NCBI RefSeq assembly: GCF_031851795.1
Contig: NZ_CP134696.1
Coordinates: 6,572,001 to 6,636,000 of the forward strand
Origin: Pontibacter sp. G13
Lineage (GTDB): Bacteria; Bacteroidota; Bacteroidia; J057
Direction of reading: 5' to 3'
DNA length: 64,000 nucleotides
In this document: piece after piece, positions 1-64,000 of the stretch
Numbering within the stretch: the first letter of the stretch is position 1
Layout of the letters: each line of letters opens with the position of its first letter
Made by a program: the position numbers and the translations under genes
Notes under the pieces: generated by a model
Told to the model about the DNA's origin: nothing
Database searches by the model: none
The model's input: the letters and a program-made list of their open reading frames with translations, nothing else

Positions 1-3000
1 GATAAATGTGGTATGGCTCGTAGGAAACGGTGCTCACACATCCAAATTCGTCCGTGACGGTCAAGGTAACCAGATAGTCGCCTTCCTCCGTGTACGTGTG
101 CATCGGGCTAGCCTGGTCAGAGACATTGCCATCTCCAAACTCCCAGAACCAAGATACAGCTCCGCTAGAAAGATCAGTGAAGTTGACCACTGGATTAGGC
201 AGTGGCAAATTCAGATCAGCAGGTGCATCGGAAACGAAGGAAGCCGCTCCGGGCTCACCTACCTGTACGGTCACCTTGGTGATTTCATCGGTACAACCTC
301 CAGCTCCCGTTACTGTCAGAGATACGTCGTATGATCCGGCCGCTTCGAATACATGAACAGGGTTGGCCTCGTTGGTCATCGGTGATTCATCGTTGAAGTT
401 CCAACGATAGGCAACGCCATTGTTGGTGTTGTCAAAGAAGCTTACTGTCAATGGCGCACATCCTTCCGCGATAGAGGCAAAGTAATCGGCCTCGACTGGA
501 GGATTCACGGTCATGGAGATCGATGCAGTATCGGAACACACCCCTTCGCTGACAGTCAGCAAGTAGGTAGTGGAGAATCCAGGGCTGGCAACAGGATCGG
601 ATACAGAGGCATCACTCAATCCAATTGCAGGGGCCCACGAGAAGTCAGCATTGCCCAATCCACCCGTCGCGATGAACTGAACTTGCTCCCCTGGGCAGAT
701 CCGAGTGGTGTCTGCGGTGATCGTTGCTTCTACAGCAGGATTCACGGTTACAATGATGGAATCCATGGTCGGGCAGTCTCCAGCCCCGATAGAAGTCTGT
801 ACTGTGAAGATCGTAGTCCGTGTAGGCGCAACCAAGACTTCTGGCTGATAGACATCGGAAACAATGCTTCCGATCGGCTGCCAGCTGTAGACCACTGGGC
901 TACCCACTGCGGTATTGAACAAATGGCCCGATTTCAGAGAGATGGTATCTCCAGAACAAATCACGGTGTCAGGAGAGATCGCAAATACCTCTGGCGTAGG
1001 CTTGATGGTCACAAGGACTTCATCAGCATTGGACTCACATCCATATTCGCTGGTGGCAGTCACGGTGTAGGTCGTGGTCGTGGTAGGATTGGCAATTGGA
1101 TTAGCGGCAGTTGGATCATCCAGTCCAATAGTCGGAGTCCAGCTGAAGGTATATCCAGATGCGTTTGGATCTCCATCTACGCCACCTTCCAGTTGTGCGC
1201 CTTCATTGTAGCACACGGTCCAATCGTTACCGGCATCTACAGTTGGGATGGTATTGACCGTAACAGTAACCTGATCTCCTTCACTCACACAACCATTGGA
1301 GGTCACGCTCAAGGTATAGGTAGTGGTTTGGTCTGGAGAAACAATCGGTGTTGGAGACGTTGGGTCATTGATCATACCCGGAAGGGCAGGCGTCCATGAG
1401 AAATCATAGCTCGGTCCTGCATCATATCCATAGCCAAACAACTGGATGGATTCACCGAAGCAGATGATCGTGTCTCGTCCCGCATCGGCCACCGGCATCG
1501 CATTGACAGTGATGGTGACGGTAGAAACTGTGTCCAATGTATTGACATCGGAGGTACATCCGTTAGCTGAAACCCCGATCAGGGTATAGATCGTGGTCGT
1601 ATCAGGACGAGCATAAGGGCTCCAGATGGTATCGGCAGGAATTCCGGTTGAAGGAACCCAGTATGGCTGAATGGGCTGTGGAGCCATGTTATTCGCAGCG
1701 GTTCCTCCCAGCAGGAATGCACCAGGTCCTGTAGAACAGATGGAAGTGTCTCTACCCGCATCCATGATGGGCTTGGCCTTGACGATCACGACTGCGGAGT
1801 CCAAGTTGGATTTACATCCGTTTACGTCCGTCACTTGGTAGTAGTACTTCACGGAATCAGTAGCCACTACGAACTGTGGATTCATGGTTGGGTCCTCGAT
1901 GTTGGCATTGGAAATACCGCCATTTGGATCCACCTCACTCGTCCACTGGTAGAAATATGGCATGGTTCCACCTTCAGTGGTCGCATCAAGTTGTACACCA
2001 CCATCGCCCTCGCAGAAGGACTGATCGAGACCTGCACTGACGACAGGGGATTCGTAGGTGTTGATATTCATGATCATTTCATCCACACAGATTCCTCTAC
2101 TCACGGTCAGCTTGACTGCCTGAACACCTCCCTCCTTGAAGTAGACACAGGGTGGAGATTCAAGAGTCGAAGTCTGAGGAACCGCATTGGGGCCAAAGTC
2201 CCAGAAGAATGCCGTGTTTGGACCAGAAGTGCCACCTACATAGGTAAAGGTTACACAATCATTGGTACAGGTGGAGTTGGCAGAAGAAGTGAAGTCCGCG
2301 ATTGGCTCTTCGATCACCTCGAAGAAAGCATACGCGGTATCGCCTACACAACCGTTTTCTGTAGCTACCAAGGTGACGGTCTGAGAACCGAAGTTTTGGT
2401 AAACGATCGGTCCTGGATTCGGATCGCCAGATACAGCAGGCAATGCCGATGGGCCGAAGTTCCATTGATAGTTATCGGCAGTTCCGCCTGAAGTGGTGAA
2501 GCTGAACGAGTTTCCTTGGAAACATTGATCCGCAACTGGGTTAATGCTCAGGGAAGGAGCTGCATTTACCGTTACTTGCTGACAGACGAGTGGAGAGGTA
2601 CACCCATTCTCCTCTACTTGCAAACAAATATCCTTTACGCCAGCTGTAGGCCAGAACATACTGTATGGTCCAACACCTGTTCCACTCAGAACCTGCCCGT
2701 CGGCAAACGTCCAAGCGTATGCAGCAGTTCCAGAAGCGGAACCTGTGTATACCACTTGAGCCATGTCTTCCACGCAGATAGAGGTAGGGGCTGAGAATGC
2801 TGCAGATGGCACCTCAAACACTTGAATGGTCTGGGTGAATTCAGTTCCGACACAATTATTCTCCTCAACAATCAGCTTGATGGTCTTGATGCCCGGAGTA
2901 GGCCATGTGACCGTAAATGGCCCTTGTCCTGTTCCGCCTGCAGTTCCTCCATCCAGATCCCAGTTGTAGGTGGCATTTGGAGACGCATTGCCGGTATATT

Positions 3001-4672
3001 GAACAATGGCTGCTTCATTTTGACAAATAGGGCCTTGTGCAATGAAAGTGGCGGTCGGAATCGGGTGAATCGTGATTTGGTGAGTGACGGGTGGAGACTC
3101 ACAGTTTCCTCGTTTGACAACCAGAGACACATCTTTCACGCCAGCTGTAGGCCACGATACGAGATACGGACCTTGGCCAGAACCACCAACCACGAATGCG
3201 CCGGGTCCAAAGTCCCACTGGTAGGTGTTCAATGGCGTGGTAGGCGCCGAGAAGGTTATCGTAACTACTTCATCCTCGCAAGCCTCGGTTGCCATGGAGA
3301 AGGCATTTAGAGGAGGAGCAAGGAAGGCGACGGTGACATCGTCTTGGAATTGACATCCGTTCTGGTCAGTTACCGTCAACTGATAGTTGACTGTTTGGTC
3401 AGACAATACATTGAATTGCACAGTGGGGTTGGCAATGTTGTATGGGGCCTGAAGACCCGGTGCAAATGTCCAACTGTAGTTGATGGTAGGATCTGCCAGG
3501 CCACCAATGGTCTCTGATTCTCCCGAACAAACCACCTTGTCAGGACCGGCACTGTACTCGAATGGATCGAGGATGAAAATCGTGTCGGAAGTAGTGGCAC
3601 AAGAGATCGTGTTGAGGGTAAGGATGATTGTTTCCTGTCCTTCCACCAGTCCATCAGATACCACATTTGCGGGTACATCGATGGAATCTTGACCAATTGG
3701 AATCACAACGGGAACAGTGGGAATGTCATAATCGACTCCTCCATTGACAGCAGTTCCACTCAACGTGAAGTTGATGACTTCTGCTTGAGTGTTAGGAGTA
3801 GAGGAGCTCCGGTAGAAACGGAAAAAACCATCTACACAATCCTCAACCGCCTGCTTGCTGTCAGGATTGTTGAAGTTCATCGCCACTACGGAAGGTGGAG
3901 TAGATCCACATTTCAGCGGCTCGATGAATACTCCTGTATCGACTGCATTATCTTGTTCATCTGCAATCGCAAATGTCATGGTATACACCTGACAAGGATT
4001 GACGGCAATTTTGGCTGTCAGCGTGATGGTTGAACCCTGTGTAAAGCCATTCAGACCTGTGGGGTTGTCCACAAAGTACTGCGGATTGGTGTTGTTGTTG
4101 GTGTTGAAGACCGATACGTGCTGACCGTTGGGCAAAAGTGCCACATTGGTTGGGGTCGGGAATGTCGGCCCTGTCACATGCGCAGCAAAGATGTCTTCAT
4201 AGCTGAGCTGGAAGGAAGCGGTATATTCTTCCGATGCCATCACGAAATTGAAAGTGACAGTATCGCATTGCGCTTCGAAATCGAAGGTGACGACACAGGC
4301 ATCATTCGTGGTGGAGCCCGGGTTGGCAGGAAGAATCAAGCTGGTCAGCTGTGGGTTGCCGGGATTGCCGACAAATCCTCCAGTACCATTGATGTTTCCG
4401 GAAGACATGACCAATCCGCTTGACATGCCCAGGGAAGAGGCCGCTCCATTGGAAAACGCTCCCATTTGCGGCTGGGCAGGAAAGCCAAATGGTATCGTGT
4501 CACAGTTAATGGTGACATTGGATACCGTAACGCCCAGGCCAGCAAGGTTGGTGACGTATTGGGAATAGGGGGACCCGCTGGTGAGGGTGACCTGGGCGTA
4601 CCCCGAGGGCCCAGATAGCAACCACATCAGCCCAAGGCATAATGTGGTTAAGGTTAGATGTTTAAGGTTCAT
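1..4672 (-). CDS. Giant secreted choice-of-anchor L / multi-PKD protein (3' end beyond window)
   Basis: The reading frame is open from an ATG at 4672 down to base 1, giving about 1557 visible residues and no stop, so the C-terminus lies outside the window. Residues 1-27 form a signal peptide ending in YAQ. Residues about 28-270 resemble the choice-of-anchor L domain (SSGLVMSSG, MASEEY, ADEQDNAVDTGVF). A Calx-beta-like segment follows (VEGQETIILTL, near 345), then roughly a dozen Ig/PKD-type repeats to the edge, with YxWDFG or FxWEFGDG cores. The last two repeats are classic PKD domains, and the final visible residues (EPYHIY) resemble the linker that in this family precedes a gliding-motility/T9SS type B sorting domain. 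That C-terminal domain is inferred, not seen. The likely role is a cell-surface or secreted adhesin-like protein; the ligand is unknown. Confidence 0.85.
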   Translation of the reverse strand, partial: MNLKHLTLTTLCLGLMWLLSGPSGYAQVTLTSGSPYSQYVTNLAGLGVTVSNVTINCDTIPFGFPAQPQMGAFSNGAASSLGMSSGLVMSSGNINGTGGFVGNPGNPQLTSLILPANPGSTTNDACVVTFDFEAQCDTVTFNFVMASEEYTASFQLSYEDIFAAHVTGPTFPTPTNVALLPNGQHVSVFNTNNNTNPQYFVDNPTGLNGFTQGSTITLTAKIAVNPCQVYTMTFAIADEQDNAVDTGVFIEPLKCGSTPPSVVAMNFNNPDSKQAVEDCVDGFFRFYRSSSTPNTQAEVINFTLSGTAVNGGVDYDIPTVPVVIPIGQDSIDVPANVVSDGLVEGQETIILTLNTISCATTSDTIFILDPFEYSAGPDKVVCSGESETIGGLADPTINYSWTFAPGLQAPYNIANPTVQFNVLSDQTVNYQLTVTDQNGCQFQDDVTVAFLAPPLNAFSMATEACEDEVVTITFSAPTTPLNTYQWDFGPGAFVVGGSGQGPYLVSWPTAGVKDVSLVVKRGNCESPPVTHQITIHPIPTATFIAQGPICQNEAAIVQYTGNASPNATYNWDLDGGTAGGTGQGPFTVTWPTPGIKTIKLIVEENNCVGTEFTQTIQVFEVPSAAFSAPTSICVEDMAQVVYTGSASGTAAYAWTFADGQVLSGTGVGPYSMFWPTAGVKDICLQVEENGCTSPLVCQQVTVNAAPSLSINPVADQCFQGNSFSFTTSGGTADNYQWNFGPSALPAVSGDPNPGPIVYQNFGSQTVTLVATENGCVGDTAYAFFEVIEEPIADFTSSANSTCTNDCVTFTYVGGTSGPNTAFFWDFGPNAVPQTSTLESPPCVYFKEGGVQAVKLTVSRGICVDEMIMNINTYESPVVSAGLDQSFCEGDGGVQLDATTEGGTMPYFYQWTSEVDPNGGISNANIEDPTMNPQFVVATDSVKYYYQVTDVNGCKSNLDSAVVIVKAKPIMDAGRDTSICSTGPGAFLLGGTAANNMAPQPIQPYWVPSTGIPADTIWSPYARPDTTTIYTLIGVSANGCTSDVNTLDTVSTVTITVNAMPVADAGRDTIICFGESIQLFGYGYDAGPSYDFSWTPALPGMINDPTSPTPIVSPDQTTTYTLSVTSNGCVSEGDQVTVTVNTIPTVDAGNDWTVCYNEGAQLEGGVDGDPNASGYTFSWTPTIGLDDPTAANPIANPTTTTTYTVTATSEYGCESNADEVLVTIKPTPEVFAISPDTVICSGDTISLKSGHLFNTAVGSPVVYSWQPIGSIVSDVYQPEVLVAPTRTTIFTVQTSIGAGDCPTMDSIIVTVNPAVEATITADTTRICPGEQVQFIATGGLGNADFSWAPAIGLSDASVSDPVASPGFSTTYLLTVSEGVCSDTASISMTVNPPVEADYFASIAEGCAPLTVSFFDNTNNGVAYRWNFNDESPMTNEANPVHVFEAAGSYDVSLTVTGAGGCTDEITKVTVQVGEPGAASFVSDAPADLNLPLPNPVVNFTDLSSGAVSWFWEFGDGNVSDQASPMHTYTEEGDYLVTLTVTDEFGCVSTVSYEPYHIY

Positions 4673-4736
4673 AGGCAAAAGTTGAGTGCCTGAAATCAGG
4701 TGGTTAATAGGTGTAGATATCGAGGGTTCGGATCGG

Positions 4737-5078
4737 TTAGCCGCCCACTCGTTTGTATTTGTATCCTAGCTTGGATAGCTCAGCTTCTACCTTGTCCCGA
4801 AAATCTCCTTGGAGGAGAATTTCACCATTCTTCACAGATCCCCCACAGCCACACTTCGCCTTCAACGCCTTTCCGAGCGCAGTCAGATCCTCATCTCTAC
4901 CCACAAAATTGGTGATTCGGGTTGCACGTTTATTGCCTTTCAATCGATCCAGATGGAGCTTCAGGGTTTGCTGCTTGGGGGGGAGGGTTTCGTCAACCGC
5001 TTCTTCCTCAAACTCATACTCGTAGTCAGGATCGGTCGAATAGATGATCCCGTCCTTTTTGCGTTTCTTTGCACACAT
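4737..5078 (-). CDS. yciH: Translation initiation factor SUI1/eIF1 family (YciH-like)
   Basis: A 113-residue protein starting at the ATG at 5078; a longer upstream frame exists but lacks family similarity. A charged, low-complexity N-terminus (CAKKRKKDG, then an acidic stretch) precedes the SUI1 fold, which shows the typical ITNFVGRDEDLTALGKALK segment, KCGCGGSVK and the final GDFRDKV...GYKYKRVGG. Family members bind the small ribosomal subunit and can influence start-codon fidelity; in bacteria the role is minor and poorly defined. It is a single gene between the giant adhesin and rimO. A TAccTTTA sequence at 5097-5104 on the minus strand is one mismatch from the Bacteroidota -7 box and could be its promoter. 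Confidence 0.9.
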   Translation of the reverse strand: MCAKKRKKDGIIYSTDPDYEYEFEEEAVDETLPPKQQTLKLHLDRLKGNKRATRITNFVGRDEDLTALGKALKAKCGCGGSVKNGEILLQGDFRDKVEAELSKLGYKYKRVGG

Positions 5079-5316
5079 GTTTATTACCGCTTTCCGTAAA
5101 GGTAAAATTTTTTCCGGATTTTTACATTGACTTCTACACTTGATTTTTTGAACCTTCGGATGAGCGGAATGCGCAGACCTTCCAAACATTCATATTTCGA
5201 GGCAAAATCACCTGGCGCCCGTGTAGGAGGAGATCAGCGGCCAGTCAACTCCCCTTATGGTCGTTTTATGCCATAGCCGGAATGCTTTTTCAGTTATTCC
5301 ATTGAAAAAAATGCCG

Positions 5317-5324
5317 TAACTTTG
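5317..5324 (+). promoter_or_regulatory. Candidate -7 promoter element for rimO
   Basis: TAACTTTG matches the Bacteroidota sigma-A -7 consensus TAnnTTTG exactly and lies about 130 bases before rimO. No good TTTG is present 19-20 bases upstream, so only half of the promoter is supported. Confidence 0.35.
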
Positions 5325-5454
5325 AAAATCGCCTTGGGAACTTCATGTCCTCAATGGCCCGTTGATCAGGAAAGTATCTCGGCAATAAGGAGAAGCTATT
5401 TGGCTCCTTTGACCTGATGTAGGCACTTGCTCCTGAGGAAATAGATTGAATCGA

Positions 5455-6786
5455 ATGAAGACAAATATCCATAAACAGCCCCATCCCGAGAAAAAGAAGA
5501 AGGTCAATGTGATCACGCTGGGATGCTCCAAGAACTTGGTAGACTCCGAAAGACTCCTGTCTCAATTAGGGGCTTCGGGCGTGGAAGCTGTACATGAGTC
5601 CCAGCAGGAAGATGCCGATGTGGTGGTCATCAATACCTGTGGATTCATCGACAAGGCCAAGGAGGAATCCGTCAATACCATCTTGGACTATGTGGGCCGA
5701 AAAGATGCCGGAGAGGTGGAAAAGGTGATTGTCACCGGGTGTCTTTCCCAACGGTACAAAGACGATCTCCAGACTGAAATTCCCGAAGTGGATGCATGGT
5801 TCGGTACTCAGGATATGCCTGATTTGGTCAAAACGCTGGGTGCTGACTATCGCAACGAACTATTGGGAGAGCGGCTCACCACGACCGATAGTCATTATGC
5901 CTATTTGAAGATTGCCGAAGGTTGCAACCGCCCTTGTAGCTTTTGCGCCATTCCCTTGATGCGTGGCAAGCACGATTCTCGCTCCATCGAGTTTTTGGTG
6001 GAAGAAGCCGAATTTCTCGTCAATAAAGGCGTCAAGGAATTGATGCTAATTGCACAGGATCTGACTTATTACGGTCTGGATCTGTACGGTAAAAGAAGAT
6101 TGGACGATCTCCTCAAAGCACTTTCCGATGTCAAGGGCTTGGATTGGATTCGGCTCCACTATGCGTACCCATCTGGTTTTCCCGTAGAAATCCTGCCTGT
6201 CATTCGTGAACGGGACAATATCTGCAACTACCTAGATATCCCGCTACAGCATATTTCAGACAATGTCCTCAAGCACATGCGCCGTGGGATCAACGAATCT
6301 CGGACTCGGGATTTGATTCATCGCATTCGTGAAGAGGTGCCCGGAATTGCTCTGCGGACAACCATGTTGGTAGGACATCCCGGCGAAACCGAACAAGATC
6401 AGCAGCAATTGCTCAAGTTTATCGAAGATTTTCGATTCGACCGATTGGGAGTATTCACCTATTCCCATGAGGAAAATACGCATGCTGGCGAGAAATACGA
6501 GGATTTGGTTCCCGATGAAGTCAAGCAGGAACGATTCGAGGAAGTGATGGAACTTCAGCAGAATATATCCTTTGAAATCAACCGAGAAAGGGTAGGGAAG
6601 ACCTACAAAACGCTCATCGATCGCGAAGCTGAAGGGTACTATGTAGGGCGAACTGAGTATGACAGCCCAGAGGTGGACAATGAAGTATTGATTCGCAGCG
6701 AACAGCCATTGGAAGTCGGTTCATTCTACGAGGTGGAGATCACCGATGCAATGGAATACGATTTGATGGGTTCGGTGGTAAAGTGA
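5455..6786 (+). CDS. rimO: Ribosomal protein S12 methylthiotransferase RimO
   Basis: A radical-SAM enzyme that adds a methylthio group to the conserved aspartate of ribosomal protein S12. The 443-residue length fits the family. The N-terminal UPF0004 domain carries the three cluster cysteines C24 (LGCSKN), C62 (NTCGF) and C96 (TGCLSQ). The radical-SAM motif is CNRPCSFC (C157, C161, C164), followed by LIAQDLTYYG and a C-terminal TRAM domain. The LGCSKN and QDLTYYGLDLYG signatures distinguish RimO from MiaB, which is also present at 13794. The start is ambiguous: ATG 5455 is used here, but an in-frame TTG at 5446 sits 5 bases after AGGAA and may be the true start. Confidence 0.95.
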   Translation: MKTNIHKQPHPEKKKKVNVITLGCSKNLVDSERLLSQLGASGVEAVHESQQEDADVVVINTCGFIDKAKEESVNTILDYVGRKDAGEVEKVIVTGCLSQRYKDDLQTEIPEVDAWFGTQDMPDLVKTLGADYRNELLGERLTTTDSHYAYLKIAEGCNRPCSFCAIPLMRGKHDSRSIEFLVEEAEFLVNKGVKELMLIAQDLTYYGLDLYGKRRLDDLLKALSDVKGLDWIRLHYAYPSGFPVEILPVIRERDNICNYLDIPLQHISDNVLKHMRRGINESRTRDLIHRIREEVPGIALRTTMLVGHPGETEQDQQQLLKFIEDFRFDRLGVFTYSHEENTHAGEKYEDLVPDEVKQERFEEVMELQQNISFEINRERVGKTYKTLIDREAEGYYVGRTEYDSPEVDNEVLIRSEQPLEVGSFYEVEITDAMEYDLMGSVVK

Positions 6787-6807
6787 TAATTCCCTAAACG
6801 TGCATAC

Positions 6808-8007
6808 ATGAGCCTTTCGACCTTTCGCATTCCCTTTTGGACTATTTTGGGTTCCTTGTTGATGATGTCCATTCCTCAATCCCTTCGGGCAGATTGGGTC
6901 ATGGATGTGAGAAACTACTCGCTTGGGGAAAACAATGTCTACATTTTTCTTTCCTACGACGGGGAGGTAGCCTTGCCAAAAACCTTTCAGGCTACCTTGG
7001 TTTTCAAGCAACCTGTCGGTCCATCTGTGAGGGCTACGCGGTACAGGACCTATTTGCAAAAGGAAATGACATTGAGTACGGAAGGTTCTGGCTTTTTTCA
7101 GTTGGGATTCATCTTGCCGGAAGGGGAATACAAGGTAGAGGTCGAACTCATGGACGTTGCCACAGGAAAAATGGAACTGTTGGAACAGGGCAAAACCTTT
7201 ACGGTGGATCAATCTCGTGAGGTGAAGACTTCCGATATTTTCCTGTCCTTTCATGGGAATGCCAAACAAGCGTTCAAAGAACCTATTTTGGTGTCTCAAT
7301 TGCCGCAGTCTGATCAGGTGTTGTCTATGTATCTCCGCATCAAGGCACCTAGTTATGATCAGCTGACCATTCGGGCCACATTGGGAATCCGACAGGATGA
7401 TGGCGCTGAAATTCAGTCTGAAACGGTCGAGGTCTTTGAGTCTATTCATCAGCGAAATCGAGTTGTCAAACTTCAGCCAAAGGCGTGGGTGGTGTTTCAG
7501 GATTCCATTGATCTCAAGGGATTGGAGCGAGGAGATTATTTGATCAAAATATTGCTCTACAACGATGACAATGTGGTCGCTGTCAAAGAGTCTCGATTTA
7601 GGATTGGAGGACGAGTTCAGACACGTATTTTTCGTGATCTGGACACTTCGATTCGGATGATGCAGTATGTGGCCCCTGCGGACGAATTGGAACAAATTCT
7701 GCAATTGGGGGATTCGATGGTGAAGCGGATGGAATTTGTGCGAGCCTGGGAAAAGCTGTTTCGAGATGACCCCACCAGCCAAATGGAGTCATATTATGAG
7801 AAAGTCTTCGAGGCAGATGCCCGGTTTGCGGAAAAGCGGACTCCCGGTTGGCTGACTGATCGGGGAAAAGTGTTCATCCAATTTGGAGAACCTCGGATCA
7901 GATCTGTGGAAATCGAGGGAAAAACGTTCGAGCGCTGGACATATGTGCAATGGTCTCTTTCCTTTTTGTTTGAAAATAGAAACCATGAGTACGTACTTGT
8001 CGAATAG
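6808..8007 (+). CDS. GWxTD domain-containing secreted protein
   Basis: A 399-residue protein with a signal peptide (about residues 1-28, cleavage near LRADW). The middle is beta-rich and without strong motifs. The C-terminus (from about 350) carries the GWxTD domain: GWLTDRGKVFIQFGEP followed by ERWTYV. The GWxTD family is common in Bacteroidota and of unknown function; the proteins are exported. It starts 21 bases after rimO and may be co-transcribed, although a functional link to S12 modification is not expected. A short perfect hairpin (8041-8060) follows the gene. Confidence 0.85.
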   Translation: MSLSTFRIPFWTILGSLLMMSIPQSLRADWVMDVRNYSLGENNVYIFLSYDGEVALPKTFQATLVFKQPVGPSVRATRYRTYLQKEMTLSTEGSGFFQLGFILPEGEYKVEVELMDVATGKMELLEQGKTFTVDQSREVKTSDIFLSFHGNAKQAFKEPILVSQLPQSDQVLSMYLRIKAPSYDQLTIRATLGIRQDDGAEIQSETVEVFESIHQRNRVVKLQPKAWVVFQDSIDLKGLERGDYLIKILLYNDDNVVAVKESRFRIGGRVQTRIFRDLDTSIRMMQYVAPADELEQILQLGDSMVKRMEFVRAWEKLFRDDPTSQMESYYEKVFEADARFAEKRTPGWLTDRGKVFIQFGEPRIRSVEIEGKTFERWTYVQWSLSFLFENRNHEYVLVE

Positions 8008-8040
8008 GTATTCTACCATCGCAACCTTGCAAACCCCCTT

Positions 8041-8060
8041 CAATCCTTCCCCAAGGATTG
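8041..8060. other. Perfect 8-bp hairpin between two genes
   Basis: CAATCCTT and AAGGATTG flank a CCCC loop. There is no T tract, so it is not a convincing intrinsic terminator. It could protect an mRNA end or attenuate transcription between the GWxTD gene and the DUF445 gene. Confidence 0.4.
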
Positions 8061-8114
8061 AGCGGATTGTACCTCCAGTACCTGCTCCCGCTCAAAGATT
8101 AGGACTCATCAAAC

Positions 8115-9269
8115 TTGACTGCATTGCTCGAGGAATTTAAACCATACGTAGACAAGCACTATTCCCTCAAAGATCTGTTTGACAAAAAACAGACCGAGGA
8201 CGAAGCGCTTTCCTTCAACAAATTCAAGGTCTCCGCAACCAAGCGTGCCGTCATGGCTGGGCTGAAGATTAGTCCCTGGATCTGTGGAGTAATTTTCATG
8301 TTTACCTTTTCAGAGATTACCCTCGGTAAATTAGGGGCTCAGTTCGACTGGAATGGGTCCTTCATAGATGCGTTAGAGCGATTTTTGGAGAGCAATAAAT
8401 ATTGGCTGGAGCCTTTGAATATCATCGCAGTCAGCGGTCTGATCGGATTCGGCACCAATTTCATTGCGATTCGGATGTTGTTCAGGCCTGTGGAACGTCG
8501 CCCAATATGGGGGCAGGGGTTGATCCCAGCCCAGCGCGAACGAATCATCTACTCCCTCGCCAAGGGGATGCACAAGCACATCCTCAATCCCGAGCTGATA
8601 CGCAAGCGAATCCAAGATACCGGACTCGTCCAAAAGATCAACAATTGGATCATGGATGGCACCTATGACTTGGTTTTGGATCAGGAAATGCGGGCGCATT
8701 TAAAAGACGCAATTTTCGCAGGAATCGAGCAGCTTGCCAATCGGGATGATATTCGCAATGATATCCGACAACTAATTGACGGAAAATTAGAAGCCAATCT
8801 AGATACAGGCGTCAAGAAATTTCTCCTGCAGACCTACAAGAAATACCAAAAGGAAGATTACGATAAAGCCATCGATCAACTGGTGCACGATCTGCCTAAG
8901 TTGGCCATAGACGTCGTGGAAAAGGTTGAACATGAGTTGGATGGCCTTGGTTCATACATCAAGGCCAAGAAAGATTTCACTGAGGAGCAAATCATGAATG
9001 TGTTGCTCGATACCTTGGATCGGATAGATATCGTACATTTGCTGGCCAAGCAGATGGAGCACTTCGACGAAGCCAAGTTGGAGCGGATGGTCTGGGAAGC
9101 GACAAATGAGCAATTGTTGTATATCCAATATTTGGGGACAGTTTTGGGTATTTTCGGAGGATTGTTGATTTGGAAGCCCGAGTTATTCGGCCCTGCTTAT
9201 GTCCTTCTGCTGGGGGCGATGTATCTTCTGGATCAGGGGATCGTTAAACTTCGCAATACCCGATCATGA
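8115..9269 (+). CDS. DUF445 family membrane protein
   Basis: A 384-residue protein. No ATG is available near the N-terminus: an in-frame stop lies at 8100-8102. The TTG at 8115 is 10 bases after AGGA (8101-8104) and is the best start. Membrane segments are predicted around residues 53-72, 98-120 (LNIIAVSGLIGFGTNFIAI), 335-353 and 360-376. The DUF445 hallmark is the GFGTNFIAIRMLFRPV motif followed by GLIPAQRERI, and the central region is helical and soluble. Function is unknown; the family shares its architecture with YheB-type proteins. The N-terminal extension of about 50 residues before the first membrane helix is charged and probably cytoplasmic. Confidence 0.85.
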   Translation: MTALLEEFKPYVDKHYSLKDLFDKKQTEDEALSFNKFKVSATKRAVMAGLKISPWICGVIFMFTFSEITLGKLGAQFDWNGSFIDALERFLESNKYWLEPLNIIAVSGLIGFGTNFIAIRMLFRPVERRPIWGQGLIPAQRERIIYSLAKGMHKHILNPELIRKRIQDTGLVQKINNWIMDGTYDLVLDQEMRAHLKDAIFAGIEQLANRDDIRNDIRQLIDGKLEANLDTGVKKFLLQTYKKYQKEDYDKAIDQLVHDLPKLAIDVVEKVEHELDGLGSYIKAKKDFTEEQIMNVLLDTLDRIDIVHLLAKQMEHFDEAKLERMVWEATNEQLLYIQYLGTVLGIFGGLLIWKPELFGPAYVLLLGAMYLLDQGIVKLRNTRS

Positions 9270-9290
9270 CACTTCTATGCTTCCTCAGCT

Positions 9291-10868
9291 ATGCACGTAA
9301 GACCCGTACCCTTGAGCGCTTCTACCAAAAATATTAGACAAGATTACTTGTCAGGGGCCCAATCACTCAGCCCCTTTTACCAATACGCTGTCCAAAACCC
9401 CGATTTCAAGCAAGTCATTGCCGATAAGTCGAAACAAGATGTGGATCGAGAAACGCTTGTTTCGGTTATTCGGCAGCAATATGAAGGCCTTGAAACCTCG
9501 GAACTCACCCAGCGGAACATCGATCTTCTCCTCCAACCCAGTACATTCACGATCACTACCGGACATCAGCTCTGTCTGATGGGAGGGCCTATGTTCACCA
9601 CTTACAAAGTGTTGTCCACTATCAAATTGGCTGAACAATTGTCCAGTGCGATGGGCGATTTTCAGGTAGTTCCAATTTTCTGGATCCATACCGAGGACCA
9701 CGATTTTGAGGAGATCAATCATTTCTTCCAGTCTTTTGGCGCCAAGAAGACCTATCGCGGTGCCTTTGAAGGAATGGTAGGGAATCATATCCTAACGGAG
9801 GAAATTCTCGACCTACTCCCAGAAGATTTGGATGAGTCTCTCAAAGAGGCATTCAAGCCCGGAAGAACCTTGGCTGATGCATATCGGCGGTTTATGAATG
9901 AATTGTTCGGCAAATACGGGATTGTAATGCTGGACGCTTCCGATGCTCGATTGAAAGCTACCTTCGCACCAGTACTTCGTGCCGAGTTGAGGGAAATGGC
10001 TGGTTTTCAGGCGGTCAATCAGACCTCTGGGCAGATGGCTGCTGCTGGGTATCCACTTCAGATTTCTCCGAGAGAAGTCAATCTGTTCTATTTGGATGAG
10101 ACTGGCCGAAATCGGATCGTGCCAGAGAATGGACATTTTTCCGTGCTCAATAGGGAGTATCATTGGGATCATGGTCAATGGGAGCAATTGATCGAGGATG
10201 AGCCTAATCGGTTCAGCCCAAATGTGAGCCTGCGTCCGCTCTATCAGGAGTGGATTTTGCCTAATTTGGCATATATCGGCGGCTGGGGGGAATTGTCCTA
10301 TTGGCTCCAGCTCAGAGGGATTTTCGAGCGATTCGAGGTGAATTTCCCAGTTTTGCTCCCTCGATTCAACGCGACGCTGTTCACGGCAGAACAAGCACAG
10401 GCTTGGAAAGAATTGGGCTTCGAATGGGAAGATATTCGCCAACCTTTACACAAACTCTATGATCAATACCTTCCCAAGGTTTGGGACAGTCAGGTTTTTG
10501 ATGAGATGGAGACTCAAATCGTGGAATTGCTTGGACAATTCACCGATTATATAGATCAGGAAATTTCGCCGACTTTGGCGAGATCCGGAGATGCACTCAA
10601 AACCAAGAATGTCAAGTATCTCCAAAACCTGCGCAAAAAAGCCGGGAAGGTGTTTCGAGCCAATAATCGGGAACCTTTCGAACGAATTGAGGAGGTCAAA
10701 TCTCAAGTTCAGCCAGATGGCTTGGTTCAGGAGAGATTACTTGGGCTGCTCGGATTCGAAGGATACACTCCACAAAATATCGTGGATTTCGTATACCCAC
10801 ACGTCGATCCCTTAAATTTCGAGCATCAGTTTTTGGTGTTGCCTCCAGTTTCAGGTGAGACTGTTTAG
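9291..10868 (+). CDS. bshC: Putative cysteine ligase BshC (bacillithiol biosynthesis)
   Basis: A 525-residue protein, the family length. BshC adds cysteine to GlcN-malate in the last step of bacillithiol synthesis, the main low-molecular-weight thiol of Firmicutes and many Bacteroidota. Family signatures seen are SPFYQY near residue 25, TITTGHQLCLMGGP (about 84-97), the FWIHTEDHDFEEINHF segment (about 124-140), a YPLQISPREVNLFYL region, and a C-terminal coiled coil (about 400-475). It starts 22 bases after the DUF445 gene on the same strand. bshA and bshB are not in the window. Confidence 0.93.
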   Translation: MHVRPVPLSASTKNIRQDYLSGAQSLSPFYQYAVQNPDFKQVIADKSKQDVDRETLVSVIRQQYEGLETSELTQRNIDLLLQPSTFTITTGHQLCLMGGPMFTTYKVLSTIKLAEQLSSAMGDFQVVPIFWIHTEDHDFEEINHFFQSFGAKKTYRGAFEGMVGNHILTEEILDLLPEDLDESLKEAFKPGRTLADAYRRFMNELFGKYGIVMLDASDARLKATFAPVLRAELREMAGFQAVNQTSGQMAAAGYPLQISPREVNLFYLDETGRNRIVPENGHFSVLNREYHWDHGQWEQLIEDEPNRFSPNVSLRPLYQEWILPNLAYIGGWGELSYWLQLRGIFERFEVNFPVLLPRFNATLFTAEQAQAWKELGFEWEDIRQPLHKLYDQYLPKVWDSQVFDEMETQIVELLGQFTDYIDQEISPTLARSGDALKTKNVKYLQNLRKKAGKVFRANNREPFERIEEVKSQVQPDGLVQERLLGLLGFEGYTPQNIVDFVYPHVDPLNFEHQFLVLPPVSGETV

Positions 10869-11008
10869 GTGGCTAGTGCTTCTGATTAAGGACAGGGACT
10901 TGATAATTGGCAAAAACTTGCCGTTATTTCATGTAGTTCCTATCGATTAAGATGGAAGGCAGTTTGTTCCATTCATGACGATCATCGGGAATTTCTACTC
11001 AACCGTAT

Positions 11009-11791
11009 ATGTCCAGAGAACGATACAGAAGAAGAAGTAGCTTTACAGAAGAATTCGATACCTCGTTGATGTATGACGATATCGAAAAAATTCGTGAGCG
11101 CGAACAGGAAGAAGAAAAGGATCAGAATGCCAAACTCGGATATGCGGGTACTATGGCATTCGTAGCAGGTTCTGCACTGCTGGTCGTAGGGATCATCAAT
11201 GCTGTGGGAGGAGGTACGATTCTGCCTGACCTCATGCAATTCCTGCAGGAGTTTGGTCTGCCGATCGTCGGTTTCGGAGCTTTGGGATACGGTTTCTACA
11301 AAATGCTCAAATTGGCCTTTCGTCAGAAAGAACTCAATTTCCCTGCCCTAAATGTCTATCGCAAGTCCAAGCCTGTTCCACCGCCAGTGAAGGAGGAGCG
11401 CAGTACTACTTCCCATACACGAAGTACCGCCACCGAAGGGAGAGCACGTACTCGGACACGTGACAGAGATCAGCAGCGTTCTTATTCTTCTACCCAGAAT
11501 AGGTACCAACGTAGACCCAAGACTTATCGCCGCGCTTCTCACCGCAAGGCCCTGAGAAGAAGCCGCAACAACCGCGTTTTCTCTGGCGTTGCCGGAGGAA
11601 TCGCCGAATACACCGGTATTTCTGCTGCACTTATCCGCTTTGCTTTTATCCTGAGCATGATCATGATGTCAGGAATGCCGATTTTCATTTATCTTTTGCT
11701 TTCTATCGTGCTGCCAGCCAACTACGATTCCATTCAGGATGAAAATCAGCGCGGTTCTTCCGGAAGAACTTCCTCTAGCTTTTCGACATGA
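11009..11791 (+). CDS. PspC domain membrane protein
   Basis: A 260-residue protein. The N-terminus is basic and charged (SRERYRRRSS), then two membrane segments (about 47-68 and 77-98), a low-complexity Arg/Ser/Thr linker (about 125-180), and a C-terminal PspC domain (about 186-245): RVFSGVAGGIAEYTG, then a hydrophobic helix ending in IVLPAN. PspC domains in other bacteria belong to envelope-stress sensing; here no PspA or PspB homolog is nearby. The stop overlaps the start of the following lipoprotein gene (ATGA), so the two are translationally coupled. Confidence 0.85.
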   Translation: MSRERYRRRSSFTEEFDTSLMYDDIEKIREREQEEEKDQNAKLGYAGTMAFVAGSALLVVGIINAVGGGTILPDLMQFLQEFGLPIVGFGALGYGFYKMLKLAFRQKELNFPALNVYRKSKPVPPPVKEERSTTSHTRSTATEGRARTRTRDRDQQRSYSSTQNRYQRRPKTYRRASHRKALRRSRNNRVFSGVAGGIAEYTGISAALIRFAFILSMIMMSGMPIFIYLLLSIVLPANYDSIQDENQRGSSGRTSSSFST

Positions 11792-12678
11792 TATTTGAAC
11801 AAGAGAACACGACATATTTTCCAAAAAGCATAGCCGGATCACTCAGATTCGGTTTTTGCGTGTTGGGCCTAGCCTGGTTGATTACGGGATGCGATTCAGG
11901 TCCCAAGTTTTGCACTGAGCACTACTCCAATGGTCAAGTCAAATACTCCGTCCAATGCGATCCTGCTACAGGGGATTACATGGGATTGATGAAGGAATAC
12001 CATCGAAATGGCGAGCTCTGGAAGACCCGGTACTTTGATGAGGGAAAGGAGAACGATACGACCTATTTCTTCTACTCGAAGACTGGAGATATATTCCGTA
12101 AACTGCCGATGCAGAATGGAGAGAAGCATGGGCTTGCTCAATCTTTTCATCCAGATGGCACTCTCAAGCAATCAGGAAGATACCAGTTCAACCGCAAGGA
12201 AGGGGAACATATTTCTTTCTATTCCAATGGTGAAATGGAGAGTCGGATCGTATTCGAAGGCGGGACCGAAGTGGGGGTTAGGACTGATTTCTTCAAAAAT
12301 GGAGCGGTCAAATTTCGAGGCGAATTCAAGGATGGTGAGCGACATGGGGTTTGGAAGTATTATGACCGATCGGGGAACTCCTTGGCGGAATTTACTTTCC
12401 GAAATGGTCAGCGTATGGGACCATTTTCTATTTTTAGACCTAATGGCAAGATGTACTTGATGGGAAGTTACACCCTTGGGATGATTGACTCCGAACTGCA
12501 TTACTTTACTGTCAATGGGAGTAAATTTGCTACCGAAGACTGGAGAATGGGGGAGAACCAAGATTATGACGCCATCAAGGGCTTGAAGCAAAGCTACGAG
12601 GAGGATTTTCAGAAGTTCTACGTACATTTGGATAAGGTATTCATTTCTGTCAAAGGAGATGATATCAAGATCAAGTAG
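11788..12678 (+). CDS. MORN-type repeat lipoprotein (YwqK-like)
   Basis: A 296-residue protein. A signal sequence ends in a lipobox (LITGC, Cys about 36), so it is probably outer-membrane or periplasm-anchored. Residues about 45-235 are tandem repeats of roughly 20-24 residues of the kind seen in MORN/YwqK antitoxin-like proteins: HYSNGQVKYS, YHRNGELWKT, FHPDGTLKQSG, FYSNGEMESR, FFKNGAVKFRGEFKDGERHGVW, FRPNGKMYLMG. Such repeats form beta-hairpin arrays, often for protein or lipid contact. The ATGA overlap with the upstream PspC gene suggests a two-gene envelope unit. No toxin partner is seen. Confidence 0.85.
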   Translation: MIFEQENTTYFPKSIAGSLRFGFCVLGLAWLITGCDSGPKFCTEHYSNGQVKYSVQCDPATGDYMGLMKEYHRNGELWKTRYFDEGKENDTTYFFYSKTGDIFRKLPMQNGEKHGLAQSFHPDGTLKQSGRYQFNRKEGEHISFYSNGEMESRIVFEGGTEVGVRTDFFKNGAVKFRGEFKDGERHGVWKYYDRSGNSLAEFTFRNGQRMGPFSIFRPNGKMYLMGSYTLGMIDSELHYFTVNGSKFATEDWRMGENQDYDAIKGLKQSYEEDFQKFYVHLDKVFISVKGDDIKIK

Positions 12679-12696
12679 ACCTTTTTCCCTAATAAC

Positions 12697-12918
12697 ATGA
12701 CCACTTTCTACCTGCTCAAAGTAAAAGGCAAGGCCAAAATCCCGGATTATATCCAATTGCGGGACGATCAACTGACCCTCATCGGGTATTTCCGTCCTGG
12801 CCGCAAAGAGCGACTCTCCAAAGTCGTACCTAATGACGCCCATGCAGAACAGCTCCAATCCATCATTGATGCGGGTCTGGAGTATGGGAAGATGCAGAAA
12901 GTTGATATAAAAGACTGA
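12697..12918 (+). CDS. Conserved-looking small hypothetical protein
   Basis: A 73-residue soluble protein beginning MTTFYLLKVKGKAKIPDY with no signal peptide or membrane segment. It lies 18 bases after the lipoprotein gene and 17 bases before the FtsE-like ATPase gene, in frame with a co-directional operon, which supports it being a real gene. I do not recognise a functional domain. Its position next to ftsE suggests a structural or regulatory accessory role, but this is inference only. Confidence 0.65.
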   Translation: MTTFYLLKVKGKAKIPDYIQLRDDQLTLIGYFRPGRKERLSKVVPNDAHAEQLQSIIDAGLEYGKMQKVDIKD

Positions 12919-12935
12919 CCCTACCACATTCCACC

Positions 12936-13658
12936 ATGAGCTTCAATGCTGAACCAATCGTGCGATTGGATTCCGTTTCGAAATCCTTTGGGGACCATCA
13001 TGTCCTCGAAGCCATTTCGTTTACGCTTCAAAAGGGAGAGTTCGTCTATCTCGTGGGAAGAACAGGTGTCGGCAAAAGTACCATCCTCAAGCTGCTATAT
13101 GGGGACGTGAAAGCTCAATTTGGCAGTATCGAAGTGGGGGAGTTTCAGCTCAAGGACATTGGGCGTGATCAAGTTCCCATGCTTAGAAGGCGCCTGGGAA
13201 TTGTCTTTCAAGACTATCAGCTGCTGCCAGATCGGAATGTATACGACAATATCTTGTTTGCCCTGAAGGCGACTGGCTGGAAGAAGTCCTCCTCGATCAA
13301 GCAGCGAATTTCTGAGGTGCTGATGAAGGTGGGGATGTCCGGTAAATCTGAAACCATGCCTCACCAATTGTCTGGTGGAGAGCAACAGCGGGTGTCTATT
13401 GCTCGAGCCTTGATCAATGAGCCAGTCTTGCTGATTGCCGATGAGCCTACAGGTAATCTCGATCCTGAGGCTTCCGCTTACATCATGGAGATCTTGAGGC
13501 GAATCAACCTCTCTGGTACAGCTATCATGATGGCTACCCATGAGTATTCCTTGATCAAAGAGTACCCTGCCCGTGTACTAGAATTGGACCAACGCAAGGT
13601 CAAGGATTATGAATCTGGGCCTCAATTTCTCTCTGCTTACGGCTCACGATTACATTAA
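12936..13658 (+). CDS. ftsE: FtsE-like ABC transporter ATP-binding protein
   Basis: A 240-residue ABC ATPase. Walker A is GRTGVGKST (41-49), the Q-loop glutamine is at 92, the signature is LSGGE (145-149), Walker B is LLIADE (165-170), and the switch histidine is in ATHEY (about 202). The sequence GRTGVGKST with FQDYQLL and the MATHEY end is typical of FtsE, which with membrane partner FtsX controls peptidoglycan hydrolases at division. No ftsX is in the window, so the partner must be elsewhere. An ATPase of the related LolD/MacB group remains possible. Confidence 0.8.
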
Positions 13659-13723
13659 CCCCATTTCTGATGACGAATGAGACGGACTGCTGACAAAATG
13701 GCAGGATCTGTCTCTGTTTTTAT

Positions 13724-13731
13724 TATATTTG
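13724..13731 (+). promoter_or_regulatory. Candidate -7 promoter element for miaB operon
   Basis: TATATTTG matches TAnnTTTG exactly, 62 bases before the miaB ATG, in the only sizeable gap of the run ftsE-miaB-regulator-lptE-secG. A clear -33 TTTG is missing, so confidence is moderate. Confidence 0.4.
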
Positions 13732-13793
13732 CAATTCCCCACAAGGGAAGGTGGACGCTGTACCACCGATTCTTTCAAGACGAATAGGAGATC

Positions 13794-15302
13794 ATGCGCG
13801 ATAAAATCACCCAACGAACGTTTAACCCGGGTTTGTTGGACCGGACCATGGATGAGAGCAAGCAGGGGACCAGCTACATCGAATCCGAAGTGGTAGTCCC
13901 AGAAGGGATGAAATTGGCTTATATCGAAACTTATGGGTGTCAGATGAACTTTTCCGATACGGAAATCGTGGCATCTGTCCTTAAGGATATGGGGTATGGA
14001 TTCACCTCCAATGAGCATGAGGCGGATCTGGTATTTATCAATACCTGCAGTATTCGAGACAATGCCGAATCCAAGGTCTGGAAACGCCTCAAGAATTTCC
14101 GTAAGCAGAAATCCGATAATCCTGGCCTGATGGTTGGAGTATTGGGATGTATGGCCGAACGCCTGAAAACCAAGCTTCTCGATGAAGAGAAATTGGTGGA
14201 TCTGGTAGTGGGACCTGATGCTTACCGCGATCTTCCACGCTTGTTGGATGAAGTGGAAGGAGGGCAGCGTTCCGTCAACGTACTGCTTTCACGAGAGGAA
14301 ACGTATGCCAACATTGCTCCTGTTCGTCTGAATAGCAATGGAGTCTCGGCATTTGTGACCATCATGCGTGGGTGCGACAATATGTGTACGTTTTGTGTGG
14401 TCCCGTTCACAAGAGGAAGGGAGCGTAGCCGCGATCCATATTCCATCGTGGAAGAGTCTCGTCAACTGTACGATCAGGGTTTCCGCGAAGTGACCCTGCT
14501 TGGACAAAATGTGGACTCCTACAAATGGAGCCCCGATGATTCTCTGAAGGGAAAAGCTCAAATCAATAAAGCGGAAGCCAAGGGTGAAGAGATTGATGTC
14601 ATTAACTTCGCTCAGCTTCTGGAAATGGTAGCCAATGTGGCTCCAGATCTCCGCGTCCGATTCTCTACTTCCCATCCCAAGGATATCACAGATGATGTGC
14701 TCCATGCGATGGCCAAGTACAAGAATATCTGTAATTATATCCATTTGCCGGTTCAGTCAGGTTCAAGCCGTGTGCTCGAACTCATGAATCGTGGATATTC
14801 GCTTGAGTGGTATAAGCAGAAGGTGGATAGAATCTATGAGTTGATTCCCGATTGTGCCATTTCCACAGATATTATCACCGGGTTTTGCACAGAAACTGAG
14901 GAAGACCACGAGAAGACCATTGAGGTGGTGAACTACGCTCGATACTCACATGCATACATGTTTGCCTACAGTGAGCGCCCGGGAACTCCAGCAGCCAAGA
15001 AAATGGAGGATGATGTCCCTGAGGCTGACAAAAAACGTCGCTTGGCGGAAGTCATCAAATTGCAGAACGAGATTTCCCGTGAGCGCAATCTCGCGGATGT
15101 CGGGAAGGAGTTCGTCGTCTTGATCGAAGGGAATTCCAAGCGTTCTGAGCATGACTGGTGTGGCCGGAATGATCAAAACAAGATGATCGTATTCCCAAAG
15201 CAAGGAGATCTCAAGCCCGGAGACTATGTGATCGTCAAGGTCAAGGATGCTACAAGCGCAACCTTGCTGGCCGATATGGTTTCTGCAGAAGTACAATGGT
15301 AA
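13794..15302 (+). CDS. miaB: tRNA-2-methylthio-N6-dimethylallyladenosine synthase MiaB
   Basis: A 502-residue radical-SAM methylthiotransferase that modifies i6A37 in tRNAs reading codons that start with U. The UPF0004 cysteines are C49 (YGCQMN), C85 (NTCSIR) and C119 (LGCMAE). The radical-SAM motif is CDNMCTFC (C194, C198, C201) followed by [12 protein letters not shown], and a TRAM domain ends the protein. The YGCQMN signature separates it from RimO. The ATG at 13794 follows AGGAG closely; an alternative ATG is at 13848. It heads a co-directional run with the AAA+ regulator, lptE and secG. Confidence 0.95.
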
Positions 15303-15330
15303 CCCCCAATTCATAAGATCTATCTGATCC

Positions 15331-16563
15331 ATGAGCATCCAGACAACCAAGCAGCGGTATGGCATCATCGGCAATTGCCGAGAAATCAATACTGCCGTGG
15401 AAATCGCCCTTCAAGTGGCGCCCACGGAGGTAACAGTATTGATCTATGGGGAAAATGGAACCGGTAAGGATGTTTTTTCAAGGGTCATTCATGATCATTC
15501 CAAACGCCGGCACAAGAAGATGCTGGCTATCAATACCGGAGCGATTCCTGCAGGTACGTTGGATTCCGAGTTGTTTGGACACGAACGAGGTTCATTTACC
15601 ACCGCCTACGAAAACCGAAAAGGGTATTTCGAAGAGGTAGAGGGAGGTTCGATCTTTCTGGATGAAATTGGAGAAATGCCCACCGAGACGCAGGCGCGAT
15701 TGTTGAGACTCCTTGAGAATGGAGATTTCCTACGAGTGGGTTCCAATAAGGTCATGAAGGCGGATGTGCGTGTGATTGCCGCTACCAATAAGAATCTGGT
15801 AGACTTAATCCGCCAGGGAAAGTTTCGGGAGGATTTGTTCTTTCGCCTCAATACGGTGAGTATCACCATTCCACCTTTGCGAGACCGTGGGGATGATATT
15901 GAGCTGCTATTCAGTTATTTTGCACTGGTTTTTGCGGAGAAATACAATCGAGATCCTTTGGTCTTGGATCAAGATGCCATTCCCCTGATGTACCAATATC
16001 GTTGGCCGGGGAATGTCCGTGAGTTACGAAATCTGGTGGAAAAGCTGACGGTCTTGGTCAAAGGAGATATTGTCAGCCCGACCATCCTGAAGAATAACTT
16101 GCTCATTCAAGACAGCTATTTGCCAAGCGTACTTCCCAATCAGCCTGGGCCGGAATCCACCAATTCCAATGCCTATGCAGAAGGAAGAGAAGGAATGCTG
16201 TTGAATATGATCTATGAGCTCGGCAAGGAAATGGCCGACCTCAAAAAGATGGTCTATCAGTTAGGCATGCAGCAGGGGAATATGCCTGAGAATGGCCGTC
16301 CCACTGGATATCCAATACCCAATCAGGGTGGAGGGTATGCGGTTGAACCGCTGGAAACGCCCGTTTATCAGGCCCCGATACAACCAATCCGTGAGCCTTC
16401 GCAACTTTTGGAGGAATCCCTTTCCCTCGAAAAGAAGGAAAAGGAGCTGATCACCAAAGCCCTCAACAAACATGGAAATAACCGAAAAAAGGCGGCTTCT
16501 GAGTTGGGGATTTCAGAGCGGACGTTGTATCGCAAAATCAAGAACTATGACATTGATTTATAG
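15331..16563 (+). CDS. Sigma-54 activator-like AAA+ / Fis-HTH transcriptional regulator
   Basis: A 410-residue protein with no receiver or other N-terminal sensory domain. The AAA+ domain has Walker A GENGTGKD (40-47), Walker B IFLDEIGE (about 108-115), the arginine-finger region FREDLFFRL, and the WPGNVRELRN motif. A variable proline-rich linker (about 270-365) leads to a C-terminal Fis-type helix-turn-helix (NNRKKAASELGISERTLYRKI). The loop that normally reads GAFTGA and contacts sigma-54 reads GSFTTA here (87-92), so sigma-54 dependence is uncertain. The gene order miaB-regulator-lptE-TPR-secG is one I recall from other Bacteroidota. Confidence 0.88.
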   Translation: MSIQTTKQRYGIIGNCREINTAVEIALQVAPTEVTVLIYGENGTGKDVFSRVIHDHSKRRHKKMLAINTGAIPAGTLDSELFGHERGSFTTAYENRKGYFEEVEGGSIFLDEIGEMPTETQARLLRLLENGDFLRVGSNKVMKADVRVIAATNKNLVDLIRQGKFREDLFFRLNTVSITIPPLRDRGDDIELLFSYFALVFAEKYNRDPLVLDQDAIPLMYQYRWPGNVRELRNLVEKLTVLVKGDIVSPTILKNNLLIQDSYLPSVLPNQPGPESTNSNAYAEGREGMLLNMIYELGKEMADLKKMVYQLGMQQGNMPENGRPTGYPIPNQGGGYAVEPLETPVYQAPIQPIREPSQLLEESLSLEKKEKELITKALNKHGNNRKKAASELGISERTLYRKIKNYDIDL

Positions 16564-17083
16564 TCATATAGGGACTATCTGGAAAATTCTCCTGATGGGA
16601 ATAATGGGCTTCATGCTCGCGGGTTGTAGTGTTTCATTCAATACCACAGGTACTGATGGTCGATTGCCCGATGATTATGAGACCATCAATATCGAGAACT
16701 TCAGCAATGAAGCGCGTACAGTTGTTCCGTACATGGCACCAGAGTTCACCCAGATGTTGCAGGATCGATTTTTGCGACAGTCTAGACTCACCTTGACCAC
16801 TTCGAATGCTGACCTGATGGTAAGCGGGAGCATTACTCAGTATCGGATTTCTCCGGTAGCCATTACCGGGGATGAGCGAGCGGAACAAAACCGGATGACC
16901 ATTGGAGTCAAAGTCGTGTTGGAGAACAATGTGAGGTCTGATGAAAGCGATGAATTTACGCTGACTCAGCAGCTCGATTTCAATGCTTCCGAAGATTTTG
17001 CCTCAATTGAGCGAGATTTGATTGAGGAAGTATTTGACCAGCTGACGCAGGATATTTTCAATAAATCACTAGGTAAGTGGTAA
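16547..17083 (+). CDS. lptE: LPS assembly lipoprotein LptE
   Basis: A 178-residue lipoprotein with a signal sequence and lipobox LAGC (Cys27). LptE forms the plug of the outer-membrane LptD translocon that delivers lipopolysaccharide to the cell surface. The mature part has the LptE pattern: INIENFSNEAR, a conserved PEFTQMLQDRFLRQSRLTL segment, SGSITQYRISP and a C-terminal IERDLIEEVFDQLTQDIFN helix. The ATG at 16547 overlaps the regulator gene by 17 bases. Identification rests on sequence pattern and position between the regulator gene and secG. Confidence 0.82.
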   Translation: MTLIYSHIGTIWKILLMGIMGFMLAGCSVSFNTTGTDGRLPDDYETINIENFSNEARTVVPYMAPEFTQMLQDRFLRQSRLTLTTSNADLMVSGSITQYRISPVAITGDERAEQNRMTIGVKVVLENNVRSDESDEFTLTQQLDFNASEDFASIERDLIEEVFDQLTQDIFNKSLGKW

Positions 17084-17087
17084 GCCA

Positions 17088-17873
17088 TTGGATCTAGCTG
17101 AACTATATCAAGCATCCTTCAGGAGACCCCTGACTGCCGAGGAAATGCGGTGGGTGGATACGCTTGTGAAAAAATTTCCTTACTTTGCCCTACCGCGAAT
17201 CTTGAAAGCCCGCGCCAAGCCAGATCGAGAGGAGGTATTCGAGGCATCCGCCTACGCTGTGAGCCGACCGATGTTGAGGAAGTTTTTGGGATTGGATGTC
17301 GCGAGGGTGAATCAGCGAGCATTTTCGGATATGGAATCAGTTTCTACATACCGACCCTTGTCAAGTGCGTTCACCGTCACCTATGACCATTTTTCGATTT
17401 TAGAGATGAAACCCATACCCTTTGTTCGACAACCAGTAAAATCAAGATTTTCTATCACTAGGCCTGTGGAGATGTTGCCGGGCTATGCCCGAATTCAAGG
17501 AAAGATTACGGAGGCAATGGCCAAATACGATCAGCTTTCCGAAACATTGAGGAACGAGATGAAGCTATATGCCACCCATCCGGTGGAAGCACGAATCCGT
17601 AGACAAGGAAATTTGATCGACCGCTTTTTGGAAGATTTGCCCAGCATGAAGCGGCCCAATCCGCTGGAAATGCCTGAGCAGACCGAAGCGCATGAAGATG
17701 CGATTACCAGCTTGGAGGAAGATGAGGAAATGGTTTCCGAGACATTGGCCAAGTTGCTTGTCATGCAGAGAAAGCATGAAGAAGCAATTGAAATGTATCA
17801 GAAGCTCTCCTTGCATTTCCCTGAGAAAAGTGGTTATTTTAATCTCGAAATTTCTAAAATCAAGAAGCTGTGA
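17088..17873 (+). CDS. TPR-like hypothetical protein between lptE and secG
   Basis: A 261-residue protein beginning at a TTG 5 bases after lptE; an in-frame stop lies at 17070-17072 and no better start is available. It is soluble with no signal peptide. The C-terminal 50 residues carry a tetratricopeptide-like helical hairpin (SETLAKLLVMQRKHEEAIEMYQKLSLHFP), preceded by an acidic stretch (about 200-215). The N-terminus (LYQASFRRPLTAEEMRWVDTLVKKFPYF) is a conserved-looking helical motif. The stop overlaps the secG start (GTGA). Function unknown; the position suggests an envelope-biogenesis accessory. Confidence 0.8.
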   Translation: MDLAELYQASFRRPLTAEEMRWVDTLVKKFPYFALPRILKARAKPDREEVFEASAYAVSRPMLRKFLGLDVARVNQRAFSDMESVSTYRPLSSAFTVTYDHFSILEMKPIPFVRQPVKSRFSITRPVEMLPGYARIQGKITEAMAKYDQLSETLRNEMKLYATHPVEARIRRQGNLIDRFLEDLPSMKRPNPLEMPEQTEAHEDAITSLEEDEEMVSETLAKLLVMQRKHEEAIEMYQKLSLHFPEKSGYFNLEISKIKKL

Positions 17874-18235
17874 TTATCATTCTTGTAACATTGTGCTTGT
17901 TGGTTGCAATCGCGTTGATCTTCGTGGTTGTTATCCAGAATAGCAAAGGAGGAGGTCTTTCTTCGACCTTCGGTGGTGGTGCGTCCCAAATCATGGGAGC
18001 CAGAAGAAGTACCGAATTTATCGAAAAGGCTACTTGGTACTTGGCAGCCGCGCTTGCTGTCATCGCATTGACTACTCATCTGTTGCCTCAAACCGGCACG
18101 ACTACCAGTGGTTCCCGCGTAGGATCCTACTTGGAAGAGTCTGGTTATGTTGCTCCAGCACCTACGCTTCCTTCTGTGGAGCAGGTTCAGGAAGCTGCAG
18201 AAGATGCTGCTGCTCCTGCTGGAGACGATCAGTAA
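17870..18235 (+). CDS. secG: Preprotein translocase subunit SecG
   Basis: A 121-residue inner-membrane protein starting at GTG 17870, overlapping the upstream stop by four bases. Two membrane helices (about 1-21 and 52-72) flank the SecG signature VVVIQNSKGGGLSSTFGGG. SecG is the auxiliary subunit of the SecYEG channel and stimulates export. A hydrophilic Thr/Ser/Glu/Ala-rich tail (about 75-121) extends past the core, a common Bacteroidota feature. A strong terminator follows at 18258. Confidence 0.95.
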   Translation: MIIILVTLCLLVAIALIFVVVIQNSKGGGLSSTFGGGASQIMGARRSTEFIEKATWYLAAALAVIALTTHLLPQTGTTTSGSRVGSYLEESGYVAPAPTLPSVEQVQEAAEDAAAPAGDDQ

Positions 18236-18257
18236 GCAAACAGATCTCGATATACTT

Positions 18258-18295
18258 AAGCCGCTCCCATATTTGGGGGCGGCTTTGGTGTTTTT
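18258..18295 (+). terminator. Intrinsic terminator after secG
   Basis: An 11-bp stem (18258-18268 with 18275-18285, one G-T pair) is followed by T-rich sequence to 18295. It ends the miaB-secG transcript and, being near-symmetric, could also serve the opposing gene ending at 18300. Confidence 0.8.
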
Positions 18296-18299
18296 GGGG

Positions 18300-18776
18300 T
18301 TATTGGTCCACCATGTCAAACAGTTTGTCCAAGAATCGTTCATATTGTCGAGAACGCCTTTTGACGTAGCAGGACTTGATTTCCTCTTTTTTGATATGGA
18401 GGCTGAGCATTACCTCCCGTCGACGGAGTTTTTTGTTTTGATTGGCCTCTTCGATCTCTTCGGGAGTCAGGCGCTCAAACAAGTCGTCGTAAATGGGCGT
18501 CAGCAGGCATTCGCATTTTATGTCAAGTTGTGTCTGTCGATCGCAATAGGACTTGAAGACCTCTTCCAGTGTACCCTGATGCACCAAAGCCTCTACCGCT
18601 TTTGATTTGAGATCGTCCACAGAACCCCCTTGCCAGAAGTACATGACTCCTAGGGTAATCAGGACGACATAAACGCCTTTCAGTAATACGCGAGCAACCT
18701 TGAAGGCTACTAGAATCCCCAAAGCGGCCGCAATGAACAACAATAGGGAATTCGTGGCTTCTGGATTCAGTTCCAT
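18300..18776 (-). CDS. Hypothetical two-helix membrane protein
   Basis: A 158-residue protein. Two hydrophobic segments (about 9-30 and 33-50) lie at the N-terminus, followed by a soluble region (about 55-158) rich in charged residues with three cysteines (YCDRQ, CECLL, SCYVK) and a basic stretch KKLRRREVML. I recognise no family. It is a single gene facing secG; the shared hairpin at 18258-18285 separates them. The clean frame, ATG start and membrane/soluble design support a real gene. Confidence 0.7.
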   Translation of the reverse strand: MELNPEATNSLLLFIAAALGILVAFKVARVLLKGVYVVLITLGVMYFWQGGSVDDLKSKAVEALVHQGTLEEVFKSYCDRQTQLDIKCECLLTPIYDDLFERLTPEEIEEANQNKKLRRREVMLSLHIKKEEIKSCYVKRRSRQYERFLDKLFDMVDQ

Positions 18777-19175
18777 ATACAGCTAGTCGAGGATCACGGC
18801 ATTTTTTGAAACTACCCTTCTAAACTGATTTGTGGATGGGATGTTGGAATCTGTTAATTCCTGCCTAGTGGAGGGTTGATTCAAACAGTGGAAGGCCGAA
18901 GATAAAATAGTTCGCGTCCATGCAATAAAAATCCTTATTTTCAGTTGTTTACGAGCTTTAGCGTAATTCAAAATATCACACTATCCATTCAGATTGGGAT
19001 TTGGATCATTCATAGGGGAATTCATACCAATGGGCCTTGAGGTAATTATTTGCCCAATATAAATATTGAATATTGTACAAGTTGTTATTCGCCTTTCGCG
19101 GACCAAGCAGCTTTGCTCCCTGCTATTGAGATCCAACTCGCCTTAAAACAGTCTCGTTCTTAATACCCCCTAGCT
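18777..19175. other. Intergenic gap, nothing identified
   Basis: About 400 AT-rich bases between divergent genes. It holds only a 62-codon frame without recognisable features. It must contain the promoters for the genes at 18776 (-) and 19176 (+), but no good TTTG/TAnnTTTG pair was found. Confidence 0.5.
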
Positions 19176-20750
19176 ATGAATCTTCGAATGCTGGAGTTCA
19201 AGGCCGCGTTTTGGGTCTTGGCTTTGCTATTCTTGGCGCTTCCCTCCTTTGCTCAACTCTCGCCTATTCCGGGAGCTTGTGGAATCGTCGGGCCCAATCA
19301 AATCGTCAATCCTGAATTCAATCTCGGGAATACCAATATCTCGAGTGATTACCAGTTCAATGCTGGTTATGTCTGTGCTTTTGGACAATACACCGTGTCC
19401 AGTAGTGTCGTCTTCGATCCGGGAGTAGTCTGTTACTCCTTCCCCGGATTCAACCTCCAATCCATTTGGGCCGTTTCTGATCGCGAAACTCCCGGAACAG
19501 GGAATTTCATGATCATCGACCCTGCGGTTGCCAATGGTACAACAGACGACTACTGGGCGCAATCTATCCCAGTTTGTCCCAATACCGATTACGTCTTCTC
19601 CATGTATGCCAAAAACCTCTATTTCTTGGAGGCTCCCAATTACTCCGGAGTCAATCCTGAATTCGAACTAGAGATCAATGGAGGACCAATCACCGGATAT
19701 TATGTCGATGGCGTCTTGTCTGGACTGTATGACCTAGACAGAGATCCTCAAGCCGACTCTATGCAATGGGTCCAGATTTCTGGCACATGGAATAGTGGAA
19801 CAGATTCCGTAGCCAATTTGGCTATCCGAAATATCGTGACCGATTCCTTAGGGAATGACCTCGCGATCGATGGAATCTATTTCGGACTGTGTGGCGAAAC
19901 AGTTGCCATGAATGTAAGTGGTGCCGTGGAACAATGTGGCGAGACGGGATTCAACGTATTCTCGCTTTCCCCCACCTTAGAAACCGTAAACTCCAATTGG
20001 AAATATTTTGAATGGTACAAGGAAGATTCTCTGCTTCAGGCAAGTGCGTCCCCTGATACCCTCACCGTATTTCCAGTCAATGACGGAAGCCACTTAGGAA
20101 ACTATTCCTTGCGAGTTTATCGCGATTCATTGGGTGCAGGATGTGATTTCTCTAGTTCTACCCTGAATGTATATGAGGATTGCAGCCGAGTCTTTCCGGT
20201 ATCTTGGCTTGATTTTCAGGCAATGGCAATTGGCAGTAGTGTCTGGTTGGGCTGGTCTACAGGAATGGAGGCCCACAATCAAGGCTTTGATGTCCAGATG
20301 GCCAGAGATGGCGGTAAATTCTTCTCTATGGGGTTTGTCCCAAGTCAGGGGGATGCTCAGCATGTTCAGGCGTATGAGTTCCAGACTGGAGACTTGCCTT
20401 CTGGAGTATACCAATTTCGCCTCAGACAGGTTGATCTGGACGGTTCTGCTTCTTTCAGTGTGTTGCAAGAGGTGATTATCCAGATGGAATCGGAGTACAG
20501 CCTCCTTCTTTCGCCCAACCCTGCAGATGTGGAAACGATGCTTTATTTGGAGGTTGCCGAGGCTCAAACCCTCAGTTTGGAACTTATTGGCGTAGACGGA
20601 CGACGTGTAAAGTCGCTCGGAACCCATGATTTTCAGTCTGGTTCTCAGCATCAGATCAGAATTCCGACCCAAGATCTCGCTTCAGGAAATTATCTGCTTT
20701 CCATTCAAGGAGATAATTTTGCAGCTTCGACTTGGTTGAAAAAGCAATAG
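19176..20750 (+). CDS. Secreted T9SS type A sorting domain protein
   Basis: A 524-residue protein with a signal peptide (about 1-27, ending FAQ). The N-terminal half (about 30-245) resembles carbohydrate-binding-like lectin folds seen in Bacteroidota secreted proteins (NGTTDDYWAQSIPVCPNTDYVFSMYAKN). An Ig-like segment follows (about 248-340), then a fibronectin-like stretch (VSWLDFQAMAIGSSVWLGWSTGMEAHNQGF) common just before sorting tails. The last 80 residues are the type A C-terminal domain: LSPNPADVETMLYL, GVDGRRV, SGNYLLSIQ. It is predicted to be secreted by the type IX system and anchored at the surface. Substrate unknown. Confidence 0.85.
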   Translation: MNLRMLEFKAAFWVLALLFLALPSFAQLSPIPGACGIVGPNQIVNPEFNLGNTNISSDYQFNAGYVCAFGQYTVSSSVVFDPGVVCYSFPGFNLQSIWAVSDRETPGTGNFMIIDPAVANGTTDDYWAQSIPVCPNTDYVFSMYAKNLYFLEAPNYSGVNPEFELEINGGPITGYYVDGVLSGLYDLDRDPQADSMQWVQISGTWNSGTDSVANLAIRNIVTDSLGNDLAIDGIYFGLCGETVAMNVSGAVEQCGETGFNVFSLSPTLETVNSNWKYFEWYKEDSLLQASASPDTLTVFPVNDGSHLGNYSLRVYRDSLGAGCDFSSSTLNVYEDCSRVFPVSWLDFQAMAIGSSVWLGWSTGMEAHNQGFDVQMARDGGKFFSMGFVPSQGDAQHVQAYEFQTGDLPSGVYQFRLRQVDLDGSASFSVLQEVIIQMESEYSLLLSPNPADVETMLYLEVAEAQTLSLELIGVDGRRVKSLGTHDFQSGSQHQIRIPTQDLASGNYLLSIQGDNFAASTWLKKQ

Positions 20751-20769
20751 ATCGCCAAAAATACTTGGT

Positions 20770-20806
20770 CAATAGGGCGGATTCCAGCAAGGAGTCCGCC
20801 CTATTG
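20770..20806. terminator. Long hairpin after T9SS gene
   Basis: A perfect 12-bp stem (CAATAGGGCGGA, 20770-20781, with its complement at 20795-20806) starts 20 bases after the stop. No T tract follows, so it may be a weak terminator or an mRNA-stabilising hairpin. Confidence 0.55.
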
Positions 20807-21333
20807 GTATACATACTGTGTAAGATTTTCTGAGTGTCCAGAATAGTGACCGATTCCCTTGCCGATTTCATTTTATGGCATTACATGGTTTGCTATGCTC
20901 GTTTGTGCCAATTGTCAGGATGCTGAGGTTTCGCTTGAAAACCGCGAAGGAATTTAGGCCTTGCAGCTTTCCGGTATGTCGTGCTTGTACATTTTGGGTC
21001 AAATAGGCTATATAGGCCAATTTGTCGGGAGAGGTGTTCTGACAAAAAATAAGCGATTGGTGTCAATACTTGTGGTATTTATTCATATATTTTATATATG
21101 GAAATATTTTTCTGACGAAATTCACCCATCTAAAGTGCTCAATTCTATACAAGGGGACTTTCTTGAAGGTTCAGCACTTTGAATTGAAAATCGCCATTTA
21201 TAAATTATGATTATTAACAAACTCCCTCAAGGAGTTCGAGACTTGAAGTTTATCGAGAGATATTTATTTGTCTCAGTTCGAAATATATGATCGATAAAAC
21301 GAAATGATTTTGTGTTGAGGTTTTGGTAAGGAG
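20807..21333. other. Gene-poor AT-rich stretch
   Basis: No convincing gene is seen. A 73-codon TTG-started frame (20961-21182) lacks support. An 8-bp inverted repeat (AAAGTGCT 21132-21139 with AGCACTTT 21173-21180) and further small hairpins occur. The stretch ends in a strong terminator at 21334, so something upstream is probably transcribed. Confidence 0.5.
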
Positions 21334-21359
21334 GCTGGCCCATTCGGGTCAGCTTTTTT
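21220..21359 (+). ncRNA. Candidate structured small RNA
   Basis: This segment has hairpin AACTCC-loop-GGAGTT (21220-21236), a 5-bp GAGAC/GTCTC stem (21238-21274) and a strong terminator hairpin (21334-21353) with six Ts, but no protein gene upstream for the terminator to serve. The 5' boundary is a guess, and no known RNA family is recognised. Confidence 0.3.
21334..21359 (+). terminator. Orphan intrinsic terminator
   Basis: Stem GCTGGCCC (21334-21341) pairs with GGGTCAGC (21346-21353) around an ATTC loop, followed by TTTTTT. It does not lie directly behind any convincing coding gene. Confidence 0.85.
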
Positions 21360-21520
21360 GTGTATGGCTGCGATTGTTCCGCTTCGAATCAGTAGTGTTT
21401 CATTTTGGAACAAATACTGGATGGCTGAAATGGTTTTTGTGGTCATAAGTGCATGTATTTCAGTTACTTGTCTGTTTGGAATACTCTTTGAGCAACTTTC
21501 CCCATTAATCCTTTCGCGCT

Positions 21521-21766
21521 ATGCATGTACATTTTTCCTTGTTCCTTCTTATGGGTATGCTGACGTTTCCGCCTTCAGTCAAGGCCGATACAATGGATCA
21601 AGAAGTGCCCAAAGAACAAGTTCCATCTACCCCCGAGACTTCCCCAGCGGATTCCTCGGATTCTCCACTCATCGTGCTAGTGAAGGAGTTTTTGGATATG
21701 ATTTATCCTTCCCCAAAAGATTTGCCGAAAAATGATCATCCTCGCAAGTCCTCAGGGAATTTGTAG
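21521..21766 (+). CDS. Possible small secreted protein
   Basis: An 81-residue frame starting with ATG. Residues 1-22 look like a signal peptide (HFSLFLLMGMLTFPPSVKA). The mature part is short, acidic and proline-rich (PKEQVPSTPETSPADSSDSP), then LIVLVKEFLDMIYPS. No family is recognised. A different frame (21358-21735) overlaps it but starts inside the terminator T tract and reads less like protein. A bidirectional terminator follows at 21884. It could be a real exported peptide or chance. Confidence 0.4.
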   Translation: MHVHFSLFLLMGMLTFPPSVKADTMDQEVPKEQVPSTPETSPADSSDSPLIVLVKEFLDMIYPSPKDLPKNDHPRKSSGNL

Positions 21767-21883
21767 ATATGGGCGATTGCCACGTGATGTGGCCGTTTTT
21801 ACTTTTGAAGGAAAAAGGCCCAAATGGAATGCTGAAACTGAACACCTGTAACTGGAAAAGAAATCCCTTACAGCTTTAAAGCC

Positions 21884-21916
21884 AAAAAGTCCCGCTCAGT
21901 ACAAGCGGGACTTTTT
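21884..21916. terminator. Bidirectional intrinsic terminator
   Basis: Stem AAAAAGTCCCGCT (21884-21896) pairs perfectly with AGCGGGACTTTTT (21904-21916). The A and T runs on both sides let it act on both strands: for the small + frame and for the SDR gene on -. Confidence 0.85.
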
Positions 21917-21936
21917 GTTTGGGTGCATTGAATGCA

Positions 21937-22776
21937 CTATTTCTTCACGTAATTGGGCTTGCCGGTAGAGTTTTGGCGGATCTGATCGATATTTCGGGTG
22001 TAGATAAACCGAATCAATCCCGGGAAAAATCTTGTGATAATCCGCAATGCTTTTCCGGCAGGAGAAAGCACCACCTTGCGACGACGTGACCGGATCAGGT
22101 TGTAGATGATCTCGGCGACCTGTGCTGGTGTTTGCTTTTTGATTCCCTTCCGTTGGTCGAGGTAGATCAATTTCCCATCGGCGTCCATGATGATCTTGTT
22201 GGGATCATTCTCGGTGAATCCCACATAAGCGATTCCCACATGGACCTTGTCTGATTTGACCTCCAGTCGAAAAGACTCGGAAAATGCTTTCAAGGCCAGT
22301 TTGGAAGCACAATAGATGGAATTGAATGGAAGTCCGTAAAATGACGCAATGGACGAAATGAAGATGACACTTCCTTGGGTTTCCTTGAGGTGTGGAAGGG
22401 CCGCCTTCGACGGGAAAATCGATCCCATGATGTTGACATCCGCCACTTTTTGAAAAACCTCTGGAGTCATGGATTCTACTCCACCTCGAGTTGCAACCCC
22501 GGCATTATTTACAAGGATATCCAATCGGCCGAATTGACGAATCGTTTCGGCCACCATGTGCTCATTGTCGGTCCAGCTTGAAACATCCCCGGGCACAGCC
22601 AAGACTTCTAGCCCCTCTGCAGCAAGTTCTGCACGGGTATTCTCAAGTTTCTCGGGATTCCGAGCATTGAGGACGACTTTGGCTCCCCGCATTCCCAAAT
22701 CGCGAGCGATGGCTTTTCCGATCCCCATACTGGAACCAGTGACAATCGCGACTTTTCCTGTCAGTGATGGTTTCAT
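21937..22776 (-). CDS. Short-chain dehydrogenase/reductase (SDR)
   Basis: A 279-residue classical SDR. The nucleotide-binding motif is TGSSMGIG (13-20), NNAG is at 90-93, and the catalytic Ser (141/142), Tyr155 and Lys159 (YCASK) are all present. NADPH preference is suggested by the basic ARN after the second strand. The C-terminus (about 225-279) has a basic RSRRRK segment and a hydrophobic helix, as in SDRs that act on membrane lipids or sterol-like substrates. It lies 15 bases downstream of the epimerase-like gene on the same strand, so they form an operon. Substrate unknown. Confidence 0.88.
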   Translation of the reverse strand: MKPSLTGKVAIVTGSSMGIGKAIARDLGMRGAKVVLNARNPEKLENTRAELAAEGLEVLAVPGDVSSWTDNEHMVAETIRQFGRLDILVNNAGVATRGGVESMTPEVFQKVADVNIMGSIFPSKAALPHLKETQGSVIFISSIASFYGLPFNSIYCASKLALKAFSESFRLEVKSDKVHVGIAYVGFTENDPNKIIMDADGKLIYLDQRKGIKKQTPAQVAEIIYNLIRSRRRKVVLSPAGKALRIITRFFPGLIRFIYTRNIDQIRQNSTGKPNYVKK

Positions 22777-22791
22777 ATCAGCTCGGGGGAA

Positions 22792-23781
22792 TTAGTCGAG
22801 GTATCCGTTAGCTTTAAACCAATCGAAGGCTTCTTGAATGGCATCTTCGATCGGGGTTTGAGGAAGTGCTAGCTCCTTGACAGCCTTGGCTGGCGAGAAG
22901 TAGTGGCCATCACAAGCGACCTTGGCCATATTGATGGTCATTCTAGGCGCCTTGTTGGTGATGTTCCCATAAATGGTTCCCAGCATACCGAAAGTTTTGA
23001 CTGCGAAGTTGGGAAGAGACATGGTTGGAGCAGGTTTCCCAACGATCTTGGCAATCAGCTGGATCGCCTCCTTGTAGGAAAGGTTCTGATGTCCGAGGAT
23101 ATAGCATTGGCCGACTCTACCCATGGTCAGGGCATTGCTGATCCCAACTGCTACGTCCTTGACATACACCCAGTTTTTTCCACCGTTGGTCACACCCGGC
23201 ATGAGCTGCTTATAGGTGGCGACAATCATTGCTCCCGAACTTGGCTTGCTGTCGTAGGGACCGATCATGAAGGTCGGATTTACGATCACGGCCGGTAGGC
23301 CTTGTTCTTCCACCATTTTGAGGACGATCTTTTGTCCCGCGGATTTGGTGTCGATATTGTCCAGCTTGTACTGGGCAGATTTCCATGGAGAATCCTCGTT
23401 GCCAGGAGCTTCTTTGGTACCAAACCCAAAGGAAGATGCCGAACCGACATGCACGAGGCGCTCAACCTTGTTTTCAAGGGCAACTTCGCAGATCGTGCGT
23501 ACCCCGTCTACATTTACGCGTTTGTACAACTCTCCGCGGGAGGGCCATACAGCCGTAATTGCGGCAACGTGAATGATATAGTCAAAGCCTTTGGTGGCTT
23601 CAAGCAATTGCGCCTTGTCGAGCAAATCGCCTTCTACGCGCTCAATAGGCAGGCCATCCAAGGTATTGACTACACGTCCAGGCTGGACCAAGACTGTTAC
23701 CTGATATTCTCGGCTGATGAGTTCACGGACCAAGTTGCTACCCAGTAGGCCGTCTCCTCCGGTCACAAACACTCGTTTCAT
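22792..23781 (-). CDS. NAD-dependent epimerase/dehydratase family protein (DFR-like)
   Basis: A 329-residue extended SDR starting at ATG 23781, chosen because the Rossmann motif GGDGLLG (8-14) begins there; an upstream ATG at 23904 would add 41 unrelated residues. It resembles dihydroflavonol-4-reductase or sugar-epimerase-like enzymes (DYIIHVAAITAVWP, VHVGSASSFG). The catalytic serine region is present (S114), but the YxxxK tyrosine is missing: the segment reads NIDTK, with Asn142 in place of Tyr and Lys146 kept. Activity may be altered or use another residue, for example Tyr138. It is the first gene of a two-gene operon with the classical SDR. Confidence 0.85.
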   Translation of the reverse strand: MKRVFVTGGDGLLGSNLVRELISREYQVTVLVQPGRVVNTLDGLPIERVEGDLLDKAQLLEATKGFDYIIHVAAITAVWPSRGELYKRVNVDGVRTICEVALENKVERLVHVGSASSFGFGTKEAPGNEDSPWKSAQYKLDNIDTKSAGQKIVLKMVEEQGLPAVIVNPTFMIGPYDSKPSSGAMIVATYKQLMPGVTNGGKNWVYVKDVAVGISNALTMGRVGQCYILGHQNLSYKEAIQLIAKIVGKPAPTMSLPNFAVKTFGMLGTIYGNITNKAPRMTINMAKVACDGHYFSPAKAVKELALPQTPIEDAIQEAFDWFKANGYLD

Positions 23782-23892
23782 AGATGCTTGGGGTTTTGTG
23801 AAAGCTAGGTTTTCAGTCGGCGAAGTTAGGGAAAAATGGCCATAGTCATTGGCAACAAATGGGGAATCATAGGTGAATAAGCGCTTCTGATT

Positions 23893-23900
23893 CAAATGTA
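23893..23900 (-). promoter_or_regulatory. Candidate -7 element for SDR operon
   Basis: On the minus strand this reads TACATTTG, an exact TAnnTTTG match about 110 bases before the ATG at 23781. No -33 TTTG is found at the right spacing. Confidence 0.3.
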
Positions 23901-24030
23901 GCAATCCTCAAAACCCTACATGGACATGTCAGAGGGCTTGAAAAGCGGGTTCTGGAAATATGGGAGATTGCAGTAGATTCCAATTATCCAAATACCTCAT
24001 CTGTGTAATTTCAACAAAAAGCATCATTCC

Positions 24031-25209
24031 ATGAAAATAGTACAGTACCTCCGAGAGGGAGATTCCGAGTGGGATCTATATGCCGGAAATCCAGATACTC
24101 GCCCCCAATTAGTCTTGTATTTTGGCGGTAAAGAAATCTTGCAAGACGCTGCTGCCATTCAGTCCATGCGTGATTTGTTTCCCGATGCGGAATGGGTAGG
24201 AGGTACTACCGCTGGTGAAATCATTGGAACGGAAGTGTTGGATGATTCGATTGTCGCTACCGGAATCGAGTTTCAGGACACGGAAATTCAGGTAGAGTCC
24301 TTGATTATCGAGGTCAGTGGTCAATCCTATTTGGCAGGCGCAAAGCTCGCCCAGGGTTTACAGCGGGAAGATCTTGCGCATGTATTTGTCTTGTCTGATG
24401 GGCATGTGGTGAATGGAAGCAATCTGGTGAAAGGGCTCAAGGAACACTTAGATGACTCCGTAGTGATTACCGGTGGACTCGCTGGGGATGGAGACCGATT
24501 TGAACAGACATTGGTAGGCGTCAATGGTAGCCCCATTCCCGGACAGATTGCCGTGGTAGGGTTCTATGGTGAGAATCTGGAGATTGGACATGGTTCAGTG
24601 GGAGGCTGGGATGCGTTTGGGCCAGAAAGGACCATTACGAGTGCCAAGGATAATGTGCTATATGAACTTGATGGCCAGCCAGCGCTGGAATTGTACAAAA
24701 AGTATCTCGGAGAGGAAGCCCAGAATCTGCCAGCTAGCGCTTTGGAGTTTCCTTTGATGATTCGGCCTATTGATCAAGATGGAATGGGTACTGTTCGGAC
24801 CATTTTGCAGATCAATGAGGAAGATGGTTCGATGGTTTTTGCGGGTGATATGCCTGAAGGACATGCCGCTCAGCTGATGACGGCCAACTTTGAGCGATTG
24901 GTCGACGGAGCTGCTGAAGCTGCCAAGCATGCACGAGAAGGGGTAGGGGCCGACTCGGAAGAAGCAGATCGCCTTGCGCTCATGGTCAGCTGTGTCGGTC
25001 GGAAAATCGTCATGGGGCAGCGGGTCGTGGATGAGGTGGAAGTGGTTTCGGATGTCTTGGGGGAAAATATCCTTCAGGCTGGTTTCTACTCCTATGGCGA
25101 AATCTCTCCGCATGTGGAATCTGGATATTGTGATCTCCACAACCAGACGATGACCATTACCTATCTTTCAGAAAAACAACCATGCACAAACTCCTCTCAA
25201 GGCAGTTAA
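24031..25209 (+). CDS. FIST domain sensory protein
   Basis: A 392-residue soluble protein with a FIST N domain (about 28-225: LVLYFGGKEIL, VGGTTAGEI, DGHVVNGSNLVKGL, TGGLAGDGDRF) and a FIST C domain (about 226-370, ending in GFYSYGEISPH). FIST domains are predicted small-ligand sensors, often for amino acids or related molecules, and usually feed a histidine kinase or cyclase. The next gene overlaps by 28 bases and encodes the PAS partner usually found in a kinase. No signal peptide is seen, so sensing is cytoplasmic. Confidence 0.9.
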   Translation: MKIVQYLREGDSEWDLYAGNPDTRPQLVLYFGGKEILQDAAAIQSMRDLFPDAEWVGGTTAGEIIGTEVLDDSIVATGIEFQDTEIQVESLIIEVSGQSYLAGAKLAQGLQREDLAHVFVLSDGHVVNGSNLVKGLKEHLDDSVVITGGLAGDGDRFEQTLVGVNGSPIPGQIAVVGFYGENLEIGHGSVGGWDAFGPERTITSAKDNVLYELDGQPALELYKKYLGEEAQNLPASALEFPLMIRPIDQDGMGTVRTILQINEEDGSMVFAGDMPEGHAAQLMTANFERLVDGAAEAAKHAREGVGADSEEADRLALMVSCVGRKIVMGQRVVDEVEVVSDVLGENILQAGFYSYGEISPHVESGYCDLHNQTMTITYLSEKQPCTNSSQGS

Positions 25210-25784
25210 AACGCATTCAACGTAAATCAGAAAATCCGGAAGACGTCCTTCAGAAATTGCTGGAGGTCGTCTCCGAAACTTATCTGGAGTCGGACCGAGA
25301 TCGCAGGAAAAAGGATCGGTCCCTTCAGCTCATGTCGGCCGAGTTGCTCGACCTCAACAGGCGTCTCAAAGAAGAAAATGAAGCGAATATCCACGCAATT
25401 TTGGAAGGGTTGGCCGAAGGTGTCATGACTGTGGATGGTCAAGGTTGTGTGAAATCTTTCAATTCCATCGGTCGCCAGATGTTTGGTTTGGAACAGTTCG
25501 AGCAAGGACTCAAGCTCTCTGAGTTTGTCGGGGAATCGGACCGTGAGCGTGTGATGGAGGCATTTCTCTCGCTGAAATCCCAGCCAGATCTCCATCAAAA
25601 TGAAGCCATTCGGATGGTGGCCCTAAAATCCTCTGGAGAGGAATTTCCGCTTTCCGTTTCAGTGAGTCACGCTACAGGCCAGGGGGACAAACAGCTGTAT
25701 GTCTTGCTATTAAAAGGGCCAGGAGGGTGTGGAGAGGAAGGTCAAGTGGCGTCCGATCGTCTATCCCACGGTCACCAAGGATGA
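25182..25784 (+). CDS. PAS-domain protein without a kinase domain (FIST partner)
   Basis: A 200-residue protein. The N-terminal 65 residues (LLSRQLKRI, then SDRDRRKKDRSLQLMSAELLDLNRRLK) match the helical linker that precedes PAS in FIST-linked hybrid kinases. A PAS domain follows (about 68-183: ILEGLAEGVMTVDGQGCVKSFNSIGRQMFG). The protein ends about 20 residues past PAS; HisKA and ATPase domains are absent. The stop region overlaps the opposing regulator gene by 24 bases. The last 20 codons read like non-coding sequence, and a shift to another frame after position 25710 would give a more protein-like tail, so a frameshift or 3' deletion is possible. Confidence 0.7.
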   Translation: MHKLLSRQLKRIQRKSENPEDVLQKLLEVVSETYLESDRDRRKKDRSLQLMSAELLDLNRRLKEENEANIHAILEGLAEGVMTVDGQGCVKSFNSIGRQMFGLEQFEQGLKLSEFVGESDRERVMEAFLSLKSQPDLHQNEAIRMVALKSSGEEFPLSVSVSHATGQGDKQLYVLLLKGPGGCGEEGQVASDRLSHGHQG

Positions 25785-26414
25785 ATTGATCGCATAGAGG
25801 ATCACTTCGGCAGCAGTGGTTACACCCAATTTCCGCATGACATTCTTGCGGTGAGTATAAATGGTGTGTACGCTAAGATTCAGCTTTTCAGCGATGCTCT
25901 GGGTGGAAATCCCTTCTGCCATCAATGCCACAATCTCCGTCTCTCGTTCTGTCAATCGGGTAGGGGCACATGCATCTCCCCCGCGCTGCGATTGGGTTTC
26001 ATTCCGCTCAAGAATGATATCAAGAACCTTCCCGCAATAGAACTTCTCGTTTCTGGACAAAGCATTGATCGCTCCAATGATCTCCGTTTGATCACATTGC
26101 TTGAGCAAAAATCCTTTTACTCCGTATTCGAGCACTTGGAAGACTTCCTGTTTTTCGGGATTGGCGGTGATGACCAGTAGATTGGCTTCAGGATGGACTT
26201 CACGCACGTATTTCACGTCTTCGTGGGTGAATTTGCCGGGAGATTGATAGTCGATGACGACAATGTCCGGATCATAGTGCGGCAATTTGGCCTGAAGCTC
26301 ACGCTGATTGGCAGCTTCCCCAATTACCTCAAACGGGTAATCACGGGTTACAGCCTTGATTCCCTCACGGACGAGGAAGGCAGAATCAGCTAAGAAAATG
26401 CGCGCTTGGATCAT
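25761..26414 (-). CDS. NarL/FixJ-type response regulator
   Basis: A 217-residue protein. The receiver domain (1-120) has acidic Asp10 and phospho-acceptor Asp55 in VVIDYQSPG, plus the conserved Lys in GFLLKQCD. A LuxR-type helix-turn-helix (about 148-208: LTERETEIVALMAEGISTQSIAEKLNLSVHTIYTHRKNVMRKLGV) completes it. It converges on the FIST-PAS pair with a 24-base overlap. A cognate kinase is not adjacent; the PAS protein lacks a catalytic domain. TAACATTG at 26439-26446 (-) is a weak -7 candidate. Confidence 0.88.
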   Translation of the reverse strand: MIQARIFLADSAFLVREGIKAVTRDYPFEVIGEAANQRELQAKLPHYDPDIVVIDYQSPGKFTHEDVKYVREVHPEANLLVITANPEKQEVFQVLEYGVKGFLLKQCDQTEIIGAINALSRNEKFYCGKVLDIILERNETQSQRGGDACAPTRLTERETEIVALMAEGISTQSIAEKLNLSVHTIYTHRKNVMRKLGVTTAAEVILYAINSSLVTVG

Positions 26415-26605
26415 GGAAACAGTGTCGATAATTTTTCACAATGTTAGGGGTTATTTAGAATTAATCCAAGTTGGAGTCGTGTTTCAGGATGTAGGATGTA
26501 TTGTAAGGGTAGGAAAAGGTACTGAAAGCGGGAAATGCTTGTCAAGCGGGTAATATTTGAGTAGCTTGTGTAGATCTAATACCTTCCTTGAAATTGATAG
26601 CGTGC

Positions 26606-27061
26606 ATGCAGAACGATTCCGTGGATATTTTTTCTTCCGATACACGATTTATTGAGGTGAGCGGCTCCATTTTTGTCTTCTTGGGAGGATTTTTGCTGGT
26701 TTCCGCGGGTCTTTGCAAGTGGTTTGGATTTTCGGTATGTGCTGAAGAATGGATTCCCATCTTTGGAGGGATTTTTCCTCAACCCGAACTATCGACCTTC
26801 TATATGGCACTGGTCCTGCTGATTTTGGGAATTAGCTCCCGACTATTCAGCCCCTTTGGGTGGAGCACCAGTTTGGTCATGCTTTGGATCGGATTAATGG
26901 TATTCGGAGGAATGGCCATCAATTTCTCCAAATACACCGCCATCAACCCCCATGCAGGCCTAACCGATACCATCGTGCTGGATATCTGCCTTTCTATTAT
27001 GTGCGGCCTGTCTATCATCTATCTGTTGCTGAAGCCAGTCAGGAGCTTGTATTGGCGATAA
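26606..27061 (+). CDS. Hypothetical four-helix membrane protein
   Basis: About 151 residues from ATG 26606 (a TTG at 26588 would add six). Four hydrophobic segments are predicted: VSGSIFVFLGGFLLVSAGL, MALVLLILGISSRL, STSLVMLWIGLMVFGGMAI and TIVLDICLSIMCGLSIIYLLL. The loops are short, with a conserved-looking WFGFSVCAEEWIPIFGG. No family is recognised. It precedes rpe on the same strand with an 83-base gap. Confidence 0.65.
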   Translation: MQNDSVDIFSSDTRFIEVSGSIFVFLGGFLLVSAGLCKWFGFSVCAEEWIPIFGGIFPQPELSTFYMALVLLILGISSRLFSPFGWSTSLVMLWIGLMVFGGMAINFSKYTAINPHAGLTDTIVLDICLSIMCGLSIIYLLLKPVRSLYWR

Positions 27062-27144
27062 TGGCAATTAATAACCCCATTTTCAGATAGGATGCCTACC
27101 TTAGCGGCGCCAGTCATGCGCTGGCCAACAATCTATGGTAGGAA

Positions 27145-27816
27145 ATGAATCACCTTGTTGCTCCTTCAGTTTTGGCCGCTGATTTCGCCAATCTTCAGCG
27201 CGATATCGAGATGATTGACAGATCTTCGGCTGAATGGGTGCACTGCGACATCATGGACGGCAGATTTGTCCCGAATATCTCCTTTGGTCTTCCCGTTTTG
27301 AAAGCCATGAAAAAGCATACCCAGAAACCTCTGGATGTGCACCTCATGATTGTCCAGCCGGATCAATACATTCAGCATTTCAAGGATGCAGGCGCTGATC
27401 ACTTGACTGTACATGCCGAAGCCTGTACGCATCTCGACCGTACCTTGCATGCAATCCGGGAAGCTGGCATGAAAGCGGGAATAGCCCTCAATCCTCATAC
27501 CCCTGTACAGTCCATCAAGCATGTGCTTCATCTCGCAGATATTGTACTGCTCATGAGCGTCAATCCGGGTTTTGGTGGTCAGTCATTCATTCCGTATGTC
27601 TTAGACAAGGTTGCCGAATTGAAAGGTATGATCTTGGAGCAAGGCACTTCCACCCTGATTGAGATTGACGGGGGCGTCAACCTGGATACGGGTATGCAAC
27701 TCCTGAAAGCAGGGGCTGATGTCTTGGTCGCAGGGAGCTTTGTCTTCAAATCTGCTGATCCTATAGCAACGATTGCTTCCCTCAAGGCGCTAGATCCTAC
27801 TCAGGCTGCTGTTTAG
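27145..27816 (+). CDS. rpe: Ribulose-phosphate 3-epimerase
   Basis: A 223-residue TIM-barrel enzyme that interconverts D-ribulose 5-phosphate and D-xylulose 5-phosphate in the pentose phosphate pathway. Metal and catalytic residues are visible: His33 and Asp35 (VHCDIMDGRF), His66 (DVHLM) and Asp175 (EIDGGVN). SVNPGFGGQ (138-146) binds the phosphate. Full length and unbroken. Its 3' end overlaps the opposing barrel gene by 20 bases. Confidence 0.97.
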   Translation: MNHLVAPSVLAADFANLQRDIEMIDRSSAEWVHCDIMDGRFVPNISFGLPVLKAMKKHTQKPLDVHLMIVQPDQYIQHFKDAGADHLTVHAEACTHLDRTLHAIREAGMKAGIALNPHTPVQSIKHVLHLADIVLLMSVNPGFGGQSFIPYVLDKVAELKGMILEQGTSTLIEIDGGVNLDTGMQLLKAGADVLVAGSFVFKSADPIATIASLKALDPTQAAV

Positions 27817-28813
27817 GAATGGACCGATGGTCTGAGTTGGGAATCTCCCAATAGAACATGAGGTTGATTTGGCTTGTGGGTCCAAGCTGTACGCCTGTTA
27901 CCATTCGGTACACAGGGAGGTCCCATTGTATCCGGAGATATTGTCTGGGGGTCAATCGAAGTGCTGTTCCTATTCTGCCAAAGACCCACATCCCGCCGGA
28001 ATTGTCCACCGATTGGCCATTTTGGATATCTTGGCCGAGTCGACGGATTCGGATTCCTACCAATGGATCTATGAGGAAAGCACCCAGAAATTGCCGAAAT
28101 GACCAAGTACTCTGTAGGGTGGTCTCATCCCCAAATCGGTAAGTTTGATTTCCCAGATAGTCATTGCGCTGGCCAGAAATCTTATGGTTGATCATAGTCG
28201 ACCAAGTCAGGTTCGGATTTCTTTTCCACTGGTGTTGGTAAAGCGTCCATCCGATCATATCCCATGTCCCAGTTCCGGTTTGAAGGTCTGGAGGCAGTAG
28301 AATTCCGGAAGGATCTGTAGCATTTGTGGAGCCTGTCGGAACCTTGGGGCCCAGTGCGACCGCCCAAGTCTTATCGGATGTCTTGACTGGGAAGAAGCGA
28401 ATGAGGGCAACGGCGTCCCCGATTCCCATATTCACGGTTAAGTCTTTGGGGAGATCCGGCTGTGTATGGATGATCCTTGACTGCCTGATGGCTGTTCCGA
28501 GCATACTGAATCCCCAACGCTGATTCCATTGGTACCCCACTTCCAGAAGCAGAGATTGGGTATGCCTGGTCCTGCCATCCCTGTCTAGGATCTCGCCTCC
28601 CTGCATGAGTACCCCAAGTGCTTGGTGATCCAATGTGGTCTGCAGCTGCCAAACTCCTTGATCCGCAGGTGCTAGGCCCATTCCGCCCGAGACAGGTACA
28701 CCTCCTGAACAACAGGCCTGTCCGTAAAGAGACGTAGGAAAGACGTACAAACTTCCCGCAAAAAAGACCCAACAGGCTATGGTGGAATAAAATAAGATCG
28801 GTAATTTGGACAT
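27797..28813 (-). CDS. Predicted outer-membrane beta-barrel protein
   Basis: A 338-residue protein with a signal peptide (about 1-31, ending YGQA). The mature N-terminus starts ACCSGGVPVSGGMG, a cysteine-pair/glycine signature of a Bacteroidota barrel family that I recall from copper or small-molecule transport contexts. The rest alternates short strands typical of a 12-14-strand barrel (LLLEVGYQWNQRWGFSMLG, AVALGPKVPTGS, TWSTMINHKISGQ, LRIQWDLPVYRMVTG) and ends with aromatic residues. Its 3' end overlaps rpe. The transport substrate is not known. Confidence 0.75.
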   Translation of the reverse strand: MSKLPILFYSTIACWVFFAGSLYVFPTSLYGQACCSGGVPVSGGMGLAPADQGVWQLQTTLDHQALGVLMQGGEILDRDGRTRHTQSLLLEVGYQWNQRWGFSMLGTAIRQSRIIHTQPDLPKDLTVNMGIGDAVALIRFFPVKTSDKTWAVALGPKVPTGSTNATDPSGILLPPDLQTGTGTWDMIGWTLYQHQWKRNPNLTWSTMINHKISGQRNDYLGNQTYRFGDETTLQSTWSFRQFLGAFLIDPLVGIRIRRLGQDIQNGQSVDNSGGMWVFGRIGTALRLTPRQYLRIQWDLPVYRMVTGVQLGPTSQINLMFYWEIPNSDHRSIPKQQPE

Positions 28814-28969
28814 CTGGCTACCTTTTGGTTCTCGCGGCCGTTAATTTAATATGTTCCATCAGTCGGATAACGACTTTGTTTGATTCGACGAAGGAAAACA
28901 TACGACCTATTTCCCCGCGGGAATGTCTGCTCGCTTACATAAGGACTGGATCTGACGATTGACAAGAGG

Positions 28970-29392
28970 ATGCTCATATTATTGTACCTGCTTCTCATTC
29001 TGATCATGCTCCACAATGTTTTGGTTATTGTGGGCTTGTCTAGAGTCAGAATGAAACCCTTGGTTCTGCTATCTATTGTTGAGGCTGCTGCTATGTTCTT
29101 GGTGGCATCCACTAGCTTCGCAACCCGCAACTGGCTCTTGCTGGTATGGGGCTTCTGCGTGTACAGACTTGCGGTCATGGTGGAATTGGTAGGGACTGCG
29201 TGGTATTTTACTCGAAAACCTTCCCCGCTGATTTGGGTCAATGGAATGATCGTGCTGATCGCAGGCCTATCTATCCTCACCAAATCACTCTGGGTATTCG
29301 GTATCGGTTACCTGCTATTTTGGACACTTTCCTACCTCACAGGACGCAAACAATTCCAAACAGCGTCTAATCCCAAAAATGTAAATTCCTGA
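28970..29392 (+). CDS. Hypothetical membrane protein
   Basis: A 140-residue hydrophobic protein starting at ATG 28970 behind AAGAGG. Four or more predicted helices (about 1-22, 29-48, 54-75, 87-120). No domain is recognised. It is divergent from the barrel gene and followed by a terminator, so it is a monocistronic unit upstream of the tRNA array. Confidence 0.7.
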   Translation: MLILLYLLLILIMLHNVLVIVGLSRVRMKPLVLLSIVEAAAMFLVASTSFATRNWLLLVWGFCVYRLAVMVELVGTAWYFTRKPSPLIWVNGMIVLIAGLSILTKSLWVFGIGYLLFWTLSYLTGRKQFQTASNPKNVNS

Positions 29393-29397
29393 ATATC

Positions 29398-29417
29398 ATC
29401 CCCGACTGGGGATTTTT
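29398..29417 (+). terminator. Intrinsic terminator
   Basis: ATCCCC pairs with GGGGAT around GACT, followed by a T-rich tail. It closes the membrane-protein transcript before the tRNA promoter. Confidence 0.75.
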
Positions 29418-29448
29418 CTGTTTTTGGGGGACTAAAAAGTAATATTTT

Positions 29449-29480
29449 TTTGGTATACGTGAATTTTATTCACACTTTTG
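29449..29480 (+). promoter_or_regulatory. Promoter of the tRNA-Gly array
   Basis: TTTG (29449-29452), then 20 bases, then CACTTTTG (29473-29480), one mismatch from TAnnTTTG. The predicted start is about 4 bases before the first tRNA, consistent with a short 5' leader. Confidence 0.55.
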
Positions 29481-29490
29481 TGCCCGCTCA

Positions 29491-29563
29491 GCGAGAGTAG
29501 CTCAGTTGGTAGAGCACAACCTTGCCAAGGTTGGGGTCGCGGGTTCAAATCCCGTCTCTCGCT
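29491..29563 (+). tRNA. tRNA-Gly(GCC), copy 1
   Basis: A 73-base cloverleaf. Acceptor GCGAGAG/CTCTCGC, D arm GCTC...GAGC, anticodon stem CAACC/GGTTG with loop TTGCCAA (anticodon GCC), T arm GCGGG/CCCGT, discriminator T. It differs from copies 2-5 by AGTTGG instead of AGCTGG in the D loop and is followed by CTT, so the CCA end is not encoded. A T7 run follows at 29573-29579. Confidence 0.97.
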
Positions 29564-29607
29564 CTTAGGTCTTTTTTTCATATATTTGCACTTGCCGAAT
29601 GGCATAC

Positions 29608-29683
29608 GCGAGAGTAGCTCAGCTGGTAGAGCACAACCTTGCCAAGGTTGGGGTCGCGGGTTCAAATCCCGTCTCTCGCTCCA
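29608..29683 (+). tRNA. tRNA-Gly(GCC), copy 2
   Basis: Same cloverleaf as copy 1 with AGCTGG in the D loop. The discriminator T (29680) is followed by an encoded CCA. An exact TATATTTG sits at 29581-29588, just upstream, and could give a second promoter. Confidence 0.97.
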
Positions 29684-29731
29684 CGATCCTCAGGATCGTA
29701 TCCCACATACGGCATTTGCGATATCGCACAT

Positions 29732-29807
29732 GCGAGAGTAGCTCAGCTGGTAGAGCACAACCTTGCCAAGGTTGGGGTCGCGGGTTCAAATCCCGTCTCT
29801 CGCTCCA
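29732..29807 (+). tRNA. tRNA-Gly(GCC), copy 3
   Basis: Identical body to copy 2, with encoded CCA. The spacer from copy 2 contains an inverted repeat, CGATCCTCAGGATCG. Confidence 0.97.
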
Positions 29808-29854
29808 CGATCCCCAGGATCGTATTACGCATACGGCATTTGCCGATCGCATAC

Positions 29855-29930
29855 GCGAGAGTAGCTCAGCTGGTAGAGCACAACCTTGCCAAGGTTGGGG
29901 TCGCGGGTTCAAATCCCGTCTCTCGCTCCA
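29855..29930 (+). tRNA. tRNA-Gly(GCC), copy 4
   Basis: Identical body to copies 2 and 3, with encoded CCA. The spacer before it differs at several bases from the spacers before copies 3 and 5 but keeps the hairpin. Confidence 0.97.
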
Positions 29931-29978
29931 CGATCCTCAGGATCGTATCCCACATACGGCATTTGCGATATCGCACAT

Positions 29979-30054
29979 GCGAGAGTAGCTCAGCTGGTAG
30001 AGCACAACCTTGCCAAGGTTGGGGTCGCGGGTTCAAATCCCGTCTCTCGCTCCA
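29979..30054 (+). tRNA. tRNA-Gly(GCC), copy 5
   Basis: Identical body, with encoded CCA, last of the array. The spacer before it matches the copy 2-3 spacer exactly. The terminator stem begins right after the CCA. Confidence 0.97.
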
Positions 30055-30078
30055 AGCTACCCATACGGGTGGCTTTTT
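30055..30078 (+). terminator. Terminator of tRNA array
   Basis: AGCTACCC (30055-30062) pairs with GGGTGGCT (30067-30074), one G-T pair, ATAC loop, followed by TTTTT. Confidence 0.85.
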
Positions 30079-30115
30079 GCTTGTTGTCCTGTATGTTTTC
30101 AGAGGATTGGGCATG

Positions 30116-30149
30116 AAAAATCGGCACAGAAACGAATTTCTGTGCCGAT
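30116..30149 (-). terminator. Terminator of sppA
   Basis: A perfect 13-bp stem (30120-30132 with 30137-30149); on the minus strand it is followed by a run of Ts (30116-30120). It lies 25 bases after the sppA stop. Confidence 0.85.
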
Positions 30150-30173
30150 GTTGGATAGCGAGCAATTAACTCG

Positions 30174-31955
30174 TTATCGGATTTCAAACTGATAAGGCAT
30201 GAGCATGTAGGTGCCGGAACCTGGAAGCGTTTGCTTGATCTCTTTGATCGTTTGCAGCTCTTGGTAGAGCGGATGCTCTTCGCTGATGGATTGCTTGGCA
30301 GAACCTACCATGTCATTCAAGAGTGCTTCGAATGGATCTTTTTCCTCAGGAAGGGTTTTGATCTTGAAATCATCGCCCAAGCCTGCTTCCTCCGCTACAT
30401 AGGAAATGGCGGTTTCTAGGTTTCCGTACTCATCCACCAATTCGATTCCTTGAGCCGCACGCCCTGACCATACGCGGCCTTGACCCACTTTGTCTACCGC
30501 GAGGGAATCCGCAAATCCACGGCCTTCGCGTACTACTTCGATGAAGGTTCCATATCCTTTTTCCACATTGGCTTGGAAGAACTTCTTCACCGCCGGGCTC
30601 ATAGGCATGCCGGGATTGTAGAGATTGGCGTGTTCGTGTGTTTCAACCGCATCGAAGGTCAAACCGATCTTTTGATTCATCAGATTTTGAGCATCGAATA
30701 GGATAGAGAAGATCCCGATAGATCCGGTGATGGTATTCTCCTGAGCGAAAATCTTGTCGCACTTGGCAGCGATATAGTATCCGCCAGAAGCCGCTACATT
30801 GCCCATAGAAGCAACAATCGGCTTTTCGAGTCCTGTAAGGCGTACTTCCTCGGCAATCATATCAGAAGCGAGTGCAGAGCCTCCCGGGCTGTTGATTCGA
30901 AGTACAACCGCCTTGACGTTGTCGTCTTCACGTGCTTTGCGCAAGGCCTTGACGATGGTTTCGGAACCAATTGACCCTTCAGTGCTTTTTCCTGAGTTGA
31001 TGCCGCCTTCTGCAAATACAACGGCAATCTTGTTGCGGGAAGAATTGTAGGTGCCGGGAACCTTCATGAATTTCTTCATGGAAAGGGTCGTGAGTTTTTC
31101 GTCAGACTCTTTGCCGGTTGCTTCCTTGAGTGCGTCTAGAACGGTGTGTTCGTAGGCTACTTCATCGATCAATCCTGCCTTGAGAGCTTCTGCCGCATTG
31201 CCAATCATGAAGTTGGCAGCGATATGGTCGAGTTGATCTTTGGGAATTCCACGGGAAGCAGAGATGTCGGATAGGAATACATCCCAAACGTCGCTGAGCA
31301 GGGCGCGGGTTTGCTGCTTGCTGGGTTCGCTCATGTCGGTCCGGAGAAATGGCTCTACGGCCGACTTGAAGGTGCCTACGCGAAAGATCTCTGGCTTCAC
31401 CCCGATCTTTTTAAACATGTCCGCATAGAACATGGGTACAGATTCAAGTCCATTGAATTCGAGCATCCCTACTTTGGGCATGAAAACCTTGTCGGCAGTG
31501 CTTGCCAAGTAATAGGAGCGCTCGTCATAAATCTCGGCATAAGCGTAGATGAACTTGCCGGAGGCCTTGAAATCGACCAGTTTCTCGCGGATGGTGGACA
31601 AGTTAGCCCAGCCAGTGCCTACTCCTCCTTCGAGTTTGAGGTAGATCCCCTTGATATTGTCGTCCTTTTGAGCTTGATCGATCTTGCGGGTCAATTCAAA
31701 AAGACCTGTTTTCTTGGCGACATTGCCAGAAAATGGGTTGATGTCAAAACTGTAGGGGTAATCACTTCCTTTTTCTACGATGGGTCCTGAGAGATTGAGG
31801 GTCAATACCGTGTTGGGCTTGACCTCGACGCGATCTTGGGATTCGCCAATGGAAGCGAAGATCCCGATTACGATCCCCATGAGAATCGGCAGGCCGATCA
31901 CGAGGGCAGCAATCACGGCGAGGAAGCTCGCAAAGAAATTTCTGAGAAAATTCAT
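30174..31955 (-). CDS. sppA: Signal peptide peptidase SppA (67K type)
   Basis: About 593 residues, starting at ATG 31955; an in-frame TTG at 31973 is less likely. An N-terminal membrane anchor (about 8-35) is followed by two tandem S49 peptidase-like domains, as in the long E. coli-type enzyme. The N-terminal domain holds the likely catalytic lysine (STADKVF, by alignment with E. coli Lys209). The C-terminal domain has LRINSPGGSA and the nucleophile serine in NVAASGGYYIA. It degrades cleaved signal peptides at the inner membrane. A single-gene unit with its own terminator. Confidence 0.93.
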   Translation of the reverse strand: MNFLRNFFASFLAVIAALVIGLPILMGIVIGIFASIGESQDRVEVKPNTVLTLNLSGPIVEKGSDYPYSFDINPFSGNVAKKTGLFELTRKIDQAQKDDNIKGIYLKLEGGVGTGWANLSTIREKLVDFKASGKFIYAYAEIYDERSYYLASTADKVFMPKVGMLEFNGLESVPMFYADMFKKIGVKPEIFRVGTFKSAVEPFLRTDMSEPSKQQTRALLSDVWDVFLSDISASRGIPKDQLDHIAANFMIGNAAEALKAGLIDEVAYEHTVLDALKEATGKESDEKLTTLSMKKFMKVPGTYNSSRNKIAVVFAEGGINSGKSTEGSIGSETIVKALRKAREDDNVKAVVLRINSPGGSALASDMIAEEVRLTGLEKPIVASMGNVAASGGYYIAAKCDKIFAQENTITGSIGIFSILFDAQNLMNQKIGLTFDAVETHEHANLYNPGMPMSPAVKKFFQANVEKGYGTFIEVVREGRGFADSLAVDKVGQGRVWSGRAAQGIELVDEYGNLETAISYVAEEAGLGDDFKIKTLPEEKDPFEALLNDMVGSAKQSISEEHPLYQELQTIKEIKQTLPGSGTYMLMPYQFEIR

Positions 31956-32217
31956 TCGTATTCGATTGGTCAATAAAACTGTGTCAATACTGGTGATTTC
32001 TTCCAGTTGAATCGGGCGTTTTGCCGATCTCTAAAGCCTTGATAGGGGGCATTAGTTTGGGTAATGATTCAACTTAAGAAGAAAAGGATTGATACCTAAA
32101 TTACAATTTAAGGGATTACCACAGGGGTTTCTCGATATGGTCATGCCTTTTTACTGCCAGTTAGTCAAAGGATTCTGCGAATTTTTTGACCTAGGATGAC
32201 CCAAGTCCGGAAAAGCG

Positions 32218-32225
32218 TATCTTTG
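32218..32225 (+). promoter_or_regulatory. Candidate -7 element abutting folK start
   Basis: TATCTTTG is an exact TAnnTTTG match only four bases before the folK ATG (32230), which would make the mRNA leaderless or nearly so. No -33 element at standard spacing. Confidence 0.35.
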
Positions 32226-32229
32226 CGGC

Positions 32230-32772
32230 ATGAAGATCATCGGGTTGGGCTCTAATCTGGGAGACCGTACTGACAATTTGGTGGAGGCGGTGGTACGCCT
32301 TGAGCAAGTCGGCGTGGAATTGATGCATGCCTCTTCCTGCTATCTCACACCGCCTTGGGGAGATACGGATCAGGATGCTTTCGTGAACGCCGTGGTCCAG
32401 GTCGAAACGGCTTTGAGCCCAGAAGACCTGTTGCGGACGCTATTGCAGATCGAGGAAGAAATGGGGAGGGTTCGGTACCGAAAATGGGGCCCTAGACTCA
32501 TTGACTTAGACCTCATCGAATACGATGGGCAAGTGCGTGATACTGAACTGCTCAAGCTGCCGCATCCTTTCTTCTTGGAACGACCCTTTGTCATGATTCC
32601 TTTGGCCGAGATGCATCCGCGATTTTTGCCGAATGGCCAGCTCCCAGAAATCGCCCAACGCATTTCTGCTGCCGACCGCGAAGGGATTGATCCAATTATG
32701 GATCGATTGGCTTTCGAGGATGCCATCAAGTCTCGACGTTCTCCATTGGCTTCTGATATCCCTTTTTCCTGA
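32230..32772 (+). CDS. folK: 2-amino-4-hydroxy-6-hydroxymethyldihydropteridine diphosphokinase (HPPK)
   Basis: A 180-residue enzyme of folate synthesis that pyrophosphorylates hydroxymethyldihydropterin. Family motifs: IGLGSNLGDR at the start, YLTPPWG (pterin loop), VQVETALSPEDLL, and the signature KWGPRLIDLDLI containing the metal-binding aspartates, followed by LPHPFFLERPFV. The C-terminal 30 residues extend past the core. It is the first gene of a + run with the membrane protein and methyltransferase; folB/folP are not present. Confidence 0.95.
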   Translation: MKIIGLGSNLGDRTDNLVEAVVRLEQVGVELMHASSCYLTPPWGDTDQDAFVNAVVQVETALSPEDLLRTLLQIEEEMGRVRYRKWGPRLIDLDLIEYDGQVRDTELLKLPHPFFLERPFVMIPLAEMHPRFLPNGQLPEIAQRISAADREGIDPIMDRLAFEDAIKSRRSPLASDIPFS

Positions 32773-32808
32773 AAACCGGTGGGCTTTGGCCCGTTTGCTC
32801 GACCTTAT

Positions 32809-33660
32809 ATGACTCGCGTCTACGAATTGTGCAGAATCCTGAGCCTTGATGTGGTGCTGGGTGCCGTATTGTCCGGTGCCATGGTAGCTCATGTGGTGGG
32901 TGTCGATATGCCTTGGGTTTGGTGGTGGGCCCTTCCGCTCAGCGTATGGGTGATCTACACCACTGATCACTTGTTGGATGCCTACCGCCTCAAAGACAAG
33001 GCACATACACCCCGTCATCTATTTCATCATCGATATTTCGTGCCACTGGCAGTCCTGTGGGGAATCGGTTTGCTCCTTTGCCTGACGGTCATTCCCTATT
33101 TCGCACCCGGTTGGTTGTGGAAATTCGGTATGGTCATGGGAGTATTGGTGTTGATTCATTTGGGATTGGTGACCTTGATTGGCGCTCGCGTTTCAATGGT
33201 TTTTACCAAGGAATTCGGAGTGGGCATGATTTATAGCGTCGGCGTTTGGGGTGGTCCTATGGCCAAGGCATGGCCTGTTGGGCCGGAAATTTGGATCGGC
33301 TTGGGGCAGTTCACCTTATTGGCACTGATCAATCTGCTGGTCTTTTCGACTTACGAATACGAAATCGACAAGCTAGACGGGCATACCTCCTTCGTCCGGG
33401 CAATCGGCAAATCTCGGGCAATTCAGCTCATGTATGTGATGGGTATCACCATCTTGGTTGCTGGCGTGGGAGTATCTATCCAGTATCCCGAACCTCGCAT
33501 TTGGGAAATGGAAGGGACGCTTTTGGCGATGTTGGCCATCTTATTTGGGGTGATCGCACTTCCCGATTATTTTGGAGCCTCGGAGCGATACCGTTCTTGG
33601 GCAGATGCCATATTCCTCCTGCCCGGATGGATCGTGTTGATGGACCTGTTTTTCCATTGA
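32809..33660 (+). CDS. UbiA-like integral membrane protein
   Basis: A 283-residue polytopic protein with about 8 helices, from ATG 32809; a GTG at 32779 would add ten residues. Two aspartate motifs in the expected loops, TDHLLDAYR (about 55-63) and YEYEIDKLDG (about 182-191), resemble the two Asp-rich motifs that hold Mg-diphosphate in UbiA prenyltransferases. The overall similarity is distant and the motifs are not canonical, so the enzyme class is probable, not certain. It sits between folK and a methyltransferase, a pairing that would fit quinone or lipid modification. Confidence 0.6.
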   Translation: MTRVYELCRILSLDVVLGAVLSGAMVAHVVGVDMPWVWWWALPLSVWVIYTTDHLLDAYRLKDKAHTPRHLFHHRYFVPLAVLWGIGLLLCLTVIPYFAPGWLWKFGMVMGVLVLIHLGLVTLIGARVSMVFTKEFGVGMIYSVGVWGGPMAKAWPVGPEIWIGLGQFTLLALINLLVFSTYEYEIDKLDGHTSFVRAIGKSRAIQLMYVMGITILVAGVGVSIQYPEPRIWEMEGTLLAMLAILFGVIALPDYFGASERYRSWADAIFLLPGWIVLMDLFFH

Positions 33661-33673
33661 ATCTGCACTCGCT

Positions 33674-34336
33674 ATGGCTACTACTACGACCGATCAGGGC
33701 TTTGACCGCGTTGCACCTTTCTATGACCAGTTGGCTCATTGGGTATTCGGAGAGGCGCTCCGCCAAAGTCAACGAGTATTTTTGAGGGATATCCCCAGAG
33801 GGAGCCGTGTGCTGATTTTGGGTGGAGGCTCTGGGTGGATTTTGGAGGATATGGCCAGTTCCTGCCAGCCCAAAGAGATCGTCTACCTCGAAGCTTCGAA
33901 AGGGATGATGAGCCTGACGGAGCAAGTTGTGGAAAAGCTATCCGATCAATGGGATTGTCAGGTGGAATTGAGGTGCGGAAATGAGGAATTGATCGGCTCC
34001 TTTGAAACATTCGATGTGATCTTCACCGGATTCTTTTTGGATCTGTTCGAATCTCCCCGATTTGATCAAATCGTGGATCAGCTGTACGGCGTCTTGGAAG
34101 TAGGAGGGAAATGGGTATTCGCAGATTTCCAGAAAAGCCCTGCTCGCTCATGGTGGCAACGCAATCTCGTCAAAATCATGTACGCATTTTTCAGGGCACT
34201 ATGCGGAATTGAGGCCAAGGAGCTACCTGATTTCGAAGGGAAGTTTGAAGAAAAGGGGCTTTGGGTGTGGAAAGAAGCTTGGTTTTTTCAAGATATGATT
34301 TGCTCCCAGCTACTCGTCAAAAGACCCGAACGCTAA
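33674..34336 (+). CDS. Class I SAM-dependent methyltransferase
   Basis: A 220-residue protein. It begins GFDRVAPFYDQLAHWVFG, a start typical of UbiE-like methyltransferases. The SAM motif is RVLILGGGSGW (about 45-55), with motif II acidic residue in IVYLEAS and a post-motif FDVIFTGFFLDLF. It starts 13 bases after the UbiA-like gene, supporting co-transcription. Substrate unknown; small-molecule or quinone methylation is an inference from context. The 3' end overlaps the opposing gene by four bases. Confidence 0.8.
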   Translation: MATTTTDQGFDRVAPFYDQLAHWVFGEALRQSQRVFLRDIPRGSRVLILGGGSGWILEDMASSCQPKEIVYLEASKGMMSLTEQVVEKLSDQWDCQVELRCGNEELIGSFETFDVIFTGFFLDLFESPRFDQIVDQLYGVLEVGGKWVFADFQKSPARSWWQRNLVKIMYAFFRALCGIEAKELPDFEGKFEEKGLWVWKEAWFFQDMICSQLLVKRPER

Positions 34337-35046
34337 TTCAATTCGTCCTTCATCTCCACCATCAATGCGATCACCCGATCGAATATCTCCATGTCAGCTT
34401 CAACTTTGAGCATCTTGGGGGTTACGAAGGTCATTTCGGCATCTTGAATATAGAGGACAGCGGCGTCAAATTGATTGAACACCTCATACAGACTGATCTT
34501 TACATCATTGGATAGGATAATGCTGGAAAACAGCAGATCGTTGGTTTGAATCTCTAGCCAATCCCCGATTCCGTGATTGACCCTCAAGGCATGATCGATG
34601 ACCGCAACCCGCTTGAAGTGAATGTGGTCTGAATTGGTACGGAAAATTCTGAGGGCCTTCCGGTTGGGGTTGTGCATCGGAATGGTGAAGCTGATGCCAA
34701 AGGTATGATCTTGTTGCTCGGGATCTAGGAGCAACATGGGCTGGATCAACATCTGGTAGTGGGAAATCTCCCCGTAGATCTTGAAATCGTGCTCATCCGC
34801 ATAGGCCATTTTGAGCGAATGTCTCTGGGCAAATGTCTCGTGCAGATCGTGCAAGGCCGCAAACTGCCGGTTCTTAATCAAGACAAATACAAAGGCGACA
34901 AGCCCCAAGATAACCAGGACGATCGCGCTAATCATGAGTAAATTGCCCATGCTCAAGTTGGGAGTAAGGGAGGTCAATGTCTGAAAATCAGCTTTCGGTT
35001 GATAAACAATATCCTCAAAGAAAGTCAGAATGATAGCGTTTTCCAA
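34333..35046 (-). CDS. Hypothetical single-pass membrane protein
   Basis: A 237-residue frame from TTG 35046; the ATG at 34950 (MGNLLM, just before the membrane helix) is an alternative start giving 205 residues. One strong membrane helix (about 37-60, ISAIVLVILGLVAFVFVLI) separates a short N-terminus from a soluble C-terminal domain of about 175 residues with alternating strands and helices (YADEHDFKIYGEI, GISFTIPMHNPNRKALRIF). No family is recognised. It is divergent from the sugar dehydrogenase gene. Confidence 0.65.
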   Translation of the reverse strand: MENAIILTFFEDIVYQPKADFQTLTSLTPNLSMGNLLMISAIVLVILGLVAFVFVLIKNRQFAALHDLHETFAQRHSLKMAYADEHDFKIYGEISHYQMLIQPMLLLDPEQQDHTFGISFTIPMHNPNRKALRIFRTNSDHIHFKRVAVIDHALRVNHGIGDWLEIQTNDLLFSSIILSNDVKISLYEVFNQFDAAVLYIQDAEMTFVTPKMLKVEADMEIFDRVIALMVEMKDELN

Positions 35047-35095
35047 GTTTTGACCGTCTGTGATTTGACACCTCGCTACCTTTCACGGTTGTGCT

Positions 35096-35126
35096 TTTGT
35101 CCAGTGAAAAGTGGGCTGTATATTTG
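35096..35126 (+). promoter_or_regulatory. Full Bacteroidota promoter for PQQ dehydrogenase gene
   Basis: TTTG (35096-35099), exactly 19 bases, then TATATTTG (35119-35126). This is a perfect match to TTTG-N19-TAnnTTTG. The predicted start is about 35132, leaving a leader of about 14 bases before ATG 35146. Confidence 0.8.
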
Positions 35127-35145
35127 ATGTCATCAAATCTGGAAT

Positions 35146-37884
35146 ATGCTTTTGAGAATCCTTCCTCTTTGGGGCTTCCTCTTGGGAATGGCCATGTTTT
35201 GGCCCCCCCAGCTTCAGGCCCAGCAATACCTTCGCGAAAAATTTTCCCAACAGGTTCATTCGTCCAATTGGAATGCCGCAATCGGGATCGAATTCGACGA
35301 TCAGAACCGAATGTGGGTCTGGGAAAAGTCCGGCAAGATCTACTACATGGACAACGGCACGCGGCAGCTCTTTTTTGACCTTTCGGAGGAAGTGATCAAT
35401 GAAGGAGACAATGGATTGCTCGGCTTTGTCAGGCATCCAGACTTCTATCAAAACGGCTATTTCTACCTGTTCTATCCCGTCGATCGTCATCACTTGGACA
35501 ATTTTGGGACGCCTAATTACGATCCAAACACGACCCTCCGAGGCAAGGCGACAGTCGGTCGATTGACCCGATATCAGGCCGATCCTTCCACCAATTTTAC
35601 CACAGTCTTGCCCAATAGCCGGACCGTTTTCTTCGGTCAGGAGCGATTGTTGGGACCTCCTATCATGGGAAGTTCTCACGGACCAGCAGGATTGGTTTTC
35701 GGATCAGATGGGACGCTACTTGTGGGAATGGGCGATGGGTCTCCTTGGGAAACGTACTACAACGGCGAAGGGCCTCCCTATGCAGGGTATGAGGCAGAAG
35801 GAATGTCAGGAGGTTTTTATACCGAAGAGCATAATCTCGGCTCCTTCCGCTCTCAGATGTTAGATTCTTATTCGGGTAAAATTCTCCGACTTGATCCCCT
35901 GACTGGGGAAGGAGTTCCTTCGAATCCCTTTTTTGATGAGGATGCTCCCAATTCGGTGCCGTCTAAAGTTTGGACTTTGGGGATTCGGAATCCTTTTCGA
36001 ATGACGATTCGCCCAGAAACGGGCTCCACTGATCCTGCAGATGCCCGTCCGGGTTCCCTGTACATCGGAGATGTTTCCGGCGCCTATTGGGAAGAAATCA
36101 ATGTTCAGCGGGTAGGAGGCAAGAATTTCGGATGGCCCGTGTTTGATGGATATGAGGAGATCCCCGGTTGGAAAGAGATTACTCGCCAGCATCCGTATGC
36201 GCCCAATCCATTGTATGGAATCGTACCGGGTTGCGAAACGGAGAATTTCACCTTCAACGATCTCGTAAGGCCAGATCATCGTGATGGTGCCTCATTTCCG
36301 AACCCTTGCGACAGTTCCCAGCAGATTTCTTCTGATCTGCCCATCTTCGAGCATGAGCGTCCAGCTGTGATGATGATTCACCGATGGAGAGGTGGCAAGC
36401 AAACAGAAAAGGCTGTTCTGACCCCTTCCTATGATGATGAAGGGAATCCCCAAAATCTTCGAATCAGCGATCCCAACTCTACCGCATGGGGAGAACAGGA
36501 ATTCTGGGGAAATGCGATCGTAGGAGGTGATTTCTACACTGGTTCTGCATTCCCTGAGGCATTTCACGGCTCTTTAATTATGGGAGAATATCTCTGGGGT
36601 TGGGTCAATGCATTCAAATTTGACTTGAATGATTCCTTGGAATATGTGATTCCCATTTCTCAGGATACTTTCTTCATCTCCGATCTGGCGGTCAATCCCA
36701 TCGATGGCTGTATTTATCACATCCAGTACCCCAACAAGATCATCAAGACTTGCTATGATGTGAATGTGCCGCCTGTCCCGGTAATCACAGTAGATGAGCA
36801 ATATGGTACAGATCCGCTGACTGTGCAGTTTGATGCTTCAGAATCCTATGATCCGACCCAAGATCCCATTACTTACCACTGGGACTTTGCGGACGGAACG
36901 ACCAGCACCGAGATGTCTCCGAGCCACACGTTTACCTCCTCCAGTTCCGATCCGAGGGCATTTGAGGTGATCTTGTCGGTAACTGATACCGCTGGAAATG
37001 TCGCCAAGACCAAGCAGATCATTTCGCTGAACAATACGCCTCCTGAAGTGGAAATCACCAGTATCGAAGATGGAGGATTCTATCCTTTGGGTGGGGTTTC
37101 CTATTTCCCACTGGAAGGAACTGCGGTAGATGCCGAATTTCCGGAATCTCAGCTTGCCTATGAATGGACGACAATCCTCTATCACAACACCCATTTTCAC
37201 GAAGAGCCTATAGACACGAATCGGGTGTCAGGAACGGTGATTCAACCTGCTGGATGTGAGGAAGAGACGTATTATTTCGGGGTGAAATTACGCGTTTCGG
37301 ACCCCGCTGGGCTGTCTACCACTGTGGAGCATTTTCTGTATCCAGATTGCGTGGATCCATTTGTGGAAATCGACTACGAGATCGAAATCGAGGACGGGGT
37401 GCCTGTAAGCAAATGGCGCAGTATCTGGGAAGATGATTGTGAAACCTATTATCTTGAGCGTTCGCCCAATGGTCAGTTCTGGGAGTCTCTCGGACAAGTG
37501 GAGGCTACAGGTACTGGATCATCCTACAACTTCGCGGATACTCAACCTTTGGAAGGATATGCCATGTATCGTCTTCTTGCTGAGAATGAGCTCGGCAACC
37601 GACGCTATGATCAAGTGCGTGAAGTGATGTTGTTCTCCAATTGGTCGCGGATTTATCCGAATCCCACCGACGGAGAATTGGTGATCGAATACGACGGCAC
37701 AACTGGACCAGAGGTTCATTTCACCCTGTTTGACTTGGCGGGCAGAAAATTGATGGAAGAGCACTGGGAGGCAGGCGGAATCGGTCGTCAAACCCTTGAT
37801 TTGGGGCATTTGCCGACTGGCGTCTATCTCTACCGAATCGAGGATGGGATACATCAAACCGTAGAGCGAGTGAGACTCATCTAA
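35146..37884 (+). CDS. Secreted PQQ-dependent sugar dehydrogenase with PKD and T9SS tail
   Basis: A 912-residue protein with a signal peptide (about 1-25, LQAQ). Residues about 30-540 form the soluble glucose/sorbosone dehydrogenase six-bladed propeller: DNGLLGFVRHPDFYQNGYFYLFY, GSSHGPAGLVFGSDGTLLVGMGDGS, SGKILRLDPLTG, KVWTLGIRNPFRM, ISDLAVNPIDGCIYHI. A PKD domain follows (about 543-625: TYHWDFADGTTSTEMSPSHTF), then an Ig-like region and a type A T9SS sorting tail (YPNPTDGELVIEY, LPTGVYLYRIEDG). The enzyme would oxidise sugars or related alcohols outside the outer membrane using PQQ. Cofactor residues were not checked individually. A strong promoter precedes it and a terminator follows. Confidence 0.88.
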   Translation: MLLRILPLWGFLLGMAMFWPPQLQAQQYLREKFSQQVHSSNWNAAIGIEFDDQNRMWVWEKSGKIYYMDNGTRQLFFDLSEEVINEGDNGLLGFVRHPDFYQNGYFYLFYPVDRHHLDNFGTPNYDPNTTLRGKATVGRLTRYQADPSTNFTTVLPNSRTVFFGQERLLGPPIMGSSHGPAGLVFGSDGTLLVGMGDGSPWETYYNGEGPPYAGYEAEGMSGGFYTEEHNLGSFRSQMLDSYSGKILRLDPLTGEGVPSNPFFDEDAPNSVPSKVWTLGIRNPFRMTIRPETGSTDPADARPGSLYIGDVSGAYWEEINVQRVGGKNFGWPVFDGYEEIPGWKEITRQHPYAPNPLYGIVPGCETENFTFNDLVRPDHRDGASFPNPCDSSQQISSDLPIFEHERPAVMMIHRWRGGKQTEKAVLTPSYDDEGNPQNLRISDPNSTAWGEQEFWGNAIVGGDFYTGSAFPEAFHGSLIMGEYLWGWVNAFKFDLNDSLEYVIPISQDTFFISDLAVNPIDGCIYHIQYPNKIIKTCYDVNVPPVPVITVDEQYGTDPLTVQFDASESYDPTQDPITYHWDFADGTTSTEMSPSHTFTSSSSDPRAFEVILSVTDTAGNVAKTKQIISLNNTPPEVEITSIEDGGFYPLGGVSYFPLEGTAVDAEFPESQLAYEWTTILYHNTHFHEEPIDTNRVSGTVIQPAGCEEETYYFGVKLRVSDPAGLSTTVEHFLYPDCVDPFVEIDYEIEIEDGVPVSKWRSIWEDDCETYYLERSPNGQFWESLGQVEATGTGSSYNFADTQPLEGYAMYRLLAENELGNRRYDQVREVMLFSNWSRIYPNPTDGELVIEYDGTTGPEVHFTLFDLAGRKLMEEHWEAGGIGRQTLDLGHLPTGVYLYRIEDGIHQTVERVRLI

Positions 37885-37908
37885 AAATTCGGTGATTCAT
37901 CTAAACCA

Positions 37909-37948
37909 AAAGCGGCTCATTCAAGTGATTGAATGAGCCGCTTTTTTT
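37909..37948. terminator. Bidirectional terminator
   Basis: A perfect 15-bp stem (37909-37923 with 37930-37944) with a T7 tail on + and an A run on the other side. It separates the convergent dehydrogenase and pepT genes. Confidence 0.9.
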
Positions 37949-37965
37949 GAGGTCGAATGTTCAGG

Positions 37966-39204
37966 CTATTCAGCCCAGATCTGCGCCAAATGCACCATGA
38001 CTTCTGCAGATTTTTCCATGTCCTGCACAGAGACCCACTCTTCCTTGCCGTGGAACGCATGCTCGCCTGCAAAAATGTTAGGGCAGGGGAGTCCCATGAA
38101 GCTCAATCGTGACCCATCGGTTCCGCCTCGGATGCTTCGCTTTTTGACTTCCAATCCCGCACGCTGAATCGCTTGGACAGCATGGTCCACCACCTCCGGA
38201 TGTTGGTCGAGTACCTCCTTCATGTTGCGGTATTGCTCTGAGACGATCAATTCGTACTTGGAACCGGGATAGTTAGCCATGACGGATTTGATGGTGTCTT
38301 CGAGGAAAGCAGCGTGCAAGGCCAGTTTTTCGGTGCGGAAATCACGCAAGATGAAATTGACCTGAGCTTGGTCTGCATTTCCTTCCATGGTTACAGGATG
38401 GATGAATCCTTCCTGTCCTTCGGTTGTCTCGGGTGAAAGGCGATCCTTGGGAAGCGTTGCGAGAATATCAGAGACGATTTTCAACGCACTTTCCATAGTG
38501 CCTTTGGCAAATCCCGGATGGACACTGACCCCATGTACGATCAACTTGGCGCCATCGGCAGAGAAAGTCTCGTCCTCCATAGACCCGAGCGTCTCGCCAT
38601 CGATGGTGTATCCAAAGTCTGCCCCGAGTTTTTGGATGTCTACTTTGTCTGCTCCGCGGCCAATTTCCTCATCAGGGGTGAAAAGGATGCGAATATCCCC
38701 ATGCTTGATCTCAGGATTGTCCATTAGGATCTTAGCTGCACTCATGATGGCAGCTACTCCGGCTTTGTTGTCTGCGCCCAAAAGGGTGGTGCCACTTGCC
38801 GTGATGATATCGTTGCCATGTTGCGCGGCTAGATCAGGATGATTGGCTTGTTTCAAGACAATGGAGTTGTCGTCTGGGAGCACGAGATCCTGACCTTGGT
38901 AATTGGCGTGAACGATCGGTTTGACGTTTTTGCCTGTGCAATCCGGAGAAGTATCCATGTGCGCGCAATAACAGATCACAGGAATTTTTCCAGGGACATT
39001 GCCGGGGATGGTGGCATAGACATATCCCCACTCGTCCAGCTCGGCATCTTTGATCCCCATTTGGGTCAATTCCTCAACAAGCAGACGCCCAAGGTCCTTT
39101 TGCTTTTCGGTGGAAGGAATGGTCGAGGACGTCGGGTCTGATTCTGTGTCAATGGTCACGTATTTCAGAAACCGCTCTTTGGCAGTGTGTTGGTATGTCG
39201 TCAT
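37966..39204 (-). CDS. pepT: Peptidase T (tripeptide aminopeptidase)
   Basis: A 412-residue M20 metallopeptidase that removes the N-terminal residue from tripeptides. Zinc and catalytic residues are visible: His82 and Asp84 in AHMDTSPD, Asp145 in LLGADNKAG, Glu179/Glu180 in TPDEEIGRG, and a C-terminal histidine in GEHAFHG. The RGGTDGSRLSFMG segment is the usual dimerisation/substrate loop. Full length, cytoplasmic, single gene. Confidence 0.96.
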   Translation of the reverse strand: MTTYQHTAKERFLKYVTIDTESDPTSSTIPSTEKQKDLGRLLVEELTQMGIKDAELDEWGYVYATIPGNVPGKIPVICYCAHMDTSPDCTGKNVKPIVHANYQGQDLVLPDDNSIVLKQANHPDLAAQHGNDIITASGTTLLGADNKAGVAAIMSAAKILMDNPEIKHGDIRILFTPDEEIGRGADKVDIQKLGADFGYTIDGETLGSMEDETFSADGAKLIVHGVSVHPGFAKGTMESALKIVSDILATLPKDRLSPETTEGQEGFIHPVTMEGNADQAQVNFILRDFRTEKLALHAAFLEDTIKSVMANYPGSKYELIVSEQYRNMKEVLDQHPEVVDHAVQAIQRAGLEVKKRSIRGGTDGSRLSFMGLPCPNIFAGEHAFHGKEEWVSVQDMEKSAEVMVHLAQIWAE

Positions 39205-39323
39205 AGGGGTTGGGATGGCGATGAAATGAAAGGATCTGCGAGCATGGAGGCTTCACAGATCACCTAGTCAATTTCAAAATTGGTTATTGGTCGGCAGAGA
39301 TACAAGTAAATATGGGGGCAGGT

Positions 39324-40184
39324 CTACCGGTTTCGTTGGATTTGATCAAGCTGCTTGAACAACTCGATTTCGTCAGTATCCAGCCTTTTGGGTAGAGAAA
39401 CCAGTACTTCGATATAGAGATCTCCAAAGCTTCCCGGCTGTTTGTACACGGGCATCCCGAGATTCTTGAGCTTGATTTTTTCGCCGGGTTGCAATCCCAT
39501 CGGAATCCTAACCTTGATTTTGCCTTTGGGCGTTTCGACAAACACATTTTTGGAGAGCATGATGGCGTACAAGTTGACCCTGATTTTGGTGTGGAGGTCA
39601 TTGCCTTTTCGCTCAAATCGCTTATCGGGACTGACATTCACCGTCAGAAGCATATCACCCCGATTTCCCCCAAGTACTCCGGAAGATCCTTGGTTGGGTA
39701 CTCTCAGGACGTGACCATCCTGAATGCCGGGTTGTATTTTGAGTCGGATTCTCCGTCCCTCAAGGGCGTAGACTTGCTCTAGGCCGTCGTAAGCCTCCTG
39801 GAGAGAAATCTTGATGTTGTTGCGGGAATTCCTGGACCTTCCGGGTCCTCCTCCAGCCCGGTTGAAGACAGAATTGAAGAACTGAGAGAAGGTTGAACTA
39901 AACTCCTCCTCATTGTGGGTGTAGGTGCGACTCCGGTTTTGTCCTCGACTTTGCTGCATGAACTGGTATCGGTCGTAGAGGGCGTTATACTGCTGTCTGT
40001 TGGCCGGATTTAGGAGGATTTCCTTGGCTTCGGAGATTTCCTTGAATCGGGCTTCAGCTTTGGGATTGTTGGGATTCGCATCTGGATGATATTGCTTGGC
40101 AAGGGATTTGTACGCCTTTCTGATGATCTCTTCTGAGTCATTTCGGGAAACACCCAATGTGCGATAATAGTCTTTATAGTTCAT
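39324..40184 (-). CDS. DnaJ-like co-chaperone without zinc finger (CbpA type)
   Basis: A 286-residue protein. The J domain (about 3-70) has the HPD motif at 33-35. A short Arg/Gln/Asn-rich linker follows (about 75-115), then two beta-sandwich substrate-binding domains (LRVPNQGSSGVLGGNRGDMLLTVNV; KNVFVETPKGKIKVRIP; LGMPVYKQPGSFGDLYIEV). No CxxCxGxG zinc-finger repeats are present, so it is CbpA/DnaJ class B rather than the main DnaJ. It stimulates DnaK ATPase. dnaK is not in the window. Confidence 0.92.
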   Translation of the reverse strand: MNYKDYYRTLGVSRNDSEEIIRKAYKSLAKQYHPDANPNNPKAEARFKEISEAKEILLNPANRQQYNALYDRYQFMQQSRGQNRSRTYTHNEEEFSSTFSQFFNSVFNRAGGGPGRSRNSRNNIKISLQEAYDGLEQVYALEGRRIRLKIQPGIQDGHVLRVPNQGSSGVLGGNRGDMLLTVNVSPDKRFERKGNDLHTKIRVNLYAIMLSKNVFVETPKGKIKVRIPMGLQPGEKIKLKNLGMPVYKQPGSFGDLYIEVLVSLPKRLDTDEIELFKQLDQIQRNR

Positions 40185-40299
40185 GCTTGAGAAACTAGGC
40201 CTGTGGCGGAGGACTCATTCGAATGATCGAAAATGAAGCCCAAGGGGTCAATTCTTTATCCTTGTTTTTTCTAGGAATAAGTAGATAATTGAATGGGTG

Positions 40300-40372
40300 T
40301 TGCTCTACTGGTTACAGCCACGCCTCAACTTTTTCCTCCAAAAAGGTGCAAATCGGGCGTTTTGTAGAGCAA
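40300..40372 (+). promoter_or_regulatory. Nested three-stem inverted repeat upstream of yceI
   Basis: Three stems are nested: TTGCTCTAC (40300-40308) with GTAGAGCAA (40364-40372), ACGCC (40320-40324) with GGCGT (40357-40361), and CTTTTT (40329-40334) with AAAAAG (40340-40345). It lies 45 bases before the YceI ATG. It could be a 5' leader structure or operator; its function is not known. Confidence 0.4.
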
Positions 40373-40417
40373 TCCCCGAAGTTTCGGTAAATTCAAAGGT
40401 AGTTGATCTTACCCGAC

Positions 40418-41005
40418 ATGCGCAAATTCATCCAAGTCCTTCCCTTGTCTTTGGCTTTTGGCTGGTCCATTTTGTTCCATTTCCAGCCTGTTCAGGCCCA
40501 AGCTCCTTTGTGGGCGGCAGACTCGGGCTCGGTGGCTTTTGTGTCGGATGCGCCGCTTGAACTGATTTCCGCTAGCAGCAAAGAGGTGTCTGGCTTGATA
40601 TCCGTTGCCAATGGGGAATTTGCCTTTTCCATCCCGATCCGATCCTTTTTCGGATTCAACAACTCCCTGCAGCGGGAGCATTTTTTGGAAAACTATCTAG
40701 AGGAAGCCAAATTTCCGAAAGCTACCTTCAAAGGCCGGATCATCGGTCAGGTCAACTTAGATCGTGATGGAAGTTATCCCGTCCGTGCCAAAGGGTCCTT
40801 TTCGATCCATGGATTTGAGCAAGACCGGATCATTCCTGCGCTCATCGAGGTGAAGGAAGGAAAGGCGCATGTAAGCGCAGAATTCTCGCTGATGGTAGCT
40901 GATTTTGGCATTCACATCCCCAAAGTGGTCAGGAAGAAGATTGCAGAGGAGATACTAACCACCGTTGACATTGATTTTTTCCCACGTGCATCTATGGAGG
41001 AATAG
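40418..41005 (+). CDS. YceI family periplasmic lipid/quinone-binding protein (paralog A)
   Basis: A 195-residue protein with a signal peptide (about 1-28, VQAQA); start ATG 40418, with a TTG at 40403 as a longer option. The YceI-type lipocalin-like barrel shows NSLQREHFLENYLEEAKFPKATFKGRI and a SFSIHGFEQDR region. Family members bind polyisoprenoid lipids in the periplasm. It shares clear sequence with the second YceI gene at 48494 (EHF, KATFKG, LHG/IHG, KIAE). The kinase gene overlaps its 3' end by 20 bases, so they are likely co-expressed. Confidence 0.88.
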   Translation: MRKFIQVLPLSLAFGWSILFHFQPVQAQAPLWAADSGSVAFVSDAPLELISASSKEVSGLISVANGEFAFSIPIRSFFGFNNSLQREHFLENYLEEAKFPKATFKGRIIGQVNLDRDGSYPVRAKGSFSIHGFEQDRIIPALIEVKEGKAHVSAEFSLMVADFGIHIPKVVRKKIAEEILTTVDIDFFPRASMEE

Positions 41006-43874
41006 CTGGTTGTTGATCGGGACACTGTTGTGCCTGTGCCCAAACCTCCATGCCCAGACCCTTCCTTTTCATACCTACCTCGATGCACGCCGAGACTCCA
41101 ACTTTCAGGTAAAGTGTGTTCGGCAAGCTCCCAGTGGTCTTTTGATGTTGGGGACTGATGAGGGTGCCTTCTATTTCGATGGGACAGATGTCTGGCCGGT
41201 CGGAGGAGCCTGTACGTTGAATGAAGAAGTGGCAGATTGCATGTACTCCGAATCCAACGGGATGCTGTTGGCAACACCTACTGGTTTGTATGGATGTCAA
41301 CAGGATACATTTTTGCGCCCAGAGGATGCTAACGTCATTTTTCAGGATGATGCTGATCGGGTTTGGGTCGGTACCAATGGTCGCGGAGTGGTGCTGAAGG
41401 ATGCTGGCGAATGGAAGGAATTTGAGCGAATGCACGGGATGAAGGGGCTGGATGTCTCGGGAATTGCCCAAGGAAATGACGACCGAATTTGGATAGCCAC
41501 TGAAGAAGGCTTGCATGGAATCAATCGGGCAGGCGAAGATTGGGAAATGAGGTCCTTGTTTGAGGATTCCGGATTGCCGGATGTGATTCTGACCAGCTTG
41601 GTTGCGGACCTTGCTGGGAAATTGTTTATCGGAACTTTCGATCGAGGCGTTTGTGCCTATAATCCCAATGCCAATGAATGGCGATATCCAGCCGATCCTT
41701 GGACATTCGGAGAAATTACCTCCCTCTGGGTGGAAGGCAGAAGGCTCTGGGTCGGAACCAAACGGCATGGCCTCGTCCTGATGCATGCGGGAACCTTGGA
41801 GGTTCTGAGGCATGTGCCGCCCTCGAGATCATTCCCGGTACAGCATGTATTCGATATTTTTGGCGACAATCAGGGGAACCTGTGGGTTTCCGGTGCCAGA
41901 AAGGGCATCCTATGCCTACGGCCTGATTTGCTCCCGGTGGAAGATCACCAAGGAAAGCTTGCTGGCCCAGTTGAATCCGTCCTTGAGACTTCCGAAGGTT
42001 GGGTGTGGGTCGCCCAGAAACATGAGCTTTACCGGTTTCGGGTAGAGGAGGGAGCATGGCCGGAGCTAGAGGCTTTGCCCACCTATTGGGACGAGGAAAC
42101 GCTGGTCGTTTGCATGTATGAGCTGCCCGATGGGAATATGGTCTTGGGTACGGATGGTGCCGGGGTGTTTATTCTCGATCCACGTGGAAGGTTGTTGGAC
42201 CATCTGACGGAGCGAGACGGACTCGCCAACAATAGTGTGTTGCATATCGCGGCGGACGAGGAACATGTTTGGTTTGCCACCTTTGGAGGCTTGAGCAGCT
42301 TGCCATTGGGTTCTAGTTTTCCATTAAGAAAATCTCTGGCAACCAAGATGTCCCATTTTAAGGATTTGGGCTTGCACTACATCTATACCATTCTGCCTGA
42401 TTCAAGAGGCCGAATATGGCTTGGTAGCGTAGATGCCGGAGTGACAGTCTTTCAAGAGGGAAAGGTAAAACAGATCGGTGAGGAGTCTGGAATTGAGGCT
42501 CCAATCTATTCCATCTGCGAGGACAATGCTGGGACGATTTGGATGGGCGGGGAAGATGGACTTTATCGTTACCGTCAGGGGAAGTTGACGCATTGGAACG
42601 AAAATAACGGACTGGGAGAAGCGACTGTTTCCAGTGTGATGCCTATTCGTTCTGGAGAGTTGCTCGTAGTGCATTCCGAGGGAATCGACATGTTTGAGGA
42701 TTCCACGGAGTCGTTCGTTTCCCTAACAGAACAGATGGACCTGCTATCGTTTGATCCCAATCTCAATGTCGTGGCCAAAGGCAAAGGCTACCGCAGATGG
42801 GTGGGAAGCGAGTCTGGCCTTTATTTGCTTGACCCTACCTGCGAGAGGAAGATGGGGCAACCTCAGATGATATGGCGTGATATCCAGCTCTTTCTGGAAG
42901 AGTCGGTGGATACTTCCCATCAGCGATTTTCCTTCAATGAAAACCATCTCGCCTTTTCCTTCAAAGGCCTCTGGTATCGAGATCCCGATCATGTGGAATA
43001 TCGACACAGACTCATCGGTCAGGACATCGATTGGGTGGGAAGTCGGGAGTCGGTCGTCCAATATCCGCGTTTGCGTCCTGGTAGATACATTTTCGAGGTG
43101 CAAGGGGCTGTGCATGGGCAATTTCAGCATGCCGAAACCCTCACCTATACCTTCATCATCGGGAGACCCTTTTGGCAAACTCCCTGGTTTTGGGGATTAC
43201 TGATGGTCTTTGCTGGACTGGGAATCTATGCCTGGGTCAAATATCGAGAACGCCAGCTCGAACGAAAAAGCTCCCTGGAACGGGCGCATATTTCTTTCCA
43301 ATTGCAGACCCTCAAAAACCAGATCAATCCTCATTTTCTTTTCAATAGCCTCAATACCTTGGTGTCTGTGATCGAGGAAGATGAAGAGCTTGCGATCACC
43401 TATGTGAACCACCTCTCGGACTTGATGCGTGCGATGCTCACGGTCGAAGGATCTACCTTGATCCCCTTGAGGCAGGAGTTAGAATTGCTTGAAAAATATT
43501 CCTTTTTGTTGAAGCAACGTTTTGGCGAACACCTCAAGGTGCAGATATCGATTCCAGAAAAGGTCCTGAATACCTACTTGCCTCCTTTGACGCTACAAAT
43601 GCTCATGGAGAATGTGATCAAGCACAACGTGATTTCGTCTGCCAAGAAAATGGAGGTAAAGCTGGAATTCGTGGAAGATCAATGGCTGATCGTCGAAAAC
43701 CCCGTCAGACCCAAGAGAACGTCAGTCAAATCCACGGGAGTCGGTCTGCGAAATATCAAGGAGCGCTATCGATTACTGGGTAGATATATGGTAGATATCA
43801 CCCATACACAGTCGATCTTTAGAGTGCGAATACCCCTGATTCCCGAGGAAGAGGCGCTAAGGGTAGAAGAATAA
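40986..43874 (+). CDS. Beta-propeller sensor histidine kinase (LytS type)
   Basis: About 962 residues from GTG 40986, chosen because a signal peptide (ending LHAQ) begins there; a TTG at 40965 is possible. A periplasmic two-component-regulator propeller of WVGT/WIAT-type repeats spans about 30-620 (for example RVWVGTNGRGVVL, RIWIATEEGLHGI, RIWLGSVDAGVTV, TIWMGGEDGLYRY), followed by a Y_Y_Y-like Ig domain (about 640-725). One membrane helix (about 733-752) leads to a coiled linker and a His_kinase domain with His783 in NPHFLFNSLN, N box ENVIKHNV and G box GVGLRNIKERY. The likely partner is the LytTR regulator at 45868. Confidence 0.9.
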   Translation: MHLWRNSWLLIGTLLCLCPNLHAQTLPFHTYLDARRDSNFQVKCVRQAPSGLLMLGTDEGAFYFDGTDVWPVGGACTLNEEVADCMYSESNGMLLATPTGLYGCQQDTFLRPEDANVIFQDDADRVWVGTNGRGVVLKDAGEWKEFERMHGMKGLDVSGIAQGNDDRIWIATEEGLHGINRAGEDWEMRSLFEDSGLPDVILTSLVADLAGKLFIGTFDRGVCAYNPNANEWRYPADPWTFGEITSLWVEGRRLWVGTKRHGLVLMHAGTLEVLRHVPPSRSFPVQHVFDIFGDNQGNLWVSGARKGILCLRPDLLPVEDHQGKLAGPVESVLETSEGWVWVAQKHELYRFRVEEGAWPELEALPTYWDEETLVVCMYELPDGNMVLGTDGAGVFILDPRGRLLDHLTERDGLANNSVLHIAADEEHVWFATFGGLSSLPLGSSFPLRKSLATKMSHFKDLGLHYIYTILPDSRGRIWLGSVDAGVTVFQEGKVKQIGEESGIEAPIYSICEDNAGTIWMGGEDGLYRYRQGKLTHWNENNGLGEATVSSVMPIRSGELLVVHSEGIDMFEDSTESFVSLTEQMDLLSFDPNLNVVAKGKGYRRWVGSESGLYLLDPTCERKMGQPQMIWRDIQLFLEESVDTSHQRFSFNENHLAFSFKGLWYRDPDHVEYRHRLIGQDIDWVGSRESVVQYPRLRPGRYIFEVQGAVHGQFQHAETLTYTFIIGRPFWQTPWFWGLLMVFAGLGIYAWVKYRERQLERKSSLERAHISFQLQTLKNQINPHFLFNSLNTLVSVIEEDEELAITYVNHLSDLMRAMLTVEGSTLIPLRQELELLEKYSFLLKQRFGEHLKVQISIPEKVLNTYLPPLTLQMLMENVIKHNVISSAKKMEVKLEFVEDQWLIVENPVRPKRTSVKSTGVGLRNIKERYRLLGRYMVDITHTQSIFRVRIPLIPEEEALRVEE

Positions 43875-43999
43875 CGGCCTCCATATTCTCTTCTCTTTGT
43901 TGAAAGGTGCAAAATGTCGGATTGAATGCAGATTCGATGACAATTGTCTTTGTTTTGTGAATCCATGCTTCGTAACATGAGGTTACTAACTACTATCTC

Positions 44000-45706
44000 A
44001 TGGACGACCTCGCCAAATTCGCCAACTTGACAAACTCGCGCGTTCTTCAGTACCCAACCCTGCCGCCTCGAAATTTCTATCTACAAGATGAGATTTTCCG
44101 TCATTTCATGAGGCGACTTTCCCCCGCAGCTCAATCCTACATCGAAGCAAGTTGGGAGCTTCTCGGAGAGCAAGTCACCAGCTCCATGGATCGCTTGTCC
44201 CTAGAAGCTGACCAGAATGGGCCGACGCTCAGCCTTCGGGACCTTTACGGAGAGCCACATGAGCAGGTGCAATTCCATCCCTCCTATCATCAACTTATGG
44301 GAATGGCAGTCTCCAGTAATATGCTTCGGGCGAAATGGGAGCCTACAGCTAGATCTCAGCATCAAGGCAATCGGAATTTCCTCTCATTTGGAGGCTTCTT
44401 TCTCTTCTCTCAGGGGGAAGCCGGAATCGGATGTCCGCTTTGCATGACTGATGGCGCGGCAACTGTACTGGATCGATATGGCGATGAGGAAATGCGGGCG
44501 CGCATTATGCCTCAGATTTTTACTTCGAATGCGCAAGATTTTTTCAGCGGGGCCATGTTCATGACCGAAAAGGCCGGTGGATCAGATGTGGGAGCCAATG
44601 TCGTTCAGGCGATCTCACAGCCTGATGGGACCTACCAACTCTTTGGCGAGAAGTGGTTTTGTTCCAATGTCAATGCAGAGGTAATCTTGGCGTTGGCTAG
44701 AACCCCCGATTCTGTATCCGGTATCAGGGGATTGTCGCTCTTTTTGATTGAGCGCAATCGTCAGGATGGGACCCGTAATTGGCTTGGGATTCAACGACTT
44801 AAAGATAAGTTGGGCGTGAGGTCCATGGCAAGTGCGGAATGTGTGCTGAATGGGACGGAGGCTCGATTGATTGGAGAGGAAGGAGATGGTTTCAAACTCA
44901 TGGCTTCGATGGTCAATCTCTCCCGAATTTATAACTCGATGTCGGGATTGGCCCTCATGCGAAGAGCGATGATCGAGGTCTGGTATTTCCTGTCCGGCAG
45001 GATTTCTTTTGGCAAACCTGCAATGGATCACCCACTCATCAGAACCAAGCTGATGGATATTGGCGCCAATTACCTCGCCAACTTCTACTTGACATGGCAC
45101 ATGGTTGTGCTCTCAGAACAAGCGGAACAAGGCAATCTCGAAGCCATAGCCGAACTCCGTTTCCTTACTCCGCTGGCCAAAAAGACGGTTGCCGCAGATG
45201 CAGTCGAAATGATTCAGGCGTGTATGGAACTCATGGGAGGTATCGGCTATATCGAGCAGGGAATTATGCCCAAATTGATGCGGGATGCGCTCGTATTGCC
45301 GATATGGGAAGGCGCCAGCAATATCATGGTATTGGATATGTTGCGTGCCAGTGAGAAGTCTGAGGGATTGGATATCGCCTGTCAGCACCTTGCAAGGAGA
45401 CTGGCTAGAAATTCTGAAGTTCCTCATTTGGCGCTGGAATTCGATCAAGTCCGAACCTTATTTGGAGAGCTGGAGGAGCACCCCCAAGAAATCCGAGAAG
45501 CTTCATCTAAGCCTTTGTTTGAGGCATTTGCACGCATGTACCAGTGGAACCTCATGCGGAGATATCGAGATGAAACCAGTGTGAAATGGCTTAGGCCAGC
45601 TACGAAATATTGGCAGAAAAAACACTGGGAAAAGGAACTCAACCTCTTTGCACCTCCAAGTCGAGAGGATCTGGCCGATCTTTGGGGATGGATGATGGAG
45701 TCTTAG
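44000..45706 (+). CDS. Acyl-CoA dehydrogenase family protein (AidB-like)
   Basis: A 568-residue flavoenzyme. The long N-terminus (about 1-150) and MFMTEKAGGSDVGAN (about 190-204) resemble the AidB/adaptive-response branch rather than short fatty-acid enzymes. FAD-binding and dehydrogenase-domain motifs include GEKWFCSNV, LGVRSMASAECVLN, GEEGDGFKLMASMVNLSR and CMELMGGIGYIEQG. It could oxidise an acyl-CoA or act like AidB on alkylation damage. It sits between a sensor kinase and its likely regulator, an unusual place for it. Confidence 0.88.
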   Translation: MDDLAKFANLTNSRVLQYPTLPPRNFYLQDEIFRHFMRRLSPAAQSYIEASWELLGEQVTSSMDRLSLEADQNGPTLSLRDLYGEPHEQVQFHPSYHQLMGMAVSSNMLRAKWEPTARSQHQGNRNFLSFGGFFLFSQGEAGIGCPLCMTDGAATVLDRYGDEEMRARIMPQIFTSNAQDFFSGAMFMTEKAGGSDVGANVVQAISQPDGTYQLFGEKWFCSNVNAEVILALARTPDSVSGIRGLSLFLIERNRQDGTRNWLGIQRLKDKLGVRSMASAECVLNGTEARLIGEEGDGFKLMASMVNLSRIYNSMSGLALMRRAMIEVWYFLSGRISFGKPAMDHPLIRTKLMDIGANYLANFYLTWHMVVLSEQAEQGNLEAIAELRFLTPLAKKTVAADAVEMIQACMELMGGIGYIEQGIMPKLMRDALVLPIWEGASNIMVLDMLRASEKSEGLDIACQHLARRLARNSEVPHLALEFDQVRTLFGELEEHPQEIREASSKPLFEAFARMYQWNLMRRYRDETSVKWLRPATKYWQKKHWEKELNLFAPPSREDLADLWGWMMES

Positions 45707-45856
45707 GCTACTACATCCTTTTCCACAAAGTCAAATAGGAGCTCTGGGGTTCTTCCTATCGGGGTAAACTGGGGTTTCAGGATGAAAAACAAGCGGTTGA
45801 GAGGCCCGATTGCCAATTGCAACCTCAATCTTTCGGCAATATTCTGAATAGGTGAT

Positions 45857-45864
45857 TATCTTTG
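45857..45864 (+). promoter_or_regulatory. Candidate -7 element abutting LytTR gene
   Basis: TATCTTTG is an exact TAnnTTTG match three bases before the preferred ATG 45868. TTTC at 45831-45834 could serve as an imperfect -33 at 22-base spacing. It suggests a leaderless transcript. Confidence 0.35.
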
Positions 45865-45867
45865 GAT

Positions 45868-46629
45868 ATGAAAATTGTCATCATAGAGGACGAACCAACA
45901 GCTGCTAGACGGCTAGAAAAGTTGGTTAATCAACTCGCCCCAGAAATTGAAGTTTTGGCCTCCTTGGACAGTGTTGAGTCCTCTGTCTCTTGGCTACAGG
46001 CTAATGCCCAACCAGATGCCATGATGTTGGATATTCAACTGGCAGATGGAGACAGCTTTGAGATTTTCAGGGAAGTGGACATCCAATGCCCAGTCATCTT
46101 CACGACTGCTTTCGACGAACACGCCCTAAAGGCATTTAAACATAACGGCATCGATTATTTGCTCAAGCCGATCAAAAAGGAGGAGCTTTCCGATGCATTA
46201 GGGAAACTGCAAGCTTGGACACCGGGAGATCAATCACCCGCTGATACCTACAAAGCATTGCTGGATGCTCTGCCTGCCAAAGATCAAGCCTTCCAAAAAA
46301 GATTGGTGATCCGATTTGGACAGCATATCAAGGCCATAGAGGTGTCTGAGGTCGCCTATTTTTACATCGAGTCTAAGGTGACGATTCTTCGGACCTTTGA
46401 AGGACGTGATTTTCCAGTAGATCAAAACCTAGATCAATTGGAGCAAATCCTCGATCCCGCCAAGTTTTTCCGGATCAATCGCAAATGCATTGTCAACGTC
46501 GAGGCGATCGACCAGATGTATACCTATTCCAAGTCCCGTGTGAAATTGACCCTAAACCCAGCCTTCTCTGAAGAAACCATCGTCAGTTCAGAGCGGTCCC
46601 CAAAGTTCAAAATTTGGTTGAAAGGATAA
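45868..46629 (+). CDS. LytTR-type response regulator
   Basis: 253 residues from ATG 45868; a TTG at 45862 is the longer option. The receiver domain (1-120) has IIEDEP at the start, phospho-acceptor Asp55 in MMLDIQLADG and the KPIKKEEL lysine. A LytTR DNA-binding domain (about 150-250) follows: RLVIRFGQHIKAIEVSEVAYFYIES, FRINRKCIVNVEAID. It is expected to pair with the propeller kinase at 40986. A terminator follows 26 bases after the stop. Confidence 0.93.
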   Translation: MKIVIIEDEPTAARRLEKLVNQLAPEIEVLASLDSVESSVSWLQANAQPDAMMLDIQLADGDSFEIFREVDIQCPVIFTTAFDEHALKAFKHNGIDYLLKPIKKEELSDALGKLQAWTPGDQSPADTYKALLDALPAKDQAFQKRLVIRFGQHIKAIEVSEVAYFYIESKVTILRTFEGRDFPVDQNLDQLEQILDPAKFFRINRKCIVNVEAIDQMYTYSKSRVKLTLNPAFSEETIVSSERSPKFKIWLKG

Positions 46630-46655
46630 ATCCTAAGATCCATACAGCGCATATT

Positions 46656-46685
46656 AGCCTACTGATTTGATCGGTGGGCTTTTTT
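46656..46685 (+). terminator. Terminator after LytTR gene
   Basis: An 11-bp stem (46656-46666 with 46670-46680, G-T pairs allowed) with TTG loop and TTTTT tail. Confidence 0.85.
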
Positions 46686-46925
46686 GTAAACTAGCTTTAG
46701 GTGCTTGATTTGCTGCTCCAGATGTTTCGGTCAGGAAAAATGAATGACATGAATCGGTGCGAATTTCTGAGATCTATGAATGCTGAGAACATATTCAGCG
46801 GGTGTAATCGCCAACTGGGAACCCTTTTTTTTCAGAGTTATGCTGAAATTCACTTTTTGAAGTATCATGTTGAACGGTAATCCTAAATGGTTTGATCTTA
46901 GGGCAACGTGATTCATGCTAGTACT

Positions 46926-47360
46926 ATGAAAAAAACCGCGTCTTATCTTATCCTGATCGTTCTCATTGGGTTGGGCATCGCTGGCTACGTCGGCTATCAG
47001 ATGTACAATAAACCCCATGCAGATCTTGCCTCTGAACAGCCAGATGCTGTCCTCTCAGCAACGGAATTATTTTCCGCGTATGAAGCGGATGAATCTACAG
47101 CCAATGCCAAGTATTTGGATAAGCGGCTGGAAGTCAATGGTACAGTTCAGGAGATTTCCCCAACACATGATGGGGGATATGTAGTTGTCTTGAAAGAAGC
47201 CGATGCCATGTTTGGAATTGGTTGTTCATTTCTCCCCGATCAAGCGGATGAAATTGGGAGCCTCAAAGCGGGTATGGAGGTGACCATTCGTGGAATTTGT
47301 ACGGGTATGTTGATGGATGTGAATTTGGTGCGATGTATTCTTCAAACAGCTTCAGAATGA
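46926..47360 (+). CDS. OB-fold tRNA_anti-like membrane-anchored protein
   Basis: 144 residues from ATG 46926 (a GTG at 46908 would add six). An N-terminal membrane helix (about 5-25) precedes an OB-fold domain of the tRNA_anti-like family (LFSAYEADESTANAKYLDKRLEVNGTVQEI ... GYVVVLKEADAMFGIGCSF ... AGMEVTIRGICTG). Such proteins are periplasmic with unknown ligands. The ATGA overlap with the next gene marks it as the first gene of the cytochrome/YceI operon. Confidence 0.85.
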   Translation: MKKTASYLILIVLIGLGIAGYVGYQMYNKPHADLASEQPDAVLSATELFSAYEADESTANAKYLDKRLEVNGTVQEISPTHDGGYVVVLKEADAMFGIGCSFLPDQADEIGSLKAGMEVTIRGICTGMLMDVNLVRCILQTASE

Positions 47361-48079
47361 TTTTATCAGCCTACTCACCTCGAAATCTGCTCATCATCGG
47401 ATTTGCGGTGATGATTTGGTCTGGATGTCAACACGATCCCGTGACACCCTCTGATCCCACTCCGGAAGTAGATCCTGAAGGGCCAGAGCTGTGTGATCCG
47501 GATACGATGTATTATGACGACCACATATTGCCGATTTTAGAGCGACGAGATTGTATTGCCTGCCATACCGCTTCCAACAATCTTGGGGGAGTTGTCCTGA
47601 CTTCCTATGATGAATTGATCCAGAGCGATATTGTGGACGTGAACGATCCCAATAGCAGCGAGTTGATACGTGTGGTGACTACCAATGACCCCGACGAAAA
47701 AATGCCGCCAGCTCCAGATACGCCACTTAATGAGCAGGAAGTCAACACACTCCGTACTTGGATTGGGCAGGGTGCATTAAATATCGCTTGTACCAGCGAG
47801 GAGTGCGATGTTTCAGATGTTAGCTTTTCCAGTGATGTGGAGCCGATTATTCAGAACCGCTGTGAAAGTTGCCACAGAGGTGCCGCGCCTCAAGGGGGAG
47901 TTCTCCTAGATAGTTATTCCTCCATTGCTCAATATGCCCGAAATGGTCGTCTCTGGGGGGCAATTAACCATGATACAGGGTTTGAGCCCATGCCTCCGGG
48001 CGGTCCCGACGAGAAATTGTCCGATTGCGAGTTGTTGACTATCAAGCAATGGATTACGGAAGACGCACCACAAAACTGA
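47357..48079 (+). CDS. Di-heme cytochrome-c-like lipoprotein
   Basis: 240 residues starting at ATG 47357, overlapping the OB-fold gene by four bases. A lipoprotein signal (Cys24 in IWSGC) anchors it. Two heme-binding motifs, CIACH (66-70) and CESCH (169-173), each sit in a repeat of the c-type cytochrome domain (LPILERRDCIACHTASNNLGGVVLTSYDEL; VEPIIQNRCESCHRGAAPQGGVLLDSY), and each repeat ends with MPP. It probably carries electrons in the periplasm or at the outer membrane. Redox partners are unknown. Confidence 0.88.
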   Translation: MILSAYSPRNLLIIGFAVMIWSGCQHDPVTPSDPTPEVDPEGPELCDPDTMYYDDHILPILERRDCIACHTASNNLGGVVLTSYDELIQSDIVDVNDPNSSELIRVVTTNDPDEKMPPAPDTPLNEQEVNTLRTWIGQGALNIACTSEECDVSDVSFSSDVEPIIQNRCESCHRGAAPQGGVLLDSYSSIAQYARNGRLWGAINHDTGFEPMPPGGPDEKLSDCELLTIKQWITEDAPQN

Positions 48080-48083
48080 GTTC

Positions 48084-48467
48084 ATGAACCTTCTTAAGTC
48101 TACGATTAATTGTTGTCTAGCGCTTTGCGTCCTCTCTCTGGCTGGTTGTTATTATGACAATGAGGAAGAGCTTTACGGAGGTTTGCCTGAAGCTCCCTGC
48201 GATACCACAGATGTCTCCTACACGGCGGATATCGTTCCCATTCTGGAGGATGACTGCATTGTTTGCCACAGTGGAAGTGTTCCTTCAGCTGGCATTTCCT
48301 TGGAAACCTATGCCGATGTAAAGGTACAGGCCGACAATGGGAGATTGGTAGGAAGTATCGCGCATCTACCGGGGTTCGATCCGATGCCTCAAGGTGGAGC
48401 CCAATTACCTGATTGCGAGGTCAACCAGGTGACAGCTTGGGTGAATGCCGGCGCTTTGGACAATTAG
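48084..48467 (+). CDS. Mono-heme cytochrome-c-like lipoprotein
   Basis: 127 residues with a lipobox (Cys22 in LAGC). One CIVCH motif (58-62) in the same repeat type as the upstream gene (VPILEDDCIVCHSGSVPSAGISLETYADVKVQADNGRLVGSI), ending DPMPQGG. Close similarity to half of the upstream protein suggests duplication. It starts five bases after that gene. Confidence 0.88.
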   Translation: MNLLKSTINCCLALCVLSLAGCYYDNEEELYGGLPEAPCDTTDVSYTADIVPILEDDCIVCHSGSVPSAGISLETYADVKVQADNGRLVGSIAHLPGFDPMPQGGAQLPDCEVNQVTAWVNAGALDN

Positions 48468-48493
48468 AATTTACACATGCAAAACCTACGTTT

Positions 48494-49045
48494 ATGAAAA
48501 CTCTCTTCTTGTTTGTTGGATTGGTCATGGCGACCTGTTCCCTACAAGCTCAAAAAATGATGACCCGAACTGGTCACATCTGGTTCTTTTCCGAAACACC
48601 AGTTGAAAATATCGAAGCCCATAACAATCAGGTGTCCAGTGTGTTGGATGGCGAAAGTGGCGCGCTCGTATTTGCGGTCCTGATGAAAGGATTCCAATTT
48701 GAAAAGGCGTTGATGCAGGAGCATTTCAACGAAAAGTATGTTCACTCCGACAAGTACCCTAAGGCTACCTTTAAGGGAAAAGTTGTGGATATGTCTGGCG
48801 TTAATCTGTCTGAAGATGGAACCTATGAGGTAGAAGTAGCTGGGACAATGAACCTTCATGGGGTGGATCAGGATATCAAAGCTCCGGGTCAGATTGTGGT
48901 CAAGGATGGTAAAGCTACCGCGAAGGCAGACTTTCCCCTTACCTTGGAGGATTACAAGATCAAAATCCCCGGTGCTGTCAAAGATAAAATTGCGGAGACC
49001 ATCACCATCCATGTGGACGTGGCCTACAACTCCGGTAACCCCTGA
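48494..49045 (+). CDS. YceI family protein (paralog B)
   Basis: 183 residues from ATG 48494, with a signal peptide (about 1-20, LQAQ). YceI barrel: MQEHFNEKYVHSDKYPKATFKGKV, MNLHGVDQDIKAPGQI, ATAKADFPLTLEDYKIKIP. In Bacteroidota this gene type is often found beside cytochrome-like lipoproteins and DUF5777, as here. It probably binds a lipid or quinone in the periplasm. Confidence 0.9.
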   Translation: MKTLFLFVGLVMATCSLQAQKMMTRTGHIWFFSETPVENIEAHNNQVSSVLDGESGALVFAVLMKGFQFEKALMQEHFNEKYVHSDKYPKATFKGKVVDMSGVNLSEDGTYEVEVAGTMNLHGVDQDIKAPGQIVVKDGKATAKADFPLTLEDYKIKIPGAVKDKIAETITIHVDVAYNSGNP

Positions 49046-49060
49046 TCCTAACGTCCTAGC

Positions 49061-49990
49061 ATGATGACTGTTCAATTCTGGAAGGAAGCCAAATGGCTTC
49101 TATTTTTGCTGTTGTGTTTTCCGTCTTCCACTTTCGCCCAAGATCCCGATAGCTTGCTGAGCATGTTGGAGGATATGGAGCCTGAGCGAATCGATTACAC
49201 TATCGCCACCTTCAAGGGTACCCGTCTTGGAAATGGGCATTCCATTGAGACTCCTGCCCCCGGTGTGCTGGAGTTTATGATCGAGCATAGATTCGGTTCG
49301 ATCGGGGATGGCCCATCCGAACTTTGGGGACTAGATCAGGCGTTTATTCGATTCGGGTTTGGGTACGGAATCACAGATTGGCTGACAGTAGGGGTTGGTC
49401 GAAGCAATATCCAAAAGACCTATGATGGCTATGTGAAGCTCAAGTTCCTACGCCAAAGCACTGGAAAACGTGTGATGCCGTTGACGGCTGTCTATGTGGG
49501 AGGCATGGCGATCAATACCTTGCCTTGGCAAGATCCGGACAGAACGAATTATTATTCTTCTCGACTCTCCTTTACACATCAATTGCTGCTAGCCAGAAAG
49601 TTTTCTGAAAGACTTTCCATACAGCTAATGCCCACGTTGGTTCACCGGAATCTCGTTGAAACCGTGGAGGATGAAAATGATGTATGGGCCATTGGGGTAG
49701 GGGGAAGATTCAAGCTGAATGGAAGCCTCGCTGTCACTGCCGAGTACTATTATCTTCTGCCCGGAAAGACTGCGGATGACTTTGTGAACTCGCTGACTAT
49801 TGGTCTCGATATTGAAACCGGGGGACACGTATTTCAGCTGTTGTTTACCAATTCATTGGGGATGACGGAGAATATCTTTATTCCCACCAATCAAGAAAAA
49901 TGGCTGGATGGCGATATCCATTTCGGATTCAACCTATCCCGCGTATTTACCATATCGAAGAAAAATCGCATTCCAAGCGATTGGAATTGA
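49061..49990 (+). CDS. DUF5777 outer-membrane beta-barrel protein
   Basis: 309 residues with a signal peptide (about 1-27, TFAQ). Family motifs: EFMIEHRFGSIGDG, GLDQAFIRFGFGYGITDWLTVGVGRS, KTYDGYVKLKFL. The strand pattern and Asn-ended C-terminus fit an outer-membrane barrel. Function unknown. Last gene of the operon; a terminator follows. Confidence 0.87.
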   Translation: MMTVQFWKEAKWLLFLLLCFPSSTFAQDPDSLLSMLEDMEPERIDYTIATFKGTRLGNGHSIETPAPGVLEFMIEHRFGSIGDGPSELWGLDQAFIRFGFGYGITDWLTVGVGRSNIQKTYDGYVKLKFLRQSTGKRVMPLTAVYVGGMAINTLPWQDPDRTNYYSSRLSFTHQLLLARKFSERLSIQLMPTLVHRNLVETVEDENDVWAIGVGGRFKLNGSLAVTAEYYYLLPGKTADDFVNSLTIGLDIETGGHVFQLLFTNSLGMTENIFIPTNQEKWLDGDIHFGFNLSRVFTISKKNRIPSDWN

Positions 49991-50023
49991 TTTGTTGATT
50001 GCTGTTTGATGATGAATGCAAGG

Positions 50024-50053
50024 AAGGAGCTGTCAAGATTGGCAGCTCCTTTT
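50024..50053 (+). terminator. Terminator of OB/cytochrome/YceI operon
   Basis: A 12-bp stem (50024-50035 with 50040-50051) with AGAT loop and T tail. Confidence 0.85.
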
Positions 50054-50074
50054 CTGTATAAGGTCAACAAAGGT

Positions 50075-51151
50075 TTATTGCTCCAAAAATAGGTCAGGAT
50101 GGAAGGTCGCCCATGCAAACCAGTATCCGACATATCCTTCCAATAGCGTCAACTGCTTCCCTGTACGAGGGCCCGAAACGCAATGGCCCATGAGATCCCA
50201 CCGGTTTCCTTCCTCATCTGCCATGACTACTTTTCCGCCATTTGGGACAGGCGAAAAAACCAATCTGTCTCCCTCTAGGACGGGTTTGAAGGCTATGGCA
50301 AAATCTCTATGGTGACTCCCGACTACCACCACTTCCTCTGGGCCGACAATTTCCTGAAAGACCTTGACGCCCTCTCCAAATACCTCCATGGGATATGCCT
50401 TAGAGTGGGATTTGGGACCACTCTTGGCTGCTACCACACCGAATACACGAACTTTTCGATCCACTCTCGGGTCATCGTGATTGATCGGAAAGGGGAGTTT
50501 AAGATGATTTTCCCGATAATCGAAATATGGGTAAAAGTTGTACTCATTGTCATACCCAGTATTGGCTGAGATGATGGAGGTTTCTGGGTACATTCGCTTC
50601 CATTCCCCCCAAGAGGTCATGACTAATGGATACATGTCTGGCATTTGGCGGACTTGGGAGCCTTGCACGCATTCCCCTCGCATCTGGGACCAATTGCTAT
50701 CTGTTTCCCGATCATAGGGAATGACATTGCTTTGGTGTAGAAGTCCTGAGATACCAAAGGTGGAGACTTTTCCGTCAATGACTCTGCTCCAGGCGGTACC
50801 GGTTCCAGTAAGTGGACAATAGATGATGGAAATAGGCTCTCCGGCGAGGGTATCATTGATGATCTCGTGCCAATCTAGCATTTTGACGGGATAGGCTCTC
50901 GCTTGGCCATTGAGTTCAATGCCCAGCACATGTTCTTCATCGGCTTGATATGATCCTAATACCAGTGGATCGATGGGAGGGAGATTCAGCGCTTCAATTC
51001 CGTCTTTGCCAACTCCGCCGTCGACGATTTCATCCAAAGGGATGAGCCAATCTAATTGCCAGGAAGGAGTATCAGGTTGGACAGATTCTGGCGTGCAAGC
51101 AATTAAACAGGTACATACCACGGCCATTCCCAGCCTATGGAAAACATTCAT
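50075..51151 (-). CDS. DUF3179 domain lipoprotein
   Basis: 358 residues from ATG 51151 (a longer frame to 51238 adds unlikely residues). A lipobox (Cys19 in LIAC) is followed by a DUF3179 domain with conserved EINDTLAGEPISIIYCPLTGTGTAWSRV, FGISGLLHQSNVIPYDR, SNWSQM and the C-terminal GHCVSGPRTGKQLTLL. The ordered Cys, His and Trp residues hint at metal or heme binding, but function is unknown. It converges on the cytochrome operon. Confidence 0.88.
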   Translation of the reverse strand: MNVFHRLGMAVVCTCLIACTPESVQPDTPSWQLDWLIPLDEIVDGGVGKDGIEALNLPPIDPLVLGSYQADEEHVLGIELNGQARAYPVKMLDWHEIINDTLAGEPISIIYCPLTGTGTAWSRVIDGKVSTFGISGLLHQSNVIPYDRETDSNWSQMRGECVQGSQVRQMPDMYPLVMTSWGEWKRMYPETSIISANTGYDNEYNFYPYFDYRENHLKLPFPINHDDPRVDRKVRVFGVVAAKSGPKSHSKAYPMEVFGEGVKVFQEIVGPEEVVVVGSHHRDFAIAFKPVLEGDRLVFSPVPNGGKVVMADEEGNRWDLMGHCVSGPRTGKQLTLLEGYVGYWFAWATFHPDLFLEQ

Positions 51152-51216
51152 CTCTGAAGTAGTTGAGGGTGGATGAAGGGATTCGTTGGGGCGAATCCTT
51201 GGGAATGGATTGCTAC

Positions 51217-51252
51217 AAAAAATGAAGGGAGGAAACATTGTTTCCTCCCTTC
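51217..51252 (-). terminator. Terminator of susC-susD operon
   Basis: A perfect 13-bp stem (51224-51236 with 51240-51252); on the minus strand a run of Ts follows (51217-51222). It lies between susD and the DUF3179 gene. Confidence 0.85.
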
Positions 51253-51294
51253 AAATATTCAAAAAGTTTGACTGATAGTCAATGTTCTATGGGA

Positions 51295-52746
51295 TTATTT
51301 GTCCCACCAAACTGGGCTGTCGAGGTCATCCGTTCCAGAAGCCAAACCAGCAACAGCAGTAGACCAGTGGTCGCTGTTCAAGTCACGCTCGGAAGTAGGA
51401 TATCCCTGACGCAATGGAATACCACCGTGAACGCTCAATGCAGCAGGTGCTGGAGAAAGCATTGGGTATCCAGTACGACGCCATTCGTTCCATCCTTCGA
51501 AACCTTGGAGGAAGAGTGCAACCCACTTTTGAGTACCGATCAATTCAGCACCGTTAGCGGCATCGTAAGCCACTCCTTCGCCACCGAGGTAGGTGGAGAT
51601 AGCGTCAGCGTCGGTGATTCCCCACTGCTCCATAGAAGCAGTTACAGCAGCATTGTACAATTCGCCAGCGTCTTCAGCAATCCATCCGCGTTGTGCAGCC
51701 TCTGCTTGGCAGAAGAGCATTTGCGCATAGGTGAAGATCGGCAGGGCAGAAGCCTGTCCGCGAACCCAAGTGCTGTTAGGGAAGGAAATCTCATCGTTGG
51801 TGATGGCACCAGCAGCAGCAGCGTCAACCCCGTAAGGCATTCCTGCGATAGACTGGGACAATGGAGCAGGATCTCCGAAAGACTCAAGACGAGGATCTCC
51901 CAATGGCTCCAACATGTCTACAACAGTGCTGGACAATCCGTAGTCAGTACGGGTCAGGAAACGAGCGAACCAAGGGTTTTGGTTGTTCGCGTCAGCCAAG
52001 TAAGGGTACATGATGTTCTCGGCGTTTGCTCCGATTACACCAGCAGCCATCGCCGCAGAGAATTGAGCTTGCGCAGTAGAAGCATCAGCCTCAGAAATGC
52101 GAAGCGCCATCTGCATGCGGAGGGAGTTGGCGAAAATTTTCCACCAATCCATGTTGCCACCCAACAAGAAGTCCCCTTCTACTGGAGCACCACCGTCCAT
52201 TTGAGCTACAGCTTCCTCCAACTCAGTGAAGAGAGACATGTAGATAGACTGCTGAGAGTCGTAAGATGGGTTGAAACGACCTTCCTCATCAGTGCCGCCT
52301 TTCAAGGCAGCAGAGTAAGGAACGTCTCCCCAACGGTCGGTGATCATCACAAAGTAGTAAGCCTTCAAGATACGCGCAACGGCGATCTGGTTGGCATTGG
52401 AACCACTCTGAAGCGCAAAAGTCATTGTCGCCTCGTCAGAGTTCAAAGAGATGATTTCCTCCAAGTCAGCCAAAGGACCTGTGTAGAAACCGTCAAAGTT
52501 GAAGTTGACCGTTTGGTAACGAGAGTCTTCTGTGTACTGAGTCTCGGCCAAGTACTGTGCGTACAGGGCTGCATTGGGGTCTCCAACCGGACCAGACAGG
52601 TTGCGGAGAACGTTGGTCAACAAAGTAGCCGGAGCAACCGCCGCAGGGTTGTTCGGGTTGGTTCTCAGCTCTTCACCGAATTCGTCACAAGCCGAGATAG
52701 AGGCGATCAGGAGGACCACCCAAGTGATATTCAATAATTTCTTCAT
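51295..52746 (-). CDS. SusD/RagB-type nutrient-binding lipoprotein
   Basis: 483 residues with a lipobox (Cys20 in SISAC). It resembles the SusD-like_2 group (TNPNNPAAVAPATLLTNVLRNL, YLAETQYTEDSRY, DRWGDVPYSAAL, WWKIFANSLRMQMALRI, EAAQRGWI, WVALFLQGFEGWNEWRRTGYP). SusD-like proteins are surface lids on SusC channels that capture oligosaccharides or peptides. It starts 13 bases after susC. TTA, CTA and TCA codons are absent for almost its entire length, a sign of very high expression. Confidence 0.93.
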   Translation of the reverse strand: MKKLLNITWVVLLIASISACDEFGEELRTNPNNPAAVAPATLLTNVLRNLSGPVGDPNAALYAQYLAETQYTEDSRYQTVNFNFDGFYTGPLADLEEIISLNSDEATMTFALQSGSNANQIAVARILKAYYFVMITDRWGDVPYSAALKGGTDEEGRFNPSYDSQQSIYMSLFTELEEAVAQMDGGAPVEGDFLLGGNMDWWKIFANSLRMQMALRISEADASTAQAQFSAAMAAGVIGANAENIMYPYLADANNQNPWFARFLTRTDYGLSSTVVDMLEPLGDPRLESFGDPAPLSQSIAGMPYGVDAAAAGAITNDEISFPNSTWVRGQASALPIFTYAQMLFCQAEAAQRGWIAEDAGELYNAAVTASMEQWGITDADAISTYLGGEGVAYDAANGAELIGTQKWVALFLQGFEGWNEWRRTGYPMLSPAPAALSVHGGIPLRQGYPTSERDLNSDHWSTAVAGLASGTDDLDSPVWWDK

Positions 52747-52759
52747 TGCTAAGGCTAGA

Positions 52760-55700
52760 TTAGAAGCTCAACTTGAGGTTGACACCGAATGAACGAGTAG
52801 AAGGCAGGATACCATTCTCTTGGAAAACGTAGCTGTTAGATCCTGGTGGGATCTCAGATGGATCGATACCATCGATGTTGGTTTTGATCAACCAAACGTT
52901 ACGTCCGATCAAAGACAAGCTCGCGCGTTGGATCGGAGTTTTAGCCAAGAGAGACTTAGGCAAAGCGTATCCAATGCTCACCTGACGAAGCTTCAAGTAA
53001 GAAGCGTCGTAGATCCAAGCTTCGTGCAAAGCAAACAAGCTCTTGAAGTAATCTTGAGCTTCTACGTGAGTTGCGTTTGGCGTTCCGTCTTCGTAAACAC
53101 CGTCAGCCAATACACCACCACCGTTAGCAACAGCGTCACGGACAGGGTTTCCAAGGTCGTTCATTCCTACAGTCTCCATGTTCAAGCCAGAGTAAGCGTT
53201 GAACATACGAGTTACGGAGTGAACTTGTCCACCTACTTGGAAGTCCAAGAATGCACCTACAGTGAATCCTTTCCAAGAGAAGTCAGAGCTTACACCACCG
53301 GTGAAGTCAGGAAGGAAGGTGCCCAAGTTTTGGTCACGCTCAGTGATGTAGTACCCGTTTTCGTCAACCAATTTGTTGCCAGCTTCGTCGCGAGCAAAGG
53401 CAGTACCTTGCATCACACCGAATTCTTCCCCAGCAGTTGCGAATACGGAGAATCCACCCCATCCCCATCCGTCAAGACGGTAAGTGTCGATCTCGTCGGT
53501 CAATTCAACTACGGAAGAAGTGTTTCTCGCCAAGTTGAAGCCCAAGTTCCACTCCATGTCCTGAGTTTTCACAACAGAACCACGCAATGCCATTTCAAAC
53601 CCTTGAGAAGTCAGCTTACCGGCGTTGATTACCGCAGTGCTAAATCCAGAGGTAGCAGCAACAGGAACAGAGATGATCTCGTCGATGTTGGTGTTTTTGT
53701 ACAAGGTGAACTCACCGCTCAAACGGTTGTCGAAGAATGCGAGGTCAACCCCAATCTCGGCAGTTTGCTTGATCGCAGGAGTAACGTTGCCAGTGATGGT
53801 GTTCGGTACGGTGAAGGCAGCAGAAGAACCGTAGATACCAGCATTGGAGTATCCTGGGCTGTACCACCATGCGTCGTAACGGCTAGAGTAGTCGGTCCAG
53901 TCTTGACCTACCTGAGCAACCCCTACGCGGAATTTACCATAGGTAAATACTGGGTTTTGAGGAATCAACTCGGAGAATACAAAGCTACCGGAGATAGATC
54001 CGTACAAGTGAGACTTGTCATCTGGCAAGTCAGAGTTGATGTCATTACGTACGTTACCTTCCACGAAGACAAAGTCTTTGTAGCCTACAGAAGCAGACAT
54101 GTACGCGGAACGAACTTCCTTCAAAGAGCGGAAGTCAGATACGGAAGGACGGTCAGTAGAAGACTCGATACCAAACAAGTTAGGTACGGTCAATCCACCT
54201 ACAGTTCCCATGTAGTTGGAACGGTACTCGTTCTGGCGGATGTTACCACCAGCAGTAGCGAAGAGAGATACGTCTCCGAAAGTGTTTTCGTAGATCAAGT
54301 TCAACTCGTAGTTGGTCTCTTTCGCGTTGCGAACGCTCTCGGAGTAGAAGTCCTGATCCAGAGTTCCGGAAGCAGTTCTTGACTCGATACGCTGAACGTA
54401 CTGGTCCATACGTGCAGCAGTGGTCAACTTCAAGTGATCGGTCAGATCGAAGTTCAAACCAACGTTTCCGTACAGACGCTCACGGCTATCGGTAGAGAAG
54501 TTTTCGTTGGTGGAAACGAATGGGCTATCCCAGTACAATGGACGCAAGTCAGTAGCAGAACGGATGTTCCAAGACTTGAAGGTACCGTCTTCTGCAACGT
54601 AGTCGCGAAGGTCTTCGATGTCCAACTGACGCTGGAACCACTGGTTGAAGGAAAGGGTAGCGTTGTTTCCAACGTAACCGAACTCAGGACGAGCTTGGCC
54701 TTCCAGACCTACGTAGTTAGCGCTAGCGTTCAACGTGATGCGCTCACCCAAAGCGGTGGTAGCTTTCAAGTTGATGGTGTTGCGATCCAACTGAGAGTTA
54801 GGAATTACCCCAGTCTGGTGGAAGTTGGTGTAGGAAAGACGCGCGTTGGTCTTTTCGTCGCCACCGGAAAGCGCGATGTTGTTTTTGAAAGTCAATCCAG
54901 TGTCGAAGAAGTTCTTGACGTTGTCTTCGTTTGGAGTCAAGGCAGCTTGCTGTCCAAAACGAGAATCAGTTGGGAACCAAGAGTACCAAGGGCGGTACAT
55001 GGAGCCGTCCATTTTAGGACCCCAAGACTCATCCGCAGCATAGTTCAACATGTTGTGGCCGTCGAATGCCGCGTAGCTTTCTGGGTGAACCGCAGGATTG
55101 TACTCAAAAGGAATGAAGTTCTGGGTGTAACCACCTGCATATTCGTTCTGGTACTCAGGCATGATGTAAACATTGTCCATCGTTACGCTGGAGTTGATGT
55201 CTACGCCTACACCGCCACGGTTTTTGCCGGACTTGGTAGTTACCATGATAACCCCAAATGCACCACGGTTTCCGTAAAGGGCTGCAGCTGCAGGTCCTTT
55301 CAGTACTGTTACACTTTCGATGTCGTCAGGGTTGATGTCCTGAGCCAAGTTACCGAAGTCAGATCCACGGTAAGAACCGGAGAAGTTTGCATTGGTCATC
55401 GGTGTACCGTCGACTACCCACAGAGGAGCTCCACCACCATTCAAGGTGTTGGCACCACGCAGACGTACACGGGCAGAACCACCCAAGCTCGCACCGGAAG
55501 CGGAGATAACCTGGATACCTGCTACTTTACCAGAAAGGCCGGTGGCCAAGTTGGCTTCAGCTGCACGGTTGATTTCATCGCTGGAAACCTCCTGTACAGA
55601 GTAACCCAAGGATTTCTCCTCACGCTTGATCCCCAATGCTGTTACCACGACCTCGTCCAACATGACGTTGTCCTCTTGCATGGAAGCATTGACAGTAGGT

Positions 55701-55954
55701 CCTTCGATAGGAAGTTCGATGGTCTTTTTACCGACATAGCGGAATACCAACTTGTCAGATCCTTCGGGTACTTCCAAGGTGTACATACCCTCTGCATCGG
55801 TAAAGTCACCAATGGTGGTGCCATACACGATTACTGCAACGCCTTCCAGCGCCACGCCGTCCGAGTCTGTGACCTTTCCGGACACTTTCGACTGAGCATA
55901 CATAGATGTCAGTGAAAGCCCGAAGGCCATCAGGAATAGGAACAGTTTTCTCAT
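52760..55954 (-). CDS. SusC/RagA TonB-linked outer-membrane transporter
   Basis: 1064 residues with a signal peptide (about 1-21, MYAQ). A carboxypeptidase-regulatory-like domain (about 22-100: VSGKVTDSDGVALEGVAVIV) and the TonB plug (about 110-235: VTALGIKREEKSLGYSVQEV, RLRGANTLNGGGAPLWVVDGTPM, ESVTVLKGPAAAALYGNRGAFGVIMVTTKSG) precede the 22-strand barrel ending in FGVNLKLSF. It imports nutrients with SusD using the TonB system. No regulator or hydrolase gene lies beside it, so the substrate cannot be inferred. Strong codon bias as in susD. Confidence 0.95.
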   Translation of the reverse strand: MRKLFLFLMAFGLSLTSMYAQSKVSGKVTDSDGVALEGVAVIVYGTTIGDFTDAEGMYTLEVPEGSDKLVFRYVGKKTIELPIEGPTVNASMQEDNVMLDEVVVTALGIKREEKSLGYSVQEVSSDEINRAAEANLATGLSGKVAGIQVISASGASLGGSARVRLRGANTLNGGGAPLWVVDGTPMTNANFSGSYRGSDFGNLAQDINPDDIESVTVLKGPAAAALYGNRGAFGVIMVTTKSGKNRGGVGVDINSSVTMDNVYIMPEYQNEYAGGYTQNFIPFEYNPAVHPESYAAFDGHNMLNYAADESWGPKMDGSMYRPWYSWFPTDSRFGQQAALTPNEDNVKNFFDTGLTFKNNIALSGGDEKTNARLSYTNFHQTGVIPNSQLDRNTINLKATTALGERITLNASANYVGLEGQARPEFGYVGNNATLSFNQWFQRQLDIEDLRDYVAEDGTFKSWNIRSATDLRPLYWDSPFVSTNENFSTDSRERLYGNVGLNFDLTDHLKLTTAARMDQYVQRIESRTASGTLDQDFYSESVRNAKETNYELNLIYENTFGDVSLFATAGGNIRQNEYRSNYMGTVGGLTVPNLFGIESSTDRPSVSDFRSLKEVRSAYMSASVGYKDFVFVEGNVRNDINSDLPDDKSHLYGSISGSFVFSELIPQNPVFTYGKFRVGVAQVGQDWTDYSSRYDAWWYSPGYSNAGIYGSSAAFTVPNTITGNVTPAIKQTAEIGVDLAFFDNRLSGEFTLYKNTNIDEIISVPVAATSGFSTAVINAGKLTSQGFEMALRGSVVKTQDMEWNLGFNLARNTSSVVELTDEIDTYRLDGWGWGGFSVFATAGEEFGVMQGTAFARDEAGNKLVDENGYYITERDQNLGTFLPDFTGGVSSDFSWKGFTVGAFLDFQVGGQVHSVTRMFNAYSGLNMETVGMNDLGNPVRDAVANGGGVLADGVYEDGTPNATHVEAQDYFKSLFALHEAWIYDASYLKLRQVSIGYALPKSLLAKTPIQRASLSLIGRNVWLIKTNIDGIDPSEIPPGSNSYVFQENGILPSTRSFGVNLKLSF

Positions 55955-56844
55955 GAATAAAAGCTTTTAGTGTGTAAAGGATAATGAGAAAATCGAAAAG
56001 TATAAAAGAACGAATATCAGAAGATTCGTTAGAGTCAAAAGTTGATGCGCTTTGCGAGTTTTTCGATAGTCGAAATATGAGTCCTTGTCCACAAGAAGGA
56101 AATAGGCGAGTAATGATATTAATGGCCTGATAGTGAGTTGTTTAAAATCACGATTATTCAAACCATTTCTTTGTCCTTCCAATACGAATATTAAGGATTT
56201 TCAATTTCCCATCAAAAAATACAACGGCGATATTGCCCAAATGGTAGCCTGCTTTTTTGTGATAAGCGAAGGGGGCTTGTCTGAAAAATCGATGTAATTA
56301 ATTCTTGTGAAAATGTCGATATGTGAAATATCTGGTTGTGGGATCGAGCAATTCCCGCATGGATTTTCAAAAAGACTCGGTGGCACTTTTGCTGTGAATC
56401 TTGCCAAATTGCTGATTTTGCAACTTTTTACTTTGTTTTGAATTTGTATGAGTTGTCAATGGTCGGAAATGTCGAATTTTATGATATGGATAGTGTTGAC
56501 TCTTTGTTCGATATTGGTAATAAATTTATCTTGAATTAATACGGGCATTACGATGCCTTTAAATAGCCCAAAAAAAATAGAAGTTTCTTGTAACCTTTTT
56601 TCCACATCCGCCGAATAAACCTGCTTCGAGTCGCCAATTTCCTTGATCAGTCACGAATTTTGACCCTTTTTTCTCGCTTGCAGCCCATTCGAACCATTTT
56701 GAACTTCGGATGAATTTTCGCCAACCTTTTTTGATTCGATAGGGAAACTCCTACCTTCAAACCCAAGAGGACTATGGGGTGGATGATCCAGCAGGTATCC
56801 CCCCTGTAATTTTCATACGTGCAAGCCCATATCATATTGATTGA
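55955..56844. other. Long AT-rich intergenic region upstream of susC
   Basis: About 890 bases between divergent transcripts. Frames of 68-71 codons here lack signal peptides, domains or convincing starts. The region should hold the susC promoter on - and the cNMP-gene promoter on +. A one-mismatch -7 (minus strand TACTTTTC, 55995-56002) was seen for susC without a -33 partner. Confidence 0.5.
56730..56759 (+). promoter_or_regulatory. Weak promoter candidate for cNMP-CBS-DUF294 gene
   Basis: TTTG (56730-56733), then 18 bases, then TACCTTCA (56752-56759), two mismatches from TAnnTTTG. About 85 bases before the ATG. Confidence 0.3.
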
Positions 56845-58767
56845 ATGATGGAAATCACTCCCACATTCCTCAAGCGTGTAATACCCTTTCAACTGCTCCC
56901 CGAGCAAACGCTTATCGAGCTGGTTCCTGATCTTCAGAAAAGGAGCTATCCCGCAGATTCTCTCATCTACCAACAGGATGTGACCTCTGTAGAGGGGCTT
57001 TGTATCATCCTTTCGGGAAGGGTGGTCAAGTTTTTTCGGATGCCGTCGGGAGAACGTGCCCATGAAGAAACCTTCGAGGAAGGTCAGACCTTTGGCGCAA
57101 TCTCCCTCATGCTCAACAACCAGACCGCTATCAGGTCAGTAAGGTCGTTGACTGCGGTGGAATTGGTGATTTTGCCTAGCGAGCGATTTCAGCAGCTCTG
57201 CAAAGATCATCCAGAATTCTATGCGCACTTTTCGCACGAATTCGGAAAGCGGATGCTGGACAGTGGATATGCCCAATATCTCATGTCCAAGCAGCAGCCC
57301 CAGATGGAAGAGAGTCAGGCATTTCAGGTGTCGGATCTGGCCTTTACCCAAAAGGTGGAGGAATTGGTTTCCCGTCGCCTCAACACTTGCCATCCGCAGA
57401 CCACCATTCAGGAAGCGGCCAAATCCATGACTTGGTTCAAGCGTGGATATGTGCTCGTGATCGATCAGGACCACCAACCAGTGGGGATTGTCACCGATCT
57501 GGATTTGAGAAATAAGGTGGTAGCTGAAGGCAAATCTCCCATGGACCCGGTATCCTCCATCATGTCAAGTCCCGTGCTGGAAATCGACCGAGATGCGTAC
57601 CGGTTTGAGGCGATCCTGCAATTGTACCGGAGAAGGGTGAACCATATGCTGGTCCGACTTGGAGAGGATGAGTATGGAATGCTCACCTTGAATAAGCTGC
57701 TGCATGCCCAGGCAAAATCGCCTTTCATCTTCATCGAAAACCTGCGAGATGTGGAATCTCCGGAAGGATTGAAGAAGAAGTGGGATCAGGTACCGGGAAT
57801 CATTCAGACGCTTTTCGAGAAGGGTACGCGTCCAGTCATCGTCAATAATGTCGTGAGCGCCATTTCAGATGGCATCGCCCGCAACATCATTCGCCGCGCC
57901 ATCAAGCAGCTTGGGCCGCCCCCTGCCAAATTCTCATTTTTGGTGATGGGTAGCGAGGCTCGCAGGGAACAAACGCTGAGCACCGATCAGGACAATGCCA
58001 TCATTTACGAAGATGTGGAACCTGAACGCAAGGAAGAGGTAAGGGCCTATTTCCTGAAGCTGGGTGAAAAGGTGTGCGATGACCTCAATACCGCTGGATT
58101 CCACTGGTGCGAGGGCAACTTGATGGCGAAAAACCCAGATTGGAACCATTCGCTGACACTCTGGAAATCTCGGTATGAGCAATGGATTCATCAACCCCTA
58201 ACCAATCATGTACTGGTCGGGGTGACCTTTTTTGACTGTCGGCCGATTTATGGCGATCGAGAACTTGCCTTCGAATTGCGCTCTCATATTTTCGATACCC
58301 TCAAGAAGATATCCTCTTCATTCTTGACCCAATTGGCGCGGATCTCCCTGGAGAATAAGCCTCCTTTGACTTTCCTTGGTAGGCTTCAGGTGGATGGTAA
58401 ACCCGGCCAAAATCAGGGGGTCAACATCAAGCGGGCCATGAACATGATTTCCGACATCTCGCGCATCTATTCGCTGAGGGAGGGAATCTATGAAACCAAT
58501 ACGGGTGAGCGCCTCAATAGGCTGATGGAAATGAATGTGCTGTCAGGTAAGGAGCACCTGGAATTGCGTCAGGGATATTATTTCATGATGCGGTTGCGTC
58601 TCCAACATCAGGTGAGCCAAATTCAGCGGGGGCAAGAGCCCGACAATTACCTGCCTCCAGGCTCGATGAGTAAATTCGAGCGATTGACGCTGAAGGAGAT
58701 TTTCAAATCCCTCGAAAAAATCCAGAAACGTATCGGGGTTGTTTTCGCAGGCATGATGAATATGTAG
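56845..58767 (+). CDS. Cyclic-nucleotide-binding / CBS / DUF294 nucleotidyltransferase-like protein
   Basis: 640 residues. A cNMP-binding domain (about 15-130: IILSGRVVKFFRMPSGERAHEETFEEGQTFG), two CBS domains (about 170-290: GYVLVIDQDHQPVGIVTDLDLRNKV), a DUF294 nucleotidyltransferase-like domain (about 330-470) with GSEARREQTLSTDQDNAII, and a C-terminal DUF294_C helical domain. The GS..R.E...DQD pattern keeps the expected nucleotidyltransferase metal residues. Such proteins are cytoplasmic regulators linked to acetate or nucleotide signals. Their usual symporter or exonuclease partner is absent here. Confidence 0.9.
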   Translation: MMEITPTFLKRVIPFQLLPEQTLIELVPDLQKRSYPADSLIYQQDVTSVEGLCIILSGRVVKFFRMPSGERAHEETFEEGQTFGAISLMLNNQTAIRSVRSLTAVELVILPSERFQQLCKDHPEFYAHFSHEFGKRMLDSGYAQYLMSKQQPQMEESQAFQVSDLAFTQKVEELVSRRLNTCHPQTTIQEAAKSMTWFKRGYVLVIDQDHQPVGIVTDLDLRNKVVAEGKSPMDPVSSIMSSPVLEIDRDAYRFEAILQLYRRRVNHMLVRLGEDEYGMLTLNKLLHAQAKSPFIFIENLRDVESPEGLKKKWDQVPGIIQTLFEKGTRPVIVNNVVSAISDGIARNIIRRAIKQLGPPPAKFSFLVMGSEARREQTLSTDQDNAIIYEDVEPERKEEVRAYFLKLGEKVCDDLNTAGFHWCEGNLMAKNPDWNHSLTLWKSRYEQWIHQPLTNHVLVGVTFFDCRPIYGDRELAFELRSHIFDTLKKISSSFLTQLARISLENKPPLTFLGRLQVDGKPGQNQGVNIKRAMNMISDISRIYSLREGIYETNTGERLNRLMEMNVLSGKEHLELRQGYYFMMRLRLQHQVSQIQRGQEPDNYLPPGSMSKFERLTLKEIFKSLEKIQKRIGVVFAGMMNM

Positions 58768-58797
58768 GGAACGCTGAAATTATTCCCCATAAAACAT

Positions 58798-58829
58798 GAG
58801 GGACCGTGTCTAGCTAGGCACGGTCCCTC
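58798..58829. terminator. Bidirectional terminator hairpin
   Basis: A perfect 11-bp stem (GAGGGACCGTG 58798-58808 with 58819-58829) between convergent genes. T tracts are short, so strength is moderate. Confidence 0.7.
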
Positions 58830-58845
58830 TATTTCTTTGGAGTGA

Positions 58846-59808
58846 TTATTTCAATAGTCCGATTTCTCGCAATCTTTCCATTAGATAGTCGCCGGCCGTA
58901 ATGTCTGAATATGCCTTTGGACGTGCTTCATCTATGCAACTTTCCAGACAATTCAGGGACATGTCAGCCCGTGGGTGTAGGAAAAATGGCACCGAGTAGC
59001 GAGGGAGATGCATCCGCTCACGAGGAGGATTGACTACCCGGTGGGTGGTGGACTTCAGGTGGTTGTTGGTCAATCGTTGGAGCATGTCCCCAACGTTGAT
59101 GACGAGCTGGTTGGGTGCAGGCTTGGCCTCGATCCATTCATTTTCGGAGTTCAATACCTGCAATCCTTCTGCACTGGCGCCCAAAAGGAGCGTGATGAGA
59201 TTGATGTCCTCATGCTCCGCCGCTCTGACTGCACCTTCGGGAAGGGTTTCTGGATTGGGGATTCCATAGTAATGGATAGGACGGAGGATGCTGTTTCCGT
59301 GCTTGATTTTGGCGTCGAAGTAGTCTTCCTCCAGATCCAGATAAATCGCGGTAGCCTTGAGCAGTTCCGCGCCTACAGCTTCTAGGCGCTTGTACAACTC
59401 GACACCCGCCAGTTCTAGGTCAGGGACTTCATCTGCAAATACATTGTCGGGGTAGATCTCCTTGATGGGGTCGTCTCCTTCGACGATTTGGCCAATATGG
59501 TAGAATTCCTTTAGGTCACCTACATTGCTGTTTTTGGCGTGCTCCTTTCCTCTAGAGGTGTACCCTCGTTGGCCTGCCAATCCCTCGATCTCGTATTTCT
59601 GCTTGACCGCATCATCCAACGCGAAGAAGTCTTTGAAGCTTTTGTAAGCGCGCTCGATGAGTTCGCTGGAGATGCCGTGATTATCGACAATGGCAAATCC
59701 AATCCCGGAAAATGATTGGCCCAGATCTTCAACAAATTGCTGCTTTTGCTTGGGGTCGCCGGAATTGAAAAGGTCCAGATTAACGGTAGGTATTTGTGAA
59801 AAACTCAT
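58846..59808 (-). CDS. Isopenicillin-N-synthase-like 2OG-Fe(II) oxygenase
   Basis: 320 residues. An N-terminal DIOX_N domain (about 5-110: IPTVNLDLF, GIGFAIVDNHGI, RGYTSRGKEH) and a C-terminal 2OG-Fe(II) domain with iron ligands His199, Asp201 (AAEHEDINL) and His256 (STTHRV), plus the 2-oxoglutarate arginine Arg270 (RYSVPFF). The enzyme would couple 2-oxoglutarate decarboxylation to oxidation of an unknown small molecule. Monocistronic. Confidence 0.92.
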   Translation of the reverse strand: MSFSQIPTVNLDLFNSGDPKQKQQFVEDLGQSFSGIGFAIVDNHGISSELIERAYKSFKDFFALDDAVKQKYEIEGLAGQRGYTSRGKEHAKNSNVGDLKEFYHIGQIVEGDDPIKEIYPDNVFADEVPDLELAGVELYKRLEAVGAELLKATAIYLDLEEDYFDAKIKHGNSILRPIHYYGIPNPETLPEGAVRAAEHEDINLITLLLGASAEGLQVLNSENEWIEAKPAPNQLVINVGDMLQRLTNNHLKSTTHRVVNPPRERMHLPRYSVPFFLHPRADMSLNCLESCIDEARPKAYSDITAGDYLMERLREIGLLK

Positions 59809-59934
59809 GTTGTTGGAAGTTTGAATCGATGGTACACATGGGTAGGCATGGTACCTGTTCGAAAATGGACGAATGCATGTTCGGCTGCAAGTTACGCTGC
59901 TTGTCTTCCTTCCACAACCTAGACCAGTTTTCTA

Positions 59935-61476
59935 TCAGGGGGCAGAGGTGTGCAAATTTCGCTTCTTGACTCGCTTCTTGCACACAATGATGGCCTGACT
60001 GGATGGATCCCCCTCATTCATGGCTGCATCCACGCTACCTACGCGATACCGATACGTTTGGCGTTTTTCGACATGAATATCTTGAAAGCCATCAGCATCG
60101 CCCGGTAGGATGGCGATTCGCTTCCAGGAGGCTTGTTCCAAATCGGAGCGATAGACGACGAGGCGATGTACGTCTTCGGAAGAAATCGGAGCTTCCCAGG
60201 AAATGTGGATACCGGATTTTTTGGATTTGGCTTTTAGGAAAAAAGGAGGGGCTGGCGCGACTCGGTCCCAAGTCGGATACCGAGGAGGCAATGCGGGTTC
60301 GGAAAACCAATGACCTGCCAAAGAATCGGCAAATCCCAGCGGGTTCTTTTCCAGCCAATTCGCAGAGAAAATCGCACACCCGGCAACCTCGGGCATACTG
60401 CGAATGAGCGCCAATTGCTGAGGGAATTGGGAGGGGTCATTCCATCGTTCATCACTGTTATTGGCAATCTTGTAGGCTGCCATGCCCAAAACCAGCTGAC
60501 TTTCCCCTCGGTGTCCGGCCCACCATTTGGCAAGGGTTTCAAAATCTGCGGCGGGAAATCCCACGCTCCAATAGATTTGTGGTGCTACATAATCCATCCA
60601 GCCTGACTCCAGCCAGTGCAGGATATCGGCATGCAGATGGTCATAACTGGTAATGCCTGCCTTAGTCAGTGATCCACGAGCATCCATATCAGAATTTCTC
60701 CAAACCCCGAAAGGGCTGATCCCCAGTTTCAGATCGGGGTTGGTGGCTGCCAGGCTGTCGTGCATGGTCTGGACGAATCGGCTTACATTGTATCTCCGCC
60801 ATTCGGCAAGGTCCGGGAACCATTTGCCGTAAGTCTCATAGCTTGCTGTGTCGGGGAAGGCTATTCCTCCTTTTGGGTAGGGATAAAAATAGTCATCCAT
60901 GTGAATGCCGTCCAATTCATAGGATTTGGCCAGTTCGAGGACACATTTGATGACATATTGCCGAGCTTGGGGAACTCCGGGATCGAAATAGAGCTTTCCG
61001 CCATATTCCACAAACCACTCGGGATGTGCATGGTATGGGTGCTTTTCAGGGAGGGCGATTTCTTCGGAAAGCGGCCATCGCATGGCTGCCCGGAAAGGGT
61101 TGACCCATGCATGGAGTTCCAGTGCTCTGGATCGACACGCTGTGAGGGCAAATGCCAGCGGGTCATAGCCCGGATGCTTGCCCGCGGTGCCCGACAAGTA
61201 GCCTGACCAAGGCGCCAACTCACTTGTGTATAAGGCATCCCCTGCAGGTCGTACTTGCAAAATTACGGTGTTGATCCCTGTCTGCTGAAATCGATCCAGC
61301 AACTCTACCAATTCCGCTTTTTGGGTTTCTACAGAAAGTCCAGATTGGCTGGGCCAGTCAATGTTGTTGACCGTGGCGATCCAAACTCCCCGGAATTCAT
61401 GAGTGGGAGACGTTTGGGCAGCCAAATTGGCGATCGTGCACCAGCAGGCAGAAGCTAGCAGCAGGAAATATTTCAT
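59935..61476 (-). CDS. Family-10-like secreted glycosyl hydrolase (GHL10/DUF187)
   Basis: 513 residues from ATG 61476 (a longer frame adds 49 unlikely residues). A signal peptide (about 1-21) precedes a (beta/alpha)8 domain (about 28-370) of the family formerly DUF187: FRGVWIATVNNIDWPS, GINTVILQVRPAGDALY, YDPLAFALTACRSRALELHAWVNPFRA, DGIHMDDYFYPYPKGG, WMDYVAPQIYWSVGF, LVLGMAAYKI. A fibronectin-type segment ends it. Members of this family are predicted or known glycosidases, some acting on peptidoglycan-related glycans. It lies next to murQ and the NagB fusion, which fits that role. Confidence 0.85.
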   Translation of the reverse strand: MKYFLLLASACWCTIANLAAQTSPTHEFRGVWIATVNNIDWPSQSGLSVETQKAELVELLDRFQQTGINTVILQVRPAGDALYTSELAPWSGYLSGTAGKHPGYDPLAFALTACRSRALELHAWVNPFRAAMRWPLSEEIALPEKHPYHAHPEWFVEYGGKLYFDPGVPQARQYVIKCVLELAKSYELDGIHMDDYFYPYPKGGIAFPDTASYETYGKWFPDLAEWRRYNVSRFVQTMHDSLAATNPDLKLGISPFGVWRNSDMDARGSLTKAGITSYDHLHADILHWLESGWMDYVAPQIYWSVGFPAADFETLAKWWAGHRGESQLVLGMAAYKIANNSDERWNDPSQFPQQLALIRSMPEVAGCAIFSANWLEKNPLGFADSLAGHWFSEPALPPRYPTWDRVAPAPPFFLKAKSKKSGIHISWEAPISSEDVHRLVVYRSDLEQASWKRIAILPGDADGFQDIHVEKRQTYRYRVGSVDAAMNEGDPSSQAIIVCKKRVKKRNLHTSAP

Positions 61477-61491
61477 GCTCGTAATTTTGGG

Positions 61492-61499
61492 CAAATCTA
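61492..61499 (-). promoter_or_regulatory. Candidate -7 element for glycosyl hydrolase gene
   Basis: On the minus strand this reads TAGATTTG, an exact match, 15 bases before the ATG at 61476. No TTTG at standard spacing. Confidence 0.35.
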
Positions 61500-61596
61500 T
61501 CAATTTTAACCAAAGTTGGAAGTGCACACGCGGCAATGGATGCCCTTGATGCACCAATGGCAAACGTTGCCGGAAGATGAATCTGTGTAGCCTTAC

Positions 61597-61620
61597 AAAA
61601 AAACTCCGGCAAAGCCGGAG
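61597..61620 (-). terminator. Terminator of murQ
   Basis: CTCCGGC/GCCGGAG stem (61604-61620) with a T7 run on the minus strand (61597-61603), 75 bases after murQ. Confidence 0.9.
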
Positions 61621-61695
61621 CACAAACAGCAGTTACTACTTTCTTAGCACCAATACGCATTCGCCCATTGGATTTCTTTGGCCGAGACACCACCA

Positions 61696-62502
61696 CTAAA
61701 TGATGGCATCGATCGCGGCTCGTACGCTTCCATGCTTTTTGAGCATTTCCAGCGCCAATTCGTATTCCAGTCCCGTTTCTTCCATGATCATGCGAGTCCC
61801 CCGGTCCAAAAGCTTGTTGTTGGCGAGTTGCATGTCGACCATTTTGTTTCCCCGCACCTTGCCGAGCTTGACCATGACCGAGGTGGAAATCATGTTCAGG
61901 ATGAGTTTTTGTGCGGTCCCTGCCTTCATTCGGGTGCTTCCTGTCACAAACTCTGGACCCACGACTGCTTCAATCGGAAAATCTACCAACTTCGAAAGCG
62001 GCGCATGGGCATTACAAGAGATTCCTCCTGTGATGATGCCGTGTTTGGCACATTCCTCCATAGCTCCCAACACGTAGGGGGTTGTGCCACTGGCCGTGAT
62101 CCCGATGACTACATCAGCGGAAGACACTTCATGCGCTAGCAGATCTTGCCATCCTTGTGTGAGGCTATCTTCTGCAAATTCCACCGCTTTGTGGATGGCG
62201 CCTTCTCCGCCCGCAATCAATCCAATCACCCAGCCATGTGGAACGCCGTAAGTCGGTGGGCATTCGGAAGCATCCACGATCCCCAGTCTACCGCTGGTGC
62301 CACTACCCATATAGAATAGGCGTCCTCCTTTGGCCATCTTTTCATGGATGGCGTTGATCAGCGGTTCGATTTGGTGAATCACACCCCCAACCACCTCTGG
62401 AACCTTTCGGTCCTCCTGGTTGATGGATTCGAGAAGTTCACGGGTCGACATCTTGTCGAGATGGTCGTAGAGCGATGATTGTTCGGTCGATTTTTTCAGC
62501 AT
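61696..62502 (-). CDS. murQ: N-acetylmuramic acid 6-phosphate etherase
   Basis: 268 residues from ATG 62502; a longer frame to 62592 lacks family similarity. MurQ cleaves the lactyl ether of MurNAc-6-phosphate to give GlcNAc-6-phosphate, part of cell-wall recycling. The SIS domain carries the sugar-phosphate motif YMGSGTSGRLGIVDASECPPTYG (about 59-81), GEGAIHKAVEFAEDS, ITASGTTPYV and the C-terminal VTGSTRMKAGTAQKLILNM. Slightly shorter than the usual 295-300 residues at the C-terminus. It lies downstream of the NagB fusion gene. Confidence 0.94.
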   Translation of the reverse strand: MLKKSTEQSSLYDHLDKMSTRELLESINQEDRKVPEVVGGVIHQIEPLINAIHEKMAKGGRLFYMGSGTSGRLGIVDASECPPTYGVPHGWVIGLIAGGEGAIHKAVEFAEDSLTQGWQDLLAHEVSSADVVIGITASGTTPYVLGAMEECAKHGIITGGISCNAHAPLSKLVDFPIEAVVGPEFVTGSTRMKAGTAQKLILNMISTSVMVKLGKVRGNKMVDMQLANNKLLDRGTRMIMEETGLEYELALEMLKKHGSVRAAIDAII

Positions 62503-62553
62503 GGTTTGGGCAGGGTTGGGACTGAAAACAAGGGAGGAATTCTCCTCCAGTTG

Positions 62554-62590
62554 AAAAAGATCGAAGAGGGTGGGGCATCCCCACCTCTTC
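62554..62590 (-). terminator. Terminator between nagB fusion and murQ
   Basis: A 12-bp stem with one bulged base (62563-62575 with 62579-62590) and a T5 run on the minus strand (62554-62558). It would partly uncouple murQ from nagB. Confidence 0.7.
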
Positions 62591-62636
62591 AATCCCCAAG
62601 ACTCAAACTACATTAAAATGATCCTTTTCGATGGAT

Positions 62637-64000
62637 TCAATCGAAATGATATCTTACGAATGCCTCGATCGCTTCGTATTCCGGTAGGCCCAGTTGGTCA
62701 TAGATCTGAGCGGTGTTCCGGTTGCGATCCTCGGCCCGTTGCCAGAATTCCCGCGGGTCATTTCCTGGGAATAAGGCACTGTCTTTTTGTGATTGGTGTT
62801 TGAAGATGGCTTCACGCTTTCGCTGCAATTCGATCGGACTGATCGGTACGGCCATTTCAATGTCCTCGATTCCCCACTCTTGCCAAGCTCCTCGGTATAG
62901 CCATACCCAACAGTCATCCATCCAAGCTTGATCTTTGAGCCTTTCGATGGCTTCGAAGATTGCTTGCAGGCATACCCGGTGAGTGCCATGCGGATCGGAC
63001 AGATCCCCTGCGGCATAAATTTGATGGGGCTTGATCTCCTCGATCAAGTTCATGATGATCTGCACATCTTCCTCGCCGAGTGGCTTTTTCTTCACAGTGC
63101 CGGTTTCATAGAAGGGCATGTCGAGGAAATGCGCTCTTTCGTCAGGAATTCCACAGTAGCGACAGGCGGACTTGGCCTCTCCTTTTCTGATCAATCCCTT
63201 GATGTATTTGATCTCGTCAGAATCTACATCTCCGGGCTTTTTCCGGTCGAGGAATGACCGGCTTTCCTGATAGAGCTCCGCCACCCGGTCTGCATCTTGT
63301 CCAAACTCCTTGGCAAAGTCCAGGGCAAAGTCGATGAAGCGTACGGCTGCATCGTCAAATACTGCGATGTTTCCCGAGACTTGGTAGGCAACATGGACTT
63401 CGTGTCCTTGTTCGACAAGGCGAATCAAAGTGCCTCCCATGGAGATTACATCGTCATCTGGGTGAGGAGAGAAGATGATGACACGCTTCTTGGCGGGGTC
63501 TCTGCGCTCAGGGCGATACGTATCGTCCGTGTCGGGCTTGCCGCCTGGCCAGCCGGTGATGGTGTGCTGGAGCTCGTTGAATACCTTGATATTTACTCGA
63601 TAGGCTGACCCGAATTCCGTGATCAAGTCGCCCATGCCATGTTCGGAATAGTCATGGTCTGTCAATTTTAGGATCGACTTGTCGACGGTTTGGCACAACC
63701 AGATGACCGCACTGCGAATGAGTTTGTCATCCCAATTGCATCTTCCCACGAGCCAAGGCGCCTTTACTCGGGTCAGTTCTGCTGAAGAGGCCTCGTCCAG
63801 AATGACCGTGGCATTGGGATGTTTTTGTAGGTATGTGGCGGGAATGAGTTCTGACACGGGACCTTCCACCGCTTCTTGGATGATCGGAGCCTTGCCTTCG
63901 CCCCAAGCCATCAAGATGACAGATTTGGCCTCTAGGATGGTGCCGACTCCCATGGTGATCGCACGTTTGGGGACATTGGCCTCGTGGAAGAAATCGGATG
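62637..64000 (-). CDS. nagB: Glucosamine-6-phosphate deaminase fused to LmbE/PIG-L domain (5' end beyond window)
   Basis: 453 visible residues; the frame is still open at base 64000, so the N-terminus is missing. The visible N-terminal part is the C-terminal portion of NagB (KRAITMGVGTILEAKSVILMAWGEGKA). Then a linker and a PIG-L/LmbE deacetylase-like domain starting near residue 170 (IFSPHPDDDVISMGGTLIRL, YAAGDLSDPHGTHRV). NagB converts GlcN-6-phosphate to fructose 6-phosphate and ammonia. This fusion is a known Bacteroidota form; the PIG-L half may deacetylate GlcNAc-6-phosphate, an inference. It pairs with murQ for amino-sugar salvage. Confidence 0.93.
   Translation of the reverse strand, partial: SDFFHEANVPKRAITMGVGTILEAKSVILMAWGEGKAPIIQEAVEGPVSELIPATYLQKHPNATVILDEASSAELTRVKAPWLVGRCNWDDKLIRSAVIWLCQTVDKSILKLTDHDYSEHGMGDLITEFGSAYRVNIKVFNELQHTITGWPGGKPDTDDTYRPERRDPAKKRVIIFSPHPDDDVISMGGTLIRLVEQGHEVHVAYQVSGNIAVFDDAAVRFIDFALDFAKEFGQDADRVAELYQESRSFLDRKKPGDVDSDEIKYIKGLIRKGEAKSACRYCGIPDERAHFLDMPFYETGTVKKKPLGEEDVQIIMNLIEEIKPHQIYAAGDLSDPHGTHRVCLQAIFEAIERLKDQAWMDDCWVWLYRGAWQEWGIEDIEMAVPISPIELQRKREAIFKHQSQKDSALFPGNDPREFWQRAEDRNRNTAQIYDQLGLPEYEAIEAFVRYHFD

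Follow-up and report, generated by a model that had tools for sequence, protein, structure and literature searches.

In Pontibacter sp. G13, whose genome measures 7.67 Mb and whose close protein relatives are Bacteroidota, a secreted YceI lipocalin (YceI-A), a LytS-type kinase bearing a propeller sensor and a LytTR response regulator are proposed here to form a three-component system regulating the adjacent envelope redox operon, a reading to which we give a probability of roughly 0.55. According to this proposal, YceI-A would be exported to the periplasm carrying a lipid or an isoprenoid such as menaquinone, and would act, on the periplasmic side, together with the propeller/Y_Y_Y domain of the kinase, to whose gene its own is linked and with which it may be in contact; the kinase would phosphorylate the LytTR regulator, which in relatives would bind the two half-sites found with a period of 21 bp ahead of the operon; the operon products (two c-type cytochrome lipoproteins, an OB-fold protein, a second YceI called YceI-B, and an outer-membrane barrel) would probably make up a device for redox reactions in the envelope or for the handling of quinones or lipids. 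The wiring is well supported in the relatives; the ligand, a direct contact between YceI and sensor and the redox function we infer, a redox or quinone/lipid-shuttling role of the module being suggested by its domains.

All the genes concerned lie on the forward strand of the window (the whole stretch of 64,000 nucleotides that was analysed) between positions 40418 and 49990, in the order listed in Table 1. An earlier note on this DNA, made without database searches, had named the YceI pair, the kinase, the LytTR regulator, the OB-fold protein, the cytochromes and DUF5777 at these positions, and Pfam concurs with it, except for the mono-haem cytochrome, which found no match in the Pfam scan of the window and is recognised by its CIVCH motif; the AidB-type acyl-CoA dehydrogenase lying between kinase and regulator went unmentioned there, and is probably outside the module. 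The two YceI proteins, described in that note as paralogs, show 39% identity across some 160 residues, and the mono-haem cytochrome is 42% identical to one half of the di-haem cytochrome. As read from the sequence, the kinase gene begins with a GTG inside yceI-A, the two genes overlapping by 20 nt; the OB-fold frame is open from a GTG at 46908, the start given in the table having been picked by eye. A DUF3179 gene (50075-51238, reverse strand, 264 bits) is convergent with the operon.

Table 1. Features of the locus, with positions in the window and the basis of each assignment
Feature	Position	Strand	Basis
YceI-A, YceI lipocalin (secreted; sensor-linked clade)	40418..41005	+	Pfam YceI 43.1 bits (cut-off 23.7)
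Reg_prop propeller + Y_Y_Y + TM + LytS-type His_kinase (PF06580)	40986..43874	+	Pfam, ORF
AidB-type acyl-CoA dehydrogenase, between kinase and regulator	44000..45706	+	Pfam
LytTR response regulator (receiver + LytTR)	45868..46629	+	Pfam; LytTR tree
Intrinsic-terminator-like hairpin, 11 pairs + T run, between lytR and operon	46656..46680	+	sequence
OB-fold protein (PF12869, tRNA_anti-like), N-terminal membrane anchor	46926..47360	+	Pfam 93.2 bits
Di-haem cytochrome c lipoprotein	47357..48079	+	PSCyt1 66 bits; CIACH, CESCH at residues 66, 169; lipobox WSGC
Mono-haem cytochrome lipoprotein	48084..48467	+	lipobox LAGC, its Cys followed by acidic residues (CYYDNEEE); CIVCH at residue 58
YceI-B, operon YceI lipocalin	48494..49045	+	Pfam 51.4 bits; outside A clade
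DUF5777 (PF19089), predicted 12-stranded outer-membrane barrel	49061..49990	+	Pfam 316 bits, full-length match; model

The block encoding the OB-fold protein, the cytochromes, YceI-B and DUF5777 is a conserved Bacteroidota operon. DUF5777 is present in 39 of 40 relatives and in 115 of the 296 genomes of a phylum sample; COX1, tried as a marker of aerobic life, occurs in 285 of the 296 and was dropped as uninformative. When the neighbourhoods of 80 DUF5777 loci were surveyed (flanks of at most 10 kb), YceI was found in 70, the mono-haem cytochrome in 67, the OB-fold protein in 52 and the di-haem cytochrome in 47, followed by the propeller kinase (16) and LytTR (15), the next cluster reaching 12. 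The independent distribution of the parts, which the earlier note had named as evidence against a module, is thus not what was observed; the regulator is optional, though, most of these 80 operons being without a nearby kinase. In some kinase-less loci (L073, L089, L093, L096, L108, L110 and others) a sigma-factor-like gene (cluster 7, labelled ECF sigma from a reading of the sequence by eye and not from a profile result) lies near the operon, and possibly represents an alternative route of regulation; several of these loci also carry either a cluster 8 gene, for which Pfam gave no match in L073, or one for Lipoprotein_15 (PF03640, L110). Two Aquimarina genomes (L098, L106) have a second DUF5777-YceI block in the opposite orientation, about 6 kb from the first, and in the relatives L188 and L189 the first di-haem motif is CATSGCH or CAKSGCH (CX4CH), not CxxCH.

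Kinase and regulator have the composition of a LytS/LytTR system, a His_kinase domain (PF06580) on one side and a receiver-LytTR protein on the other; since the genome holds 15 LytS-type kinase, 17 LytTR and 6 YceI matches, their pairing is not to be assumed. In a quick tree of 42 LytTR rows (SH-aLRT support only), the window regulator falls within the kinase-adjacent group, together with the regulators of L147, L148, L160 and L164 (support 97) and apart from four other LytTR proteins of the same genome; these companions directly follow YceI-A-linked kinases, so that the window LytTR is likely, judging from sequence relationships, to be the partner of the kinase, as had been suggested. In the other 30 kinase-adjacent rows the regulator starts at most 400 nt from the kinase, and the dehydrogenase therefore looks like an insertion that, within this set of loci, only the window has.

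Evidence for control of the operon comes from the promoters of relatives. A LytTR-type site is expected to consist of two repeats of 9-11 nt with a spacer of 11-13 nt upstream of the target; the YpdB site of E. coli, described in PMC4847170 as GGCATTTCAT-N11-GGCATTTCAT, has a repeat period of 21 bp. Direct 9-mer repeats at a spacing of 21 were present in 8 of 23 promoters, about 1 being expected, while none of the other spacings from 17 to 24 gave more than 2; in fixed-length promoters of kinase loci, six of them from one genus (f15/g25), they occurred in 10 of 28 (mean 1.8 in shuffled sequences, with a maximum of 8 in 300), no spacing but 21 in the range 14 to 30 giving more than 3. Promoters of kinase-less DUF5777 operons, used as controls, carried such repeats in 4 of 57 cases (62 promoters minus five on too-short contigs). 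The half-sites, two TTCCCGTTCAGCA-like elements 21 bp apart, were built into a model trained on the 28 promoters, with which 18 of these same 28 scored at least 18, vs 4 of the 62 kinase-less ones. When the family or group of each locus was omitted from training, the top-scoring site, with the entire locus and both strands considered, lay in the operon promoter in 16 of 28 cases (chance about 0.33), and did so at least once in 9 of 16 groups.

Other putative sites were seen away from the operon promoter. L051 has a further one 130 bp before YceI-A, and in L046 (at 15174) a very strong LytTR-type repeat lies just past lytR, the 900 nt that follow it containing no listed ORF. Among the 37 matches to the core pattern listed from eight genomes, downstream genes include a plastocyanin-type cupredoxin (G210; L204 1597-2211) and a thioredoxin-like gene (G236; L199 800-1282, reverse strand), too few as secondary LytTR targets for a regulon to be claimed.

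In the window itself no LytTR-type site was found upstream of the operon or of yceI-A: no repeat matching at 8 or more of 11 positions with a spacing of 20-22 precedes the operon, a single poor one lies before yceI-A, and the core pattern stands at background in the window's genome (5 matches vs 8 in the reversed control). Control of the window's own copy of the operon is for this reason presumed, and the regulation by LytTR suggested in the earlier note has putative sites to go with it in the promoters of many relatives and none in the window. It is thus a substantial possibility, somewhat short of even, that in this genome the regulator has ceased to control the operon, the neighbourhood being simply inherited and the kinase/LytTR pair serving other targets; the inserted dehydrogenase points the same way, as does the terminator-like hairpin before the operon (hairpins of this kind are about as frequent in shuffled sequence, 13 found vs 10.3 expected). 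L039, the nearest relative by YceI-A, reaches only 8.3 in the leave-family-out scan. Against a loss of control, the whole gene arrangement has been kept, as has the LytTR ortholog, which is 56% identical to that of L147, a locus whose promoter carries a strong site. A more general objection to the three-component reading is that the genes of the module may only be co-inherited.

The assignment of YceI-A to the sensor half of the proposed three-component system relies on its own clade and neighbours. Its YceI domain and its fold place it in the YceI family: the predicted model (pLDDT 90.5) has as best solved matches the YceI of P. syringae (Z 19.1), BcnA (18.8) and TT1927b (17.6), and a sequence search of solved structures with the YceI-A profile gave no match at E 0.001. 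In 15 of the 16 sensor-bearing DUF5777 loci YceI-A adjoins the propeller sensor, the exception being L111, where it heads the operon. In a tree of 90 YceI proteins the sensor-linked ones form a single set of 17 rows (support 100/98), of which 15 were labelled by sensor adjacency and the others are L101 and L111; YceI-A of the window falls inside this set and YceI-B outside. The clade has its own signature, an inserted Gly79 together with Gln85, found in 43 of 43 A rows; the first position is a gap in every one of the 101 B rows, and the second is Met in 97% of them.

This linkage was examined again with A/B and sensor profiles built from the first 80 loci, in a test set obtained by a separate search of 295 genomes of the class with the YceI-A profile; 40 regions from the best 41 matches listed (own window left out) were typed by profile score as 26 A-type and 14 B-type. 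A propeller sensor lies beside 24 of the 26 A-type YceI genes vs none of the 14 B-type, in regions around the best matches listed that may include related or identical species; linkage of a binding-protein gene to a sensor gene, as expected of a three-component system, is thus the rule, the two A-type genes without a sensor (L157, L163) having other neighbours. No fusion of YceI to a sensor appeared among the matches listed from the profile search, whose open frames are all shorter than 300 aa.

The 24 YceI-A-linked sensors differ in their output domain, which is His_kinase in 19 and SpoIIE-like in 5, so that YceI-A goes with the sensor half irrespective of the output; SpoIIE was confirmed by Pfam in L074, L092 and L101 of the first 80 loci, and in the sensor tree (like the LytTR tree, a quick one without bootstrap, with the window kinase on a long branch) the SpoIIE sensors are a single group nested among the YceI-A-linked ones. 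LytTR adjoins every one of the 19 sensors of the His_kinase type, and operon genes are downstream or adjacent in 16 of these loci; of the remaining three, L149 has YceI-B only, and L148 and L162 show no operon genes in the fetched stretch. The coupling of YceI-A to the LytS-type kinase noticed in the window therefore holds in relatives, where kinase, LytTR and YceI-A go together.

It might be argued that YceI-A is an effector and no part of the sensor, that is, a second YceI copy expressed by the system and placed beside the kinase through co-regulation. Its fold and family are indeed those of ordinary YceI carriers, and in L111 an A-clade YceI, the only YceI present, opens the run of cytochrome and DUF5777 genes, the kinase lying beyond DUF5777; we regard this as unlikely, nevertheless, given the invariant signature of the clade, the overlap of its gene with the kinase gene in the window, and the SpoIIE-type sensors, whose YceI-A lies away from the operon (DUF5777 was found in only one, L151, of the five fetched regions).

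Of the operon products, DUF5777 is predicted to be a 12-stranded barrel (pLDDT 87.6), its model matching the solved structures of KdgM (Z 18.0), FapF (17.8), NanC (17.6) and the COG4313 channel (16.7); its invariant residues include His76 and His256. A sequence search of solved structures with the DUF5777 profile gave no match at E 1, the same kind of search with the di-haem cytochrome returned only two proteins with designed names at weak E values, and no paper was found under the name DUF5777 (PF19089) in the literature searched, subscription papers being mostly outside its scope. Multihaem conduits span membranes, and the one and two haems of the present cytochromes are too few for that. 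A trans-outer-membrane electron conduit made of the barrel and a surface-exposed cytochrome is therefore improbable, despite the predicted outer-membrane type of the barrel and the conserved acidic start of the mono-haem family (lipobox in 44 of 69 members and, among these, D at +4 in 35, E at +6 in 32 and E at +7 in 28), which resembles the Bacteroidota surface lipoprotein signals (LES) described in PMC5080379 and lacks the K or polar residue of those tested, the YYDNEEE start having neither K/Q nor S.

The proposed three-component system has partial counterparts among known ones. XylFII-LytS, TorT-TorS and LuxP-LuxQ, as presented in PMC6321045, likewise pair a separate periplasmic ligand-binding protein with a membrane sensor kinase, the kinase of XylFII being also called LytS; here, in contrast, a YceI lipocalin would take the place of the binding protein and a Reg_prop propeller that of the receptor, a pair known by gene linkage. 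The E. coli pairs YpdA/YpdB and BtsS/BtsR (PMC4847170, PMC10653868) share the combination of LytS-type kinase and LytTR regulator, and YpdB the 21 bp repeat spacing, but sense through a 5TMR-LYT membrane domain instead of a periplasmic propeller. As for the operon, the YceI lipocalin BcnA is reported to protect against lipid peroxyl radicals together with the cytochrome b561 LcoA, and isoprenoids or ubiquinone-8 are often present in YceI structures (PMC9113575); by analogy with these ligands and with BcnA and its cytochrome, YceI genes being linked to a cytochrome gene here too, the operon may handle quinone or lipid redox chemistry, with c-type cytochrome lipoproteins and an outer-membrane barrel in place of b561, which was not seen among the neighbour clusters present in at least 6 of the 80 loci.

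More tentatively, a YceI lipocalin loaded with lipid or quinone could be a dedicated co-receptor for propeller sensors, of either the LytS kinase or the SpoIIE-type phosphatase kind, by which Bacteroidota would sense the isoprenoid/quinone state of the envelope and tune accordingly a system made of surface cytochrome and outer-membrane barrel. No earlier description of a YceI co-sensor, or of a lipid-carrier/sensor pair, was found in the literature searched, again with subscription papers mostly outside scope. YceI proteins are widespread and poorly understood, and a clade devoted to sensors would bring one of them into signalling; the known pairs of binding protein and kinase would be joined by one with a lipid carrier, and the uncharacterised DUF5777 operon gains a point of entry, together with a predicted binding site that is directly testable.
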